64,000 nt of DNA from Streptomyces sp. WP-1 (lineage in GTDB: Bacteria; Actinomycetota; Actinomycetes; Streptomycetales; Streptomycetaceae): contig NZ_CP123923.1 in assembly GCF_030450125.1 (NCBI RefSeq), positions 2,604,001 through 2,668,000 on the forward strand, read 5' to 3'. The position numbers and the translations under genes are program-made. The notes under the pieces are model-generated. The model saw only the letters and a list, made by a program, of their open reading frames with translations, did not search any database and was not told where the DNA came from. This document shows, piece by piece, positions 1 through 64,000 of this stretch; the stretch's first letter is position 1; each line of letters opens with the position of its first letter.

Positions 1-972
1 GACGACCTGCGGGGTCTCGGCGGGGGCCTTGGCGCCGTCGACGGTGAGCCCCAGCGGGATGGTCTCGGCGGACTCGGCGGCCTTGTCCTTGCGGGTGGGC
101 ACCTCGATGGTCCGCGTGCTGCCGGACGGTGTGCCCGCCGGGAAGGTGAGGGTGCCGGAGACCGGGGTGTAGTCCCGGCCCGCGGTGGCGGTGCCGGCGC
201 CGGTGGCGTAGGTGACGGTCACCGGGTCGTCCACGGGCCGCGCGCCGGTGGTGGCGAGGGTGACCCTCACCTTGGCGGTGCCGCCCTCGGTCACCGGGTA
301 GACGGAGGCGTCGGTGGCGACGGAGGCGTGCAGCGCCTGGTCGGCCTTGCCGTACAACTCCACGTCGTCCATGGCGAATTCGCCCTTGGTGCCGGCGGGC
401 AGTGTGACGGCGTACCCCCACATCCGGGTCAGCCCGAGGATGTGGTCGATGCCGCCGACCGGCTGGTAGTCGGTGCGGTAGGTGAAGTCGCCGAACGGGA
501 TCCGGATCTGCTTCCAGCCGGTGAAGTCGTCGGTGAACGACGTCGTCCACAGCTCGGACGCCTCGCCGTTCGCGCCGCCGTCCTTGATCTCGAAGGCGAT
601 CTTCTTGCCGTTGTCGTGCCCCTCCCACCAGAAGCGGATGCCCTGGTGGGCGGACCAGTCGTGGGCGGGCTGGTCCGCGGCGAAGTCATGGGTGAAGCCG
701 CCGTAACCGCTGATGTCGTAGCTGCCGGTGAGCACCTTGGCGCCCTCGGGGGCGTCGGCGCGGTCGGCGAGGCTCAGCGTGGGCGGGTCGTCGCTGTCGC
801 CGCCCCAGGTGAAGATGCCGTCGGCGGGCTGGGACGCGAAGGGCACCTCGCCCTCGAAGCGGTCGACGGGCACCGGCGGCGGATCGGCGGCGGCCTGCGC
901 CGCGGCGGACAGGGGCAGCAGGGCGGCGAGCAGTGCCCCGGGGACGAGCAGGGCGGTTCTTGGCCTTGGCAT
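1..972 (-). CDS. Secreted carbohydrate-active protein, N-terminal part (truncated by the window edge)
   Basis: The reading frame runs open off the left edge, so only the first 324 residues are visible. It begins with a Sec signal peptide (MPRPR, then a hydrophobic stretch ending near AAAQA). Residues about 35-200 look like a CBM11/galactose-binding-like beta-sandwich (conserved 'WWEGHDNGK' and 'FGDF' segments). After that comes a Calx-beta-like domain (about 210-324, 'AGRDYTPVSGTLTF'). In Streptomyces this order usually precedes a GH3 beta-glucosidase catalytic domain, but none is visible here, so the catalytic function is inference. The chosen ATG has GAGGGAAGG upstream; an in-frame ATG seven codons earlier is possible. 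It is divergent from a GH30 gene across a shared palindrome, which suggests joint control by a sugar-responsive repressor. Confidence 0.7.
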   Translation of the reverse strand, partial: MPRPRTALLVPGALLAALLPLSAAAQAAADPPPVPVDRFEGEVPFASQPADGIFTWGGDSDDPPTLSLADRADAPEGAKVLTGSYDISGYGGFTHDFAADQPAHDWSAHQGIRFWWEGHDNGKKIAFEIKDGGANGEASELWTTSFTDDFTGWKQIRIPFGDFTYRTDYQPVGGIDHILGLTRMWGYAVTLPAGTKGEFAMDDVELYGKADQALHASVATDASVYPVTEGGTAKVRVTLATTGARPVDDPVTVTYATGAGTATAGRDYTPVSGTLTFPAGTPSGSTRTIEVPTRKDKAAESAETIPLGLTVDGAKAPAETPQVV

Positions 973-1007
973 GGACCTTCCCTCGGCTCTCATGGTTCAC
1001 TCATGGC

Positions 1008-1028
1008 TTAGCTCACGGCGTGAGTTAA
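1008..1028. promoter_or_regulatory. Operator-like palindrome between two divergent glycosidase genes
   Basis: The left arm TTAGCTCAC and right arm GTGAGTTAA flank a GGC centre, with 8 of 9 positions complementary. The right arm continues into a second, overlapping imperfect inverted repeat (GTGAGTT/AACTGAC, to about 1033). It sits 36 bp upstream of the left gene and 92 bp upstream of the GH30 gene. LacI-type sugar repressors commonly bind such sites; no regulator gene lies next to it in this window. Confidence 0.5.
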
Positions 1029-1119
1029 CTGACGCCTCCCCAACTCGTCAAGACCGCACGTCAGTTGCCCCGCCCCGCTCATCCCCGCTCTGTCGACCCG
1101 AGAGGAAGGGCGACGCACC

Positions 1120-2985
1120 ATGAGGAGATCCCCCCGCGCACTCCGGCTGCTGCTGGCCGGGCTGCTCTCCGCCGCCGGATTCACCGCGGCCGTACCCCCC
1201 GCCCATGCCGCCGGTGAGCAGGTCACCGCGTGGCTCACCACCACCGACGACTCCGCCGGCCGCCATGTCGTACGCGGCCTTCAGGCCCAGGCGCCGTTCG
1301 CCTTCCAGTCCGGTCCGGGCGGGGGCGGCACCAATATCACCGTGGACGAGAACACCCGGTACCAGACCTTCACCGGGGCCGGTGCCTCCTTCACCGACAC
1401 CGCGGCCTGGCTGCTCAACAGCAGCGGCGCCCTGTCCCAGGCGACCCGGGACGCGACGATGCGCAAGCTGTTCTCGCCGACGGACGGCATCGGGCTGTCC
1501 TTCCTGCGCAACCCGATGGGCGCCTCGGACCTCGCCCGCTACGGCTACACGTACGACGACGTGCCGTCCGGGCAGACCGACCCGGGCCTGAGCAAGTTCT
1601 CGATCGCGCACGACCTCGCGGACGTCGCGCCGCTCACCAGGCAGGCGCTCCAGCTGAACCCCTCGCTGACCGTGATGGCCTCGCCGTGGACGGCCCCGGC
1701 CTGGATGAAGGACAGCGGCTCGCTCAACGGGGGCTGGCTGAAGGCGGAGGACTACGGCGCCTACGCGTCCTACTTCGTCAAGTACCTCCAGGCGTACCGG
1801 GATCAGGGCATCGACGTCTCGTACGTGACCCCGCAGAACGAGCCGACCTGCTGCTCCGGCTACCCGTCGATGAGCTGGAACGCGAGCGGTCTGGCCTACT
1901 TCCTCAAGAACGACCTGCTGCCGCAGCTCCAGTCGGCGGGCCTGAGCACCAAGGTGCTGGCGCACGACTGGAATTGGGACAGCTACGACTCCTACGCCGC
2001 GCAGTCCGTGGACGATCCGGCGATCCGCGACCACCCCAACTTCGGCGGGATCGCCTGGCACGGCTACGGCGGTGACGTCTCCGAGCAGAGCACGATCCAC
2101 GCCAAGTACCCCTCGCTGGACGCCTTCGGCACCGAGCACTCCGGGGGCACCTGGATCGCGGACCAGCAGCACGAGGACATGTCGAACATCATCGACTACA
2201 CCCGCAACTGGGCGAAGTCGGTGACCAAGTGGTCGCTGGCCGTGGACCAGAACATGGGCCCGCACAACGGCGGTTGCGGCACCTGCACCGGCCTGGTCAC
2301 CGTGCACGACGGGGACAGCGGGAGCGGGAGCGTGGACTACACCGTCGAGTACTACGACATGGGGCAGCTGACCAAGTTCGTCCGGCCCGGCGCGCAGCGG
2401 ATCGCCTCCACCGCGTCCACCACGGTGCCCAACGTGGCCTGGCGCAACCCGGACGGCAGCAAGGCACTGATCGCCTACAACGGCTCCTCCGCCGCCCGGT
2501 CGGTGACCATCGATTGGGGTGCGCAGCACGCCACTTACTCGCTGCCCGGCAAGACCTCCGCGACCTTCACCTGGTCCGGCACCCAGTCCGGCGGCGGCGC
2601 CACGGGCGGCGCCCTCGTGGGCCTGGCCGGCAAGTGCCTGGACGTGGCCGGGGCGTCGAGCGCCGACGGTACGGCCGTACAGCTCTACGACTGCAACGCC
2701 AGCGCCGCCCAGCAGTGGACCGTGCAGCCCGACGGCTCCGTGCGGGCGCTCGGCAAGTGCCTGGACGTCACCTCGGGCTCGACGGCCGACGGGGCGAAGG
2801 TCCAGCTCTACGACTGCAACGGGACCGGCGCCCAGCAGTGGTCGTACAACGCTTCCACCCATGACGTGGTGAACCTCGCCGCGAACAAGTGCCTGGACGT
2901 CACCGACAACTCCTCGGCGAACGGGGCCCGCGCGCAGATCTGGACCTGCACGGGCGCCGCCAACCAGAAGTGGCAGCTCCGGTGA
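1120..2985 (+). CDS. Secreted GH30-family glucosylceramidase-like glycosidase with ricin-type lectin domain
   Basis: 621 residues. A signal peptide ends near PAHA (residue 30). The GH30 (beta/alpha)8 domain spans about 70-400: the acid/base Glu is E241 in 'TPQNEPT' and the nucleophile Glu is E339 in 'FGTEHSGG', both intact. A beta-sandwich follows (about 410-490). The C-terminus is a ricin B/CBM13 beta-trefoil (about 500-621) with three QxW-type repeats (QQW, QQW, QKW) and repeated 'KCLDV'. The family hydrolyses beta-glucosides or related beta-linked sugars outside the cell; the exact substrate (glucosylceramide, beta-1,6-glucan, xylan) cannot be read from sequence. AGAGGAAGGG lies 10 bases before the ATG. 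It is divergent from another carbohydrate-active gene. Confidence 0.88.
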   Translation: MRRSPRALRLLLAGLLSAAGFTAAVPPAHAAGEQVTAWLTTTDDSAGRHVVRGLQAQAPFAFQSGPGGGGTNITVDENTRYQTFTGAGASFTDTAAWLLNSSGALSQATRDATMRKLFSPTDGIGLSFLRNPMGASDLARYGYTYDDVPSGQTDPGLSKFSIAHDLADVAPLTRQALQLNPSLTVMASPWTAPAWMKDSGSLNGGWLKAEDYGAYASYFVKYLQAYRDQGIDVSYVTPQNEPTCCSGYPSMSWNASGLAYFLKNDLLPQLQSAGLSTKVLAHDWNWDSYDSYAAQSVDDPAIRDHPNFGGIAWHGYGGDVSEQSTIHAKYPSLDAFGTEHSGGTWIADQQHEDMSNIIDYTRNWAKSVTKWSLAVDQNMGPHNGGCGTCTGLVTVHDGDSGSGSVDYTVEYYDMGQLTKFVRPGAQRIASTASTTVPNVAWRNPDGSKALIAYNGSSAARSVTIDWGAQHATYSLPGKTSATFTWSGTQSGGGATGGALVGLAGKCLDVAGASSADGTAVQLYDCNASAAQQWTVQPDGSVRALGKCLDVTSGSTADGAKVQLYDCNGTGAQQWSYNASTHDVVNLAANKCLDVTDNSSANGARAQIWTCTGAANQKWQLR

Positions 2986-3217
2986 CGAGCGGCCCGGAGC
3001 CGGCCGGGGGACGATGAGGAGTCGGTCGTCCCCCGGGCGGCGAGACGCGCGGCATCGGCGTGTGGCGTGCCGACGACGAGGCGGAGCCGCGTGAGAAGGT
3101 GCTCGGTACGCTGCCGTCGCGGTCCCGGACGGGTCTCACCGTCACCCCGCCGGAGTCCCGTCCGCACGACCCGGGCCGCGTGTGACGCCCTGCCGCCCCG
3201 GCGACCTGGAGCCCTTC

Positions 3218-3820
3218 ATGACCACACCGCAGGACCTGTTCCTCGTCAGCGTGGACGTCCCCGGCGCGCGCGCCGTCGAGCAGGGCGATCTGTCGCTGGC
3301 CCTCGCGGGGGCCGAGCTGATCGATCTGCTCGGGACGCGGGCGCTCACCCTGGACGGCGAGCGCATCGTGCCGGGGGCGGAGCTGAGCACGGGTGACCGG
3401 ATGCTGGACGAGGCGGGCGCGGCGCTGGTGCGCGCGGAGCCGTACGAGAGCGTCGAGGACTGGCTGTGGCGCCGGGGCCGCGGGCTCGCCGCCGCCTACC
3501 AGGACGACCTGGACCGGGCCGGTCAGCTCACCGGGGAACGCCGGCGCCTGCTGCCCCGGCTCGGCGGGGACGCCCCGCGGCCCGACACCCCCGCCCGCCG
3601 CCACGCCGCCGACCGCTGGTGGTCCCACGAGCCGGTCCTGACCGCCCTCGCCGTCCCCCTGGGCATCGGCGAGGACCGCACGGACGGCAACGAGAACGCC
3701 GACGACGCGGTCCTCACCATCCTCGCCACCGTCGGCGACGCGATCACCGAACTGACGGCGGTCCGCGAACGCCGCCGCATCGAGAACGCCGCTTTCGACA
3801 ACATCTGGCGGGCGCCCTGA
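3218..3820 (+). CDS. GPP34 (GOLPH3/Vps74-like) family protein
   Basis: 200 residues. The opening 'TTPQDLFLVSVD' followed by 'ALAGAELIDLL' is the usual N-terminus of bacterial GPP34 proteins, distant relatives of the eukaryotic phosphoinositide-binding Golgi protein GOLPH3. Their bacterial function is not established, though they are numerous in Streptomyces. The start at 3218 gives the family-typical N-terminus; an upstream ATG would add 12 atypical residues. There is a short GGAG six bases upstream. It is convergent with cimA, with a hairpin between them. Confidence 0.8.
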   Translation: MTTPQDLFLVSVDVPGARAVEQGDLSLALAGAELIDLLGTRALTLDGERIVPGAELSTGDRMLDEAGAALVRAEPYESVEDWLWRRGRGLAAAYQDDLDRAGQLTGERRRLLPRLGGDAPRPDTPARRHAADRWWSHEPVLTALAVPLGIGEDRTDGNENADDAVLTILATVGDAITELTAVRERRRIENAAFDNIWRAP

Positions 3821-3852
3821 GCGCGGGGCGTGCCGCAGATGCCCGGAGGGGA

Positions 3853-3882
3853 GGCGCCCCGGACCCCGCGAGGCGGGGCGCC
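3853..3882. terminator. Bidirectional hairpin terminator between GPP34 gene and cimA
   Basis: A perfect 9-bp stem, GGCGCCCCG (3853-3861) with CGGGGCGCC (3874-3882), and a 12-nt loop. It lies between two convergent stop codons. There is no T-run, as is common in Streptomyces. Confidence 0.6.
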
Positions 3883-3905
3883 CCGGTCCTCGTACCCGCG
3901 GAGCG

Positions 3906-5513
3906 CTACGCCGGTTCGACGCCCGCGCGCAGCAGGCCGTACGTGTACGCGTCCTCCAGGGCCTGCCAGGAGGCGGCGATGACGTTCTCCGCGACGCCCA
4001 CCGTGGACCATTCGCCGGTGGCGTCGGAGGTGGAGATGAGGACGCGGGTGGTGCTGGAGGTGCCGTGGCGGCCTTCCAGGATGCGGACGCGGTAGTCGAC
4101 CAGTTCGAGGGCGGCGAGCTGGGGGTAGATCTTCTCCAGGGCGACCCGCAGGGCGCGGTCGAGGGCGTTGACCGGACCGTTGCCCTCGGCGGTGGCCACG
4201 ATGCGCTCGCTCTTGGCCCACAGCTTGACCGTGGCCTCGTTGGCGTGGCTGCCGTCGGGCCGGTCCTCGGCGATCGCCCGCCAGGACTCGACGTCGAAGT
4301 ACTTGAGCGCCCTGCCCTCCACCTCGCCGCGCAGCAGCAGCTCGAAGGAGGCGTCGGCGGCTTCGTAGGTGTAGCCCTTGAGCTCGCGCTCCTTGACCCG
4401 GGCCACCACCCGCCCGATCAGCTCGCGGTCGCCGCCGAGGTCGACGCCGAGCTCCTTGCCCTTGAGCTCGACGGAGGCGCGGCCCGCCATGTCGGAGACC
4501 AGCATCCGCATGGAGTTGCCGACCCGCGCGGGATCGATGTGCTGGTACAGGTCCGGGTCGACCTTGATCGCGGAGGCGTGCAGCCCGGCCTTGTGCGCGA
4601 ACGCGGAGACACCCACGTACGGCTGGTGGGTGGAGGGCGTGAGGTTGACGACCTCGGCGATGGCGTGCGAGATCCGGGTCATCTCCCGCAGCCGGCCCTC
4701 GGGCAGCACCTGCTTGCCGTACTTCAGCTCCAGGGCGGCCACCACCGGGAACAGGTTCGCGTTGCCGACCCGCTCGCCGTAGCCGTTGGCCGTGCACTGC
4801 ACATGCGTGGCACCGCCGTCGACCGCGGCCAGCGTGTTGGCGACCGCGCAGCCGGTGTCGTCCTGGGCGTGGATGCCGAGCCGGGCGCCGGTGTCGGCGA
4901 GCACGGTGGCGACGACGGCGTGCACCTGGGCGGGCAGCATGCCGCCGTTCGTGTCACACAGCACCACCACATCGGCCCCGGCCTCGGAGGCGGCGCGCAC
5001 GACGGCCTTGGCGTACTCGGGGTTCGCGCGGTAGCCGTCGAAGAAGTGCTCGCAGTCCACGAAGACCCGGCGGCCCTGCTCGCGCAGGTGGGCGACGGTG
5101 TCGCGGACCATCTCCAGGTTCTCGTCCAGCGTGGTGCGCAGCGCCATCTCCACATGCCGGTCGTGCGCCTTGGCGACCAGCGTGATCACCGGGGCGCCGG
5201 ACTCCAGCAGCGCCCTGACCTGCGGATCGTCGGCCGCCTTGGCACCGGCGCGGCGGGTGGCGCCGAAGGCGACCAGCCGGGCGGTACGGAACTCGATCTC
5301 GTCCTTGGCGCGGGCGAAGAACTCGGTGTCGCGGGGGTTGGCGCCGGGCCAGCCGCCCTCGATGAAGCCGACGCCGAAGTCGTCCAGGTGCCGGGCGATG
5401 GCGAGCTTGTCCGCGACGGTGAGGTTGATGCCCTCGCGCTGCGCGCCGTCGCGCAGCGTGGTGTCGAAGACGTGGAACGAGTCGTCGAGCGCGCTGGTTG
5501 CCGTCTCGGTCAT
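3906..5513 (-). CDS. cimA: Citramalate synthase (LeuA-like family, CimA type)
   Basis: 535 residues. The HMGL-like TIM barrel opens with 'FDTTLRDGAQREG' (from residue 16), and the C-terminal LeuA allosteric regulatory domain occupies roughly the last 140 residues. Length and the 'GYGERVGNANL' segment fit the long CimA subfamily, which condenses pyruvate and acetyl-CoA to (R)-citramalate for isoleucine synthesis, rather than leucine-specific LeuA. The usual metal-binding HxH pair reads H215-A-Q217, so the second His is Gln. The ATG start is preceded by AGGAGC. A hairpin with a U-run lies 110 bases upstream (possible attenuator). Another possibility is an isopropylmalate synthase paralogue. Confidence 0.85.
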   Translation of the reverse strand: MTETATSALDDSFHVFDTTLRDGAQREGINLTVADKLAIARHLDDFGVGFIEGGWPGANPRDTEFFARAKDEIEFRTARLVAFGATRRAGAKAADDPQVRALLESGAPVITLVAKAHDRHVEMALRTTLDENLEMVRDTVAHLREQGRRVFVDCEHFFDGYRANPEYAKAVVRAASEAGADVVVLCDTNGGMLPAQVHAVVATVLADTGARLGIHAQDDTGCAVANTLAAVDGGATHVQCTANGYGERVGNANLFPVVAALELKYGKQVLPEGRLREMTRISHAIAEVVNLTPSTHQPYVGVSAFAHKAGLHASAIKVDPDLYQHIDPARVGNSMRMLVSDMAGRASVELKGKELGVDLGGDRELIGRVVARVKERELKGYTYEAADASFELLLRGEVEGRALKYFDVESWRAIAEDRPDGSHANEATVKLWAKSERIVATAEGNGPVNALDRALRVALEKIYPQLAALELVDYRVRILEGRHGTSSTTRVLISTSDATGEWSTVGVAENVIAASWQALEDAYTYGLLRAGVEPA

Positions 5514-5623
5514 GGTCTCAAGGCTCCTGTTGTGGATCTTCGGTCTTACCGGAATGACCGGCTCCACCGTCCCCCCAATACTCCCCCGCGCTCGGTTCAC
5601 GGCTGAAGGTGGGCCGTAAAACG

Positions 5624-5649
5624 AAAAAACCCCTCGCGGATGCGAGAGG
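5624..5649 (-). terminator. Rho-independent hairpin upstream of cimA, likely attenuator
   Basis: Read on the minus strand, CCTCTCG-catccg-CGAGGGG is followed directly by TTTTTT: 7 bp with one G-U pair and a six-U run. It lies 150 bases after the transporter stop and 110 bases before the cimA start. It could end the transporter transcript, or act as a transcriptional attenuator for cimA. Its 3' arm and U-run (CGAGGGGTTTTTT) are the same as those of the ilvB attenuator at 26969-27002. I found no convincing branched-chain-rich leader peptide upstream. Confidence 0.65.
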
Positions 5650-5799
5650 TCTGCGCGCGGGTCGAGGACGAACGGTGGCCACCCGTACCTGGTCGTACGA
5701 GATGGTCACTGCGGACCGGCGCGCCTGCTGCCAATAATCGTGGCGAACGTAAGCACGGGGGAAGTCTGGCACAGCACCGCCCCCGGCTCACCGTCCGTC

Positions 5800-7110
5800 T
5801 CAGGATGCGGTCGTCACGCGGGACCCCTCCACTCCACTGGCCCCCATCGTCCCGGTCAGATCCTGGTCCTTCGTCTCCCGCATAGTGACGTACACGATGA
5901 GCGATACGGCCGCACAGCCCGCCACATACCAGAAGAAGCCGGACTCGATCCCGGCCTTCTTGAACCACAGGGCGATGTATTCGGCCGTGCCGCCGAAGAG
6001 GGCGTTGGCGAGGGCGTACGGGAGGGCGACGCCCAAGGAGCGGACACCTGTCGGGAACAGCTCGGCCTTCACACAGGCGTTGATCGAGGTGTAGCCGGTG
6101 ACGATCACCAGCGCGAGCAGGGAGAGGCCGAGCGCGGGCCAGTAGCCGCCGGCGTGCTTGAGCAGAGTCATGATCGGCACGGTCAGGACGGTGGAGCCGA
6201 CCGCGAAGGTGATCAGCAGCGGCCGGCGCCCGATCCGGTCGGACAGGGCCCCGGCGAACGGCTGGAGCCCGGCGAAGACGATCAGCGCGGTGAAGGAGAC
6301 CAGGGTCGCGGTGTCCTTGGACAGGCCCGCCGAGTTGGAGAGGTACTTGGTCAGATAGGTGGTGTACGTGTAGTACGCGACCGTGCCGCCCATGGTGAGC
6401 GCGATGACGAGGAACGCCTCGCGCCGGTGCCGCCACAGGGCGCGCAGCGTGCCGCGCTCCTCGGCGGCCGAGGCGTCCTCGTCGTAGACCTCGCTCTCCG
6501 GCATGGTGCGGCGCAAAAAGAAGACGACGGCCGCGCCGAGGGCGCCGACGACGAAGGGGATGCGCCAGCCGTAGCTGTGCAGGGCGGAGTCGGACATGGT
6601 GCGCTGGAGGATGATCTGGAGGCCGAGGCCGACGATCTGGCCGATGGTCATGGACACGTACTGGAAGCTGGAGGCGAGGCCGCGCCTCTTCGGGTCGGTG
6701 GCCTCGGTGAGATAGGTGGCGCTGGCCGCGTACTCGCCGCCCACCGACAGCCCCTGGAGCAGCCGGGCGACGAGCAGCACGAGGGCGCCGCCGTACCCGG
6801 CGACCGCGTACGTGGGCGCGACGGCGATCAGCACCGCCGAGGCCGACATCAGCGTGACGGTCAGCGTCAGCGCCGCCTTGCGCCCCCTGCGGTCACCGAC
6901 CCGCCCCAGCAGCCACCCGCCGACGGGCCGCATGAAGAACCCGACGGCGAAGATGCCGGCGGTGTTCATCAGCTGCGCGGTGGGGTTCCCACTCGGGAAG
7001 AACGCCCCGGCGAAATAGGTGGCGAAGCTGGCGTACACGAACCAGTCGAACCACTCGACCATGTTCCCCGCCGAGCCGACCCAGATCTTCTTCCAGTGGT
7101 GGATCTCCAT
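5800..7110 (-). CDS. MFS transporter of the MHS (metabolite:H+ symporter) family
   Basis: 436 residues with about 12 membrane segments. The N-terminus 'GNMVEWFDWFVYAS' and the loop 'RPVGGWLLGRVGDRRGRKAAL' are hallmarks of the KgtP/ProP/ShiA group, which import dicarboxylates, betaines or shikimate with protons. The substrate cannot be assigned. It lies 106 bases downstream of a TetR gene on the same strand, at the end of the urease-like/agmatine deiminase cluster, so uptake of an organic acid or amine linked to that cluster is possible but unproven. Confidence 0.85.
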   Translation of the reverse strand: MEIHHWKKIWVGSAGNMVEWFDWFVYASFATYFAGAFFPSGNPTAQLMNTAGIFAVGFFMRPVGGWLLGRVGDRRGRKAALTLTVTLMSASAVLIAVAPTYAVAGYGGALVLLVARLLQGLSVGGEYAASATYLTEATDPKRRGLASSFQYVSMTIGQIVGLGLQIILQRTMSDSALHSYGWRIPFVVGALGAAVVFFLRRTMPESEVYDEDASAAEERGTLRALWRHRREAFLVIALTMGGTVAYYTYTTYLTKYLSNSAGLSKDTATLVSFTALIVFAGLQPFAGALSDRIGRRPLLITFAVGSTVLTVPIMTLLKHAGGYWPALGLSLLALVIVTGYTSINACVKAELFPTGVRSLGVALPYALANALFGGTAEYIALWFKKAGIESGFFWYVAGCAAVSLIVYVTMRETKDQDLTGTMGASGVEGSRVTTAS

Positions 7111-7216
7111 GGGCCCTTACCTGCCCGGGAGTCGAACAGACGATGCGCCCCACAGGAGCGCGGGGAACTGCGCGAGCGACCACGACGCACCCGCACCCGC
7201 CGCACCACCCGGGAAC

Positions 7217-7834
7217 CTACGGCGACGGGGCGACCAAACCGTCCTCGATGAACTCCCCCACATGCGCGAGCACTTGCTCCCGGGAAACCCCCCGCAGCCC
7301 GATGGCGACATGGATCGAGAACCCGTCGAGCAGCGCACGCGTCCTCGTGGCGAAGCGGTCGGCGTCCACTCCCCTGAACTCCCCCCGCGAGACGCCTTCC
7401 GCGATCAGGGCGACGAGGTCCCGGTGCCATGCGCCCTCGATCGCGGACTGGCGGGCGCGTGCGTCGTCGTCGGCGTTCTGGGAGCGGTTCCAGACCTCCA
7501 GCCACAGGGTCCAGTGCGGGTCGCGGTGGCCGTCGGGGACGTACAGGTCGACGTACGCGTCCAGCCGTTCCCGCGCCGAGCCCGCTCCCGCGAGCAGCCG
7601 GCCGCGCGCCGCGCCGAGACGGCCCTCGCTCCACTCCAGGGTCTGGAGCAGCAGTTCGTCCTTGGAGCGGAAGTAGTACAGGAGGTGCCCGCTGCTCATC
7701 CCGACCTCGCGGCCGAGCGCCGCCATGGTGAGCTTCTCCAGACCGCGTTCGGCGATCATGCCCATGGCCGCGGCGAGCAGTTCCTCGCGGGGCGGGGCGG
7801 GGGTGCGCCGGCGCGGCGCGGAAGGCTCGCTCAT
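7217..7834 (-). CDS. TetR-family transcriptional regulator
   Basis: 205 residues. An N-terminal helix-turn-helix covers about 17-65 ('ELLAAAMGMIAERGLEKLTMAALGREVGMSSGHLLYYFRSKDELL'-type pattern), followed by an all-helical ligand/dimer domain. Its ATG overlaps the stop of the upstream gene by four bases (ATGA), so it is translationally coupled as the apparent last member of the operon starting with the urease fusion. The tandem palindromes at 12259-12296, in front of that operon, are its most likely operators (inference). Confidence 0.9.
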   Translation of the reverse strand: MSEPSAPRRRTPAPPREELLAAAMGMIAERGLEKLTMAALGREVGMSSGHLLYYFRSKDELLLQTLEWSEGRLGAARGRLLAGAGSARERLDAYVDLYVPDGHRDPHWTLWLEVWNRSQNADDDARARQSAIEGAWHRDLVALIAEGVSRGEFRGVDADRFATRTRALLDGFSIHVAIGLRGVSREQVLAHVGEFIEDGLVAPSP

Positions 7835-8325
7835 GCGGACACCAGCCGTACGGCGGCGGGCAGGAAGTGGGTCTCGTACGGCCCGTAGCACTCGGCGAAC
7901 AGCGTCGCCACCGGGGTCCGGCAGCCCGGGCACAGGAAGTTGGGCCCCTGCTGCCCGGTGGGTCCGCAGCAGCCGGAGTCCAGGCAGTCGTCGTCGCCCA
8001 GGAGGTGGCCGCGGGTGTCCTCGGGGTGGACGACCAGGGTGTCCCGGGGCCCGGCGGACATCAGGAAGCCCGGCCCTTCCGGGTCCGCGACGCAGACGCC
8101 GGGCACCGCGCCCCCGGCCCACTCGGGGTCCGGGTGCGGCACGAACGGCGCCCCCGACGGCTCGGGGTCCACCGCGCAGGTCCCGCGCGGCACGGTGGAG
8201 GGTGCCTGCCGGGACCCGTCGGCGTTCTCGGCCCCGCTGTTCGGGGGGCGCTCGGGCAATTCGGCCAGCAGGCGCACGGGCTCACAGAGCCGGTGGCCGC
8301 AGCCCGCACAGACCAGGACGTTCAC
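7831..8325 (-). CDS. Cysteine-rich putative zinc-ribbon protein of unknown function
   Basis: 164 residues. It starts with 'VLVCAGCGHRLCEPV', a CxxC ribbon half, and carries a second cysteine cluster near the C-terminus ('DDDCLDSGCCGP' and 'FLCPGC'). That is the spacing of a treble-clef or zinc-ribbon metal site, separated by a Pro/Asp-rich middle. I do not recognise a named family. It sits 9 bases downstream of a small gene and overlaps the TetR start by four bases, so it belongs to the same operon. A metal-handling or accessory role for the urease-like enzyme is only a guess. Confidence 0.75.
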   Translation of the reverse strand: MNVLVCAGCGHRLCEPVRLLAELPERPPNSGAENADGSRQAPSTVPRGTCAVDPEPSGAPFVPHPDPEWAGGAVPGVCVADPEGPGFLMSAGPRDTLVVHPEDTRGHLLGDDDCLDSGCCGPTGQQGPNFLCPGCRTPVATLFAECYGPYETHFLPAAVRLVSA

Positions 8326-8334
8326 CCGTATGTT

Positions 8335-8643
8335 CTACCCGACCCGAGACGCCGACGGCTGCCAAGCGGGCCTCTCCCCCACCCCCGCGGGCGGCCGTCC
8401 CCGCGTCCGGACCGCCCGGACGGCCGGCCGGGCGAACCGCCGGCCGTCGGCGCTCCGCGTGCGTCCGGCCTCGGGAACGGCGCCCACCTGGAACCGTGTG
8501 GCGTCGTGATGGACAGGGACCATCAGGGCGTCCGGGGTGCGGAAGCCGTCCGCCCGGTCGGGCGTGAACTCCCGTGGGTCCAGGGCCCGGAAGGACCGGT
8601 CCGCCAGCGCGGTGAGGTCTGTCCGGTCCGTCCGCTTGGTCAT
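8335..8643 (-). CDS. Small hypothetical protein between agmatine deiminase and zinc-ribbon genes
   Basis: 102 residues, starting MTKRTDRTD. It is supported by a strong ribosome site (GGAGG eight bases before the ATG), by a tight fit between genes (34 bases after agmatine deiminase, 9 bases before the next gene) and by co-orientation. The first 60 residues ('FTPDRADGFRTPDALMVPVHHDATRF') look protein-like; the last 40 are Arg/Pro-rich. No family recognised. Confidence 0.55.
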   Translation of the reverse strand: MTKRTDRTDLTALADRSFRALDPREFTPDRADGFRTPDALMVPVHHDATRFQVGAVPEAGRTRSADGRRFARPAVRAVRTRGRPPAGVGERPAWQPSASRVG

Positions 8644-8677
8644 GTCCTCAGCCTCCGGTCTGAAGCGGCCTTGAGCG

Positions 8678-9727
8678 TCAAGAGCGGCGGGAGCGCGGCT
8701 GCTGCTGGGTGATGCAGTGGATGCCGCCCCCGGCCGCGAAGATCTGGCGGGCGTCGACCAGGGTGACGGTGCGGTCGGGGAAGAGGCGGCGGAAGATGGC
8801 GGCGGCCGTCTCGTCGCGGGGGTCGTCGAAGGCGCACAGGACGACGCCGTCGTTGCAGAGGTAATGGTTGATGTACGAGTAGTCGGCCCAGTGGCCGTCG
8901 GCCTCCAGGACGGTCGGCGCGGGGACCTCCACGACCTCCAGGGGGCGGCCATGGGCGTCGGTCGAGGACCTGAGGAGGCCGATGATCTCCTTGCTGATCT
9001 CGTGGTCGGGGTGCGCGGGGTCCGGCTGGTGGTGGGCGAGGACGACGCCGGGGCGGGCGAAGGCGGCGACGATGTCGACGTGGCCGAGGGTGCCGTAGCC
9101 GTACGGGGGGTAGTCGGCGGTCAGGCCGCGCGGCAGCCAGATGGCCTTGCTGGTACCGAGGTGGGCGTGGATCTCCGCCTCGACCCGCTCCCGCGTCCAG
9201 TGCGGGTTGCGCTCGGGGCCGAGCTGCACGGTCTCGGTGAGCAGCACCGTGCCCTGGCCGTCGACATGGATGCCGCCGCCCTCGTTGACCAGCGTCGAGG
9301 TGTACGTCTTCGCGCCCGCGAGGTCGGCGACGTGGCCGCCGATCTTCGCGTCGTGCTCCCAGCGGGCCCAGTCCTGGGCGCCCCAGCCGTTGAACGTCCA
9401 GTCCACGGCGGCCAGTTCACCCTCGGCGTCGGTCAGGAAGGTGGGGCCGATGTCGCGCATCCAGGCGTCGTCCAGCTCGCGCTCCACCAGGTCGATGTCC
9501 GGCCCGAGCAGCTCCCGCGCCCCGGCCGCCGCGCCGGGGCCGCAGACCACGGTCACCGGTTCGAAGCGGCGCACGGCACGGGCGACCGAGGCCCAGGCGT
9601 GCCGGGAGGCGGCGAGGTCCTCGGCGTCGTCGAAGGTGGGGTTGGGGCCCGGCCACGCCATCCAGGTGCGCTCGTGCGGGGTCCACTCGGCGGGCATGCG
9701 GAAGCCGTCGGCGGCAGGGGTGCTCAT
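8678..9727 (-). CDS. aguA: Agmatine deiminase (PPADPH family)
   Basis: 349 residues. It converts agmatine to N-carbamoylputrescine plus ammonia. The guanidino-group-modifying fold is clear from 'PAEWTPHERTWMAWP' at the N-terminus, 'DAWMRDIGPTFL', 'NEGGGIHVDGQGT', 'GHVDIVAAFARP' and the catalytic Cys motif 'GGGIHCITQQQP' near the C-terminus. The ATG at 9727 gives the family-typical 'STPAADGFRMP' start; an upstream GTG would add eight residues, and neither has a good ribosome site. It lies 40 bases after the urease alpha-like gene. No N-carbamoylputrescine amidohydrolase gene is present nearby. Confidence 0.9.
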   Translation of the reverse strand: MSTPAADGFRMPAEWTPHERTWMAWPGPNPTFDDAEDLAASRHAWASVARAVRRFEPVTVVCGPGAAAGARELLGPDIDLVERELDDAWMRDIGPTFLTDAEGELAAVDWTFNGWGAQDWARWEHDAKIGGHVADLAGAKTYTSTLVNEGGGIHVDGQGTVLLTETVQLGPERNPHWTRERVEAEIHAHLGTSKAIWLPRGLTADYPPYGYGTLGHVDIVAAFARPGVVLAHHQPDPAHPDHEISKEIIGLLRSSTDAHGRPLEVVEVPAPTVLEADGHWADYSYINHYLCNDGVVLCAFDDPRDETAAAIFRRLFPDRTVTLVDARQIFAAGGGIHCITQQQPRSRRS

Positions 9728-9767
9728 CTGGGGGTCCGTTCCGGGGTTCACAGGAGGGGGGCCACGT

Positions 9768-11492
9768 TCACAGGAAGTAGAGGCGGTTGAGGGAGACCGA
9801 GTCGGCCGGTTCCGAGCGCAGCGGGTCGCCGTCGAGGGTGACCAGGCCGGTGCGCTGATCGACGTCGACGGCTCCGGTACGGGCGTTCAGCCGCAGGTCG
9901 GCGGGGCCGATGCCCCGGGTGCCGCGCACCGCGACCCGGCGGCGGCGGGTCGGCATGGTGTCGTTGCCCTGGTCCACGGCCGCCTGTGCGACGAACGCGA
10001 CCGACAGGTCGGCCGCCGTCGCGCCGTACGCCCCGAACTGCGGTCCCAGGACGAGGGGTTCGCAGGTGTCGGTGGCCGCGTTGGGGTCGCCGACGACGCC
10101 GTACGCGGGGAAGCCCGACTTGAGGACGAGCTGCGGCTTGGCGCCGAAGTACTCGGGGCGCCAGAGCACGATGTCCGCGAGCTTGCCGACCTCGATGGAG
10201 CCGACCTCGTGCGAAAGGCCGTGCGCGATCGCGGGGTTGATGGTCAGCTTGGCCATGTAGCGCAGCACCCGGGCGTTGTCGTCGCCCTCACCGTCGCCCT
10301 CCAGCGGGCCCAGCTCGGACTTCATCTTGCCGGCCATGGCGAAGGTGCGCCGTACCGTCTCGCCCGCGCGGCCCATGCCCTGGGCGTCGGAGGAGGTGAT
10401 GCCGATCGCGCCCAGGTCGTGCAGCACGTCCTCGGCGCCCATGGTGCCGGCCCGGATGCGGTCGCGGGCCATGGCCGCGTCGCCGGGCAGCTCGGGCTTG
10501 AGGTCGTGGACGGAGACGATCATGCCGTAGTGCTCGGCGACCGCGTCCCGGCCGAAGGGCAGGGTGGGGTTGGTGGAGGAGCCGATGACGTTCGGTACCC
10601 CGGCCATCTTCAGCACGTTGGGGACGTGTCCGCCGCCGCAGCCCTCGATGTGGAAGGCGTGGATGGTGCGGCCCTCCAGCACCCTGAGGGTGTCCTCGAC
10701 CGAGAGGCACTCGTTCAACCCGTCGCTGTGCAGGGCGACCTGCACGTCGTGTTCCTCGGCGACCCGCAGCGCGGTGTCCAGAGCCCGGGTGTGGGCGCCC
10801 ATGTCCTCGTGCACCTTGAAGCCGCTCGCGCCGCCCTCGGCCAGCGCCTCGATCAGCGGGGCCGGGTGCGAGGACGAACCCCGGCCCAGGAAGCCGATGT
10901 TGACCGGCCAGGCGTCGAAGGCGCCGAAGGCGTGGCGCAGCGCCCAGGGGGAGTTGACGCCGACGCCCCACACCGGGCCGAACTCCTGCCCGATGACGGT
11001 GGTCACGCCGGAGGCGAGGGATGCCTCCATGATGCGCGGCGACAGCAGATGGACATGGGTGTCGACGGCGCCGGCGGTGGCGATCAGGCCCTCGCCGGAG
11101 ACGATCGAGGTGCCGGTGCCGACCACCACGTCCACGCCGTCGAGGGTGTCCGGGTTGCCCGCGCGGCCGATCGCGCTGACGCGGCCCTCGCGGATGCCGA
11201 TGGACACCTTGCGGATGCCCTGCACCGCGTCGATCACCACGACGTTGCTGATCACGACGTCGCAGGTCTCGCGCACGGCGGCGGCCTTGAGGTGCAGTCC
11301 GTCACGGGCCGTCTTGCCGAACCCGGCGAGGAACTCGTCGCCGTAGCGCTGCGCGTCGGACTCCACCCGGATGGTCAGGCCCGAGTCGCCGAGGCGGACG
11401 CGGTCGCCCGCGCGGGGGCCATGGGTGGCGGCGTACGCGCCCGGGTCGACATGGATCGCCCGGCTGACCTCGCGCCCCTTGGAACGGCTCAT
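9768..11492 (-). CDS. ureC: Divergent urease alpha subunit (UreC-like), orphan type
   Basis: 574 residues. The nickel-site residues of the urease alpha subunit are recognisable: 'DTHVHLLSP' (HxH), the carbamylated Lys as K226 in 'FKVHED', 'ALHSDGLNE', 'FHIEGCGGGH' and the Asp in 'SSDAQGMGR'. The Arg of 'RIR' in the active site is also kept. The mobile-flap Cys of classical ureases (MVCHHL) is replaced: the segment reads 'MIVSVHDL', with V328 in the Cys position and H329 kept. The ATG overlaps the upstream stop by four bases. No ureD/E/F/G maturation genes are nearby. Urease activity is therefore plausible but not assured. Confidence 0.85.
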   Translation of the reverse strand: MSRSKGREVSRAIHVDPGAYAATHGPRAGDRVRLGDSGLTIRVESDAQRYGDEFLAGFGKTARDGLHLKAAAVRETCDVVISNVVVIDAVQGIRKVSIGIREGRVSAIGRAGNPDTLDGVDVVVGTGTSIVSGEGLIATAGAVDTHVHLLSPRIMEASLASGVTTVIGQEFGPVWGVGVNSPWALRHAFGAFDAWPVNIGFLGRGSSSHPAPLIEALAEGGASGFKVHEDMGAHTRALDTALRVAEEHDVQVALHSDGLNECLSVEDTLRVLEGRTIHAFHIEGCGGGHVPNVLKMAGVPNVIGSSTNPTLPFGRDAVAEHYGMIVSVHDLKPELPGDAAMARDRIRAGTMGAEDVLHDLGAIGITSSDAQGMGRAGETVRRTFAMAGKMKSELGPLEGDGEGDDNARVLRYMAKLTINPAIAHGLSHEVGSIEVGKLADIVLWRPEYFGAKPQLVLKSGFPAYGVVGDPNAATDTCEPLVLGPQFGAYGATAADLSVAFVAQAAVDQGNDTMPTRRRRVAVRGTRGIGPADLRLNARTGAVDVDQRTGLVTLDGDPLRSEPADSVSLNRLYFL

Positions 11493-12211
11493 CGGTGCTG
11501 CCCCTTCCCCTCGTCGCTGAGGTCGCCCTCGTCGCTGCTGACCCCCAGATATCCGCAGGCCGCGGCCCTGCGCAGCGCCTCGGTCCGGGCGCCCGGCGCG
11601 TCCAGCGGCCCGTCGACCAGCCCGGCGAAGCCGATCGCGATCCGCTCGCCGCCGATCGGCACCAGGCCGACCTCCTCGCTCTCGCCCGGCCCGAAGCGCA
11701 CGGAGGATCCGGCGGGTACGGCGAGCCGCATGCCGTAGGCGGCCGCGCGGTCGAAGTCGAGGCGCGGGTTGGCCTCGAAGAAGTGGAAGTGGGAGGTGAC
11801 GGAGATCGGCACGGTCGCGGTGTTGGTGACGGTGAGCCGGAGCACCGGTTCGGGGTCGGCGTGCGCGGGGCCGGGCAGCAGCGCGCCGGGGGCGTCCGGG
11901 CCCAGGCCGCCGCCGAGGGGGTCGGAGACCACCGCGAGCCGGGAGCCGTCGTCGAAGACGGCCTCGACCATCACCTCGGTCACCACGTCGGCGACCCCGG
12001 GCAGCACGTCCTCGGGCCCGAGCACGCTCCGCGCCGCCTCGACGGCCTCCGCGAGGCGTCTGCCGTCCCGGGCGGCCTCGCAGACGGTGTCCGCGATCAG
12101 CGCGGTCGCCTCCGGGACGTTCAGCCGAAGGCCGCGGGCGCGGCGGGCGCGGGCCAGCTCGGCGGCGCCGAAGAGCAGCAGCCGGTCGCGTTCCGTGGGG
12201 GTCAGTCGCAC
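11489..12211 (-). CDS. ureAB: Fused urease gamma-beta subunit (UreA-UreB)
   Basis: 240 residues. The first ~100 match urease gamma ('LTPTERDRLLLFGAAELARARRARGL', 'LNVPEATALIADTVCEAARDG'). The remainder is the beta subunit jelly roll, ending in 'RFGPGESEEVGLVPIGG' and 'GFAGLVDGP'. The GTG start at 12211 is chosen because a full AAGGAGGT lies eight bases upstream; an upstream ATG has none. First gene of the operon UreAB-UreC-agmatine deiminase-small ORF-zinc ribbon-TetR. Two palindromes lie just upstream. Confidence 0.88.
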   Translation of the reverse strand: MRLTPTERDRLLLFGAAELARARRARGLRLNVPEATALIADTVCEAARDGRRLAEAVEAARSVLGPEDVLPGVADVVTEVMVEAVFDDGSRLAVVSDPLGGGLGPDAPGALLPGPAHADPEPVLRLTVTNTATVPISVTSHFHFFEANPRLDFDRAAAYGMRLAVPAGSSVRFGPGESEEVGLVPIGGERIAIGFAGLVDGPLDAPGARTEALRRAAACGYLGVSSDEGDLSDEGKGQHR

Positions 12212-12258
12212 GGCGCGGGACCTCCTTCTCGTCAACCCTGGAGAGCGCTCGTCCACCT

Positions 12259-12275
12259 TTAGAGCGTCGCTCTAA
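12259..12275. promoter_or_regulatory. Palindromic operator 1 upstream of the urease-like operon
   Basis: TTAGAGCG-T-CGCTCTAA, a perfect 8-1-8 inverted repeat 47 bp upstream of the ureAB start. The form is typical of a TetR-family operator. Confidence 0.65.
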
Positions 12276-12277
12276 CC

Positions 12278-12296
12278 TTTAGAACAGCACTCTAAA
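12278..12296. promoter_or_regulatory. Palindromic operator 2 upstream of the urease-like operon
   Basis: TTTAGA-acagcac-TCTAAA, a second inverted repeat sharing the outer TTAGA/TCTAA arms with operator 1. The two centres (12267 and 12287) are 20 bp apart, about two helical turns, which would put two bound dimers on the same DNA face. Confidence 0.6.
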
Positions 12297-12368
12297 CGGA
12301 GGATCCGAGGAAGAGAAGGGCGGGACGACAACGCGCACACGTGATGGATCGAACACCGCTCCAAAAAC

Positions 12369-12417
12369 GCGCAGGGCCGCCGCGACCCCCCGAAGGGGAT
12401 CCGCGGCGGCCCTGCGC
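12369..12417 (-). terminator. Terminator of ilvE
   Basis: A perfect 16-bp outer stem (12369-12384 with 12402-12417) encloses a CCCC/GGGG inner hairpin. On the minus strand the stem is followed by GTTTTT, giving a U-run. It lies 16 bases past the ilvE stop. Confidence 0.85.
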
Positions 12418-12432
12418 GAAGGGATCCGGCCG

Positions 12433-13521
12433 TCAGCCGATCTTGTGCATCCAGCCGTGCTTGTCCTCGGTCATGCCCCGCTGGACGCCCAGCAGGGCCT
12501 CGCGCAGGCGCATGGTGACCTCGCCGGGGGCGCCGTCCCCGTGGGTCCACTCGTCGGACTTGGTCTTCACATGGCCGATCGGGGTGACCACGGCCGCGGT
12601 GCCGCAGGCGAACACCTCGGTCAGTGCGCCGGAGGCCGCGTCCGCGCGCCACTGCTCCAGGGTGATCACACCCTCCTCGGCCTGGTAGCCGAGGTCGCGG
12701 GCGACCTGGAGGAGGGAGTCGCGGGTGATGCCCTCCAGGATGGAGCCGGTCAGGTTCGGCGTGAGGATCTTGTCGCCGTAGACGAAGGCGACGTTCATGC
12801 TGCCGCTCTCCTCCACCTTGGTGCGGGTGACCGCGTCGAGGTAGACGACCTGGTCGCAGCCGTGGGCCGCGGCCTCGGCCTGCGGGAGCAGGGAGGCGGC
12901 GTAGTTGCCGCCGGTCTTGGCGTCACCGGTGCCGCCGGGGACGGCGCGGACATGGTCCTCGGCGACCCAGATGGTGACCGGCTTGACGCCACCGGAGAAG
13001 TAGGCGCCGGAGGGCGAGGCGATCAGCAGGAACATGTATTCGTTGGCCGGGTGCACGCCGAGCGCCGCCTCGGTGGCGATCATGAAGGGCCGCAGGTAGA
13101 GGGCCGCCTCGCCGCCGTGCGGCGGGACCCAGTCGGCGTCCTGGACGAGCAGCGCGTCCAGGGCGGCGATGAACAGGTCCTCGGGCAGCTCGGCCATGGC
13201 CATACGGCGGGCGGAGGTGCGGAAACGACGGGCGTTGGCCTCGGGACGGAACAGCGCGATCGAGCCGTCGGGCTGGCGGTACGCCTTCAGCCCCTCGAAG
13301 ATCTCCTGGCCGTAGTGCAGCACCTGGGTGGAGGGATCGAGGGAGATCGGGCCGTACGGCACGAGCTGGGCGTCGTGCCAGCCGCGGCCCTCGGTCCACC
13401 GGATCGTCACCATGTGGTCGGTGAAGTGGCGGCCGAACCCGGGATTGGCCAGGATCGCCTCGCGCTCGGCGGCGGCGAGGGGGCTGGCGGAGGGCTTGAG
13501 CTCGATCGTGGGCGTCGTCAT
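12433..13521 (-). CDS. ilvE: Branched-chain amino acid aminotransferase
   Basis: 362 residues, fold-type IV PLP enzyme. It interconverts Leu, Ile and Val with their 2-oxo acids, using glutamate/2-oxoglutarate. The PLP lysine is K202 in '[10 protein letters not shown]'. '[13 protein letters not shown]', '[10 protein letters not shown]' and '[14 protein letters not shown]' are family hallmarks of the long (class II) form. The gene stands alone, with a terminator on each side (its own, and that of leuB upstream), so it probably has its own promoter in 13522-13736. Confidence 0.95.
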
Positions 13522-13736
13522 GAGTGATTGTCCTTCACCGGTTGTCGTGACGGGCCGCGCTCACACCTGACACCGGCTGGCGACCGGTGCTCGGACGTCC
13601 GAGCTTTCCCTCATACCGCGGCTCCGCGTTCGATTATCGCGCGCAGGCTCCGGCCGATGGAATCGGGTGGGCTACGGCCCAGGGGTCGTGGTGGCGGCCC
13701 GGGGGCGATCGTTTCACCCGGCGCGGACATGCGGAA

Positions 13737-13765
13737 GCCGCCGGGCGGTCGTGCGACCCGGCGGC
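13737..13765 (-). terminator. Terminator of leuB
   Basis: A perfect 9-bp stem, GCCGCCGGG (13737-13745) with CCCGGCGGC (13757-13765), and an 11-nt loop, 23 bases downstream of the leuB stop. Confidence 0.7.
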
Positions 13766-13787
13766 CTCTTGCGAAGGGAGCGCCGGG

Positions 13788-14831
13788 TCAGCCGGCTACT
13801 CGGGAGGCGAGCGCGTCGCCGATCTCGGAGGTGCTCCGGGCGGGCCGGTCCGCGCGCTCGGTGAGGTCGGCGGCGACCGCCGCGTCGATGCGGTCGGCCT
13901 CGGTGTCGTATCCGAGGTGGCGCAGCAGCAGGGCGACGGAGAGGACCGTGGCGGTGGGGTCGGCCTTGCCCTGGCCCGCGATGTCCGGTGCCGAGCCGTG
14001 CACCGGCTCGAACATGGACGGGAAGTCGCGGCCCGGGTTGATGTTGCCGGAGGCGGCCACGCCGATGCCGCCGGAGACGGCCGCGGCGAGGTCGGTGATG
14101 ATGTCGCCGAAGAGGTTGTCGGTGACGATCACATCGAAGCGCTCGGGCTGGGTGACCAGGAAGATGGTGGCCGCGTCGACATGCAGATAGTCGGTGCTGA
14201 CCTCGGGGAACTCCTGGGCGACCCGGTTGAAGATGTCGGTCCACAGATGGCCGGCGAAGGTCAGCACGTTGTTCTTGTGGACCAGCGTTAGCTTCTTGCG
14301 CGGGCGGGCCTGGGCGCGGGCGAAGGCGTCGCGGACGACGCGCTCGACGCCGTAGGCCGTGTTGACGGAGACCTCGGTGGCGACCTCGTGCGGGGTGCCC
14401 TTGCGGATGGTGCCGCCGTTGCCGGTGTACGGGCCTTCCGTGCCCTCGCGGACGACGACGAAGTCGATCTCCGGCTGTCCGGCGAGCGGGGTGGACACGC
14501 CCGGGAGCAGCTTGCTCGGCCGCAGGTTGACGTGGTGGTCGAAGGCGAAGCGGAGCTTGAGCAGGAAGCCGCGCTCCAGGACGCCGGAGGGCACCGACGG
14601 GTCGCCGATGGCGCCGAGCAGGATGGCGTCGTGCCGCTTCAGCTGCGCGAGGTCCGCGTCGGTGAGGGTCTCACCGGTGGCGTGGTAGCGCTTGGCGCCG
14701 AAGTCGTAGTCCTGGGTCTCCAGCTTCACATCCTGCGGAAGGACGGCGGAGAGGACCTTCAGACCCTCGGCCACGACCTCCTGGCCGATGCCGTCACCGG
14801 GGATCACTGCGAGATTGATGCTGCGAGACAT
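13788..14831 (-). CDS. leuB: 3-isopropylmalate dehydrogenase
   Basis: 347 residues, the short actinobacterial LeuB form. It oxidatively decarboxylates 3-isopropylmalate with NAD+ in leucine synthesis. Seen: '[12 protein letters not shown]' at the N-terminus, '[14 protein letters not shown]'-like substrate-binding Arg residues, '[15 protein letters not shown]', '[10 protein letters not shown]' and the metal/NAD segment '[17 protein letters not shown]', then '[20 protein letters not shown]'. The ATG follows a GAGGAG. A strong stem-loop lies 31 bases upstream, between the small upstream gene and leuB. Confidence 0.95.
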
Positions 14832-14861
14832 GCGGGCACCCTACTCCTCGTCCCAGGTGAT

Positions 14862-14896
14862 GACACGGGCCGTCCAATATCCGGACGGCCCGTGTC
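14862..14896. terminator. Perfect 14-bp stem-loop just upstream of leuB
   Basis: GACACGGGCCGTCC (14862-14875) pairs with 14883-14896 around a 7-nt loop. It lies 32 bases after the stop of the 43-residue gene and 31 bases before the leuB ATG, with no U-run on either strand. It could terminate the small gene's transcript or structure the leuB leader. Confidence 0.55.
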
Positions 14897-14928
14897 CTGG
14901 CGCGGCTCGAAAAGGTTCGCCGGCCGGC

Positions 14929-15060
14929 TCAGTGGCCGGTCTGGCCGCCGTTGTCCCGGCGGTCGAGGGCGCGCTGGAGGGCGGCGGCGGCGTTCTTGCG
15001 GTCGGACTCGGCGGCGCGGGGCACGTGGCGGACGCGGCGGCGGACGGTCGTCTCGGCCAT
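14929..15060 (-). CDS. Small basic conserved-type hypothetical protein (43 aa)
   Basis: It starts MAETTVRRRVRHV and ends GGQTGH; rich in Arg and Ala. It has a clear GAGGAG eight bases before the ATG and strong GC3 bias. The position directly upstream of leuB, and a start/stop that fits between ribosome site and hairpin, support it as real. Function unknown; the Arg-rich N-terminus would suit nucleic-acid binding, but nothing more can be said. Confidence 0.6.
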   Translation of the reverse strand: MAETTVRRRVRHVPRAAESDRKNAAAALQRALDRRDNGGQTGH

Positions 15061-15411
15061 GGAAATCGACTCCTCGGCAGGAAGGGAGCACGGTGATGAG
15101 GGGGGTGTTCGAGACGCCGGAGCAGGCGGGGAGCGCTGGCCGCAGGGGTTGCCTGCACGGGGCCCGGCTCACGACCGCCATTCGCTGGATCGAGCGAGAC
15201 GTTCGGCTCCTTCCAAGCTAAGGGAGCGGCCCGCGTCTGTCTGCATAGTTACTCGGACTTCCTACTATCTGAGACGGCTGATCCCCTCGAACGGCTCTGA
15301 GCTGCGGTGACGCGTGTTCGAGTGAGCGCAGCACCCGGATCAGGGCGCGTACGGCATCCGCGGCGGCCGGCTCCGGGGCGGTGACGTGGCCGACGCCCCG
15401 GTACGGACCAC
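15061..15411. other. Intergenic stretch without recognisable gene
   Basis: I see no convincing coding frame here. The first ~180 bases hold the upstream region of the 43-residue gene. From about 15237 the base composition becomes less GC-rich (a 'ttactcggacttcctactatctg' type stretch), leading into a decayed gene remnant. Confidence 0.5.
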
Positions 15412-15574
15412 CTCGACGCGCAGGACGAGTTGTACGACTTCGCCGTACCGCATCTGCGGCAGCGGCGCGCTGACGGCGGACGAGACGGTGGTCGACGGCT
15501 TCGACCGGATCGTGGACGCGTTCCTGCTGATGCTGCGGGGCGGGAACACGGGCAAGATCCTGGTGCGGAAGGGG
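15412..15574 (+). pseudogene. Remnant of the 3' end of a zinc-type/MDR NADP-dependent oxidoreductase
   Basis: Two adjacent frames together give the C-terminus typical of MDR (quinone/curcumin-reductase-like) oxidoreductases. In one frame 15412-15462 reads 'LDAQDELYDFAVPHLRQ'. Then, after a one-base shift, 15461-15574 reads 'SGALTADETVVDGFDR', 'VDAFLLMLRGGNTGK' and 'ILVRKG'. Intact relatives have 'ETVVDG...AFLGLLRGENTGKMIVR'. The rest of the ~330-residue enzyme is missing and the original stop is lost. Family assignment is from recalled consensus. Confidence 0.55.
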
Positions 15575-15708
15575 GATCGACGAGCGTCATATTTTTCGGG
15601 CGCGAGCCGGTTGGAGTCCGGCGGAGTCGAGGCCGGTCGTGTGGGCGGTGACAAGTCAAGGGCGGCATTCCCCCCGTGATCCCAGCCCGCCCCCGACCTT
15701 CTCCGTCT

Positions 15709-15963
15709 TCAGTCGGACACGCTCTCCTCACCCGCTGGCTCTGCCGGGGTGATGGAACAGTGACAGGTCCTGGACGTATCCCCGGCTGGACCATGAAGAG
15801 CCCGAGCCAGATGAAGACACACCCGAACACGTTCCTCTGCCGGGCAATCGGCGACAAGCCTCCTCAACTGGCGCACGATCAGCACGTCCCGGCAAGCCTT
15901 CCCCAGCGCCATGAGAGGAGCAAGAGCCAGGACCGCAGTGCCCGCGTACTCGAAGGACATCAT
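15709..15963 (-). CDS. Small hypothetical protein with N-terminal hydrophobic segment
   Basis: 84 residues (83 if the second of two adjacent ATGs is used). Residues 5-22 ('YAGTAVLALAPLMALGKA') could form one membrane segment, and the C-terminus is polar with two Cys. It overlaps the stop of the upstream gene by four bases, so the two are coupled. No family recognised. Part of a small accessory patch between leuB and the proline genes. Confidence 0.55.
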   Translation of the reverse strand: MMSFEYAGTAVLALAPLMALGKACRDVLIVRQLRRLVADCPAEERVRVCLHLARALHGPAGDTSRTCHCSITPAEPAGEESVSD

Positions 15964-16892
15964 GCGTACCGCCTACGGATCGCCGCGGCGATCCTCTGCG
16001 CTGCGGCCAGACCTCGAGGTTCTTGGCACCACTGGGCATTGAGGCACCTCAGCACAACGGATGCCTCCCCTATGTCGATCCGCTCGTCATGGGGTTCCCG
16101 GTCAGGAGAGGGCCCGACATCCACCCCGTCCAGCTTGGCGGTGACACCGCTGTCGTGCAGCTTCTTCGCAACTTCGACGGCGGGTGCCCCACAGCACCAC
16201 TCGAAGACGATGTCCTCGGTGTGGTGGGTATAGGTGTTGGCCCAGCCATGCGAGCGCCCCGCCTCGTTGATCACCAGCGGCCTGCGCAGAATCCGGCTGA
16301 ACAGCAGGTCGCGGGCGGCAAGCCGAGGACCGCCCCGGCGGCCGTCCTCCCACTCTGCGAGTTCCTTGCCCTCGACACTGGAAAGTCGGGCCGGCGCATC
16401 CCGCCAGATGGCCGTCAAGCCGCGTTCGACCCGGGGAAGCCGCGGCTGCCAGTCAGGATCGTCGTGCATGAGTCGAACGGCCGCCGAACTGCACAGATCC
16501 GCCAGCAGCCATTGGCCGTCAGTACCTTGCAGCCGAAGCCCTGCCACACCTCGGATTCCGCCGTACGAGACATCGAAGCGAGGAAGCAGTTCCTCCACCA
16601 TGCGGTCGGCCATAACGGGATGGAGGCGGAGAGCAGGGCGATCCCCTTCAGGATCCACCCCCTGAAGACCTAGAACGGCACCGTCGAGCTGACAGTCGCG
16701 GAACAGTTCGGTCAATGTGTGGGCGAGCAGGGCTTCGAAGCGCCGTTGTGCTGGACTCTCCGCGTCGGGCACAGGCTGATGGCGCGAGATCCGGCCTTCC
16801 CTGGCCCACTGCAGGCAACGGGCATAGTCCACCCCTGTTGCCTGATGGCAGATCTGGGCGGTGCGCTGACGGTTGCTCTGCTTCCCGGACAT
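15960..16892 (-). CDS. Hypothetical protein, accessory-region type
   Basis: 310 residues from the ATG at 16892, which has GGGGAG five bases upstream; a GTG at 16925 would add 11 residues without a good site. The N-terminus 'QRTAQICHQATGVDYARCLQWAREG' resembles the short helical start seen on many uncharacterised proteins of Streptomyces plasmids and integrative elements (recollection). The middle has 'NTYTHHTEDIVFEWCCGAPAVEVAKKL'. No enzyme motif seen. Coupled to the 84-residue gene downstream. Confidence 0.65.
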   Translation of the reverse strand: MSGKQSNRQRTAQICHQATGVDYARCLQWAREGRISRHQPVPDAESPAQRRFEALLAHTLTELFRDCQLDGAVLGLQGVDPEGDRPALRLHPVMADRMVEELLPRFDVSYGGIRGVAGLRLQGTDGQWLLADLCSSAAVRLMHDDPDWQPRLPRVERGLTAIWRDAPARLSSVEGKELAEWEDGRRGGPRLAARDLLFSRILRRPLVINEAGRSHGWANTYTHHTEDIVFEWCCGAPAVEVAKKLHDSGVTAKLDGVDVGPSPDREPHDERIDIGEASVVLRCLNAQWCQEPRGLAAAQRIAAAIRRRYA

Positions 16893-17094
16893 ACGTCTCC
16901 CCGTGACCCTGCCCGGCGCAGCCACTGAGGTGACCTGTACATCCTGACCATCGCTCTCGCTGTAAGCGGGTTCGTGAGAGCCCTTTGTTCCCCCCAGAGT
17001 TGCCGGGGCCCCGGGGAACAGAACACGCCTGCCTACTGACGCGCTGCCAGCGTAGCAGCACGCATTTGCCCCGAAACGCGCCGGAAATGGGAAA

Positions 17095-17135
17095 CGGGCC
17101 GGGAAGCCTGCTTGGGGGTCAGGCTTCCCGGCCCG
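17095..17135 (-). terminator. Terminator of P5C dehydrogenase gene
   Basis: A perfect 16-bp stem (17095-17110 with 17120-17135) and a 9-nt loop, 21 bases past the stop. The minus-strand continuation is TTTCCCATTTCC. Confidence 0.8.
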
Positions 17136-17156
17136 TCGTTCGGGTCGGGCCGGGGG

Positions 17157-18788
<1,632 letters not shown>

Positions 18789-18826
18789 GAGATCCGAACT
18801 CCTTGTACGTGAGCGGGTGGGTGGGC

Positions 18827-19753
18827 TCAGCCCTTGCTGACCATGCTCCTCAGGAAGAAGCGCAGGTTCGCCGGCTTCTCCGCCAGACGGCGCATGAAGT
18901 AGCCGTACCAGTCGGTGCCGTACGCCGTGTAGACGCGCATCCGGTGGCCCTCCGCGGCCAGCCGCAGGTGCTCGTCGCCGCGGATGCCGTACAGCATCTG
19001 GAACTCGTACTCGTCGAGCTTACGACCGGCCTTGTGGGCGAGCTCCTGCGCGATGGAGATCAGGCGCGGGTCGTGGGACCCGATCATCGGGTAGCCCTCG
19101 CCGTCCATCAGCGTCTTCAGGATGCGCACGTAGGCCTTGTCGATCTCGTGCTTCTGCTGGTAGGCGACCTCGGCGGGCTCCTTGTAGGCGCCCTTGACCA
19201 GGCGGACCCGGCTGCCGGCGTCGGCGAGCCGCTTGGCGTCGGCCTCGGTGCGGAACAGGTACGCCTGGATGACACAGCCCGTCTGCGGATGGTCCTTCCG
19301 CAGCTCCTCGTGGATGGCGAACATCGAGTCGAGGGTGGTGTGGTCCTCGGCGTCCAGCGTCACGGTCGTACCGATCGCGGCGGCGGCCTCGACGACGGGG
19401 CGGACGTTGGCGAGCGCCAGCTCGTGGCCGCCCTCCAGCGCCTGGCCGAACATGGACAGCTTGACCGACATCTCGACCTTCTCGCCGAGCTCCAGCTCCT
19501 TGAGGTGGTCGATCAACGCGAGGTAGGCGTCACGGGCGTGGGCGGCCTGCTCGGCGGTGGTGATGTCCTCGCCGACGACGTCCATCGTCAGCTGAAGACC
19601 CTGGCCCGTCAGGTCCTTGATGATCGGGACGATGTCGGACACCGTCTCACCCGGGATGAAGCGGTCGACGACCTGCTTGGTCACGGGGGCCGCCGAGATC
19701 AGGCGACGCATCCGGTCGCTGCGCGACGCGGCGAGAATCACGGGACCCAGCAC
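18827..19753 (-). CDS. Proline dehydrogenase (FAD-dependent)
   Basis: 308 residues, the monofunctional actinobacterial type with a PRODH (beta/alpha)8 barrel. It oxidises proline to delta1-pyrroline-5-carboxylate. Seen: 'TLDAEDHTTLDS', 'CVIQAYLFRTEADAK', 'RVRLVKGAYKEPAEVAYQ' and 'EYEFQMLYGIRGDEHLRL'. The C-terminal 'RVYTAYGTDWYGYFMRRLAEKP' carries the substrate-binding Arg pair. The GTG start at 19753 is preceded by GGAGGT at five bases; frames further upstream lack a site. Divergent from the CdaR/PucR-like gene at 19919, probably its regulator. Confidence 0.93.
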   Translation of the reverse strand: MLGPVILAASRSDRMRRLISAAPVTKQVVDRFIPGETVSDIVPIIKDLTGQGLQLTMDVVGEDITTAEQAAHARDAYLALIDHLKELELGEKVEMSVKLSMFGQALEGGHELALANVRPVVEAAAAIGTTVTLDAEDHTTLDSMFAIHEELRKDHPQTGCVIQAYLFRTEADAKRLADAGSRVRLVKGAYKEPAEVAYQQKHEIDKAYVRILKTLMDGEGYPMIGSHDPRLISIAQELAHKAGRKLDEYEFQMLYGIRGDEHLRLAAEGHRMRVYTAYGTDWYGYFMRRLAEKPANLRFFLRSMVSKG

Positions 19754-19918
19754 GGGGCACCTCCACAGACAAGCACCAGAAGAGGCCATCACCCGACGAT
19801 TCGGGTACGGCACGGAGAACCACCGTGAAACCTACGGATCCCTCTGATCGTCGGCCACGGACAGCTGTCACGCATCCGTGCCCGGGATCTCAGACATCTG
19901 TATGAAGATGGCTGGAAA

Positions 19919-21346
19919 ATGCGGGAGAATGCCCGGGTGGCGGCGGATTACAAGGGCGATTACCAGGAACTGGTGGACGAGATCTCGGAGCTGCTGGGCG
20001 CGCCCGCGACCCTGGAGAACCGCGACTTCGAGCTGCTCGCCTTCGGCGCGTACGACAGCGACGACGAGCTGGACGCCTCGGCCCTCGACCCGGTCCGCAC
20101 CCGCTCGATCCTGACCCGGCGCTCCACGGCGGGCGTGCGCACCTGGTTCGAGGGCTTCGGCATCACCCGCGCCACCGGCCCGGTCCGTATCCCGCCGAGC
20201 CCCGAGGCCGGTGTCTACCGCGGCCGGATCTGTCTGCCGGTGCGCCACCGGGGCGTCGTCGTCGGCTATGTCTGGCTCCTGGAGGGCGAGTCCGGGCCGG
20301 CCGACGCCCAGCTCGACGCCGCGATGCGGGTGGCCGGCCGGATCGGCGCGCTGCTGGCGGACGAGGCGGAGGCCGGGGCGGGCCTGAGCCGGGAACTGCG
20401 GGCGGTCCTCACGGCGGAGGGCGGCTGGCAGCGGGACATGGCGGTGGCCGATCTGCGCACCGCGCTCGGGCCCCGCGCGGACGGCCCCCACACCCTGATC
20501 TGTGTGGCCCCCTGGCCCTCCGCCGACCCGGGCGACGCACCCTCCGCCCGTTCCGTCCCGCACGCGGCGGCGCTGTGCACGATCCCCTGGGGGGCCACGG
20601 GCCAGAGCCTCGCGGTGCTGGTCCGGCTCCGCTCCCCGGCCGTGGACGCGCCCGCGCTGGCGGCGGCGGGCCGGGTGCTGGAGGAGGCGGAGGGCGCCTG
20701 GGGGGCTCTCCGGGTGCCTGGGGGTTCGGGGGCAACGGCGCAGGGGGGCCCGGCACCGGGTCGTTCCGGCACCGGGACGCGGGGCGCCGCGGGCAACGGG
20801 GCCGGGGGAACGTCGGGCAAGGAGACGCGCGGGCCGGTGCCACGGGGAGCCGGGGCCGCGGTGGCGGCGGCCGTCGCCGCGGGGGTCGCCGGGGCGGGCC
20901 GGTACCCGGGCGGCCTCGGGGCGGCCGGGTACGGCGGGCCCGCGGCCGGGATCGGGGACCCCCGCATCGGACTGGCCGAGCTGGGCGCGGTCTGGCAGGA
21001 GGCACGCGCCGCGGCACAGGCCGCGCTGGCCGAACGGCACCTCGGGCCGGTCGCGCAGTGGCGGGGCATCGGGCCCTACCGCCTGCTGACCGCGCTCCCC
21101 CCGGAATCCGCGCAGGACCCGGCCGCCGGCCCCCTGCTCTCCCCCGCCCACCGCGAGCTGGCCCGCACCGCCGAGGTCTATCTCGACTGCGCGGGCCAGG
21201 CGGGCCGTACGGCGTCCGAGCTGGGCGTCCACCGCCAGACCCTCTACTACCGGCTCAACCGCGTGGAACAGCTGACGGGCCTCGACCTGGACGACGGCGA
21301 GGACCGGCTGCTGCTGCACATGGCACTCAAGAGGGCGCGGCTGTAG
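19919..21346 (+). CDS. CdaR/PucR-type transcriptional regulator (likely proline-catabolism regulator)
   Basis: 475 residues. The C-terminus '[26 protein letters not shown]' is a PucR-type (HTH_30) DNA-binding domain. The N-terminal half looks like a GAF-like sensor ('[24 protein letters not shown]'). Between them, residues about 270-345 are a Gly/Ala/Pro-rich low-complexity insert. It is divergent from proline dehydrogenase, which in Streptomyces is the usual position of the proline-pathway activator. The start is uncertain: ATG 19919, or GTG 19937 with GGGAG upstream. Confidence 0.85.
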
Positions 21347-21452
21347 GGGCACGGCGAAAAAGTTCCGGTTGTCCCCAACTGCGGCCAGGGGTAAGCCCCT
21401 TCGCCATGCCTCCCTCTTCTTCCGGTGTGCCGGGGCGGCTCCAGGGACGGCG

Positions 21453-21496
21453 GAAGGCCGGGCGCGCCGAGGAGGTCCTCGGTGCGCCCGGCCTTC
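21453..21496. terminator. Bidirectional terminator between regulator and serA
   Basis: GAAGGCCGGGCGC (21453-21465) pairs perfectly with 21484-21496; the stem can be extended inward. It lies between convergent stops. Confidence 0.8.
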
Positions 21497-21507
21497 TTCG
21501 AGCCGGG

Positions 21508-23097
21508 TCAGACCAGGTTGACCGAGCGGGCCGACGCGGCGCCGATCTCGGCGGCGACCTCGGCCAGCACGTTCGGCGTCACCGTGTCGTCCACCGTGAG
21601 GACGGCCAGCGCCTCGCCGCCCACCGCGGCACGGGCGACCTGCATGCCGGCGATGTTCAGACCGGCCTCGCCGAGGATGCGGCCGACGGTGCCGACGACA
21701 CCGGGACGGTCCTCGTAGCGCAGGACCAGCATGTGGTCGGCGAGGGCGAGGTCGACGTCGTACTCCCCGACCGCGACGATCTTCTGGATGTGCTTGGGGC
21801 CGGCCAGGGTGCCGGAGACCGACACCTCCTCGCCGGTGCCCAGCGTGCCGCGCACGGTCACCACATTGCGGTGCTCGCTGGCCTCGGAGCTGGTGGTGAG
21901 GCGGACCTCGACACCGCGCTCCTGGGCGAACAGCGGCGCGTTCACATACGACACCGTCTCGTCCACGACGTCCTCGAACACGCCCTTGAGCGCGGAGAGT
22001 TCGAGCACCTTCACGTCGTGCTGGGTGATCTCGCCGTAGACCTCGACGTCCAGCCGCACGGCCACCTCACCGGCGAGCGCGGTGAAGATGCGGCCGAGGC
22101 GCTCGGCCAGCGGCAGGCCCGGCTTGACGTCCTCGGCGATGACCCCGCCCTGCACATTGACCGCGTCCGGGACCAGTTCGCCGGCGAGGGCGAGGCGCAC
22201 CGACCGGGCGACCGCGATGCCCGCCTTCTCCTGCGCCTCGTCCGTGGAGGCGCCCAGGTGGGGGGTGCACACGACCTGGTCCAGCTCGAACAGCGGGGAG
22301 TCGGTGCACGGCTCCTTGGCGTACACGTCGAGGCCGGCGCCGGCGACGCGGCCCTCCTTCAGCGCCGCGTACAGCGCCGCCTCGTCCACGATGCCGCCGC
22401 GCGCGGCGTTGACGACGCGCACGCTCGGCTTGACCTTGCGCAGCGCCTCGTCACCGATGAGACCGAGGGTCTCGGGGGTCTTCGGCAGGTGGACGGTGAT
22501 GAAGTCGGAGACCTCCAGAAGCTCGTCCAGGGACAGCACCTTGACGCCCATCTGGGCGGCGCGCGCCGGCTGCACGTACGGGTCGTAGGCGACGACCTTC
22601 ATGCCGAAGGCGGACATGCGCTGCGCGACCAGGGCGCCGATGCGGCCGAGGCCGACGACGCCGAGGGTCTTCTCGGCCAGCTCGACGCCCGTGTACTTGC
22701 TGCGCTTCCACTCGCCGTTCTTCAGCGCCGCGTTCGCCTGCGGGATGTTGCGGGCGGTGGACAGCAGCAGACCGCAGGCCAGCTCGGCCGCGGTCACGAT
22801 GTTGGAGGTCGGGGCGTTGACGACCATCACGCCGGCCTTGGTGGCGGCGGACACGTCCACGTTGTCCAGGCCGACGCCCGCGCGGGCGACGACCTTGAGC
22901 TTCTTGGCCGCGGCCACGGCCTCGGCGTCGACCTTGGTGGCGGAACGGATCAGGATCGCGTCGACGTCGGCGATGGCGGGCAGCAGCTCGGCCCGGTCGG
23001 CTCCGTTGCAGTGCCGGATCTCGAAGTCCGGGCCCAGGGCGTCGACGGTCGCGGGCGAAAGCTCTTCGGCGATGAGTACGACGGGTTTCGAGCTCAC
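21508..23097 (-). CDS. serA: D-3-phosphoglycerate dehydrogenase
   Basis: 529 residues, the long form with substrate/nucleotide-binding domains, an intervening (ASB) domain and a C-terminal ACT domain that senses serine. First step of serine synthesis. Seen: 'ARAGVGLDNVDV', the NAD site 'GVVGLGRIGALVAQR', 'NAARGGIVDEAAL', the catalytic His in 'CTPHLGAST', and the ACT segment 'HMLVLRYEDRPGVVGTVGRIL'. The GTG start at 23097 has GAGGAC upstream; four extra residues upstream are possible. Separated from ilvC by a terminator. Confidence 0.95.
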   Translation of the reverse strand: MSSKPVVLIAEELSPATVDALGPDFEIRHCNGADRAELLPAIADVDAILIRSATKVDAEAVAAAKKLKVVARAGVGLDNVDVSAATKAGVMVVNAPTSNIVTAAELACGLLLSTARNIPQANAALKNGEWKRSKYTGVELAEKTLGVVGLGRIGALVAQRMSAFGMKVVAYDPYVQPARAAQMGVKVLSLDELLEVSDFITVHLPKTPETLGLIGDEALRKVKPSVRVVNAARGGIVDEAALYAALKEGRVAGAGLDVYAKEPCTDSPLFELDQVVCTPHLGASTDEAQEKAGIAVARSVRLALAGELVPDAVNVQGGVIAEDVKPGLPLAERLGRIFTALAGEVAVRLDVEVYGEITQHDVKVLELSALKGVFEDVVDETVSYVNAPLFAQERGVEVRLTTSSEASEHRNVVTVRGTLGTGEEVSVSGTLAGPKHIQKIVAVGEYDVDLALADHMLVLRYEDRPGVVGTVGRILGEAGLNIAGMQVARAAVGGEALAVLTVDDTVTPNVLAEVAAEIGAASARSVNLV

Positions 23098-23269
23098 GTG
23101 GGTCCTCACAAGTCCAATGCGGACGGCCGTCCCGACGGCCGCTGGCGGAGGGGTGCTAGCCGCGTGGAAGACGCACGACGCTGTGGGCCTGACGCGTATG
23201 TTGTGCAGCAGTCTAGTGGCGCCGTGCTCTTCGTTTTGCGCCGCTGCGGAAGGATCACCCGGACGGGGA

Positions 23270-23284
23270 ACTCCACTGTGGAGT
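23270..23284. promoter_or_regulatory. Perfect 15-bp palindrome upstream of serA
   Basis: ACTCCAC-T-GTGGAGT, a perfect 7-1-7 inverted repeat about 170 bp upstream of serA, between it and the ilvC terminator. Too short and without a U-run to be a terminator; an operator is more likely. Binder unknown. Confidence 0.45.
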
Positions 23285-23306
23285 ACTGTCGGAGATCGTG
23301 GCGAAT

Positions 23307-23335
23307 GGGGGCCGGAGCAGCATGCCCCGGCCCCC
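23307..23335 (-). terminator. Terminator of ilvBNC
   Basis: GGGGGCCGG (23307-23315) pairs perfectly with CCGGCCCCC (23327-23335), 11 bases past the ilvC stop. Confidence 0.75.
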
Positions 23336-23346
23336 TGACGTGAGGC

Positions 23347-25008
<1,662 letters not shown>

Positions 25009-25023
25009 TTACGTCTCTCTCGC

Positions 25024-26889
25024 TCAGTCGTCTTCGCTGTCGCCGAAGTCGGGGCGGACGTCCCGGGCGGCCATGATCTCGTCGTTCGAGGTGCCGGCGG
25101 CGACCATCGGCCACACCATGGCGTCCTGGTGGACGATGAAGTCCACGACCACCGGACGGTCGTTGATGGAGTTGGCCTCCTCGATGACCTTGTCCAGGTC
25201 CTCGGGGCGCTCGCAGCGCAGCCCCACGCAGCCCATCGCCTCGGCCAGCTTCACGAAGTCCGGCACCCGCGTGCCCCGGGCCTCGGGGTTGACGTCGTCG
25301 GGACCGCTGTGCAGGACGGTGTTGGAGTAGCGCTGGTTGTAGAACAGGGTCTGCCACTGGCGGACCATCCCGAGCGCGCCGTTGTTGATGACGGCGACCT
25401 TGATGGGGATGTTGTTCAGGGCGCAGGTGGTCAGTTCCTGGTTGGTCATCTGGAAGCAGCCGTCGCCGTCGATCGCCCAGACCGTCCGCTCGGGCCGGCC
25501 GGCCTTGGCGCCCATGGCGGCCGGGACCGAGTAGCCCATGGTGCCGGCGCCGCCGGAGTTCAGCCAGGTGGCGGGCTGCTCGTACTGGATGAAGTGCGCG
25601 GACCACATCTGGTGCTGGCCGACGCCCGCCGCGAAGATGGTGCCCTCGGGGGCGAGCTGTCCGACGCGCTCGATGACGGCCTGCGGGGACAGCGAGCCGT
25701 CCTCGGGCCGGTCGTAGCCGAGCGGGTAGGTCTCGCGCCACCGGTCGAGGTCCTGCCACCAGGCCGCGTATCCCGTCCGGGCGGCCTCGCCCTGGTTGCC
25801 CTCGCTGTGCTCCTTCTGCACGGCCTGGACCAGGTCGGCGATGACCTCGCGGGCGTCGCCCACGATCGGCACGTCCGCCTCGCGGTTCTTGCCGATCTCG
25901 GCCGGGTCGATGTCGGCGTGCACGATCTTGGCGTACGGCGCGAAGCTGTCCAGCTTGCCGGTGACGCGGTCGTCGAAGCGGGCTCCGAGGGCGACGATCA
26001 GGTCGGCCTTCTGCAGCGCGGTGACGGCGGTGACCGCACCGTGCATGCCCGGCATTCCCACGTGCAGGGGGTGGCTGTCGGGGAACGCGCCGAGCGCCAT
26101 CAGGGTGGTGGTGACGGGCGCCCTGGTGAGTTCGGCGAGGACCTTCAGCTCGGCGGTGGCCTTGGCCTTCAGGACGCCGCCGCCGACATAGAGGACCGGC
26201 CGCTTGGCGGCCGTGATCAGCTTGGCGGCCTCGCGGATCTGCTTGGCGTGCGGTTTGGTGACCGGGCGGTAGCCGGGCAGGTCCATGACCGGCGGCCAGG
26301 AGAAGGTGGTCCTCGCCTGGAGGGCGTCCTTGGCGATGTCGACCAGCACCGGGCCGGGGCGCCCGGTGGAGGCGATGTGGAAGGCCTGCGCGATGACCTG
26401 CGGGATGTCCTCGGCCTTGGTCACCAGGAAGTTGTGCTTGGTGATCGGCATGGTGATGCCGACGATGTCCGCCTCCTGGAAGGCGTCCGTGCCGATCGAC
26501 TTCGACGACACCTGGCCGGTGATGGCGACCATCGGAACCGAGTCCATGTGGGCGTCGGCGATCGGGGTGACCAGGTTGGTGGCGCCCGGCCCGCTCGTCG
26601 CCATGCAGACGCCGACCTTGCCGGTGGCCTGCGCGTATCCCTCGGCCGCGTGGCCCGCGCCCTGCTCGTGGCGGACCAGGACGTGGCGCACTCGGGTGGA
26701 GTCCATCAGCGGGTCGTACGCCGGCAGGATCGCGCCGCCGGGAATTCCGAACACCGTGTCCGCCCCGACCTCCTCGAGGGAGCGGATGAGGGACTGCGCG
26801 CCCGTGACGTGCTCGACGGGGGCGGAGTGCTGTCCGCCGGATCGGGGCCGGGGCTGCGGATGATGGGCCCCGGTGGCCTGCTCGGTCAT
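25024..26889 (-). CDS. ilvB: Acetolactate (acetohydroxyacid) synthase large subunit
   Basis: 621 residues from the ATG at 26889, with GAAGAGAAG upstream. ThDP enzyme: the N-terminal domain carries the catalytic Glu in '[16 protein letters not shown]', the central domain binds FAD, and the C-terminal ThDP/Mg motif is '[19 protein letters not shown]'. It makes acetolactate and acetohydroxybutyrate for Val, Leu and Ile. Preceded by a 13-residue leader peptide and an intrinsic terminator, so transcription is probably attenuated by charged branched-chain tRNA levels. Confidence 0.96.
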
Positions 26890-26968
26890 CGGCTTCTCTT
26901 CTCGATGCTGAGGGTTTTTGCGAGGTTCGGGCGGAGTTCGTCGGTCGTACGAGGGTCGCTCGTGCAAC

Positions 26969-27002
26969 AAAAAACCCCTCGTGCCGTGAGGCAAGCGAGG
27001 GG
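26969..27002 (-). promoter_or_regulatory. Transcription attenuator of ilvBNC
   Basis: Minus strand: CCCCTCG, preceded by TGCC, pairs through a GTGA loop region with GGCA and CGAGGGG, followed by TTTTTT (complement of 26969-26974). This is a strong intrinsic terminator between the leader peptide (ending 27058) and ilvB (start 26889). Ribosome position on the leader would decide whether it forms, as known for actinobacterial ilv operons. Confidence 0.85.
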
Positions 27003-27057
27003 AGCGCGCCGGTGAGGGTCGCTGGGGATTCCGGATCGCATTCCGGTGGGTCCCAGC

Positions 27058-27099
27058 TCAGCCGACGCGCTGTCCAAGTACGAGAATTCGGGTGCGCAT
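27058..27099 (-). CDS. ilvB leader peptide (attenuation peptide)
   Basis: A 13-codon frame reading MRTRILVLGQRVG and then TGA. The block Ile-Leu-Val-Leu is the regulatory run; slow translation here when these tRNAs are uncharged would favour antitermination at the hairpin 56-89 bases downstream. This matches the known class of actinobacterial ilvB leader peptides. Confidence 0.85.
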   Translation of the reverse strand: MRTRILVLGQRVG

Positions 27100-27132
27100 G
27101 GCACTGACCCTCCCCCCGGGGCGCACCACGTG

Positions 27133-30100
27133 TCAAGTGGGTGGGACGGGCGTCTCAGAATGTGAGCGAAGGGCACTGCCGCCTCCGAAAACAGCGGGTA
27201 CTCCTCCGGTGTACACCCCCGCGGCACCCCGCCGCCCCTGGGTTTCCCTTACTCGGCCCGCGAACGCCGGTTCGGCCGGCAGATGGGGTCCGGTCGACAG
27301 GTGCGGACCGGCCGGGGCGTGGGGTGCGCCCGAGGCGTGCGATCCGGCCACCGCGTGCGCTCCGGTCCCGGGGTGCGGCACCGGGCAGGACCCGGCGCCG
27401 AGCGCCCGGCGCAGCCGGTACTCGTCCAGCGGACCGGAGAACGCGGCGCCGATGCCGTGGGTGCAGCCCATCGCGCGCAGCGCCACCGCCTGCTCGGGCA
27501 GGTCCACGCCCTCGGCGACGGACTGGATCCCGAGATCGCCCGCGATCCGCAGCAGCCCGCTGGTGATCTTGTGCAGCCGCGCGGACTCCACCACGCCCTC
27601 GACCAGAGCGCGGTCGAGCTTGAGGATGTCCACGGGCAGCCGCCGCAGCGCGGTGATCGCCGCGCTGCCGCCGCCGAAGCCGTCCAGCGCGATGCGCACC
27701 CCGAGCCGGCTCAGCGCGGCCAGCCGCCGCTCCAGCTCGTCCAGACCGAGCCCGGGGTCGGTGTCGGACAGCTCGATGATCAGCGCCCCGGGCGGCAGCC
27801 CGTACCGGGTCAGCAGCGCCTCCACGGAGCCGGGCGGCAGCGAGCGGTCCAGCAGCCGCCGCGCGCTCATCCGCACCGCCACCGGTACGACGAGTCCGCT
27901 CGCGGCCCGCTCGGCGGCCCCCGCCACGGCCTCCTGGAGGATCCAGCGGTCCAGCTCGGCCGTCTTGTCGCCGTCCTCGGCCACCCGCAGGAACTCGGCC
28001 GGGGTGAACAGCACCCCCTGCGAGGAGCGCCAGCGGGCCTGCGCCGAGACCGCCGTGATCCGGCCGTCCTCCAGGCACACCACGGGCTGGTGCAGCAGCG
28101 CGAACTCCCCGTCGTGCAGCGCGGCGCGCAGCCGGGTGGCCAGTTCCGCCTTGCGTACGACGTCCTGCTGCATCTGCGGCTTGTACAGCTCGACCCGGCC
28201 CTTGCCGGCCGACTTCGCGCGGTACATCGCGAGGTCGGCGTTGCGCAGCAGCTCGCCCGCGCCGAGGCCGGGTTCGGCGAAGGCGACGCCGATGGAGGCA
28301 TTGACCCGGACATCGTTGCCGTCGATCGCGTAGGGCTGGGAGAGGGTCATCCTGAGGCGGTCGGCCAGCTCCAGGATGTTGCGCTCCCGGGCGGCGCGGT
28401 CATGGGTGCCGTCCCCGACGATCAGGGCCGCGAACTCGTCGCCGCCGAGCCGGGAGGCGGTGTCGCCCTGGCGGACCGCGTCCTGGAGTCTTCGGGCGGC
28501 CTGGACGAGGAGTTCGTCGCCGGCCTGGTGCCCGATGGTGTCGTTGACGGCCTTGAAGCCGTCGAGGTCGATGAAGAGGACCGCGGTGCCGCGCAGGGCG
28601 GCGCCCCGGTCGGTGGCCCGGCGGCCGGACAGGGCCTGCTGGACGCGCCGGGTGAACAGTGCGCGGTTGGGCAGGTCGGTCAGCGGGTCGTGCTCCGCGT
28701 TGTGCTGCAACTGCGCCTGGAGGCGCACGCGTTCGGTGACGTCCCGGCTGTTGAAGATCAGGCCGCCGTGGTGCCGGTTGACCGTGGACTCCACGTTCAG
28801 CCAGCCGCTCCCGCCGCCGGAGCGGAAGCGGCACTCGATGCGGGTGGTGGGCTCCGTCAGCGGGCTGGCGGCCAGGAAGCGGCGCACCTCGTGCACCACG
28901 CCGCCGAGGTCCTCGGGGTGGATCAGGGCGGCCAGCTCGGTGCCCACCAGGTCCTCGGCGGGACGGCCGTAGACCCCGGCGGCGGCCGGGGAGACGTAGC
29001 GCAGGATGCCGTTGGGCGCGGCGATCATGATGACGTCGCTGGAGCCCTGCACCAGGGAGCGGAAGTGGTTCTCCTTCTGCGCCAGTTCCTGGGTGAGGGT
29101 GATGTTGTCCAGCAGCATGATGCCCTGGCGGATCACGAGGGCGAGCACCACGCAGCCCGCGGTGATCAGCACGACGTGGTCGGGCCTGCGGCCGTTCAGG
29201 ACGTTGTACAGGATGCCCAGGGTGCACACCGCGGCGGCGAGGTACGGGGTGAGCGCGCCGAGCGAGCCGGTGATCGGGCGGCCGGCCGGGTAGCGGACGA
29301 GGTCGGCGCCGCCCTGGAGAGCGGGGTCGGCGGGGGCGGGCGCCGGGTGCGGCCCGTGCCCGGCGCCCGCGAACGGGCCGTCCCCGGTGTCCTCGCGGTG
29401 GCCCGGTTCCGTGTCCGGGTACGAGCCGTGCCCCGCGCCTTGGCGCTCGTCGTACTCGCCGTACTCGCCGCGCCCGGAACCCGCGTGCGCGTCGTGCCCG
29501 GAGCCGGCGTCCTGCCCGGAGCCCGCGTCCCGGCTGTGCTCGGCGGCCGGGCCGGGCGCGGAGGGCGACCAGTGGTCGGCGGCGCGCGGCGCGGGCAGCT
29601 GCCCGAGGTCCGCGCGGGTGCGCCCGTCCGCCGCCGGCGCCGACGGCGCGCTCCCGGGCCGGGGTGTGGCCCAGGGGGCGTAGGCGAGCAGCAGCGAACC
29701 GGCGAACCAGCCCGCGTCCAGCAGCTGCCCGGAGCGGTAACTGTTGTGCAGCAGCGGTGAGGTGAACAGCGCGTCGCACATCACGGTCAGGGCGAGCGCG
29801 CCGATCGCGGTGTTCACGGCGGTGCGGTTGCCGGGCGCGCGCCGGAAGTGCAGCGCGAGCACCATGCTGACCAGCGCGATGTCCAGCAGCGGGTACGCCA
29901 GCGAGAGCGCGGTGTGCGCCACGCTCGGCCCGTCGAACCGGGCGGCCTGGGCGAGCGCGAGGCTCCACGACAGGGTGAGCAGCGAGCCGCCGATCAGCCA
30001 GGCGTCCAGGCCCAGGCAGATCCAGCCGGCCCGGGTCACCGGGCGGCTGGCGAGCACCAGCAGGCCCACGATCGCGGGCGGCGCGAAGCACAGGAAGAAC

Positions 30101-30684
30101 AGATCGGCGTACGACGGGCTGGGCACGGGACGGCCGAGTACGACCTCGTACCAGCCCCAGACGGCGTTGCCCAGGGAGGCCATGGCCGAGGAGAGGCCGA
30201 ACAGCAGCCAGGCCGGGCGGTAGCGCACCCGGGTCGCGCGGGCGTACAGGAAGCAGGAGACGGCGGCGACGCCGGCCGCGGCGCTGAGCCCGAAGTCACC
30301 CATGACCAGCGCGATCTCGTCCGTGCCCCAGTCGAACGCGGCGCCGACGGCGTACGTCGCGCAGACGAGGGCGAGGACGAGCTGTTCGGAGGCGCGGGTG
30401 CGCCTGACGCGGACCCGTCCGCGCGCCGGCGGGTCCTGGTGCGGGTGCGGCGCGCGCACCTCTGCGTGGACGGTGGTGGTCGGCGTGGGCGCGCTCACCG
30501 GGGCCTCCCGGCGGGTGAGGCGCTCGCGTCCCGCCGCACCCGGCGGACCGGGTGTGCGTGCCTGCGGGGGCCGGCCGGCCGACGCGGGTGGTGGCTGTGG
30601 TGAGCGGTGTGATGGCCGCGTCTGCCCGCGGCCGTGCGCCAGGGCCGCCGTCGGCGGCTCCACCGCGTCGGATCGTTCGTCCAT
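27133..30684 (-). CDS. Membrane GGDEF-EAL protein with PAS domain (diguanylate cyclase, EAL degenerate)
   Basis: About 1183 residues from the ATG at 30684; the true start is uncertain, as the frame is open to 30789 and no ribosome site is clear. Order: an Arg/Pro-rich cytosolic tail, a block of ~9-10 membrane segments, a Gly/His/Asp-rich low-complexity linker before a last membrane segment, a PAS domain ('LVQGSSDVIMIAAPNGILRYVSP'), GGDEF intact at 747-751 ('RLGGDEFAAL'), then an EAL-fold domain. In the latter the EAL triad reads A881-Q-A883, and the usual DDFGTGYSS reads 'LDGFGGGSAA'. It therefore probably makes, but does not degrade, c-di-GMP. Positional counterpart of S. coelicolor SCO5511 (recollection). 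Confidence 0.85.
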   Translation of the reverse strand: MDERSDAVEPPTAALAHGRGQTRPSHRSPQPPPASAGRPPQARTPGPPGAAGRERLTRREAPVSAPTPTTTVHAEVRAPHPHQDPPARGRVRVRRTRASEQLVLALVCATYAVGAAFDWGTDEIALVMGDFGLSAAAGVAAVSCFLYARATRVRYRPAWLLFGLSSAMASLGNAVWGWYEVVLGRPVPSPSYADLFFLCFAPPAIVGLLVLASRPVTRAGWICLGLDAWLIGGSLLTLSWSLALAQAARFDGPSVAHTALSLAYPLLDIALVSMVLALHFRRAPGNRTAVNTAIGALALTVMCDALFTSPLLHNSYRSGQLLDAGWFAGSLLLAYAPWATPRPGSAPSAPAADGRTRADLGQLPAPRAADHWSPSAPGPAAEHSRDAGSGQDAGSGHDAHAGSGRGEYGEYDERQGAGHGSYPDTEPGHREDTGDGPFAGAGHGPHPAPAPADPALQGGADLVRYPAGRPITGSLGALTPYLAAAVCTLGILYNVLNGRRPDHVVLITAGCVVLALVIRQGIMLLDNITLTQELAQKENHFRSLVQGSSDVIMIAAPNGILRYVSPAAAGVYGRPAEDLVGTELAALIHPEDLGGVVHEVRRFLAASPLTEPTTRIECRFRSGGGSGWLNVESTVNRHHGGLIFNSRDVTERVRLQAQLQHNAEHDPLTDLPNRALFTRRVQQALSGRRATDRGAALRGTAVLFIDLDGFKAVNDTIGHQAGDELLVQAARRLQDAVRQGDTASRLGGDEFAALIVGDGTHDRAARERNILELADRLRMTLSQPYAIDGNDVRVNASIGVAFAEPGLGAGELLRNADLAMYRAKSAGKGRVELYKPQMQQDVVRKAELATRLRAALHDGEFALLHQPVVCLEDGRITAVSAQARWRSSQGVLFTPAEFLRVAEDGDKTAELDRWILQEAVAGAAERAASGLVVPVAVRMSARRLLDRSLPPGSVEALLTRYGLPPGALIIELSDTDPGLGLDELERRLAALSRLGVRIALDGFGGGSAAITALRRLPVDILKLDRALVEGVVESARLHKITSGLLRIAGDLGIQSVAEGVDLPEQAVALRAMGCTHGIGAAFSGPLDEYRLRRALGAGSCPVPHPGTGAHAVAGSHASGAPHAPAGPHLSTGPHLPAEPAFAGRVRETQGRRGAAGVYTGGVPAVFGGGSALRSHSETPVPPT

Positions 30685-30881
30685 AGGCCGTGCATCGCCC
30701 GTCGCCCCCCTCACAAGATCTGAAATGTCATCCCCGGCGCCGATGTAGGCGGCGCTGCCCCTGTCGGGACGATACACCAGGTTCGTCACTCAGGGACATA
30801 GCTTCTCTACGCTCCGTGACGATCAGCGGCGATGCGGGCACGGGCCGCGTCCGGGAGGTCGCGGAGGGTGCCGGAAAGGCC

Positions 30882-31922
30882 CTAACGCCCGTTCGTTCCC
30901 GGGGTGTCCGGGCCCTCCGGATCTGTCCCGGCGGGATCTTCCGGGGCCGTTCCCACCGGGTCCTTCGGGTCCGCTCCGGTCGTCAGGATCACGTTCCGCA
31001 GTGGCTCGTCGCGCACGAACCGGGTCAGCTGATCGACCAGCAGCCGCTCGGCGCGCGGGCGGAAGGCCGACGTGGGTCCGCCGACATGCGGGGTGATGAG
31101 TGCGCCGGGGGCCTTCCAGAGGGGGTGGCCGGGCGGCAGCGGCTCGGGGTCGGTGACGTCCAGGGCGGCCAGGAGCCGGCCCCGCTCCAGCTCCGCGAGC
31201 AGCGCGTTCGTGTCCACGACGGGTCCGCGGGCGACGTTCACCAGGAGGGCCCCGTCCTTCATCCGGGAGAGGAACTCGGCGTCCACCAGACCATGGGTGG
31301 CGTCCGTGAGGGGGGTGGACAGAATCACGACATCGGCGTCCGGAAGCAGAGAGAGCACATCGGCGATCGGATGTACGGGACCGCGCGCCGTGGTGCGCCG
31401 GGAGCGCGCGACGCGCGCCACCCGCGCAAGCTCGAAGGGCGTGAGCCGGTCCTCGATGGCGGCGCCGATCGAGCCGTAGCCGACGATGAGCACGTTCCTG
31501 TCGGCGAGCGCGGGCCTGAACGCCCCCCGCCAGCGCTCCTGTTGCTGGTCCCGCACGAAGTCCGGGATGCCGCGCAGCGCGGCCAGGGTCAGGGTGAGCG
31601 CCAGCTCGGCGGTGCTCGCCTCGTGCACCCCGCGCGCGTTGCACAGCCGTACGCCCGGCACGATGGCCGAAAGCCGCGCCGTGATGTCGTCGACGCCGGC
31701 CGTGAGCGTCTGGATGACCCGGACGCCGGTCAGCTGCTCCAGCGGGCGCACCTTGACCGGCCACCGCTTCATGTACGGCACCACGTACATCACGCAGTGC
31801 GCGGGGTCGCCCGGAAACTCCTGGTCGCCGTCCTCGCCCCCGTCCCAGAACAGGTACCGGAGACCCTCGGGCAGCCCCTCGATCTCCTCGGGCGGAAGCG
31901 GAAGCCATACGTCTGCGCTCAT
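30882..31922 (-). CDS. D-isomer-specific 2-hydroxyacid dehydrogenase
   Basis: 346 residues. NAD-binding motif 'VLIVGYGSIGAAIEDRL'; catalytic Arg in 'LVNVARGPVVDTNALL', Glu in 'DVTDPEPLPPGHPLW' and His in 'ITPHVGGPTSAF'. Oxidises or reduces a 2-hydroxy/2-oxo acid; the substrate is not predictable. The C-terminal ~30 residues are a Gly/Asp/Pro-rich tail outside the fold. Divergent from the aldo/keto reductase gene, with a 75-base gap. Confidence 0.88.
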   Translation of the reverse strand: MSADVWLPLPPEEIEGLPEGLRYLFWDGGEDGDQEFPGDPAHCVMYVVPYMKRWPVKVRPLEQLTGVRVIQTLTAGVDDITARLSAIVPGVRLCNARGVHEASTAELALTLTLAALRGIPDFVRDQQQERWRGAFRPALADRNVLIVGYGSIGAAIEDRLTPFELARVARVARSRRTTARGPVHPIADVLSLLPDADVVILSTPLTDATHGLVDAEFLSRMKDGALLVNVARGPVVDTNALLAELERGRLLAALDVTDPEPLPPGHPLWKAPGALITPHVGGPTSAFRPRAERLLVDQLTRFVRDEPLRNVILTTGADPKDPVGTAPEDPAGTDPEGPDTPGTNGR

Positions 31923-31997
31923 GGCCAGGAGGCTATGTCAGGTACGCGCGGCGCAGAGGTTAGGTTGGGGGTCAGGCTAGGGGAGGTTCCGGAGCAG

Positions 31998-32996
31998 GTG
32001 GAGCGCAGGACGATCGGCGCGGGGGCGCTCGCGGTGGGGGCCGTCGGACTCGGGTGCATGCCGATGAGCTGGGCGTACAGCACCTCGCGGCAGCGGGGCG
32101 AGGAGTCGGTGAGATGCGTGCACCGGGCACTGGACCTCGGGTCGAGTCTGCTGGACACCGCGGACATGTACGGCCCGTTCACCAACGAGCTGCTGCTCGG
32201 GCGGGTGCTGAGGGAGCGGCGGGCGGACGCGTTCGTCTCCACGAAGGTGGGGCTGCTGGTGGGCGAGCAGCACATCGTGGCCAACGGCCGCCCCGGCTAT
32301 GTGAGACGGGCCTGCGACGCCTCGCTGCGCCGGCTCCAGACGGATGTGATCGACCTCTACCAGCTGCACCGCCCCGACCCCGAGGTGCCGATCGAGGAGA
32401 CCTGGGGCGCGATGGCCGAGCTGGTGCGGGCCGGGAAGGTGCGGTCGCTGGGCCTGTGCGCGCTGGGCGCGCGCGGCGGGCGCCGCTCGGGCAGGGGCCT
32501 CTACGACGGCACGCTGCGCCAGTTGCAGCGGGTGCAGCAGGTGTTCCCGGTGGCCGCGGTCGAGGCGGAGCTGTCGGTGTGGTCCCCGGAGGCGCTGCGC
32601 ACGCTGCTGCCGTGGTGCGAGGCGCGCGGCGTGGGCTTCCTGGCGGCGATGCCGCTGGGCAACGGCTTCCTGACCGGCACGCTCACTCCGGGCGAGGGCT
32701 TCGAAGCGGACGACGTGCGCGCCCGGCACCCCCGGTTCACCGCCGAGATGATGGCCGCCAACCAGCCGATCGTGGCCGGGCTGCGCCGCGTCGCCCGGCG
32801 GCACGGCCCGGAGGTCACCCCGGCGCAGGTGGCGCTGGCCTGGGTGCTGGCGCGGGGCCGCCATGTGATCGCGCTGCCGGGCACGAAGCGGGAGCACTGG
32901 GCGGCGGAGAACGCGGCGGCGGCCGGACTGCGGCTGTCGGCGGCGGACCTGGCGGAGATCGGGCGGCTGCCGGGGGCGCGGGGGTCGTGGGACTGA
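31998..32996 (+). CDS. Aldo/keto reductase
   Basis: 332 residues from the GTG at 31998, chosen because the family N-terminus 'RRTIGAGALAVGAVGLGCMPMSW' begins there and GGAG lies just upstream. TIM-barrel NADPH-dependent reductase: catalytic Asp/Tyr in 'DTADMYGP', Lys in 'VSTKVG' and His in 'YQLHRPDP'; the C-terminal 'ALPGTKREHWAAENAAA' binds the cofactor phosphate. Substrate unknown. Confidence 0.9.
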   Translation: MERRTIGAGALAVGAVGLGCMPMSWAYSTSRQRGEESVRCVHRALDLGSSLLDTADMYGPFTNELLLGRVLRERRADAFVSTKVGLLVGEQHIVANGRPGYVRRACDASLRRLQTDVIDLYQLHRPDPEVPIEETWGAMAELVRAGKVRSLGLCALGARGGRRSGRGLYDGTLRQLQRVQQVFPVAAVEAELSVWSPEALRTLLPWCEARGVGFLAAMPLGNGFLTGTLTPGEGFEADDVRARHPRFTAEMMAANQPIVAGLRRVARRHGPEVTPAQVALAWVLARGRHVIALPGTKREHWAAENAAAAGLRLSAADLAEIGRLPGARGSWD

Positions 32997-33054
32997 GGGA
33001 CCCTTGGCAGGGGAAGATCTGCCGCTGGAACCCCGTCCCGAAGGGATCGTGATC

Positions 33055-34212
33055 GTGCGACGCCGAGCTGTGCCGACCGTGCTGGCCGCGACCGCCCTCC
33101 TGCTGGCGGCGGGCTGCTCCTCCGGCTCCCCGGGAGTGGGTTTCCCCGGCCGGCTCCCGCACACGGCGCCCCCAGGCGGCGCGCCCGCCGCCCCGGCCCC
33201 GGAGTCGGCGGCACCGGCCAAGGGCTCGGTACGGCTGCTGCGCACGGTGGCCGAGGGCCTGAACTCGCCGTGGGGTCTCGCCGTGCTGCCGGGCGGCGAT
33301 CTGCTGGTCTCCTCCCGCGACGAGGGGACGATCACCCGCGTCGACCCGGACACGGGCCGCAAGACCGACCTGGGCGCGGTCTCCGGGGTCTCCCCGGCGG
33401 GTGAGGGCGGCCTGCTGGGCATCGCGCTGTCCCCGCGCTTCGCCTCGGACCACATGATCTACGCCTACTTCACCTCCGCCTCGGACAACCGCGTCGTCCG
33501 CATGCTCTACGACGACAAGAAACCGGCCGGTGAGCAACTGGGCGCACCCGACACGCTGTTCAAGGGCATCCCCAAGGGCCCCGTCCACAACGGCGGCCGG
33601 ATCGCCTTCGGCCCCGACGGCATGCTGTACGCCGGCACCGGCGAGAGCGGCCGGCGCGGTCTCGCCCAGGACCGGGACTCCCTGGGCGGCAAGATCCTCC
33701 GGCTGACCCCGGACGGCGATCCGGCACCCGGCGACCCCTTCCCCGGCTCCCCCGTGTACTCCCTGGGCCACCGCAACGTCCAGGGCCTCGCCTGGGACGA
33801 CCGTCAGCGCCTGTTCGCCTCCGAGTTCGGCCAGGACACCTGGGACGAGCTGAACGCCATCAAGCCCGGCGGCGACTACGGCTGGCCCGACGCCGAGGGC
33901 AGGTCCACCGACCCGCGCTTCCAGAACCCCCTCGCCGAGTGGCACACCGACGACGCCTCCCCCAGCGGCATCGCCTACGTCCACGGCGTCATCTGGATGG
34001 CCGCCCTCAAGGGCGAACGCCTGTGGCGCGTCCCCCTGCGGGGCACCCGGGCCGCGGCCGCCCCGCAGTCCTTCCTCACCGGTGCCTACGGCCGTCTGCG
34101 CACAGTCGCCCCGGCGGGCGACGGCAAGCTGTGGCTGATCACGAACAACACGGACGGGCGGGGGCATCCGAAGAAGGGCGACGACAGGATCCTGGAGCTT
34201 CAGGTGAGTTAG
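33055..34212 (+). CDS. Lipoprotein PQQ-dependent sugar dehydrogenase (soluble GDH-like)
   Basis: 385 residues. The signal peptide ends in a lipobox 'LLLAAGC', Cys21, so it is membrane-anchored and extracytoplasmic. A six-bladed beta-propeller follows, with the GSDH-family markers 'LNSPWGLAVLPGGDLLVSSRDEG', 'GEGGLLGIALSPRF', 'HNGGRIAFGPDGMLYAGTGE', 'LGHRNVQGLAWD' and 'NAIKPGGDYGWP'. Such proteins oxidise aldoses using PQQ, but no PQQ biosynthesis genes are in the window, so the cofactor is inference. The GTG start follows AAGGGA by eight bases. Confidence 0.88.
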   Translation: MRRRAVPTVLAATALLLAAGCSSGSPGVGFPGRLPHTAPPGGAPAAPAPESAAPAKGSVRLLRTVAEGLNSPWGLAVLPGGDLLVSSRDEGTITRVDPDTGRKTDLGAVSGVSPAGEGGLLGIALSPRFASDHMIYAYFTSASDNRVVRMLYDDKKPAGEQLGAPDTLFKGIPKGPVHNGGRIAFGPDGMLYAGTGESGRRGLAQDRDSLGGKILRLTPDGDPAPGDPFPGSPVYSLGHRNVQGLAWDDRQRLFASEFGQDTWDELNAIKPGGDYGWPDAEGRSTDPRFQNPLAEWHTDDASPSGIAYVHGVIWMAALKGERLWRVPLRGTRAAAAPQSFLTGAYGRLRTVAPAGDGKLWLITNNTDGRGHPKKGDDRILELQVS

Positions 34213-34218
34213 CCGCGC

Positions 34219-34443
34219 CTACGACTCCTCGGGCCCCTCCGGCTCCGGCTCGGCCTCCGGCTCCTGCTCGGCCTCCGGCTCCGGGGCGGACAGGCGGATG
34301 ACCGCCTTGCCGGAGGTGAGGTCTATGGGACCGCGGCCGGGGTCGCTGTCGCCGACCTCCTCCCGGCTCAGTTCGAGGCGGTTCTGCTCGTCGCGGGTGT
34401 GCCCCCGACCGGGCGTGAACAGTTCGCTGAAGGCGTCGAACAC
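34219..34443 (-). CDS. Small acidic DUF6191-like protein
   Basis: 74 residues from a GTG with GGGGGAGG upstream. 'FDAFSELFTPGRGHTRDEQNRLELSREEVGD' is a conserved actinobacterial small-protein core; 'GPIDLTSGKAVIRL' follows. The tail is an E/P repeat (PEPEAEQEPEAEPEPEG), highly acidic. Function unknown. Its stop is only 6 bases from the convergent sugar dehydrogenase stop. Confidence 0.75.
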   Translation of the reverse strand: MFDAFSELFTPGRGHTRDEQNRLELSREEVGDSDPGRGPIDLTSGKAVIRLSAPEPEAEQEPEAEPEPEGPEES

Positions 34444-34506
34444 GGTTCCTCCCCCTTGCCGGTTGTCCCCGGACCACCGCCATTGTCCCGCGCCCCGCAC
34501 ACACAA

Positions 34507-34552
34507 GGGGCCTCGGGGACCCGTGACATGTGCACGAACTCCCTGAGGCCCC
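34507..34552. terminator. Hairpin terminator upstream of the DUF6191-like gene
   Basis: GGGGCCTCGGGGA (34507-34519) pairs with 34540-34552 (one G-U), with a 20-nt loop, 24 bases after the stop of the 216-residue membrane protein gene. Confidence 0.65.
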
Positions 34553-34576
34553 TGTGCTTCGGGGGCTACCGCCCGC

Positions 34577-35227
34577 TCAGCCCGCCGACGGCAGCGCCAG
34601 CAGCGCGTCCGAGTACTTCAGGACCGCCAGCAGCAGCCCGATGACGCCGAGCGAGACGCCGGCCCAGGCCACCGACTTGATCCAGGGCGCCTGCGGGCGG
34701 CCGGGGGTGCCGAAGGCGGGGCGGGCGAGGACGACCACGCCGGTGATCAGCGCGAGCAGCGCGAAGAAGCCGGCCCACAGCGCGGTGGTGTGCCAGGAGT
34801 CGCCGTAGACCGCCTTGATCTGGGTGGCGACGCCCGCCGTGGAGGACGTCCGCAGCTGGCCGATGAGCTGCTGGCGGGCGCCCGCGACCGTGCCGATCCA
34901 GCCGCCGCTGAGCGAGACCAGGCCCAGCGCGGCGGCGACCACGGCACCGGCGCCCTGGCCGACCCCGGAGGTCGCCTTGGCGTCCGCCGCGTCGTCCTCG
35001 AACTCGTCCGCGGGCCCGTCCGGTGTCTCCCCGGCCCGCTCCCCGGCCGTCTCCCCGGCGGGCGCGCCGTCGGCCGCCGCCCCGGTGCTCCCGGCCGCCG
35101 CCGCGCCCTCGGTCTCCGTCTTCCCCGCGGTGTCCCGCGCCGCGGTCTCGACCCCCTGTGCCGTCTCGTCGTCGTGCTGCGCCGCCGTCGTACCGGCCGC
35201 GGCGTCTTCCGATGTCTTCGTTGCCAT
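34577..35227 (-). CDS. Membrane protein of unknown function with long acidic/Ala-rich N-terminal tail
   Basis: 216 residues. Residues 1-85 are a disordered Ala/Glu/Asp/Gly/Thr-rich tail. After that come about three hydrophobic segments ('AGAVVAAALGLVSLSGGWIGTVAG', 'ALWAGFFALLALITGVVVLA' and 'VAWAGVSLGVIGLLLAVLKY'). No family recognised. It stands alone, with a terminator downstream. Confidence 0.75.
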   Translation of the reverse strand: MATKTSEDAAAGTTAAQHDDETAQGVETAARDTAGKTETEGAAAAGSTGAAADGAPAGETAGERAGETPDGPADEFEDDAADAKATSGVGQGAGAVVAAALGLVSLSGGWIGTVAGARQQLIGQLRTSSTAGVATQIKAVYGDSWHTTALWAGFFALLALITGVVVLARPAFGTPGRPQAPWIKSVAWAGVSLGVIGLLLAVLKYSDALLALPSAG

Positions 35228-35272
35228 GGCAACAACCGTACGGACGCCGTCTGAGAGGTCGCTTAATGATCG

Positions 35273-35845
35273 TCAATGGGCGTGTTGCGCGGCGCCCTCG
35301 CCTGCCGTGGGCCATTCGGGGGCCAGCACCGACCAGATCTCGGTGCTGGTGCGCTCCCCGTCGTGCGGGTAGTTCTCGCGCAGTACACCCTCACGGGTCA
35401 TGCCGAGCCGCCGGGCCACGTTGATGCTGGGCTGGTTGCCGGTGGCCACCCGCCACTCCACGCGGTGCATCCCGCGCGTCTCGAACGCCCAGTCGATCAG
35501 GAGCCGCATGCCCCGGGTGACGAGCCCCCGCCCGGCCGCCGCCGGCTCCAGCCAGCAGCCGGCCTCGCACACCCCGCCCGGCGTGTCCCAGGTGCGGAAG
35601 AGCAGCCCGCCGACGAGTGTCCCGTCCTGCCAGATGCCGTGCAGCGCGCCGGTGTCGGTGGCGCGCTTCTCGCCGTACGACCTCAGGTAGGCGCGGGCGC
35701 CCTCCAGGTCGGCCACCACCTCCGGCAGTCCGATGTGCCGACCGATGAACGCGCGGCCCCGGTCGATGTTGGCCAGCATCTCCTCGGCGTGCCAGATCTC
35801 CAACGGGCGCAGTTCGGCGCCGTCACCCAGGGATATCGCGTACAT
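35273..35845 (-). CDS. GNAT-family N-acetyltransferase (RimJ/RimL type)
   Basis: 190 residues from the ATG at 35845 (GAAGGAAG upstream). Acetyl-CoA fold with 'LRPLEIWHAEEMLANI', 'GLLFRTWDTPGG', the pyrophosphate-binding 'AAAGRGLVTRGMRLLIDWAF' and the RimJ-like 'VEWRVATGNQPSINVARRLGMTREGVLRE'. Probably acetylates a protein N-terminus or a small amine. The start lies 23 bases inside the 3' end of the MMPL exporter gene, so the two are translationally coupled. Confidence 0.9.
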   Translation of the reverse strand: MYAISLGDGAELRPLEIWHAEEMLANIDRGRAFIGRHIGLPEVVADLEGARAYLRSYGEKRATDTGALHGIWQDGTLVGGLLFRTWDTPGGVCEAGCWLEPAAAGRGLVTRGMRLLIDWAFETRGMHRVEWRVATGNQPSINVARRLGMTREGVLRENYPHDGERTSTEIWSVLAPEWPTAGEGAAQHAH

Positions 35846-38078
35846 CGCGCTGTGCTTCCTTCTGCTGTTCGTGGATCCGGTCCCCGCCGATCCGCTCGGC
35901 CGGGATCCGTCCGAGCCTCTCATGCGCGGCGCGGCACTCCGGCGGCTCGATGCTGATGCGCGGCAGCCTGCGCTCCAGCCAGCCGGGCAGCCACCAGTTG
36001 GCGGCGCCGAGCAGATGCATCAGGGCGGGCACCAGGAGGGTGCGCAGCACGAAGGCGTCGAGGGCGACGGCGGCGGCGAGCGCGATGCCGAACATGGCGA
36101 TCACACGGTCGCCGCTGAGCACGAAGGCCAGGAAGACCGAGATCATGATCACGGCGGCGGAGTTGATCACCCGGCTGGTCTCGGCGAGGCCCACGCGGAC
36201 GGCGCGCCGGTTGTCGCCGGTCGCCAGCCACTCCTCGTACATCCGGCTGACCAGGAAGACCTGGTAGTCCATGGAGAGTCCGAAGAGCACCGAGACCATG
36301 ATCACGGGCAGGAAGGGTTCGATGGGGCCCGCGCGGCCGAGGCCGAGCAGTTCGCTGCCCCAGCCCCACTGGAAGATGGCGACGACCACGCCGAACGCGG
36401 CGGCCACGGCGGCGATGTTCATCACGGCGGCCTTGAGCGGGATGCCGAGCGAGCGGAAGGCGACGAGCAGCAGCAGGCAGCCGAGCCCGATGACGGTGCC
36501 GACGAACAGGGGGAGTTTGCCGACTATCACGTCGGCGAAGTCGTCGTAGCTGGCGGTCACCCCGCCGACCTGGATGTCGAGGGAGGTGCCCTGCTCGGCG
36601 CGGGGCAGCACCGCCTCGCGCAGCCGGTCCACCAGGGCGCTGGTGTGCTGGGACTGGGGCGCGGAGCCGGGGACGACGGTCAGGTAGGCGGTCTCGCCGC
36701 CGGTGGCGTAGGCGACCGGGGTGGCGGAGGCGACGCCGGGGGTGGCGCGCAGGGTGGTGTCGAGGTTGTCCAGGGCGAGCCGGTCGGCGGCGCCGTCCAC
36801 CCGGGTGACGAGGGTCAGCGGCCCGTTGACGCCGTGCCCGAAGCCGTCGGCGAGCAGGTCGTACGCCTTGCGGGTGGTGGAGGTGCGGGGGTCGTTGCCC
36901 TGGTCGGAGGTGCCGAGGTGGAGCGAGAGGGTGGGCAGGGCGAGCAGCGCGATCACGGCGACGGCGAGCGAGCCGAGCAGTTTGGGGCGCCGCTCCACGA
37001 GCGCGGACCAGCGGGCGGCGAGGCCGGTGGGCACCTCGGGGCGCGGCCCGCGCTCGGCGAGCCGGCGGCGTTCGCGGCGGCCGAGGGCGCGCGGGCCGAG
37101 GTACGACAGCAGGGCGGGCAGCAGGGTGACCGAGGCGGCGACGGTGAGGATCACGGTGAGGCCGGCGGCCACGGCGACGCCGTTGAGGAAGCTCAGGCGC
37201 AGGATCAGCATGCCGAGCAGGGCGATGCACACGGTGGCGCCCGCGAAGACGACGGCGCGTCCGGTGGTCGTCACGGCGCTCACGGCGGCCTCGGTGACGT
37301 CCAGGCCGCGTTTGAGTCCGCGCCGGTGCCTGGTGACGATGAACAGCGCGTAGTCGATGCCGACGCCGAGGCCGACGAGCATGCCGAGCATGGGCGCGAA
37401 GTCGGCGACCGTCATGGCGTGGCCGAGCAGTCCGATGCCGGCGTGGGCGGTGCCGACTCCGATCAGTGCGGTGGCGATCGGCAGCAGGGAGGCGGCGAGG
37501 GAGCCGAAGGCGAGGAAGAGGACGACGGCGGCGACGAGGACGCCGACCACCTCGGCGGTGCGGTCGTCCGGGGTCTCGGTGAGCCCGATGGCGCTGCCGC
37601 CCAGCTCCACCTGGAGCCCGTCGCCCTCGGCCGCCTTCGCGGCGCCCACGACGGCCTGGGCCTCGTTCCTGCCGATGTCCTCGGCCTGGCGCGCGAAGGT
37701 GACGGTGGCGTAGGCGGTGCGCCCGTCGGCGCTGATCTGCCGGCCGCCCTGGCCGTCGTACGGCCCGTCCACGGAGGCGATGCCGGGCAGCCGGGCGATC
37801 CGGTCGAGGGCGGTGGTCATGTTCCGTTCGACGTGGGCGGCGCGGACGGTGCCCCTGGCGGTGTGCCAGACGACGGTGTCGCTGTCGCCGCCGAGGCCCG
37901 GGAAGCCCGTCCGGAGCAGCTGTGCGGCGCGGCCGGACTCGGTGCCGGGGACCGAGTAGTCGTTCGAGTACGACGTGCCGGCGACGGAGGCGGCCGCGGT
38001 GGCCCCGCCGAAGGCGCACAGCCACAGCAGGACGGCGATCAGTCGGTGCCGGACGCACCAGCGCGCGAGGGCTGCCAC
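35823..38078 (-). CDS. MMPL-family RND-like membrane exporter
   Basis: 751 residues from the GTG at 38078 (GGGAG eight bases upstream). Typical duplicated layout: one N-terminal membrane helix, a periplasmic domain, five helices, and a repeat of this. The proton-relay motifs are present as 'GLGVGIDYALFIVTRHR' in the first half and 'LFGLSMDYQVFLVSRMYEEW' in the second (GxxxDY type). Exports lipids, lipopeptides or drugs in actinobacteria; cargo unknown. Overlaps and is coupled to the GNAT gene. Confidence 0.9.
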   Translation of the reverse strand: MAALARWCVRHRLIAVLLWLCAFGGATAAASVAGTSYSNDYSVPGTESGRAAQLLRTGFPGLGGDSDTVVWHTARGTVRAAHVERNMTTALDRIARLPGIASVDGPYDGQGGRQISADGRTAYATVTFARQAEDIGRNEAQAVVGAAKAAEGDGLQVELGGSAIGLTETPDDRTAEVVGVLVAAVVLFLAFGSLAASLLPIATALIGVGTAHAGIGLLGHAMTVADFAPMLGMLVGLGVGIDYALFIVTRHRRGLKRGLDVTEAAVSAVTTTGRAVVFAGATVCIALLGMLILRLSFLNGVAVAAGLTVILTVAASVTLLPALLSYLGPRALGRRERRRLAERGPRPEVPTGLAARWSALVERRPKLLGSLAVAVIALLALPTLSLHLGTSDQGNDPRTSTTRKAYDLLADGFGHGVNGPLTLVTRVDGAADRLALDNLDTTLRATPGVASATPVAYATGGETAYLTVVPGSAPQSQHTSALVDRLREAVLPRAEQGTSLDIQVGGVTASYDDFADVIVGKLPLFVGTVIGLGCLLLLVAFRSLGIPLKAAVMNIAAVAAAFGVVVAIFQWGWGSELLGLGRAGPIEPFLPVIMVSVLFGLSMDYQVFLVSRMYEEWLATGDNRRAVRVGLAETSRVINSAAVIMISVFLAFVLSGDRVIAMFGIALAAAVALDAFVLRTLLVPALMHLLGAANWWLPGWLERRLPRISIEPPECRAAHERLGRIPAERIGGDRIHEQQKEAQRDVRDIPG

Positions 38079-38237
38079 GGACGTGCTCCCAGGGACGATT
38101 TGTGGATCTTTGGCCGGGAACGATGGTCCATAAACCGAACAGCCCGCAAAGAACGCATGAGCAATCTTTGGACACTCTCGCAGGCAAAAGTGATCCTTTG
38201 CCGCGTTCGTGGGCTTATTCACAGCGGGAGGAGAACG

Positions 38238-38276
38238 CCGTGGGGGGACGCGCCGGTGCGGCGCGTCCCCCCACGG
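38238..38276 (-). terminator. Terminator of the gat operon
   Basis: A perfect 17-bp stem (38238-38254 with 38260-38276) and a 5-nt loop, 26 bases after the gatB stop. Confidence 0.85.
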
Positions 38277-38302
38277 GTTGACGGTGGCTCAGCTCTCGCC
38301 GG

Positions 38303-39817
38303 TCAGCCCTCGCTGACGCCGAGCCGCTCCAGGATCAGCTCCTTGACGCGGGCCGCGTCGGCCTGGCCGCGGGTGGCCTTCATGACCGCGCCGACCAGGG
38401 CGCCGGCCGCGGCCACCTTGCCACCGCGGATCTTGTCCGCGATGCCGGGGTTGCCGGCGATGGCCTCGTCCACGGCGGTGCCGAGCGCCGAGTCGTCGGA
38501 GACGACCTTGAGGCCGCGCTTGTCGACGACCTCGTCCGGGGTGCCCTCGCCCGCGAGGACGCCCTCGATGACCTGGCGGGCCAGCTTGTCGTTCAGATCG
38601 CCCTTCGTGACCAGCTCGGCGACCCGGGCCACCTGCTGCGGGGTGATCGCCAGCTCGTCCAGGGAGGTGCCGGACTCGTTGGCGCTGCGCGCCAGTTCGC
38701 CCATCCACCACTTGCGGGCGGAGGCCGCGTCGGCCCCGGCCTCGATGGTGGCTACGATCGGGTCCAGCGCGCCGGCGTTCAGGATCGCCTGCATCTCGGT
38801 CGCGGAGATGCCCCACTCGGCGAGCAGCCGGGTACGGCGCACCAGCGGCAGCTCGGGCAGCGCCGCGCGGATCTCCTCGACCCACTCGCGCGAGGGCGCG
38901 ACGGGGACCAGGTCGGGCTCCGGGAAGTACCGGTAGTCCTCGGCCTCCTCCTTCACGCGGCCCGAGGTCGTGGACCCCGTGTCCTCGTGGAAGTGGCGGG
39001 TCTCCTGGACGATGGTGCCGCCGGAGGAGAGCACGGCCGCGTGCCGCATGATCTCGAAGCGGGCCGCGCGCTCCACCGAGCGCAGGGAGTTGACGTTCTT
39101 CGTCTCCGAGCGGGTGCCGAACTTCTCGGCGCCCTTGGGCATCAGCGACAGGTTCACGTCACAGCGCATCTGGCCCATCTCCATGCGGGCCTCGGACACG
39201 CCGAGGGCACGGATGACCTCGCGCAGCTCGCGCACGTACGCCTTGGCCACCTCGGGGGCGCGCTCGCCGGCGCCCACGATCGGCTTGGTGACGATCTCGA
39301 TGAGCGGGATGCCGGCGCGGTTGTAGTCCAGCAGGGAGTGGGACGCGCCGTGGATACGGCCGGTGGCGCCGCCGACGTGCGTCGACTTGCCGGTGTCCTC
39401 CTCCATGTGGGCGCGCTCGATCTGCACGCGGAAGGTCTCCCCGTCCTCCAGCTGCACGTCGAGGTAGCCGTCGAAGGCGATCGGCTCGTCGTACTGGGAG
39501 GTCTGGAAGTTCTTCGGCATGTCCGGATAGAAGTAGTTCTTCCGGGCGAAGCGGCACCATTCGGCGATCGAGCAGTTCAGCGCGAGGCCGATCCGGACGG
39601 CCGACTCGACGCCGATCGCGTTGACGACCGGGAGCGCGCCGGGCATGCCGAGGCAGACGGGGCAGGTCTGCGAGTTGGGCTCGGCGCCCAGCTCCGTGGA
39701 GCACCCGCAGAACATCTTGGTCTTGGTGCCGAGTTCGACATGGACCTCAAGGCCCATGACGGGGTCGTACGACGCCAGCGCGTCCTCGTACGACACCAGG
39801 TCGGTCGTGGTGGTCAC
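38303..39817 (-). CDS. gatB: Aspartyl/glutamyl-tRNA(Asn/Gln) amidotransferase subunit B
   Basis: 504 residues. It activates Glu-tRNA(Gln) or Asp-tRNA(Asn) by phosphorylation before amidation in the GatCAB complex. Seen: '[19 protein letters not shown]' with the zinc-type cysteines '[21 protein letters not shown]', '[20 protein letters not shown]', '[11 protein letters not shown]' and the C-terminal YqeY-like tail domain. GTG start with AGGGAAG. Separated from gatA by a small membrane-protein gene. Confidence 0.97.
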
Positions 39818-39833
39818 GGTGAAAACTTCCCTC

Positions 39834-40069
39834 TCAGCCCAGCAGGACGTCGTCGTCGCCCAGCCGCTTCAGCTCGCGGTAGAGGATCGCGAGGCCGGTC
39901 ACGATCGCGGCGGCGGAGACCGCGGCGTCGATCAGCCGCAGCGTGTCGTGCTCGGCGCGGGCCTTCTTGATCTGCTTGGAGACACCGATCGCGCCGAACG
40001 CGGTGGTGGCCATGGACAGGTATGTGCCGGACTTGGACTTCTTGAAGTCCTTGGCCTTGGACAGCTTGC

Positions 40070-40073
<4 letters not shown>
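39834..40073 (-). CDS. Small membrane protein inserted between gatA and gatB
   Basis: 79 residues: a Lys-rich N-terminus ([16 protein letters not shown]) and a hydrophobic segment '[23 protein letters not shown]'. The GTG start overlaps the gatA stop by four bases (GTGA), and gatB follows 16 bases later, so it is cotranscribed and coupled with the amidotransferase subunits. Function unknown; from memory the same small gene is present at this place in other Streptomyces. Confidence 0.75.
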
Positions 40074-41566
<1,493 letters not shown>

Positions 41567-41568
41567 GG

Positions 41569-41865
41569 TCACTCCTCCCCCAGGATCTGCGGCACCTTGA
41601 AACGCTGCTGTTCCTGGGCGGGGGCGCCGGAGAGCGCCTGCTCGGGGGTGAGCGAGGGACGGACCTCGTCCGCCCGCATGACGTTCGTCAGCGGGAGCGG
41701 GTGCGAGGTCGGCGGTACGTCTTGGTCGGCGACCTCACTGACGCGGGCGACCGCGCCGATGATGTCGTCGAGCTGGCCGGCGAAGTGGTCGAGTTCTTCG
41801 GGCTTGAGCTCCAGACGCGCCAGCCGTGCGAGGTGGGCGACCTCCTCGCGCGTGATGCCAGGCAT
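41569..41865 (-). CDS. gatC: Aspartyl/glutamyl-tRNA(Asn/Gln) amidotransferase subunit C
   Basis: 98 residues, stabilising subunit that wraps GatA and GatB. '[29 protein letters not shown]' and the C-terminal 'LREDEV'-like '[20 protein letters not shown]' and 'FKVPQIL' are diagnostic. First gene of gatC-gatA-smORF-gatB. Confidence 0.97.
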
Positions 41866-41960
41866 GCAGCGATCCTCTGGGGTGAGTGCGTGTGTTTTGG
41901 GACCAATCCTATGGGGCGGGGTGGCCCGGCCGTTAAACGGTTTGCCCCGGGGCCGCGCGC

Positions 41961-42455
41961 TCAGCGGCGCCGGGCGTCCCAGGCGGCACTCTCCAGGAAG
42001 TGATTGTCGTACCGATCCTGTACCTCCAGCAGGCTCTCCGGGGTGAGTTCACCGAGGCGGACGCGCTGGAGGTGGCGGAAGTACTCGAAGCGCTCGGCCC
42101 CCGGGGCGAGGACGACCGGGAGGTCGGCGGTGGCGCCAGGGACGGCGGAGAAGGCATGCGGACGGTCCGGCGGTACGACGATCAGATCGCCGCGCTCGGC
42201 GGTGACCACGTCCGCGCCGGAGAGCACCTCGGCGGCGCCGTCCAGCACATGGAACATCTCGGCCGAGCGGTGGTGCACATGCGGGCGGGCGCCGTCGGCG
42301 CCCGCGGCGAGCGTGACGCGCACCGTGGACAGGGCGCCGCCGGTGGCACCGCTGTCCGCCGGCAGCCGTACGGCGACGGGGTCCTCGCCGACCACCCCGG
42401 CCCCGGCCTCCCGCACCAGCTCGGTGTCATCGAACCTCGGCACGAACAGCGACAT
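41961..42455 (-). CDS. Cupin-domain protein
   Basis: 164 residues. Single cupin barrel with metal-type motif '[19 protein letters not shown]' (HxH...E) and second motif '[19 protein letters not shown]' carrying the last His. Enzymes and sugar/small-molecule binders share this fold; no specific reaction can be assigned. GGGGAGAGGGAC precedes the ATG. 26 bases downstream of a DUF4267 gene, possibly one transcript controlled by the divergent TetR gene. Confidence 0.85.
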
Positions 42456-42481
42456 GTCCCTCTCCCCACGGTGCGGTGCGA

Positions 42482-42853
42482 TCAGACCGCGAACAGGAGC
42501 CCGGCGCAGACGAGGACGACCACGGCGGTGGCGAAATGCATCCCGAACGCGACGGCCTTCCGTCCGCCGTGCCGCAGGACGGTCACGGTGTCGAGGAGCG
42601 GGACGAGGGCCACGCAGACCATGAACCAGGCCTCGGCGCGCGCGCCCACGAACGCCAGCAGGGCGAGGCCGGTCAGGCCGAGGGCGGCGTCCCGGCCGCC
42701 CTTGACCGCCAGATAGGCGCCGGCGTCACCCCGGGGATCGGCGGGGACGCCGTAGCCGGCGGCGGCCGGGGCGGGCCAGAACCAGAAGCGGTGGCCGAGG
42801 AAGAGGCAGAACAGGTCGAGCAGGACGGCCGGTGTGTACGCGGCGATGGTCAT
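42482..42853 (-). CDS. DUF4267-type integral membrane protein
   Basis: 123 residues, four hydrophobic segments. 'FLGHRFWFWPAPAAAGYGVP' followed by 'YLAVKGGRDAALGLTGLALLAF' and 'ALVPLLDTVTVLRHGG' match the DUF4267 pattern, often found next to TetR genes in actinobacteria. Function unknown. Divergent from a TetR gene across paired operators. Confidence 0.8.
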   Translation of the reverse strand: MTIAAYTPAVLLDLFCLFLGHRFWFWPAPAAAGYGVPADPRGDAGAYLAVKGGRDAALGLTGLALLAFVGARAEAWFMVCVALVPLLDTVTVLRHGGRKAVAFGMHFATAVVVLVCAGLLFAV

Positions 42854-42889
42854 GACGTCTCCCGTCGAGGTGTTTCCCAGCGGCTTTTT

Positions 42890-42952
42890 CTAGCAACGCT
42901 AGCAACAAGAGTGACGCTAGCAGAGCGCCGACAGATTGCCTAGCGTTGCTAG
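42890..42952. promoter_or_regulatory. Paired TetR operators between DUF4267 and TetR genes
   Basis: CTAGCAACGCTAG at 42890-42902 and its exact reverse complement CTAGCGTTGCTAG at 42940-42952. Each is itself a 5-3-5 palindrome (CTAGC/GCTAG). A further ACGCTAGCA lies between them (42914-42922). The right site ends 10 bp before the TetR start, suggesting autorepression. Confidence 0.75.
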
Positions 42953-42962
42953 AATCCCGGGT

Positions 42963-43550
42963 ATGACGATCCAGAAGCGCAGGGAGCGCGAACGAGCCGA
43001 GCGCAGGCAGCTGATCGTGACGGCCGCCCGGGAGCTCGCCGAGGCGGAGGGCTGGGACGCGGTGACCACGCGCCGGCTGGCCGCCGAGATCGAGTACAGC
43101 CAGCCGGTCCTCTACAGCCACTTCAAGGGCAAGGACGCGATCATGGCGGCGGTCGCGGTCGACGGCTGCGCCGACCTGGCGACGGAGCTACGGCAGGCGC
43201 GCGCGGACGCGGACGGCGTGCGTGCCGCGCTCTCGGCGGTCGCCCGGACCTACACCGCCTTCGCCCGGCGCCGGCCCGCCCTGTACGACGCGATGTTCAC
43301 CCACCTGGTGGACCTGCCGTTCGCCACCCCGGGGGCCCCGGCCCCGCTCCGGGACGCCTTCGGCGAACTGCTGGCCGCGGTGGCACCGCTCAGCACCGAG
43401 GAGGACGCCGGCCTGCTCACCGAGACCTTCTGGGCGGCCCTGCACGGACTGACGACCCTGCTGCGCAGCGGACGCCTGCCAAAAGGGGCGCACGAGCGGC
43501 GTCTGGAGCTGCTCGTGGACCGGTTCGTGGGGAATTCCGTCGAGGACTAG
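42963..43550 (+). CDS. TetR-family regulator
   Basis: 195 residues from the ATG at 42963. HTH region 'REDERAERRQLIVTAA'-like start, then 'GWDAVTTRRLAAEIEYSQPVLYSHFKGKDAIMAAVA', with a TetR_C (WHG-type) ligand domain. Probably controls the divergent DUF4267-cupin pair and itself through the paired CTAGC/GCTAG sites. Nine more codons upstream are open but would overlap the operator. Confidence 0.92.
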   Translation: MTIQKRRERERAERRQLIVTAARELAEAEGWDAVTTRRLAAEIEYSQPVLYSHFKGKDAIMAAVAVDGCADLATELRQARADADGVRAALSAVARTYTAFARRRPALYDAMFTHLVDLPFATPGAPAPLRDAFGELLAAVAPLSTEEDAGLLTETFWAALHGLTTLLRSGRLPKGAHERRLELLVDRFVGNSVED

Positions 43551-43614
43551 GAGGAGTTGGCGGGGCGGTGCAGAAGAGTGGCGGGGCGGTGCGGAAGAGA
43601 AGAAGGGCAAGGGC

Positions 43615-45942
43615 CTAGGGGGAGGGCTTGCGGCCGCTCGTCGTCGCCGGGGGCGGGCCGCTTCCGTTGGGGACGGGCACCTCGCCCTTCGGCAGCGGGC
43701 GGCGCGTGGGCGAGCCGACGCTGGTCTGGCGGAAGCGCAGCCATGCCGTCGCCTCCTCCGGCGGCATCGCCGCGGCCACCAGCCATCCCTGCACCGCGTC
43801 GCAGCCCAGGTCCCGCAGCCGCTCCCAGGTCTCGTCGTCCTCCACGCCCTCCGCGACCACGAGCAGCCCCAGGGAGTGCGCGAGGTCGACGGTGCAGCGC
43901 ACGATCTCCGCGTCCTCGGTGTCCACCGCGAGCCGGGCCACGAAGGAGCGGTCGATCTTCAGCTCGCTGACCGGCAGCCGCCGCAGGTGCACCAGGGAGG
44001 AGTACCCGGTGCCGAAGTCGTCCAGGGACATCTTCACGCCGTGCCCGGTCAGTGCCGCGAGGGTGTCGGCGGCCCGCTGCGGGTCCTCCAGCAGCACATG
44101 CTCGGTGATCTCCAGCTGGAGCGCGCCCGCCGGGACCCCGTGCCGGGCCAGCCGCGCGGCGACCGAGCCCGCGAAGCCCGGCGTGTGCACATCGCGCGGG
44201 GAGACGTTGACCGCGACCGGCACCCGGATGCCCTGCGACCGCCAGCGGGCGACCTGTTCGAGGGCGGTCTCCAGGACGTACTCGGTGAGATGGGGCATCA
44301 GCCCGGATGACTCGGCGATCGCGATGAACTCGTCCGGCGGCACCTTCCCGCGCTCCGGATGCACCCACCGCACCAGCGCTTCGAGCCCGGCCACCTGCCC
44401 GTCGAAGCGCACCTTGGGCTGGTAGTGCAGCTGCACCTCGTGCGCGTCCAGCGCCCGGCGCAGATCGCCGAGGAGGCCGAGCCGGTCCGGGGTGTTGGAG
44501 TCCCGCTTGGACTCGTAGACCTCGACGCCCGTACGGTCCCGCTTCGCCTGGTACATGGCCACGTCGGCCCGGCGCAGCAGCCCCTCCGCGTCCATCGCGT
44601 GGTCCGGGAAGACGGCGACCCCGGCGCTGGCCTCCAGCACGAGGGTGAGGCCGTCGAGGTCGAGCGGGGAGCTGAGGGCGGTCACCAGGCCGCGGGCGAC
44701 CCGCATCGCCGACGTGATGGAGTCGGCGACGGGCAGTAAGACCGCGAACTCGTCGCCGCCGAGCCGGGCCGCCTCCGCGCCGCGCGGCAGGGCGAGCCGC
44801 AGCCGCTCGGCGATCTGCAACAGCAGCCGGTCACCGGCGAGATGACCGAGGGTGTCATTGACCGAACGGAAGCGGTCGAGGTCTATCAGCATCAGCGCGG
44901 ATCGGGCGCCGATGCGGTCGGCGTCGTCCAGCGCGGTCCAGATCCGCTCCTGGAGCCACTGCCGGTTGGGCAGCCCGGTCAGCGGGTCGCGCAGCTGCTC
45001 CTCGGCGCGGGCCCGGGCCATCCACAGGGCGGAGTCGAGGGCGATGAGCGGGATGGCGAACAGCGGCAGCAGCACCGGCTGGGCGTCGGCGACCACGCAC
45101 AGCAGCGGCGCGATGCCGAGCAGCGCCACGGCCACCAGACCCTGCCGGACCAGCGCGGGCCGGGGGATGCTCGGCAGTCCGTGCTCGCGCGGCGCGGTGA
45201 GGTACCACAGCAGGCCGCGGCCGACGCCGAGATAGGCGACGGCGGCCAGCGCGACCTCGGGGGCGGTGGTGAGGCTCCAACTGTGCACCCGCCAGGGCTG
45301 CTCCACGCTGGGCACCCGGCCGAGCGCGCCGAGCAGCAGGGCGGCCACGCCGATGCCGAGGATGTCCGTCGCGCCGTGCAGCACGCCCTGGCGCCAGCGG
45401 TGCCGGCGGGCGATGCCGACCAGGACGACGACGGTCAGGCTGACCATGACGGCGGGCACCCAGCCGTAGAGCAGCAGCACGGCGAGGGTGAGGGCGGCGC
45501 CCGAGCCGGTGCCGCCCCACCAGCGGGCGCGGCCCAGCATGACGAGGTGGCCGACGATGATCCCGGTGAGCAGGGCCAGCGACCAGCCGGGGGTGCCGCA
45601 CGGGAAGAGGGCGTGCCGGCCGCCGAAGGCGCGCAGGAAACCGGCGGCCAGGACGAGGGCCGCGCCCGCCGTGACGGCCGCGGGCAGCGCGGGCCAGGGG
45701 CCCGGCCGGCAGGGCTCCGGCTCGCCGCCGGGGCCGACGCCCGCGCCGGCGAGGCCGGGCGCGGGTTCGACGGCGAGCGGCACCCGGGTGCCCGGCGGGG
45801 GGACGGGACCGGCCGCGGCCGGACGGACGCGGGGGCGGGTACGGCCGCCGGCGCGGCCGGGCCGCAGGATCTCCCGCCAGGCGAGCGCGCGGCGGCGCAG
45901 GCGCAGCCGTGAGTCCGGGGCGACGCTCTCGGTCGGTTCCAT
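43615..45942 (-). CDS. rmdB: Membrane GGDEF-EAL c-di-GMP enzyme (RmdB-like)
   Basis: 775 residues from the ATG at 45942 (GAGGGACGGGA upstream). An N-terminal Arg-rich tail, then several membrane segments, GGDEF intact at 395-399 ('RLGGDEFAVLLP') and EAL intact at 521-523 ('GLEALVRW') with 'LDDFGTGYSSLVHLRRLPV'. Both catalytic domains look competent. It lies directly downstream of ligA; in S. coelicolor that position is held by rmdB (SCO5495), a phosphodiesterase that affects development (recollection). No PAS domain, unlike the GGDEF protein at 27-30 kb. Confidence 0.85.
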   Translation of the reverse strand: MEPTESVAPDSRLRLRRRALAWREILRPGRAGGRTRPRVRPAAAGPVPPPGTRVPLAVEPAPGLAGAGVGPGGEPEPCRPGPWPALPAAVTAGAALVLAAGFLRAFGGRHALFPCGTPGWSLALLTGIIVGHLVMLGRARWWGGTGSGAALTLAVLLLYGWVPAVMVSLTVVVLVGIARRHRWRQGVLHGATDILGIGVAALLLGALGRVPSVEQPWRVHSWSLTTAPEVALAAVAYLGVGRGLLWYLTAPREHGLPSIPRPALVRQGLVAVALLGIAPLLCVVADAQPVLLPLFAIPLIALDSALWMARARAEEQLRDPLTGLPNRQWLQERIWTALDDADRIGARSALMLIDLDRFRSVNDTLGHLAGDRLLLQIAERLRLALPRGAEAARLGGDEFAVLLPVADSITSAMRVARGLVTALSSPLDLDGLTLVLEASAGVAVFPDHAMDAEGLLRRADVAMYQAKRDRTGVEVYESKRDSNTPDRLGLLGDLRRALDAHEVQLHYQPKVRFDGQVAGLEALVRWVHPERGKVPPDEFIAIAESSGLMPHLTEYVLETALEQVARWRSQGIRVPVAVNVSPRDVHTPGFAGSVAARLARHGVPAGALQLEITEHVLLEDPQRAADTLAALTGHGVKMSLDDFGTGYSSLVHLRRLPVSELKIDRSFVARLAVDTEDAEIVRCTVDLAHSLGLLVVAEGVEDDETWERLRDLGCDAVQGWLVAAAMPPEEATAWLRFRQTSVGSPTRRPLPKGEVPVPNGSGPPPATTSGRKPSP

Positions 45943-46201
45943 TCCCGTCCCTCTCACAGCCGGCGGTGCCCACGCCACGCGGCCCGATGTCCGACACCAT
46001 CGGCGGCTTCGCGCTGAAGAAACCCTTGCCGCGCCCGCGGCGGGCAGGGAAATGCCCCCGTCCGCCGCCGGGATCGGCAGGTGCACAACTCAACACTAGG
46101 CCGCGCGGGGCTGCCACGGGCACCGGTCGTCGGCGGTTGCCCGAATGCGCCGGGGCCACCCGTATGCAACTGGTATGCGCCGAACGGGTGGCCTTCAACC
46201 G

Positions 46202-48415
<2,214 letters not shown>

Positions 48416-49423
48416 TTACTCTGGGTTGTCCGCGAGGGATCTCGCCGCCCGGACGCAATGGGCGAGCGCCTGGCGCGCGTAGGCGGGGGAAGCGCCCGCG
48501 AGACCGCACGCCGGGGTGAGGGTGACCGCCTCGGCGAGCAGGCCCGGGTGCAAGCCCAGCCTGCGCCACAACGTCCTGACACCCATGACGCTACCGGCAG
48601 GGTCCGACAATGGACCGTCCGTGCCGGGCACGACACCGGCGAACAGCCGGGTACCCGCCTCGACCGCCTCACCGATCACATCGTCGTCACGCTCGGTGAG
48701 GAGCGCGAAGTCGAAGGACACCGCGTCGACGCCGGCCCGGCGCAGCAGCGCGAACGGGACGTCGGGGGCGCAGGAGTGGACGGCGACGGGACCGTCCGGG
48801 TGGGCGTCGACGACGTCGCGCAGGGTGTGCTCGACGAGTTGGCGGTCGACGGCGCGGTGGGTGCGGTAGCCGCTGGCGGTGCGGACCTGGCCGCGCAGTA
48901 CGGCGGTGAGCGAGGGCTCGTCGAGCTGGAGCAGGACGCGGGCGCCGGGGATCCGGCGCCGGACCTCGGCGAGATGGAGCCGCAGCCCCTCGGCGAGGGA
49001 GGCGGCGAGATCGCGGCAGGCGCCGGGGTCGGAGAGGGCGGCCTCGCCATTGCGCAGTTCCAGGGCGGCGGCGAGCGTCCAGGGCCCGACCGCCTGCACC
49101 TTGAGGTCGCCCTCGTACCCCTGGGTGAACTCCTCCAGCGCGTCCAGGTCCTCCCTCAGCCAGGCCCGCGCCCGCCGGGTGTCCCGCCCCGGCCGGTCGC
49201 CGAGCCGCCAGCCGCTGGGCTCCACCCGCGCGTACAGCTCGACCAGCATCCCGGCGGTCCGGCCGATCATGTCGGCGCCGGGGCCCCGGGCGGGCAGTTC
49301 GGGCAGGTACGGGAAGTCCTCGAAGGAACCGCTGACGGTCTTGACGGCTTCCCGGGCGTCCCCGCCGGGCATGGACCCGACCCCGGTGGCCCCGGCGAAC
49401 CTGAACACGCTGTTTTCGCTCAC
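48416..49423 (-). CDS. MetE-like (cobalamin-independent methionine synthase C-terminal type) protein
   Basis: 335 residues, a stand-alone version of the C-terminal MetE barrel. Zinc/thiol-site motifs: 'VAVHSCAPDVPF' (HxC), Glu in 'QLDEPSL' and the distal Cys in 'LTPACGLAGASP'. Full-length MetE is about 750 residues, so this lacks the N-terminal half. Short forms may transfer methyl groups from other donors; annotation as methionine synthase is by family only. GTG start with a poor ribosome site. Upstream of and likely cotranscribed with ligA. Confidence 0.85.
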   Translation of the reverse strand: MSENSVFRFAGATGVGSMPGGDAREAVKTVSGSFEDFPYLPELPARGPGADMIGRTAGMLVELYARVEPSGWRLGDRPGRDTRRARAWLREDLDALEEFTQGYEGDLKVQAVGPWTLAAALELRNGEAALSDPGACRDLAASLAEGLRLHLAEVRRRIPGARVLLQLDEPSLTAVLRGQVRTASGYRTHRAVDRQLVEHTLRDVVDAHPDGPVAVHSCAPDVPFALLRRAGVDAVSFDFALLTERDDDVIGEAVEAGTRLFAGVVPGTDGPLSDPAGSVMGVRTLWRRLGLHPGLLAEAVTLTPACGLAGASPAYARQALAHCVRAARSLADNPE

Positions 49424-49503
49424 CGGAGAAGCCTACGGAACCCGCGGGCGCCGCTCGGCGGCCCGGTCGCACGGTCAGGCCGGCGGCCCGGCCGTACCTC
49501 GGG

Positions 49504-50193
49504 TCAGCGGCCCGGTCGTACCGTCAGATCATTGACCTCGGCGTCCCGGGGCAGGTCGAGGGCCATCAGGATCGTCGTGGCCACCGACTCGGGGTCGATC
49601 CACTTCCCGGCGTCGTACTCCTTGCCCTCCTGCTGGTGCACCTTGGCCTGCATGGGGCTCGCGGTGCGGCCCGGGTAGACGGAGGTGACGCGGACACCGG
49701 CGGCGTGCTCCTCCTGGCGCAGGGCGTCGGCGAGGGCCTTCAGGCCGTGCTTGGAGGCGGCGTAGGCGGCCCAGCCGGCGTGCGCGGCGAGGCCCGCGCC
49801 GGAATTGACGAACAGGACGTGGCCGCGGGCGGCGCGCAGCTGGGGCAGCAGGAGGCGGGTCAGCTCGGCGGGGGCGACGAGGTTGACGTCGAGCTGCTGG
49901 CGCCAGGACCTGGGGGTCAGCTCGCCGACCTCGCCGAGGTCGACCACTCCGGCGATGTGCAGCAGGGAGTCCACCCGGTCCGGCGGGCTCTGGTGGGAGA
50001 ACGCCCAGGAGAGCCGGTCCGGTTCGGCGAGGTCGCCCACCAGGGTGCGGGCCCCGGGGAACTCGGCGGCCAGTTCCTTCGCGCGGCCCGCGTCCCGCGC
50101 GTGCAGCACGAGTTCGTCCCCGCGCGCGTGCAGCCGGCGGGCGAGGGCCGCGCCGATGCCGGAACCGGCTCCGGTGATCACATGTGTAGCCAT
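49504..50193 (-). CDS. Short-chain dehydrogenase/reductase (SDR)
   Basis: 229 residues from the ATG at 50193; an ATG three codons earlier is possible. Classical SDR: cofactor motif 'VITGAGSGIGAALARRL', 'HIAGV', catalytic Ser in 'VNSGAGLAAHAGW' and YxxxK as 'YAASKHGLK'. Substrate unknown. Seven bases separate the downstream end of the LOG gene from this start region, so the two form an operon. Confidence 0.9.
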   Translation of the reverse strand: MATHVITGAGSGIGAALARRLHARGDELVLHARDAGRAKELAAEFPGARTLVGDLAEPDRLSWAFSHQSPPDRVDSLLHIAGVVDLGEVGELTPRSWRQQLDVNLVAPAELTRLLLPQLRAARGHVLFVNSGAGLAAHAGWAAYAASKHGLKALADALRQEEHAAGVRVTSVYPGRTASPMQAKVHQQEGKEYDAGKWIDPESVATTILMALDLPRDAEVNDLTVRPGR

Positions 50194-50209
50194 ACCCGCC
50201 ATGCTCGCA

Positions 50210-50749
50210 TCAGCGGGTGCCCAGCTGCTCCTCCAGGTGGGCCAGCGCCCCGGCCGGCTCCTCCGCGAAGAAGACCAGGTCGGCCAGGGGGCGGGGCAGG
50301 AAGCCCTCCTCCTCCATGCGGCGGAACTGCTCGCGCAGCCCGTCGTAGAACCCGGCCGTGTTCAGCAGCACCACCGGCTTTTGGGTGCGGCCGTGCTTCT
50401 TCAGCTCCAGGATCTCGGTGGCCTCGTCCAGGGTGCCGGTGCCGCCGACCATGATGACCACGGCGTCCGCCTTCTCCAGGAGCAGCTTCTTGCGCTCGGC
50501 GAGGTCGGGCGCGATCACCATCTCGTCGGCGGCGGGCCGGGTCTTGTTCGCCAGGAACTCCACGGACACGCCGACCAGCCGGCCGCCCGCCTCCTCCACC
50601 CCGTCGGCGACGACCTTCATCAGCCCGACGTTGGAACCGCCCCAGACCAGGGTGTGGCCGCCCTTGCCGAGCAGCCTCGCGAACTCACGGGCGGGCCGGG
50701 TGTAGCGCTCGTCGAGGTCGGCGGCGGAGAGGAAGACGCAGATGTTCAT
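50210..50749 (-). CDS. LOG-family (TIGR00730-type) protein
   Basis: 179 residues from the ATG at 50749 (GGAGG upstream). Cytokinin riboside 5'-monophosphate phosphoribohydrolase fold: 'CVFLSAADLDERYTRPAREFARLL', 'LVWGGSNVGLMKVVADGV', then 'DAVVIMVGGTGTLDEATEI'. The family's PGGxGTxxE motif is VGGTGTLDE here, with Val for the first Pro. It probably hydrolyses a nucleoside monophosphate; the exact substrate is not known. Confidence 0.88.
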   Translation of the reverse strand: MNICVFLSAADLDERYTRPAREFARLLGKGGHTLVWGGSNVGLMKVVADGVEEAGGRLVGVSVEFLANKTRPAADEMVIAPDLAERKKLLLEKADAVVIMVGGTGTLDEATEILELKKHGRTQKPVVLLNTAGFYDGLREQFRRMEEEGFLPRPLADLVFFAEEPAGALAHLEEQLGTR

Positions 50750-50823
50750 GGCCTCCACCGTACGCGGGAGGAATCGGGCGCCGTACGCGGGAAGAACGGG
50801 GCGCCCGGCGGCGCTGTCCAGGT

Positions 50824-51147
50824 ATGGCCGAAGGACACACCATCACCATCGAAGCCGGCGAGCGGCACGTGCGCGTGGTGCACGGCGACCAGGTGCTCGC
50901 GGAGACCGACCGCCCCCTCCTACTGCGTGAGACGGGCTGCCCGGATCGCTACTACATCCCGGCCGAGGACGTGCGCCTCGACCTGCTGACCCCGTCCGGG
51001 ACGCACACCGTCTGCCCGTTCAAGGGCACGGCGTCCTACTGGTCGCTGCCGGACGCGCCCGACCTGGTCTGGGCCTACCCGGAGCCCAAGCCGGACGTCG
51101 CCCCGATCAAGGACCACCTCTGCTTCTACGACGTCGACGTGTCGTGA
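50824..51147 (+). CDS. DUF427 protein
   Basis: 107 residues, a single DUF427 beta-rich domain: 'ITIEAGERHVRVVHGDQVLAET', 'RYYIPAEDVRLDLLTPSGTHTVCPFKGTASYWSL' and 'WAYPEPKPDVAPIKDHLCFYDVDV'. This small family is widespread in actinobacteria with no established function. Divergent from the LOG gene. Confidence 0.9.
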   Translation: MAEGHTITIEAGERHVRVVHGDQVLAETDRPLLLRETGCPDRYYIPAEDVRLDLLTPSGTHTVCPFKGTASYWSLPDAPDLVWAYPEPKPDVAPIKDHLCFYDVDVS

Positions 51148-51184
51148 CCGACGAGTCCGCCGTCGTGCGGCAGTCTGCACCGAC

Positions 51185-51967
51185 ATGGACAAGAAGACGA
51201 CTTCACGCGACGGAACCTCCCTCGCCTACGCGGTGAGCGGGCGGGGGCCCGTGGTGATCCTGGTGAGCGGCGCGATGTCCACCGGCGGCACTCTGGCCCC
51301 CCTCGCCGAGCGGCTCGCGGACCGGGTGACGGCCGTCGTCTACGACCGCCGGGGCCGCGGCGCGAGCGGCGACACCGCGCCGTACGCGGTGGACCGCGAG
51401 GTCGAGGACCTGGCAGCGCTGCTCGACGCGGTCGGCGGGGACGCCGCGCTGTTCGGCGTCTCCTCCGGCGGCGCGCTGGCACTGGAGGCGGCGGCGAGCG
51501 GGCTGCCGGTCACCCGTACGGCGGTGTACGAGGTGCCGTACGCGGACCATCTGGCGGGCGGCGCCGAGCGCGAGGCCGCGTACAAGCGGGACCTCGGGCG
51601 GGCGCTCGCGGACGACCGGCGCGGGGACGCGGTGGAACTGTTCCTGCGGCTCACCGGGCTCGGCGAGGAGATGATTGGGCGCGCCCGCCAGTCCCCCATG
51701 TGGCCGGGCCTGGAGGCCGCCGCGCCGAGCCTCGCGTACGACGACGCCGTGATGGGCGACGGACTGCTCCCCCGCGCCCGCCTCGCGGCTCTCTCCGTGC
51801 CGCTGCTGGCGGTCGCGGGCGGCGCGAGCCCCGAGTGGATGCGGCAGGCGGGCCGGGACATCGCGGACGCGGTGCCCGGCGGCGCGTACCGGGTCCTCCA
51901 GGGGCAGACCCACATGGTGGAGCCGGAGGTGCTGGGCCCGGTGCTGGCGGACTTCTTCGCCCCTTAG
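51185..51967 (+). CDS. Alpha/beta hydrolase
   Basis: 260 residues. Start 'RDGTSLAYAVSGRGPVVILVSGAM', 'VYDRRGRGASGDTAPYAVDREVEDLAALLDAVGG', nucleophile elbow 'FGVSSGGALALEAA' (GxSxG) and catalytic His in 'GQTHMVEPEVLGPVL'. Small-molecule esterase/hydrolase; the substrate cannot be inferred. It follows DUF427 by 37 bases on the same strand. Confidence 0.9.
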   Translation: MDKKTTSRDGTSLAYAVSGRGPVVILVSGAMSTGGTLAPLAERLADRVTAVVYDRRGRGASGDTAPYAVDREVEDLAALLDAVGGDAALFGVSSGGALALEAAASGLPVTRTAVYEVPYADHLAGGAEREAAYKRDLGRALADDRRGDAVELFLRLTGLGEEMIGRARQSPMWPGLEAAAPSLAYDDAVMGDGLLPRARLAALSVPLLAVAGGASPEWMRQAGRDIADAVPGGAYRVLQGQTHMVEPEVLGPVLADFFAP

Positions 51968-51992
51968 CCGCCGGTACGCCGTGAAACGGAGG

Positions 51993-53114
51993 TCACGCCG
52001 CCGTCGTCGCCCGGGTGGTGGAGGCGATCGTGGCCGAGCCGACGACGCGCGTGCCGTCGTAGAGCACGATCGCCTGGCCGGGGGCGACGCCGCGGACCGG
52101 TTCGGTGAAGCTGACGCGCAGTTCGCCGTCGACCGGCTCGGCCCGTACCTCGGTCTCGCCGCCGTGGGCGCGCAGCTGGGCGGTGTAGGTGCCGGGTGCG
52201 GTGGGGGCGGTGCCGCACCAGCGGGGCTTGATCGCGGTGAGGGCGGTGACGTCCAGGGCGGCGGCCGGGCCGACCGTGACGGTGTTGTCCACCGGGGAGA
52301 TGTCGAGGACGTAGCGCGGCTTGCCGTCGGGGGCCGGGGTGCCGATGCGCAGGCCCTTGCGCTGGCCGATCGTGAAGCCGTACGCCCCCTCGTGCGTGCC
52401 CAGGCGGGTGCCGGACTCGTCCACGATGTCGCCCTCGGCCTTGCCGAGCCGCCGGGCGAGGAAGCCCTGGGTGTCGCCGTCGGCGATGAAGCAGATGTCG
52501 TGCGAGTCGGGCTTCTTGGCCACCGCGAGGCCCCGGCGCTCGGCCTCGGCGCGGATCTCCTCCTTGGTGGTGACCGTGTCGCCGAGCGGGAACATCGCGT
52601 GCGCGAGCTGCTTCTCGTCCAGGACGCCGAGCACGTACGACTGGTCCTTGGCCATGTCGGAGGCGCGGTGCAGCTCGCGGGAGCCGTCGGCGCGGACGAT
52701 CACCTGGGCGTAGTGGCCGGTGCAGACGGCGTCGAAGCCGAGGGCGAGCGCCTTGTCCAGGAGCGCGGCGAACTTGATCTTCTCGTTGCAGCGCAGGCAG
52801 GGGTTGGGGGTGCGCCCGGCCTCGTACTCGGCGATGAAGTCCTCGACGACGTCCTCGCGGAAGCGGTCGGCGAGGTCCCACACGTAGAAGGGGATGCCGA
52901 TGACGTCGGCGGCGCGGCGGGCGTCGCGCGAGTCCTCGATGGTGCAGCAGCCCCGCGCGCCGGTGCGGAAGGACTGGGGGTTGGCGGAGAGCGCGAGATG
53001 GACGCCGGTGACGTCATGGCCGGCTTCCGCGGCGCGCGCGGCGGCGACGGCGGAGTCCACCCCGCCGGACATGGCGGCGAGGACGCGGAGGGGGCGCTGC
53101 GGGGTCTCAGTCAT
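51993..53114 (-). CDS. mnmA: tRNA-specific 2-thiouridylase
   Basis: 373 residues. It thiolates U34 of Lys, Glu and Gln tRNAs using sulfur relayed from a cysteine desulfurase and ATP. PP-loop '[14 protein letters not shown]' at residue ~13, catalytic Cys in '[12 protein letters not shown]' and second Cys in '[15 protein letters not shown]'; C-terminal beta barrels follow. It lies 297 bases downstream of the cysteine desulfurase gene on the same strand; the interval holds a TPP aptamer on the opposite strand. Confidence 0.96.
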
Positions 53115-53197
53115 AACCCTTCCAGGGTACGGGCCCCGGAAAAATCATGGGCCGGGCTCTTTATGTCTGGTATGAGCGGGATTACTCTGTTTACAGG

Positions 53198-53378
53198 CCT
53201 ACGAGACGAGTGAGGGAGTCCAAGCGGAGTAGCCGACGTCAGCGTGAGACCGCGAGGGATCCGCTGGTGCCGACGTCGACGCTCGGGCTGAGAGGCCGGA
53301 AGGTCGCAGGACGGACCGGAAGGCGACCTCCAGACACCTGATCCGGACCATGCCGGCGAAGGGAACCCGCCTCGTAGG
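53198..53378 (+). promoter_or_regulatory. TPP riboswitch aptamer (THI element), apparently without a target gene
   Basis: All conserved parts of the class are present in order on the plus strand: GGGAGTCC (53214-53221), GGGCTGAGAGG (53285-53295), CACCTGATCCGG (53335-53346), CATGCCGGCG and AAGGGAA (53349-53365). P1 is a perfect 8-bp pairing of CCTACGAG (53198-53205) with CTCGTAGG (53371-53378). P3 is long and self-consistent: AGCG/CGCT at the base, GACGTC (53235) with GACGTC (53272), then AGCG/CGCT. P2 pairs GGAG with CTCC. Downstream on this strand there is only the antisense of the cysteine desulfurase gene; the next plus-strand gene begins at 55261. Confidence 0.88.
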
Positions 53379-53411
53379 TCGTTTTCTGTGCCCTTTTCCC
53401 GGCCGCCGGGT

Positions 53412-54581
53412 TCAGGTGAGGCCGGCCGCGCGGGCGCGTTCCACGGCGGGGCCGATGGCTTTGGCGACGGCGTCCACGTCCGCCCGGGTGGAGGTGTGGC
53501 CGAGGGAGAAGCGCAGGGTGCCGCGGGCCAGGTCGGGGTCGACACCGGCGGCGAGCAGGACGTGGCTGGGCTGGGCGACGCCCGCGGTACAGGCGGAGCC
53601 GGTGGAGCACTCGATGCCCTGGGCGTCCAGCAGGAGCAGCAGGGAGTCGCCCTCGCAGCCGGGGAAGGTGAAGTGCGCGCTGGCGGGCAGCCGGCCGCCG
53701 GGGGCGGGGTCGCCGCCGAGGATCGCGTCCGGTACGGCGGCCAGCACGGCGTCGGTCAACCGGTCGCGCAGGGCGCCCACTTCACGCTCGAACTCGCCGC
53801 GCCGCCCGGTCGCGACGCGGCCGGCGACGGCGAAGGAGGCGATGGCCGGGACGTCGAGGGTGCCGGAGCGCACATGGCGTTCCTGGCCGCCGCCGTGCAG
53901 GACGGGCACGGGGGTGTGCTCGCGGCCCAGCAGCAGGGCGCCGATGCCGTACGGGCCGCCGATCTTGTGCGCCGAGACGGTCATCGCGGCGAGGCCGCTG
54001 GCACCGAAGTCGACGGGGACCTGACCGAAGGCCTGGACGGCGTCGGCGTGCAGCGGGACGTCGAACTCGGCCGCGACGTCGGCGAGTTCGCGGATCGGCA
54101 TGATGGTGCCGATCTCGTTGTTGGCCCACATCACGGTGGCCAGCGCGACGTCCTCGGGATTGCGGGCGATGGCCTCGCGCAGGGCGCCCGGGTGGACGCG
54201 GCCGTGGGCGTCGACGGGGAGGTACTCCACGGTGGCGCCCTCGTGCTCGCCGAGCCAGTGCACGGCGTCCAGGACGGCGTGGTGCTCGACGGGGCTGGAC
54301 AGGACGCGGGTGCGGGCGGGGTCGGCGGCGCGGCGGGACCAGTACAGGCCCTTCACGGCGAGGTTGTCCGCCTCGGTGCCGCCGGAGGTGAACACGACCT
54401 CGCTGGGCCGTGCGCCGAGCGCGTCCGCGAGCGTCTCGCGTGCTTCCTCGACCGTACGGCGGGCCCGGCGGCCGGAGGCGTGCAGGGAGGAGGCGTTGCC
54501 CGTGATGCTCAGCTGCGCGGTCAGAGCCTCTGCCGCCTCCGGGAGCATGGGGGTGGTCGCGGCGTGGTCGAGGTAAGCCAT
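53412..54581 (-). CDS. Cysteine desulfurase (IscS/NifS-type, class V aminotransferase)
   Basis: 389 residues. Converts cysteine to alanine and enzyme-bound persulfide. '[10 protein letters not shown]' at the start, '[12 protein letters not shown]', '[11 protein letters not shown]', PLP lysine in '[13 protein letters not shown]', and the persulfide Cys loop '[18 protein letters not shown]'. Positioned upstream of mnmA, its likely sulfur acceptor; the same enzyme class also feeds thiamine and Fe-S synthesis. Its 3' end is 34 bases from the end of the opposing TPP aptamer. Confidence 0.95.
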
Positions 54582-54640
54582 GGTGGGGTGATTCTACGGC
54601 GCGGCCTTCACGTCGGCGGTGCGCCCTCGGGTACGCGGCC

Positions 54641-54919
54641 TCACAGGCTCCAGGACACCGTGTTCGAGATCTGGACGGCGATCAGGAGGACCGCGAGGTC
54701 GGCGACGCCCAGGGCCAGGCCCAGGCAGGCGCGGCCGCGGCGGGCGGTGCCGCGCCACAGGGAGACCGCGGCCAGGGCGATGGCGACCGGGCCGAGGAAG
54801 AGGTTGAGGACCAGGAGGCCGAGGAGGCCGAGGATGAAGGACGCGACGGCCATGCCGTCGGCGTCGCGGTTGCGGGCGGGGGCCCCGGTGCGGCCCGTGG
54901 CCGGTGCGGTGAGTTGCAT
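54641..54919 (-). CDS. DUF4190-type small membrane protein
   Basis: 92 residues. 'NRDADGMAVASFILGLLGLLVLNLFLGPVAIALAAVSL' and a second hydrophobic segment 'CLGLALGVADLAVLLIAVQIS' form the usual two-helix DUF4190 core. Function unknown. Located 29 bases after another small membrane gene. Confidence 0.8.
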   Translation of the reverse strand: MQLTAPATGRTGAPARNRDADGMAVASFILGLLGLLVLNLFLGPVAIALAAVSLWRGTARRGRACLGLALGVADLAVLLIAVQISNTVSWSL

Positions 54920-54948
54920 GGTGCTCGACTCCCGAGGGTCGGTGGCGG

Positions 54949-55116
54949 TCAGTTGGCCGAGGTGCGCCGGCGGCGGCCGATCCGCTCGCGGACGGCGAAG
55001 ACGCCGAGCCAGACGGCGATGACGGCGGCCAGTACGCCGGTGACGGGCAGCGGTGCGTGGGCGACGGTGCCCAGCACCACACCGAGCAGCATGAGTGCGG
55101 CGACGAGGAACAGCAT
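54949..55116 (-). CDS. Small two-helix membrane protein (55 aa)
   Basis: From the ATG at 55116, with GGAGGGGG about ten bases upstream; a longer frame lacks a site. Two hydrophobic segments ('LFLVAALMLLGVVLGTVAH' and 'PVTGVLAAVIAVWLGVFAV') and a basic tail RERIGRRRRTS. Divergent from the TetR gene and 53 bases from its left operator, hence a likely target. Confidence 0.7.
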   Translation of the reverse strand: MLFLVAALMLLGVVLGTVAHAPLPVTGVLAAVIAVWLGVFAVRERIGRRRRTSAN

Positions 55117-55168
55117 GGGATCAGATCCCCCTCCGGGATGCCTCGCGTTCCAGCTCTGTAAAGTTTCG

Positions 55169-55196
55169 GTGAACAGTTGTAGTAACACTTGTTCAC
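55169..55196. promoter_or_regulatory. Operator-like inverted repeat, left of TetR gene
   Basis: GTGAACAGTTGT and ACACTTGTTCAC are arms around AGTA; 10 of 12 positions pair, with the outer seven perfect. Confidence 0.6.
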
Positions 55197-55241
55197 TGAC
55201 TTTGAGTCTAGCGCGTTTGGCGGCTTTTCAATTCCAGAGAA

Positions 55242-55254
55242 CAGTTGTTAACTG
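55242..55254. promoter_or_regulatory. Operator-like palindrome at the TetR start
   Basis: CAGTT-GTT-AACTG, a 5-3-5 palindrome. The block GAACAGTTGT is shared with the left operator. It ends 6 bp before the TetR ATG, consistent with autorepression. Confidence 0.55.
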
Positions 55255-55260
55255 GATGAC

Positions 55261-55887
55261 ATGAGTCACACCCTCGGCGCCCGGCAGGCCCAGAAGCAGA
55301 AGACCCGGCAGGCGTTCCTCGACGCGGCGCTCGCGCTGCTGGAGGAGCAGAGCCTGAGCAGCCTGGGCCTGCGCGAGGTCACCCGGGCCGTCGGTGTCGC
55401 CCCCACCGCCTTCTACCGGCACTTCCGCTCGATCCCCGACCTCGGTGTCGCCCTGGTCGACGAGGCGCTCGGCAGCCTGCACCCGATGGTGCGCGAGGCG
55501 GTGTCCACGACCGGCGACAGTGCGGAACGCATCGCGCGCGCCGTGGAGTTGATCGCCCACTACGTCGCCGCCCACCCCTCGCACGTCCGCTTCATCGCCC
55601 GTGAGCGGCACGGCGGGGTGCAGCCGGTGCGCGAGGCCATCGGCGGCCAACTGGCCCGGTTCGCCGACGAGGTGCGGGCCACCCTCGCCCAGGACCCCGG
55701 GGCGGCGGGCTGGAGCGACGACGACGTGCTGATGCTCGCGCGGCTGTACGTCGACCAGATGCTGATCACCGCCTCCCTGTTCCTGGAGGCGCTGGAGGGT
55801 CCCGCGGACGAGCGGGACCGGGTGGCCCGGCTGGCCACCCGGCAGCTGCGGCTCATCACCATCGGCCGCGACCACTGGCTGGACTGA
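55261..55887 (+). CDS. TetR-family regulator (FabR-like)
   Basis: 208 residues. HTH region 'QKQKTRQAFLDAALALLEEQSLSSLGLREVTRAVGVAPTAFYRHF'-type pattern; the C-terminal helices carry 'HVRFIARERHGG' and 'LARLYVDQMLITASLFLEAL'. The domain resembles the FabR branch that senses acyl groups and represses desaturase or fatty-acid genes, but nothing of that kind is adjacent. The start overlaps the operator palindromes; ATG kept because the family N-terminus begins there. Confidence 0.92.
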   Translation: MSHTLGARQAQKQKTRQAFLDAALALLEEQSLSSLGLREVTRAVGVAPTAFYRHFRSIPDLGVALVDEALGSLHPMVREAVSTTGDSAERIARAVELIAHYVAAHPSHVRFIARERHGGVQPVREAIGGQLARFADEVRATLAQDPGAAGWSDDDVLMLARLYVDQMLITASLFLEALEGPADERDRVARLATRQLRLITIGRDHWLD

Positions 55888-55899
55888 GCGGCGGGGCCG

Positions 55900-56679
55900 T
55901 CAGCGCTTGGTGCCGCTGTTGAACAGCGAGCGTGACCAGAGGTAGCCGACCAGCGCGATCCCGGCGCACCAGGCCATCGCGATCCACCCGTCGTCGCCGA
56001 TCGCCGTGCCGCAGAGCAGTCCGCGCAGCGCCTCGGTCATCGGCGTGAACGGCTGGTTCTCCGCGAACCAGCGCAGGCCCGGCGACATCGACCCGGCCGG
56101 CACGAACGCCGAGCCGAGGAACGGCAGGAACTGGATCAGCAGCGGCTTGTTGCTCGCGGACTCGACCGTCTTGGAGACCAGGCCGAACGCCACCGACAGC
56201 CAGGTCACCGCGAACGCGACGGCCGCGAGCAGACCGGCCGCGGCGAGCCACCGGAGCGGGCTCGCCCCGGAGCGGAAGCCGACCGCGAGGGCGACGCCCA
56301 CGACCGGGACGCAGCAGAGCATCGTCTGGAGGACGCTGCCGATGACATGCCCGGTCATGAACGACGAGCGCGTGATGTCCATGGTGCGGAAGCGGTTGAT
56401 GATGCCCTCGGTCATGTCGTCGCAGACCGCGATCGAGGTCGACATCGAACCGGCGGCCACACCCATGATGATGATCCCGGGGGTGAGATAGCCGATGTAC
56501 GCGTCCCGGCCGCCCATGCCCGCGCCGATCGAGCCCCCGAAGGCGTACACGAACAGCAGCAGCATCAGGATCGGCATCATGGCGGCGCCGAGCCCCACGG
56601 AGGGGTAGCGGATCGCGTGCTTGAGGTTGCGGCGCAGCATGGTCCGCGAGTCGTGCACGGCGTGGGCGAGCGTGCTCAT
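55900..56679 (-). CDS. ABC-2 type transporter permease (DrrB-like)
   Basis: 259 residues with about six membrane segments. 'MPILMLLLFVYAFGG', 'YIGYLTPGIIIMGVAAGSMSTSIAVCDDMTEGIINRFRTMDI' and 'NQPFTPMTEALRGLL' are typical of the DrrB drug-exporter permeases. GGAGAACCG precedes the ATG, which overlaps the ATPase stop by four bases. Last gene of a four-gene operon. Cargo unknown. Confidence 0.9.
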   Translation of the reverse strand: MSTLAHAVHDSRTMLRRNLKHAIRYPSVGLGAAMMPILMLLLFVYAFGGSIGAGMGGRDAYIGYLTPGIIIMGVAAGSMSTSIAVCDDMTEGIINRFRTMDITRSSFMTGHVIGSVLQTMLCCVPVVGVALAVGFRSGASPLRWLAAAGLLAAVAFAVTWLSVAFGLVSKTVESASNKPLLIQFLPFLGSAFVPAGSMSPGLRWFAENQPFTPMTEALRGLLCGTAIGDDGWIAMAWCAGIALVGYLWSRSLFNSGTKR

Positions 56680-57686
56680 CGGTTCTCCTTGAGGTGCAGC
56701 GGGGCGCCGGAGCCCGCGGTGCCCTGGCCGGTCAGGGCGAGGAAGACGTCGTCGAGGTCGGGGGTGTGCACGGAGAAGCCGGCGGCCCGGATGCCGGCGG
56801 CGTCGAGCCGGTCGAGCAGGGCCCGCAGCGCGTCGAGTCCCCCGTCGCCCGCGACCCGCAGGGCGAGTCCGTCGTCGTCCCGGGCGGCGCCGGGGAAGGC
56901 CGCGGCGGCGCGCTCGTACTCGGCGGACCCGGTGAACCGCAGCCGTACATGGCTGCCGGGGATGCGCGCCTTCAGTTCGTCGGCGGTGCCCTCGGCCACG
57001 ATCCGGCCGCCGTCGAGTACGGCGATCCGGTCGGCCAACTGGTCGGCCTCCTCCAGGTATTGGGTGGTGAGGAAGACCGTCGTACCGCCCGCGACCAGCT
57101 CGCGCACCATGTCCCACATGGTGCGGCGGCTGCGGGGGTCGAGGCCGGTCGTCGGCTCGTCCAGGAAGATCACCTGGGGGTCGCCGACCAGTGTCATCGC
57201 GAGGTCGAGCCGGCGCCGCATGCCGCCGGAGAAGGTCGCGGCCCGCTTGCGGGCGACGTCCGCGATGCCGAACCGTTCGAGCAACTCCCTGGTACGGGCG
57301 CGCCCTTCGCGCTTGCCGAGGCGGAGCAGGTCGGCCATGAGAAGCAGGTTCTCCTCGGCCGTGAGCAGATCGTCGAGCGCGGCGAACTGCCCGGTGACCC
57401 CGATCGCGGAGCGCACCCCGTCCGGGGCGGTGGCGATGTCGTGGCCGGCGACCTGGGCCTGCCCGCCGTCGGCGGCGACGAGCGTGGACAGGATCTGCAC
57501 GGTGGTGGTCTTGCCGGCCCCGTTCGGCCCGAGCAGCGCGAACACGGTCCCGGCCGGGATGCGCAGATCGATGCCGTCGAGGACGGTCTTGTCGCCGTAC
57601 GACTTGCGCAGATCGAAGGCGGAGACGGCGGCGGGCGGCCGCGCATCGCCACTCTTGATTGGCGTGGGCATGACAGAAAAGGGCAT
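56676..57686 (-). CDS. ABC transporter ATP-binding protein (DrrA-like)
   Basis: 336 residues from the ATG at 57686 (GGGGGGCG upstream). Walker A 'LLGPNGAGKTTTVQIL', signature 'ATFSGGMRRRLDLAMTL', Walker B 'VIFLDEPTTGLDPRSRR', H-loop region 'TTQYLEEADQLADRI', and the DrrA-type C-terminal domain ending in 'PDLDDVFLALTG'. Powers export with the coupled permease. An in-frame ATG at 57671 lacks a ribosome site. Confidence 0.93.
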   Translation of the reverse strand: MPFSVMPTPIKSGDARPPAAVSAFDLRKSYGDKTVLDGIDLRIPAGTVFALLGPNGAGKTTTVQILSTLVAADGGQAQVAGHDIATAPDGVRSAIGVTGQFAALDDLLTAEENLLLMADLLRLGKREGRARTRELLERFGIADVARKRAATFSGGMRRRLDLAMTLVGDPQVIFLDEPTTGLDPRSRRTMWDMVRELVAGGTTVFLTTQYLEEADQLADRIAVLDGGRIVAEGTADELKARIPGSHVRLRFTGSAEYERAAAAFPGAARDDDGLALRVAGDGGLDALRALLDRLDAAGIRAAGFSVHTPDLDDVFLALTGQGTAGSGAPLHLKENR

Positions 57687-57744
57687 GACGCCCCCCGTTC
57701 GAAGGCTGAGGTGGAGTGGGAGGTGAGCCGGTCGCGGTCGCCGC

Positions 57745-58584
57745 TCAGTGCCGGGCGCGGCGCACGTCGATGTTGCCGTAGCGGGTACGGGCGCGGACCT
57801 TGACGGTCTCCTCGGACGCTCCGGGAGCCCCGGAGACGGTGAGCGCGTTGCGCACATGCCCGCGTTCGGAGCTGACGTCGAGCCAGGCGGCGGTGCCCTC
57901 GCGGACCCCGACCTCGATGGCGCCGTGGGAGGTCTCCAACTGGACGCTGCCGCGCACGACTTCGGCGGCGCGCAGGGTGCCGTGGGCGGTGGTGGCGACG
58001 ACATCGCCCTCGGCGCACTCGATGTCGATGTCGCCGTTGGCGCCGCTCACCCGCAGCTCCCCGGTCACCACGCCGACGACCGTGCTGCCGTGCGAGTTCT
58101 TCAGGACGGCGGGGCCGTGGACGGTGCCGACGCGCAGGCTGCCGGAGCTGGTGGTGATCTCGGCGCCGCCCGCGACCCGGTCGACGCTGATCGAGCCGTG
58201 GGAGACGGTCAGCTTGAGCGGCCCGGCCGTATCGAGGCGGACGTCGCCGACCGAGGTCTTGACCCGGGCCTCGCCGAGCCCACCCTCCCCGAACACCTGG
58301 ACCCAGGAGCCGCTCACGTCGACGCGCGAGCCCGTGGGCAGTTCGACCGTCACCTCGACGGTGCCGGTGGGTCCGATGAAGGTGCGCTCCTTGGTCCGGA
58401 TGCTCAGCTCGCCGTTCGCATAGGTGACCTCGGTCTGCTCGGCGGCCCGTACGTCCTTGCCCCGCTTGCCGCCGGGCAGGACCTCCACGACGGTGTCGGG
58501 CCGGTCGCTCGCGACGAGGCGGAGGGAACCGGCGCCGACATGGGCGGTGACGGAAATGGGCGCGGGTGTGTCGAAAGCAGGCAT
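57745..58584 (-). CDS. DUF4097-family beta-strand repeat protein
   Basis: 279 residues, no signal peptide. A series of short beta-repeats with recurrent 'SG/HGSI/GDV' turns (for example 'VKTSVGDVRLDTA', 'SHGSISVDRVAGGAEITTSSGSLRVG' and 'ANGDIDIECAEGDV'), predicting a right-handed beta-helix as in DUF4097/adhesin-like proteins. In Streptomyces such genes often sit next to DrrAB exporters; role unknown. GAGGACGG precedes the ATG. Second gene of the operon. Confidence 0.85.
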   Translation of the reverse strand: MPAFDTPAPISVTAHVGAGSLRLVASDRPDTVVEVLPGGKRGKDVRAAEQTEVTYANGELSIRTKERTFIGPTGTVEVTVELPTGSRVDVSGSWVQVFGEGGLGEARVKTSVGDVRLDTAGPLKLTVSHGSISVDRVAGGAEITTSSGSLRVGTVHGPAVLKNSHGSTVVGVVTGELRVSGANGDIDIECAEGDVVATTAHGTLRAAEVVRGSVQLETSHGAIEVGVREGTAAWLDVSSERGHVRNALTVSGAPGASEETVKVRARTRYGNIDVRRARH

Positions 58585-58662
58585 GGCTGTGCCGTCCTCA
58601 TGAGTCCGTGGGGCGTCCCCGCTGGTGGGACGTGGTCTGAGTGAAGCGGTCGGGCGGGGCGG

Positions 58663-59172
58663 CTAGCGCACCCAGCCCGTGAAGCTCTGTCCGAACGTCT
58701 GGGCGGGCTCCGCGGGGCGGGGCCGGGTGCCGCCGTCGACCGCGGCCGACACGGCCCGTACGAGCCAGGCGTTGACGGACAGCCCCTCCCGGCTCGCGGC
58801 CTCCTCGGCCCGCGCCTTGAGCTGGGCCGGCAGCCGCAGGTTGACCCGGGCGGTGCCGCCCTCGTCGGTGTCGGCGGGCGCCTGCGAGGGCGCGGCCGGC
58901 CCGGCGGCGGCCTCGACGGGTCCGCCGGTCTCCGGCAGCGTCACCACGAAGTCGGGATCCAGCCCCCGCAGCCGCACATCGACCGAGCCGGGCGCCAGGT
59001 CCCGGGTGATCTCGTCCATCGCGGCGGACAGCACATTGAGCATCGTCAGCCGGGCCGCCGACTCCAGGGGGGCGGTCAGCCGCTCGGCCAGCTCCCGGGC
59101 GTCCTCGCCGCCCGCTTCGGCGGCGACGGAGAGTTCGCGACGGAGGTTGTCGACATAGGGGGTCAGGTCCAT
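58663..59172 (-). CDS. HicB/Arc-type ribbon-helix-helix regulator with N-terminal extension
   Basis: 169 residues. C-terminal residues about 115-150, 'TARVNLRLPAQLKARAEEAASREGLSVNAWLVRAVSAAV', form a ribbon-helix-helix DNA-binding domain. The N-terminal ~100 residues are helical and then beta ('DVRLRGLDPDFVVTLPETG'). No HicA-like toxin gene follows; the neighbours are DUF4097 and an ABC exporter, so this is probably the operon's repressor rather than an antitoxin. The ATG at 59172 has a palindrome exactly where a ribosome site would be, so the mRNA may be leaderless. Confidence 0.85.
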   Translation of the reverse strand: MDLTPYVDNLRRELSVAAEAGGEDARELAERLTAPLESAARLTMLNVLSAAMDEITRDLAPGSVDVRLRGLDPDFVVTLPETGGPVEAAAGPAAPSQAPADTDEGGTARVNLRLPAQLKARAEEAASREGLSVNAWLVRAVSAAVDGGTRPRPAEPAQTFGQSFTGWVR

Positions 59173-59174
59173 GA

Positions 59175-59198
59175 CGCCATCATGGCACCATGATGGCG
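59175..59198. promoter_or_regulatory. Perfect 24-bp palindrome at the RHH gene start
   Basis: CGCCATCATGG (59175-59185) and CCATGATGGCG (59188-59198) are perfect 11-bp arms around CA, two bases upstream of the RHH start codon. Position and symmetry fit an autorepressor operator. Confidence 0.75.
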
Positions 59199-59323
59199 CC
59201 ACACGCAAGGAGGAATGGCGTCACACGCACGGGAATCCGTGAGAATCGTCGATACCAAGACCCTGAACTGCGTAAACGCGCGAACGAAACCTCATGCGCC
59301 AAAGTGGCGCCGGGCGGCACCGT

Positions 59324-59356
59324 GTGGTGCCACATGACGCCACGTGGTGCCACATG
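59324..59356. repeat. 13-bp direct repeats resembling the RHH operator arm
   Basis: GTGGTGCCACATG occurs at 59324-59336 and again at 59344-59356, exactly 20 bp apart. The operator arm (minus strand) has the related GTGGCGCCATCATG, and another GTGGCGCC lies at 59304-59311. Possible extra binding sites in the 187-bp region between the LysR gene end and the RHH gene. Confidence 0.5.
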
Positions 59357-59359
59357 GTG

Positions 59360-60250
59360 CTAGGCGTGCGCCGGACCGGCGAACGCCCGGCGGCCGTACG
59401 CGAGCAGTTCGCGCACCGCCGGGCCCTGGCCGCCCTTCCAGACCAGCGCGAGCAGCGCGGGGGTCTCGACGTCCTCGATCAGGCGAGCGGTGAGCCGGTC
59501 GCCGTAGCGCGCGGCCATGGACTCGCTGAGGACGGCGACGGCGAGATCGCGGGCGGCGAGGCCGGCGATGGCGTCGGCGGCGGTGGCCTGGAGGGCGATC
59601 ACGGGGCGCAGGTCCCGCGCGGCGCACGCCCGGTCGAACACCGTCCGCAGCCCGGTGCCGGGCGGCATGCACACGATCGGGTGGGCGACCAGCTCGGACA
59701 GGGCGACCCGGGGCCGCGCGGCCAGCGGATGGCCGTGCGGTACGGCGGCGACGAGCCGTTCGCTGACGAGGGTCAGCGCCTCCAGGCCCTCCGGGGCCGC
59801 GGCCGCGGTGCCGACCAGCGCCAGGTCCACGGCCCCCGCGCGCACCCCCCCGACGAGCCGGTCGGAGTTGTCCTCCAAAAGCGCGAGCTCCACCCCGGGG
59901 TGGTCCCGGTGGAACGCGGCGAGGGCGTCGAACAGCGGCGTCACGGTGCAGCCGACGACCATCCCGACGGTGAGCCGGCCCCGGATCAGGTCGCTCACCT
60001 CACCCACCGCCTGCCCGACCGCCCCGGCCGCGGCGAGCGCGGTCCGGGCGTGGGCGAGCGCGGCCCTGCCCGCGACCGTGAGCGTGACCGTGCGCGCCGA
60101 ACGGTCGAACAGCTCGGCCCCCAGCTCCCGCTCCAGGCGGCGGATCTGGGCGCTGACACCGGACTGGCTGATGTGCACCCGCTCGGCGGCCCGGGTGAAG
60201 TTCCGCTCCTCGGCGACCGCGACGAAGTACTCCAGCTGCCTCAGCTCCAT
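59360..60250 (-). CDS. LysR-family transcriptional regulator
   Basis: 296 residues. N-terminal winged HTH 'ELRQLEYFVAVAEERNFTRAAERVHISQSGVSAQIRRLERELG' and a periplasmic-binding-like effector domain ('GRLTVGMVVGCTVTPLFDALAAFHRDHPGVELALLEDNSD'). Divergent from a SnoaL-like gene with a LysR-type site between them, so it probably controls that gene and itself. Inducer unknown. Confidence 0.93.
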   Translation of the reverse strand: MELRQLEYFVAVAEERNFTRAAERVHISQSGVSAQIRRLERELGAELFDRSARTVTLTVAGRAALAHARTALAAAGAVGQAVGEVSDLIRGRLTVGMVVGCTVTPLFDALAAFHRDHPGVELALLEDNSDRLVGGVRAGAVDLALVGTAAAAPEGLEALTLVSERLVAAVPHGHPLAARPRVALSELVAHPIVCMPPGTGLRTVFDRACAARDLRPVIALQATAADAIAGLAARDLAVAVLSESMAARYGDRLTARLIEDVETPALLALVWKGGQGPAVRELLAYGRRAFAGPAHA

Positions 60251-60269
60251 GACCCTGGATTCTAGTTCT

Positions 60270-60295
60270 CAGAAGTTCCATCTGTTGGACTTCTG
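60270..60295. promoter_or_regulatory. Inverted repeat between LysR and SnoaL-like genes
   Basis: CAGAAGT (60270-60276) and ACTTCTG (60289-60295) are perfect 7-bp arms separated by 12 bases, in the divergent promoter region. Expected shape for a LysR recognition site. Confidence 0.55.
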
Positions 60296-60370
60296 ATGGG
60301 CCCACGACCAGCCTGGGAGGCGTCGGCAGACACCACCGATGTCGGCAGACATCACGGACGAGGAGGAACC

Positions 60371-60736
60371 GTGCCGGAGTACGAGAAGGCCATGCGCCCC
60401 GAGGACATCACCCGCCTGTTCGTCGAGCGGTCCGACGCGGGGGACGCGGCCGGGGTCGCCGCCCTCTACGAACAGGACGCGGTGCTGGCGTACCCGCCGG
60501 GCGAGCGGACCGTGGGCCGGGAGGCGATCCGCGCGCTGTGGGAGAAGGTGCTGGCGAACCGGCCCCGGTTCGAGCCGGAGCCGCCGCTGCCCACGCTGGT
60601 CAGCGGCGGCATCGCGCTCACCGCGACCCCGCCGAAGGACGGCGCCGGCGCCCGCGCCCAGGTCGCCCGGCGCCAGCCCGACGGGAGCTGGCTGCGCCTG
60701 CTCGACCAGCCGGAGTTCGTGGCGCCCGCCCGTTGA
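60371..60736 (+). CDS. SnoaL/NTF2-like protein
   Basis: 121 residues from a GTG with AGGAGG just upstream. 'PEDITRLFVERSDAGDAAGVAALYEQDAVLAYPPGERTVGREAIRALWEKVL' is the standard SnoaL-like/DUF4440 opening of small cone-shaped proteins; the C-terminus ends 'DGSWLRLLDQPEF'. These act as isomerases, cyclases or binding proteins; no function is assignable. Likely regulated by the divergent LysR protein. Confidence 0.85.
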   Translation: MPEYEKAMRPEDITRLFVERSDAGDAAGVAALYEQDAVLAYPPGERTVGREAIRALWEKVLANRPRFEPEPPLPTLVSGGIALTATPPKDGAGARAQVARRQPDGSWLRLLDQPEFVAPAR

Positions 60737-60764
60737 GGATCCCGGCCCCCTGGAAACGTCCGGG

Positions 60765-61628
60765 TCAGGCCAGCCTGACCCGTGCCAGCTGGCGGGACTG
60801 GGCCACCAGCCGGTCCTCGCTGTCCCAGACCTCCGCGTCCTCCTCCAGGAAGCCGCCGGCGAGGTTGCGGGTGGTGATGGCGACGCGCAGCGGGCCCGGG
60901 GCGGGGCGGTGCCGGATGTGGGTCGTCAGTTCCACGGTGGGGACCCAGCCCTTGAGGCCCATCTCGAAGGCGGTCGGCGGCAGCGCGTCCACGGCCAGCA
61001 GCAGCGACAGCGGGTCGGCGTCACGGCCGTCCGCGAGGCCGAACCAGGCGCGCATCTCGCCCTTGCCGGAGGGCTGCCCGAGCGCCCAGCCGAGGGTGGC
61101 CGGGTCCAGCTTGAGCAGCAGGCGCTCGGTGATGGCCGAGGTGCCCTTGAGCGGGTCGGGGCCGTCGGCCGGGCCGAAGCACTGCTCGAAGGGCGGGATC
61201 GCGGGCGGCTTCGCGGTCGTACGGACGTCGTCGGGCAGGCCGGAAAGGTCGCCGTAGGAGGCGAGGACGCGGATGCGTTCGACCTCGTCGCCCTCGTCGT
61301 CGTACTGGAAGAGCGAGGCCTGGCCGGTGGAGAGGGTGCGGCCGGTGCGGACGGTCTCCGTGCGGATCACGGCCCTGCCCGGCCGGGACGCGGTCAGGTA
61401 GTGGGCGGAGATGGTGAAGGGGTCCGGGTGCGGAAGGGCGTCCCCGAGGGCCCGGCCGAGCACGGCCAGCAGATAACCGCCGTTGACGGCGCCGAGGATG
61501 GTCCAGCCGGCCGAGAGGTCGACGTCGTAGACCCCGGGCTCGCGGCGGACGACGGCGGTGTCGCGGTCGAACTCGCTGTCGCCGATCCGGGCCGGCGACG
61601 GGGAGGGCGCGGAAGCTGCTTCTGCCAT
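60765..61628 (-). CDS. Acyl-CoA thioesterase-like double hot-dog protein
   Basis: 287 residues. Two hot-dog domains: 'DVDLSAGWTILGAVNGGYLLAVLGRAL' with 'HYLTASRPGRAVIRTETVRTGRTLSTGQASLFQ' in the first half, and 'LTTHIRHRPAPGPLRVAITTRNLAGGFLEEDAEVWDSEDRLVAQSRQLARV' in the second, the pattern of TesB-like thioesterases. It probably hydrolyses an acyl-CoA. The ATG at 61628 lacks a strong ribosome site. Convergent with the SnoaL-like gene, 28 bases apart. Confidence 0.88.
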   Translation of the reverse strand: MAEAASAPSPSPARIGDSEFDRDTAVVRREPGVYDVDLSAGWTILGAVNGGYLLAVLGRALGDALPHPDPFTISAHYLTASRPGRAVIRTETVRTGRTLSTGQASLFQYDDEGDEVERIRVLASYGDLSGLPDDVRTTAKPPAIPPFEQCFGPADGPDPLKGTSAITERLLLKLDPATLGWALGQPSGKGEMRAWFGLADGRDADPLSLLLAVDALPPTAFEMGLKGWVPTVELTTHIRHRPAPGPLRVAITTRNLAGGFLEEDAEVWDSEDRLVAQSRQLARVRLA

Positions 61629-61786
61629 GGCTGAACGGTACAACAGGCAATTACTAAGCGGTAGCTTTTGGCGTTCCCACCCCTTGGCGTCACGGTAGGA
61701 TTACGGGAGGTGAGGTTTCGGCAATTTCTCGGTAAGTGTCAGGACACGTCCGTAACCCCGGGGCCTTGTTTTCCCTCTATCGGGAC

Positions 61787-63088
61787 ATGAGCCTCACCGG
61801 GACTCCGTTCCTCTACACGACCATCGTGCTGGCCGTGATCGCCCTCATACTGCCGCTTCTGCTGTGGTCGAAGATGCGCGGCCCCAAGCACCTGCGCACG
61901 GTCGCCCGCGTACTGATGCTGCTGTTCGCCCAGGGCACGGCCGTCACGCTGGTCTTCGTGCTGGTGAACAACCAGAACAACCTGTACGACAACTGGGCCG
62001 ACCTCTTCGGCACCGGCAGCCACGTCGAGCAGGCCGCCGACCTCGGCCGCGACGGCACCGGCGGCATAGCGGTCAAGCGCCTGCCCAAGGTCAAGCAGAC
62101 CTTCACGCAGGCCACCGGGCCCGGCATGCACTCCGCCGGCGGCGTCCGTGTCACCCAGCTCAAGGGCCGGGTCTCGGGCGTCGACGCCGAGGTCTACGTC
62201 TGGCTGCCGCCGCAGTACGACGACCCGGCGTACCGGCACAAGAAGTTCCCGGTGGTCGAGGTGCTGCCCGGCTACCCCGGCTCGGCGCGCGCCTGGTTCG
62301 GCTCGATGAAGGCCCATGAGCAGCTGCTGCCGCTGATGAAGAGCGGCCAGGTCGCCCCCTTCATCATGGTCGCCCCGCGCACCAATCTGCTGGCCGGTGT
62401 GGACACCGGCTGCGCCAACATCCCGGGGCAGGTCAACGCCGACACCTGGCTGAGCATCGACGTGCCCAAGATGGTCATGGACAACTTCCGTGCCCAGCCG
62501 GCCCCGCAGGGCTGGGCCGTCGCCGGGTACTCGGCGGGCGCCCAGTGCGCGGTCAAGCTGGCCGTGGCGCACCCGGACCGGTACAAGGCCGCGGTGAGCA
62601 TGTCGGGCTACAACGACCCGATCGGCGAGCGCAACTCGCTGGCCGCGCAGAACCCCACCCTGCGCGCCGAGAACAACCCGTACCTGCTGCTGAAGAAGGC
62701 CGCGGTGCCGCCGCCCATCGCGCTCTACCTCTCCGGCGAGTCCGGTGACGGCTACGAGGCGGGCATGGCCCTGGAGTCCGTCGCCAAGGCGCCGACCACC
62801 GTGCACGTGGTGTTCCTGCCGAAGAGCGCGGGCGGTCACACCATGGCGCTGTGGCGGCCGCAGGTGCCGGACGTGTTCCGCTGGCTCACCGTCCAGATGG
62901 GCCAGAGCCACGTCAAGGGCCGGGACCACTCCGTGCCCGGCCCCGGGACCGGCGTCGGCGCCCCCGCCGGGACGGCCGCCGCCGGGGCCACCGGCACTAC
63001 TCCTCGGTCACCGTCGAACGGCGGTTCCACGCACGCGGAGCTCGCCAGTGGAACCGCATCGCGAGGAGACGAAGCACAAAAGCGGTGA
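61787..63088 (+). CDS. Membrane-anchored esterase (antigen 85/esterase D-like alpha/beta hydrolase)
   Basis: 433 residues from the ATG at 61787. Two N-terminal membrane segments ('LYTTIVLAVIALILPLLLWS' and 'VLMLLFAQGTAVTLVFVLV'), then an extracytoplasmic esterase domain: 'VYVWLPPQYDD', 'FPVVEVLPGYPGS', nucleophile 'VAGYSAGAQCAVKLA' (GxSxG), Asp region 'LYLSGESGDGYE' and His in 'GGHTMALWR'. A Gly/Ala/Pro/Thr-rich tail of ~55 residues follows. Its last 92 bases overlap the convergent TRIC-channel gene. The start is uncertain (no strong site). Confidence 0.85.
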   Translation: MSLTGTPFLYTTIVLAVIALILPLLLWSKMRGPKHLRTVARVLMLLFAQGTAVTLVFVLVNNQNNLYDNWADLFGTGSHVEQAADLGRDGTGGIAVKRLPKVKQTFTQATGPGMHSAGGVRVTQLKGRVSGVDAEVYVWLPPQYDDPAYRHKKFPVVEVLPGYPGSARAWFGSMKAHEQLLPLMKSGQVAPFIMVAPRTNLLAGVDTGCANIPGQVNADTWLSIDVPKMVMDNFRAQPAPQGWAVAGYSAGAQCAVKLAVAHPDRYKAAVSMSGYNDPIGERNSLAAQNPTLRAENNPYLLLKKAAVPPPIALYLSGESGDGYEAGMALESVAKAPTTVHVVFLPKSAGGHTMALWRPQVPDVFRWLTVQMGQSHVKGRDHSVPGPGTGVGAPAGTAAAGATGTTPRSPSNGGSTHAELASGTASRGDEAQKR

Positions 63089-63656
63089 CGGCCGCGATCC
63101 CACTGGTGAGGGGGGTCAGCGCGTCGTAGCGGATGCACAGCACCACCATGCCCGCGCCGACCATCGCCGGGACCGCGTACAGATCGCGGTCCCAGCGCAG
63201 CAGCGAGGGCACCTCGTTGGCCACCAGGTCGCGCAGCACACCGCCGCCGACCGCGGTGGCCAGCCCCAGCGTCGCCGACGCGGTCAGGCCGAGGCCGTAG
63301 CCGTACGCCTTCGTCGTACCGCTGACACAGAACAGGCCGAGGCCGGCCGCGTCGAAGACGAGCACCGCCGTCTGGATCCGCTCCACGTGCGGATGCAGGA
63401 AGAAGACGACGAGCGTGGCGAGCAGCGGGGTGAGGAAGTACCCGAGGTCCGTGAAGGCGGCCGGGGGCAGGGCCCCGATCACCACGTCGCGGAAGAGCCC
63501 CCCGCCCAGCGCGGTCACCTCGGCGAGCACGGCGATGCCGAACACGTCGAAGTTCTTCCGGACCGCCAGCAGCGCGCCGGAGATCGCGAAGACGAAGATG
63601 CCGATCACGTCGAGCGTGTGCTGGACGGAGGGGCTGAAGAACTGTTGGAGCTGCAC
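62997..63656 (-). CDS. TRIC-type cation channel (YadS/UPF0126 family)
   Basis: 219 residues, about seven membrane helices made of two repeats. Each repeat carries the diagnostic GGGxxRD: 'TALGGGLFRDVVIG' in the first and 'TAVGGGVLRDLVANEVP' in the second. Prokaryotic homologues of trimeric intracellular cation channels (K+ permeable). GTG start. Its 3' end overlaps the esterase gene by 92 bases on the opposite strand. Confidence 0.92.
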   Translation of the reverse strand: MQLQQFFSPSVQHTLDVIGIFVFAISGALLAVRKNFDVFGIAVLAEVTALGGGLFRDVVIGALPPAAFTDLGYFLTPLLATLVVFFLHPHVERIQTAVLVFDAAGLGLFCVSGTTKAYGYGLGLTASATLGLATAVGGGVLRDLVANEVPSLLRWDRDLYAVPAMVGAGMVVLCIRYDALTPLTSGIAAVTAFVLRLLAMRFHWRAPRAWNRRSTVTEE

Positions 63657-63703
63657 CCTGACATTCTCACCTGTCGAGCGGGCTAAACCTTACAAAGCCA
63701 GGT

Positions 63704-64000
63704 TTACAGGGCGGGTTTACCTGTGGTGAACAGCCAGGTGTCGAACAGATCACCGAGCTGCTGTCCGCTGATCCGCTCGGCGAGGCGGATGAAGTCGGTG
63801 GTGTCCGCGTTGCCGTGCCGGTGCAGCCGGGTCCAGGCGGGGAGCAGCCGGAAGAACGCCTTGTCGCCGATCCGCTCGCGCAGCACCTGGAGGGTCATGG
63901 CGCCGCGGTCGTAGACGGCGTCGGCGAACATCGTGTCCCGCTGGGGGTCGGCGACCTCAGTCCGCCAGAAGGAGGAGTCGGCCGGGAGGGAGTCGTAGGC
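63704..64000 (-). CDS. M1-family metallopeptidase, C-terminal end (truncated by the window edge)
   Basis: The frame is open through the right edge. 98 residues are visible: 'AYDSLPADSSFWRTEVADPQRD', 'YDRGAMTLQVLRERIGDKAFFRLLPAWTRLH' and 'FIRLAERISGQQLGDLFDTWLFTTGKP', the closing helical part of gluzincin aminopeptidases, where 'YDRGAMTLQ' carries the conserved Tyr region. The HExxH site lies beyond the window. Catalysis is therefore inferred from family. Confidence 0.85.
   Translation of the reverse strand, partial: AYDSLPADSSFWRTEVADPQRDTMFADAVYDRGAMTLQVLRERIGDKAFFRLLPAWTRLHRHGNADTTDFIRLAERISGQQLGDLFDTWLFTTGKPAL

Follow-up and report, generated by a model that had tools for sequence, protein, structure and literature searches.

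An RNA family built on a TPP aptamer is represented by one copy in the window, i.e. the whole 64,000-nt stretch of Streptomyces sp. WP-1 DNA that was analysed (source genome: a single contig of 7.62 Mb). The aptamer is located on the plus strand at 53196-53380, flanked by two minus-strand genes, mnmA and one encoding a cysteine desulfurase. Computation showed a conserved structure preceded by promoter-like signals, the absence of a common downstream gene among relatives, and repeated loss of the sensor half of the aptamer. With modest confidence, we favour a free-standing RNA of ~185 nt with its own promoter, which would act in trans under the control of TPP; its transcription, its binding of TPP, its effect in trans and the proposed gating are all predicted from sequence. 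To our knowledge, hardly any riboswitch aptamers are known outside messengers. If the favoured reading is true, the family would show how metabolite sensing and RNA effector function join and part in evolution.

A TPP aptamer without a sense gene

Both neighbouring genes are located outside the RNA. The product of mnmA (51993-53114, minus strand) scored 419 bits against NCBIfam MnmA, above the cut-off. The product of the desulfurase gene (53412-54581, minus strand, convergent with the RNA) matched Pfam Aminotran_5 above the cut-off, its top NCBIfam matches being cysteine desulfurases below their own cut-offs. The MnmA and Aminotran_5 scores support the names that the initial annotation had given to these neighbours. 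Its claim of a complete TPP aptamer lacking a sense gene was borne out as well: the pocket blocks are present, and according to the gene calls in the window, no plus-strand gene is found directly behind the aptamer for 1.9 kb, the first accepted one encoding a TetR_N protein at 55261, ~1.9 kb away. The 8-bp P1 (53198-53205 with 53371-53378) is real, and in its full length it joins 53196-53208 to 53368-53380, 12 of the 13 positions being paired and one being A.C. Absent from the initial annotation were the long P3 arm (53218-53288) and the conservation of the RNA far beyond the desulfurase locus.

The same annotation had proposed a covariance search with RF00059. On the plus strand, 53259-53381 was the only match with E<1 at the locus (29.6 bits, E 5.9e-4, 431 bases searched), and this score is below the curated gathering score of 54.3 bits, so that a search of the whole window at the gathering threshold reports nothing. 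No Rfam 15 family reached its threshold at the locus. Among seven members searched with RF00059, five scored 33.8-41.9 bits, and the window copy and L058 were absent at E<=0.01. Three further RF00059 matches (E<=10) in the source genome, with 63.3, 50.1 and 29.6 bits, were read as ordinary leaders, their genes being judged by eye. One of them (L003, position 4116172, plus strand) is by eye a thiC leader and scores only 29.6 bits; in this genome, the Rfam cut-off therefore misses an ordinary-looking TPP leader too. Given the sub-cut-off Rfam score and no thiamine gene seen behind it, the RNA is likely to be missed by routine annotation.

We collected 175 instances of the RNA, representing 160 distinct sequences; this set consists of top-scoring loci and pattern hits, and is thus biased rather than random. 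Eleven matches (L001, L003, L077-L083, L110 and a second, weak L088 match) were removed before counting as canonical TPP riboswitches or weak matches, and L195, cut by a contig end, was excluded from P1 and tree counts. A covariance model, R1, was built from alignment A1 (30 relatives, the window copy among them), and it gave the window copy, one of its own builders, 180.8 bits. Counted members scored 64.9-205 bits, the weakest being L102 with a broken P1. R1 also detects TPP riboswitches: seven loci from class and phylum searches scored 46.6-61.6 bits, all of them matched as TPP by Rfam and five above its cut-off, and two TPP leaders of the source genome scored 22.7 and 31.9 bits. The separation between L102 (64.9 bits) and the best Rfam-confirmed TPP riboswitch (61.6 bits) is narrow, which counts against reading the family as an independent RNA.

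As for the binding pocket, a pattern test found both J3/2 and P4/P5 in 145 of the 160 distinct sequences, and ACCUGAUCCGG of P4/P5 was exact in 131 of these 145. The alignments reproduce the order P1, P2, P3, P4/P5 of the TPP fold, with P3 enlarged. The U-turn base of the P5 loop was C in 120 intact sequences, U in 24 and G in one; in ordinary TPP aptamers it is U, according to the main text of Barrick and Breaker (PMC2258182). Docking of L5 may therefore differ from that of ordinary TPP aptamers. The RNA likely binds TPP. The window copy is a real, complete TPP aptamer, and a likely functional one.

Architecture, covariation and flanking signals

Using the TPP scheme as a template, we drew the structure manually over A1. 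The predicted RNA extends over 53196-53385 (plus strand, ~185-190 nt), on the evidence of the conserved stretch and the R1 score. In alignment A2 (59 sequences), its outer helix P1 covaries, both sides having changed at 5 of 13 positions. P2 (GGG at 53214-53216 with CCC at 53329-53331) is paired in 98.3% of A2 cells. The short P3 of ordinary aptamers is replaced by GUYCR/YGGGC extended as an arm of ~70 nt, which is composed of P3b, a conserved internal loop, P3c and P3d in this order; the helices P3, P3b, P3c and P3d covary. The arm is followed by J3/2 (CUGAGAG), the pyrimidine-side pocket of which, CUGAGA (53288-53293), was present in 145 of the 147 distinct sequences passing the P4/P5 pattern. 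Next come the P3a hairpin (53295-53324), drawn with two helices in A2, and P4/P5 with J4/5, the pyrophosphate-side pocket (53337-53362). Its seven pairs are invariant in A1 and A2 and therefore uninformative on pairing.

In A1, 94.4% of cells were paired and 13 of 52 pairs showed double changes; none of 500 shuffles reached either figure, and slid controls gave 3-6 pairs. In A2, which was fitted to the model, hence leans to the structure, and includes two canonical riboswitches, 94.3% of cells were paired and double changes occurred in 29 of 52 pairs (0 of 500 shuffles; slid controls 8-12). An undrawn pair was also noticed between position 16 in J1/2 and a partner in J4/1, being U-A in 85 and C-G in 59 sequences; no exception occurred among the 144 of 160 that were readable, the pattern itself admitting only U or C against A or G. 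The single-sequence fold was unremarkable (z -1.4), with a structure different from the alignment-based one. Two other descriptions were tried and rejected. A P1 with an unexplained 60-nt insert was abandoned because the alignment showed the arm to be an enlarged P3, and coding was dismissed because the ATG in P5 is not conserved (ATG, ATA and ATT alternate).

RNA lengths ranged from 112 to 228 nt (median 181), and 12-13 of the 13 P1 pairs were formed in 156 of 159 sequences. Comparison of the interval across Streptomyces, again suggested by the initial annotation, confirmed that P1 is kept between flanks that vary among relatives. Arms vary from genus to genus, and L097 (140 nt in total) has a far shorter one, so a single arm-binding partner is not assured.

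Several promoter-like signals precede P1 on the plus strand: the A-tract AAAAATC (53140-53144), a weak -35-like TTTATG (53160-53165) situated 17 nt from the -10 and matched by T-rich columns at -33 to -35, and the -10 box TACTCT (53183-53188), which recurs at a fixed distance in relatives. TANNNT occurred within an eight-position window before P1 in 155 of 160 sequences, the six control windows yielding 2-6 of 160; among the 64 sequences from settings other than the two main loci, 59 had it. Of 159 relatives, 88 have AAAAA between roughly -64 and -43; six comparison windows gave 0-4 each, and a seventh, which overlaps the target, gave 89. Behind P1, a U-rich 3' tail with TGTGCC (53381-53392, plus strand) corresponds to an enrichment of T-runs and YRTGY in relatives: TTT was observed in the first 8 nt behind P1 in 43 of 157 sequences (0-9 in seven later windows), and YRTGY in 96 of 157 (5-24 in six later windows). 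No conserved alignment column was seen further 3' of the tail, and no conserved terminator, antiterminator or other expression platform after P1. In L040, L028, L048, L107 and L103, the TGTGCC/CATGCC-like tail was repeated several times in tandem, suggestive of a duplicated 3' end.

Together, the -10, the A-tract, the covarying P1 and the short tail are the layout of a putative independent RNA gene of ~185 nt; use of these signals would place both ends of the RNA at P1. Neither a promoter nor a terminator of the E. coli type was detected in the window by a generic scan. The weak -35 and the short U-run fit this outcome, which nevertheless counts against an independent gene.

Distribution and genomic settings

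Blastn searches with the intergenic stretch gave long matches (E<1e-6, extending past the shared P4/P5 block, counted by hand) in 68 of 199 Streptomyces genomes, the source genome included. Fifty of the 68 were followed up, of which 30 gave the R1 alignment and 20 were refound by R1. About one third of the sampled Streptomyces thus carry the RNA, which we counted against the independent-RNA reading. Searches with R1 gave at least 64 bits in 46 of 200 genomes of the family, across 8 of 17 sampled genera as counted among the matches listed. Of 147 genomes sampled from the order, 47 matched at E<=1e-8, 41 of them from the same genus and six from another family. Outside the order, one genome of the class sample of 296 exceeded 100 bits (G680, 112 bits), and R1 found no additional genome above 62 bits among the 198 of the phylum sample. 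A pattern scan of named genomes yielded at least 120 stretches; among the matches listed, 79 of 80 analysed were confirmed by R1, belonging to Streptomyces, Kitasatospora and one actinomycete MAG, and the sole miss among the 80 was a deltaproteobacterial MAG contig. Almost all named carriers belong to Streptomyces, S. coeruleorubidus and S. viridochromogenes among them. Embleya contained a 192-nt match (76.5%).

The source genome contained one match at E<=1e-8, as did each of the 41 same-genus carriers of the order sample. In the R1 search of the family, up to three strong copies per genome were detected (G275). These are located on contig 1 at 133983, 193854 and 209939 (L054, L100 and L101), spanning ~76 kb near one end of this 7.8-Mb contig. 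A mobile element was considered and rejected: a tRNA gene was found at only 2 of 36 searched loci (L053 and L058), the two records from the plasmid collection were Embleya (5.7 Mb, linear) and Nonomuraea (a 41-nt match), and the phage collection gave one 41-nt match. The collections searched gave no indication that phages or small plasmids carry the RNA.

The 160 distinct sequences fall into three classes by setting: the desulfurase locus (17 sequences), a KstR-like/aldehyde dehydrogenase locus (79) and 42 further flank clusters (64 in all). The second class comprises loci with a KstR-like, aldehyde dehydrogenase or glycosyltransferase gene anywhere, the KstR-like name reflecting 201 bits against a cut-off of 280. 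Neighbouring genes were called by a GC-by-codon-position rule in place of a gene finder and were read by eye. Most members read at the two main Streptomyces loci have a convergent gene next, so the antisense position is usual there. It is not fixed across settings: in the 42 others, the first called downstream gene was sense in 19, convergent in 22 and uncalled in one. The element is inverted relative to the KstR-like gene in L027, a sense gene intervenes in L031, and an aldehyde dehydrogenase gene starts soon 3' of the element in L051. At the desulfurase locus, an extra plus-strand gene separates mnmA from the element in L007, L008 and L035.

These heuristic calls revealed no downstream gene common to the 42 other settings, and a comparison of all called neighbours gave only eight pairs of related proteins. 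No thiamine gene was seen behind the RNA in the settings examined. From such mixed settings, it follows that neither downstream control in cis nor antisense action on one neighbour explains the whole conservation. The sulfur-sharing antisense model of the initial annotation fares poorly on the same counts, and 143 of the 160 distinct sequences come from loci that lack the desulfurase gene. The RNA tree is weakly supported (stars on 20 of 156 inner branches); the setting labels show 10 changes on it, against a minimum of five. As for single neighbours, the unrelated settings L091, L099 and L120 contained related proteins, by eye SpoIIE/PP2C-type phosphatases in mixed orientation, and in some members from other genera the element was found near genes that by eye are stress-like (CspA, Hsp20, UspA and PspA; L055, L056, L057, L059 and L088).

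Loss of the P4/P5 half and competing explanations

Thirteen of the 160 sequences failed the P4/P5 pattern. L195 is cut by its contig end, P4/P5 is changed but present in L090 and L122, and ten sequences are devoid of it (L092, L093, L103-L109 and L136). L106 and L107, 112 nt long, also lack P3a. J3/2 is altered in most of the ten, and the P2 region is changed in L103, L108 and L109. The 12 complete pattern-failing sequences retain 12-13 of the 13 P1 pairs, and all 13 retain the -10. On a tree of the KstR-like gene (73 loci, nine without P4/P5), the state changes three times, each change being forced by starred branches; as a deletion is hardly regained, these were read as three losses. L136, located at the desulfurase locus and showing a different deletion edge, is probably a fourth, unless the copy moved after its loss. 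Within the loss clades, RNAs are 82-97% identical, and the flank 16-75 nt downstream is 55-71% identical, near the shuffled level. From -220 to -70, conservation roughly equals that of the RNA in 8 of 10 TPP-less pairs, and identity over the 40 nt preceding P1 is only 47-86%; both figures were counted against the independent-RNA reading.

Since sequences that have lost P4/P5 still keep their -10, their P1 and most of their arm, the sensor seems to be a module that can be removed. Read most simply, P1 and the arm would have a TPP-independent role, which the aptamer would regulate where present. Repeated sensor loss could also represent decay. Tentatively, we extend the simplest reading to a stand-alone effector RNA (P1 plus arm) with the aptamer as its removable sensor, which several lineages may have dropped, running the effector unregulated.

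The model of a free-standing RNA assumes transcription from its own housekeeping-type promoter just upstream. According to the model, the transcript would end just past P1, its 5' and 3' ends pairing together, and would carry an intact TPP aptamer with P3 grown into the long arm. Acting in trans, it would bind a partner, either a protein or a second RNA, by way of the arm and/or P1. The two limbs of known TPP structures, P2-P3 and P4-P5, are bridged by the ligand; with such bridging and a long P3 arm, TPP is proposed to clamp the arm against P4/P5, fixing its direction and thereby gating its presentation to the partner. More speculatively, TPP could be a cofactor of the RNA instead of a signal.

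If TPP controlled readthrough past P1 into the convergent gene (desulfurase or KstR-like) and so silenced it, the convergent orientation at both main loci would be accounted for, and the S-box antisense RNA described in the main text of PMC2258182 would provide a precedent. We regard this as unlikely: the other 42 settings are mixed in orientation, L027 and L031 depart from the convergent arrangement, no conserved terminator or antiterminator candidate follows P1, and P1 is so constantly paired that no switch is visible. An ordinary cis riboswitch for whichever gene follows would suit the 19 of 42 other settings with a sense gene next (e.g. the aldehyde dehydrogenase gene in L051); we think this very unlikely, as no gene is shared among settings, most members read at both main loci have no sense gene next, and a conserved expression platform is missing.

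Alternatively, the element might be a relic or passenger, an old TPP riboswitch severed from its gene, moved about and decaying. The patchy distribution (68/199), the sensor loss in several lineages, the broken copy L102 and the KstR-like site of the source genome, where blastn did not find the element, all speak for this. Against it stand the covariation, the conserved pocket and the fixed-distance -10 with A-tract in dozens of unlike settings, together with TPP-less forms that remain conserved relative to the downstream flank. We therefore consider a relic quite unlikely; for the same reasons, the relic or local inversion offered by the initial annotation is a poor fit. A TPP store, i.e. an abundant RNA merely holding TPP, would explain the intact pocket and the apparently dedicated promoter with its A-tract, and is highly improbable given the single match in each of the 41 same-genus carriers and the persistence of TPP-less versions.

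The RNA can be compared with several known systems. With the TPP aptamer (THI element, RF00059), it shares the order P1-P2-P3-J3/2(UGAGA)-P3a-P4-P5 and the pocket blocks; it differs in the long P3 arm, the longer P1 and the mostly C base of the L5 U-turn. Compared with RF00059 as a cis-acting riboswitch, which is a thiamine-gene leader with an expression platform, neither the gene nor the platform was found here. Trans-acting riboswitch sRNAs are known, such as SreA of Listeria (SAM) and EutX/Rli55 (B12), in which the aptamer is part of an RNA acting elsewhere and governs termination or release of a further part. The present RNA is likewise predicted to work away from its own gene, but unlike SreA and EutX, it seems to end with the aptamer's own P1. 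In Clostridium acetobutylicum, an S-box antisense RNA is convergent with its neighbour gene, as the element often is, and possesses a terminator/antiterminator, as described in the main text of PMC2258182; in contrast, the present family has no conserved terminator/antiterminator and no fixed neighbour. Neither the fixed antisense position nor the ligand-controlled terminator of a riboswitch-controlled antisense RNA was found.

No description of the element was found in the available text of Streptomyces sRNA and transcriptome papers (PMC3765725, PMC8079986, PMC2422843, PMC8388888 and PMC11678152), nor anything describing the RNA in the literature as represented by titles and the start of abstracts, subscription papers and preprints aside. 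Barrick and Breaker (2007) noted a few seemingly functional aptamers that do not precede cognate genes, for which they suggested trans-acting antisense RNAs or recent orphaning; their main text (PMC2258182) does not contain the word Streptomyces. Compared with those orphans, the RNAs form a conserved family, too widespread for recent orphaning. A family of TPP-sensor RNAs would be a strong case of the Barrick and Breaker idea, in a new form. Natural versions with and without the sensor represent ready-made experimental pairs. In one of the versions without P4/P5 (L109:1402-1572), the P3a hairpin is enlarged by GGAAGATC-like repeats.
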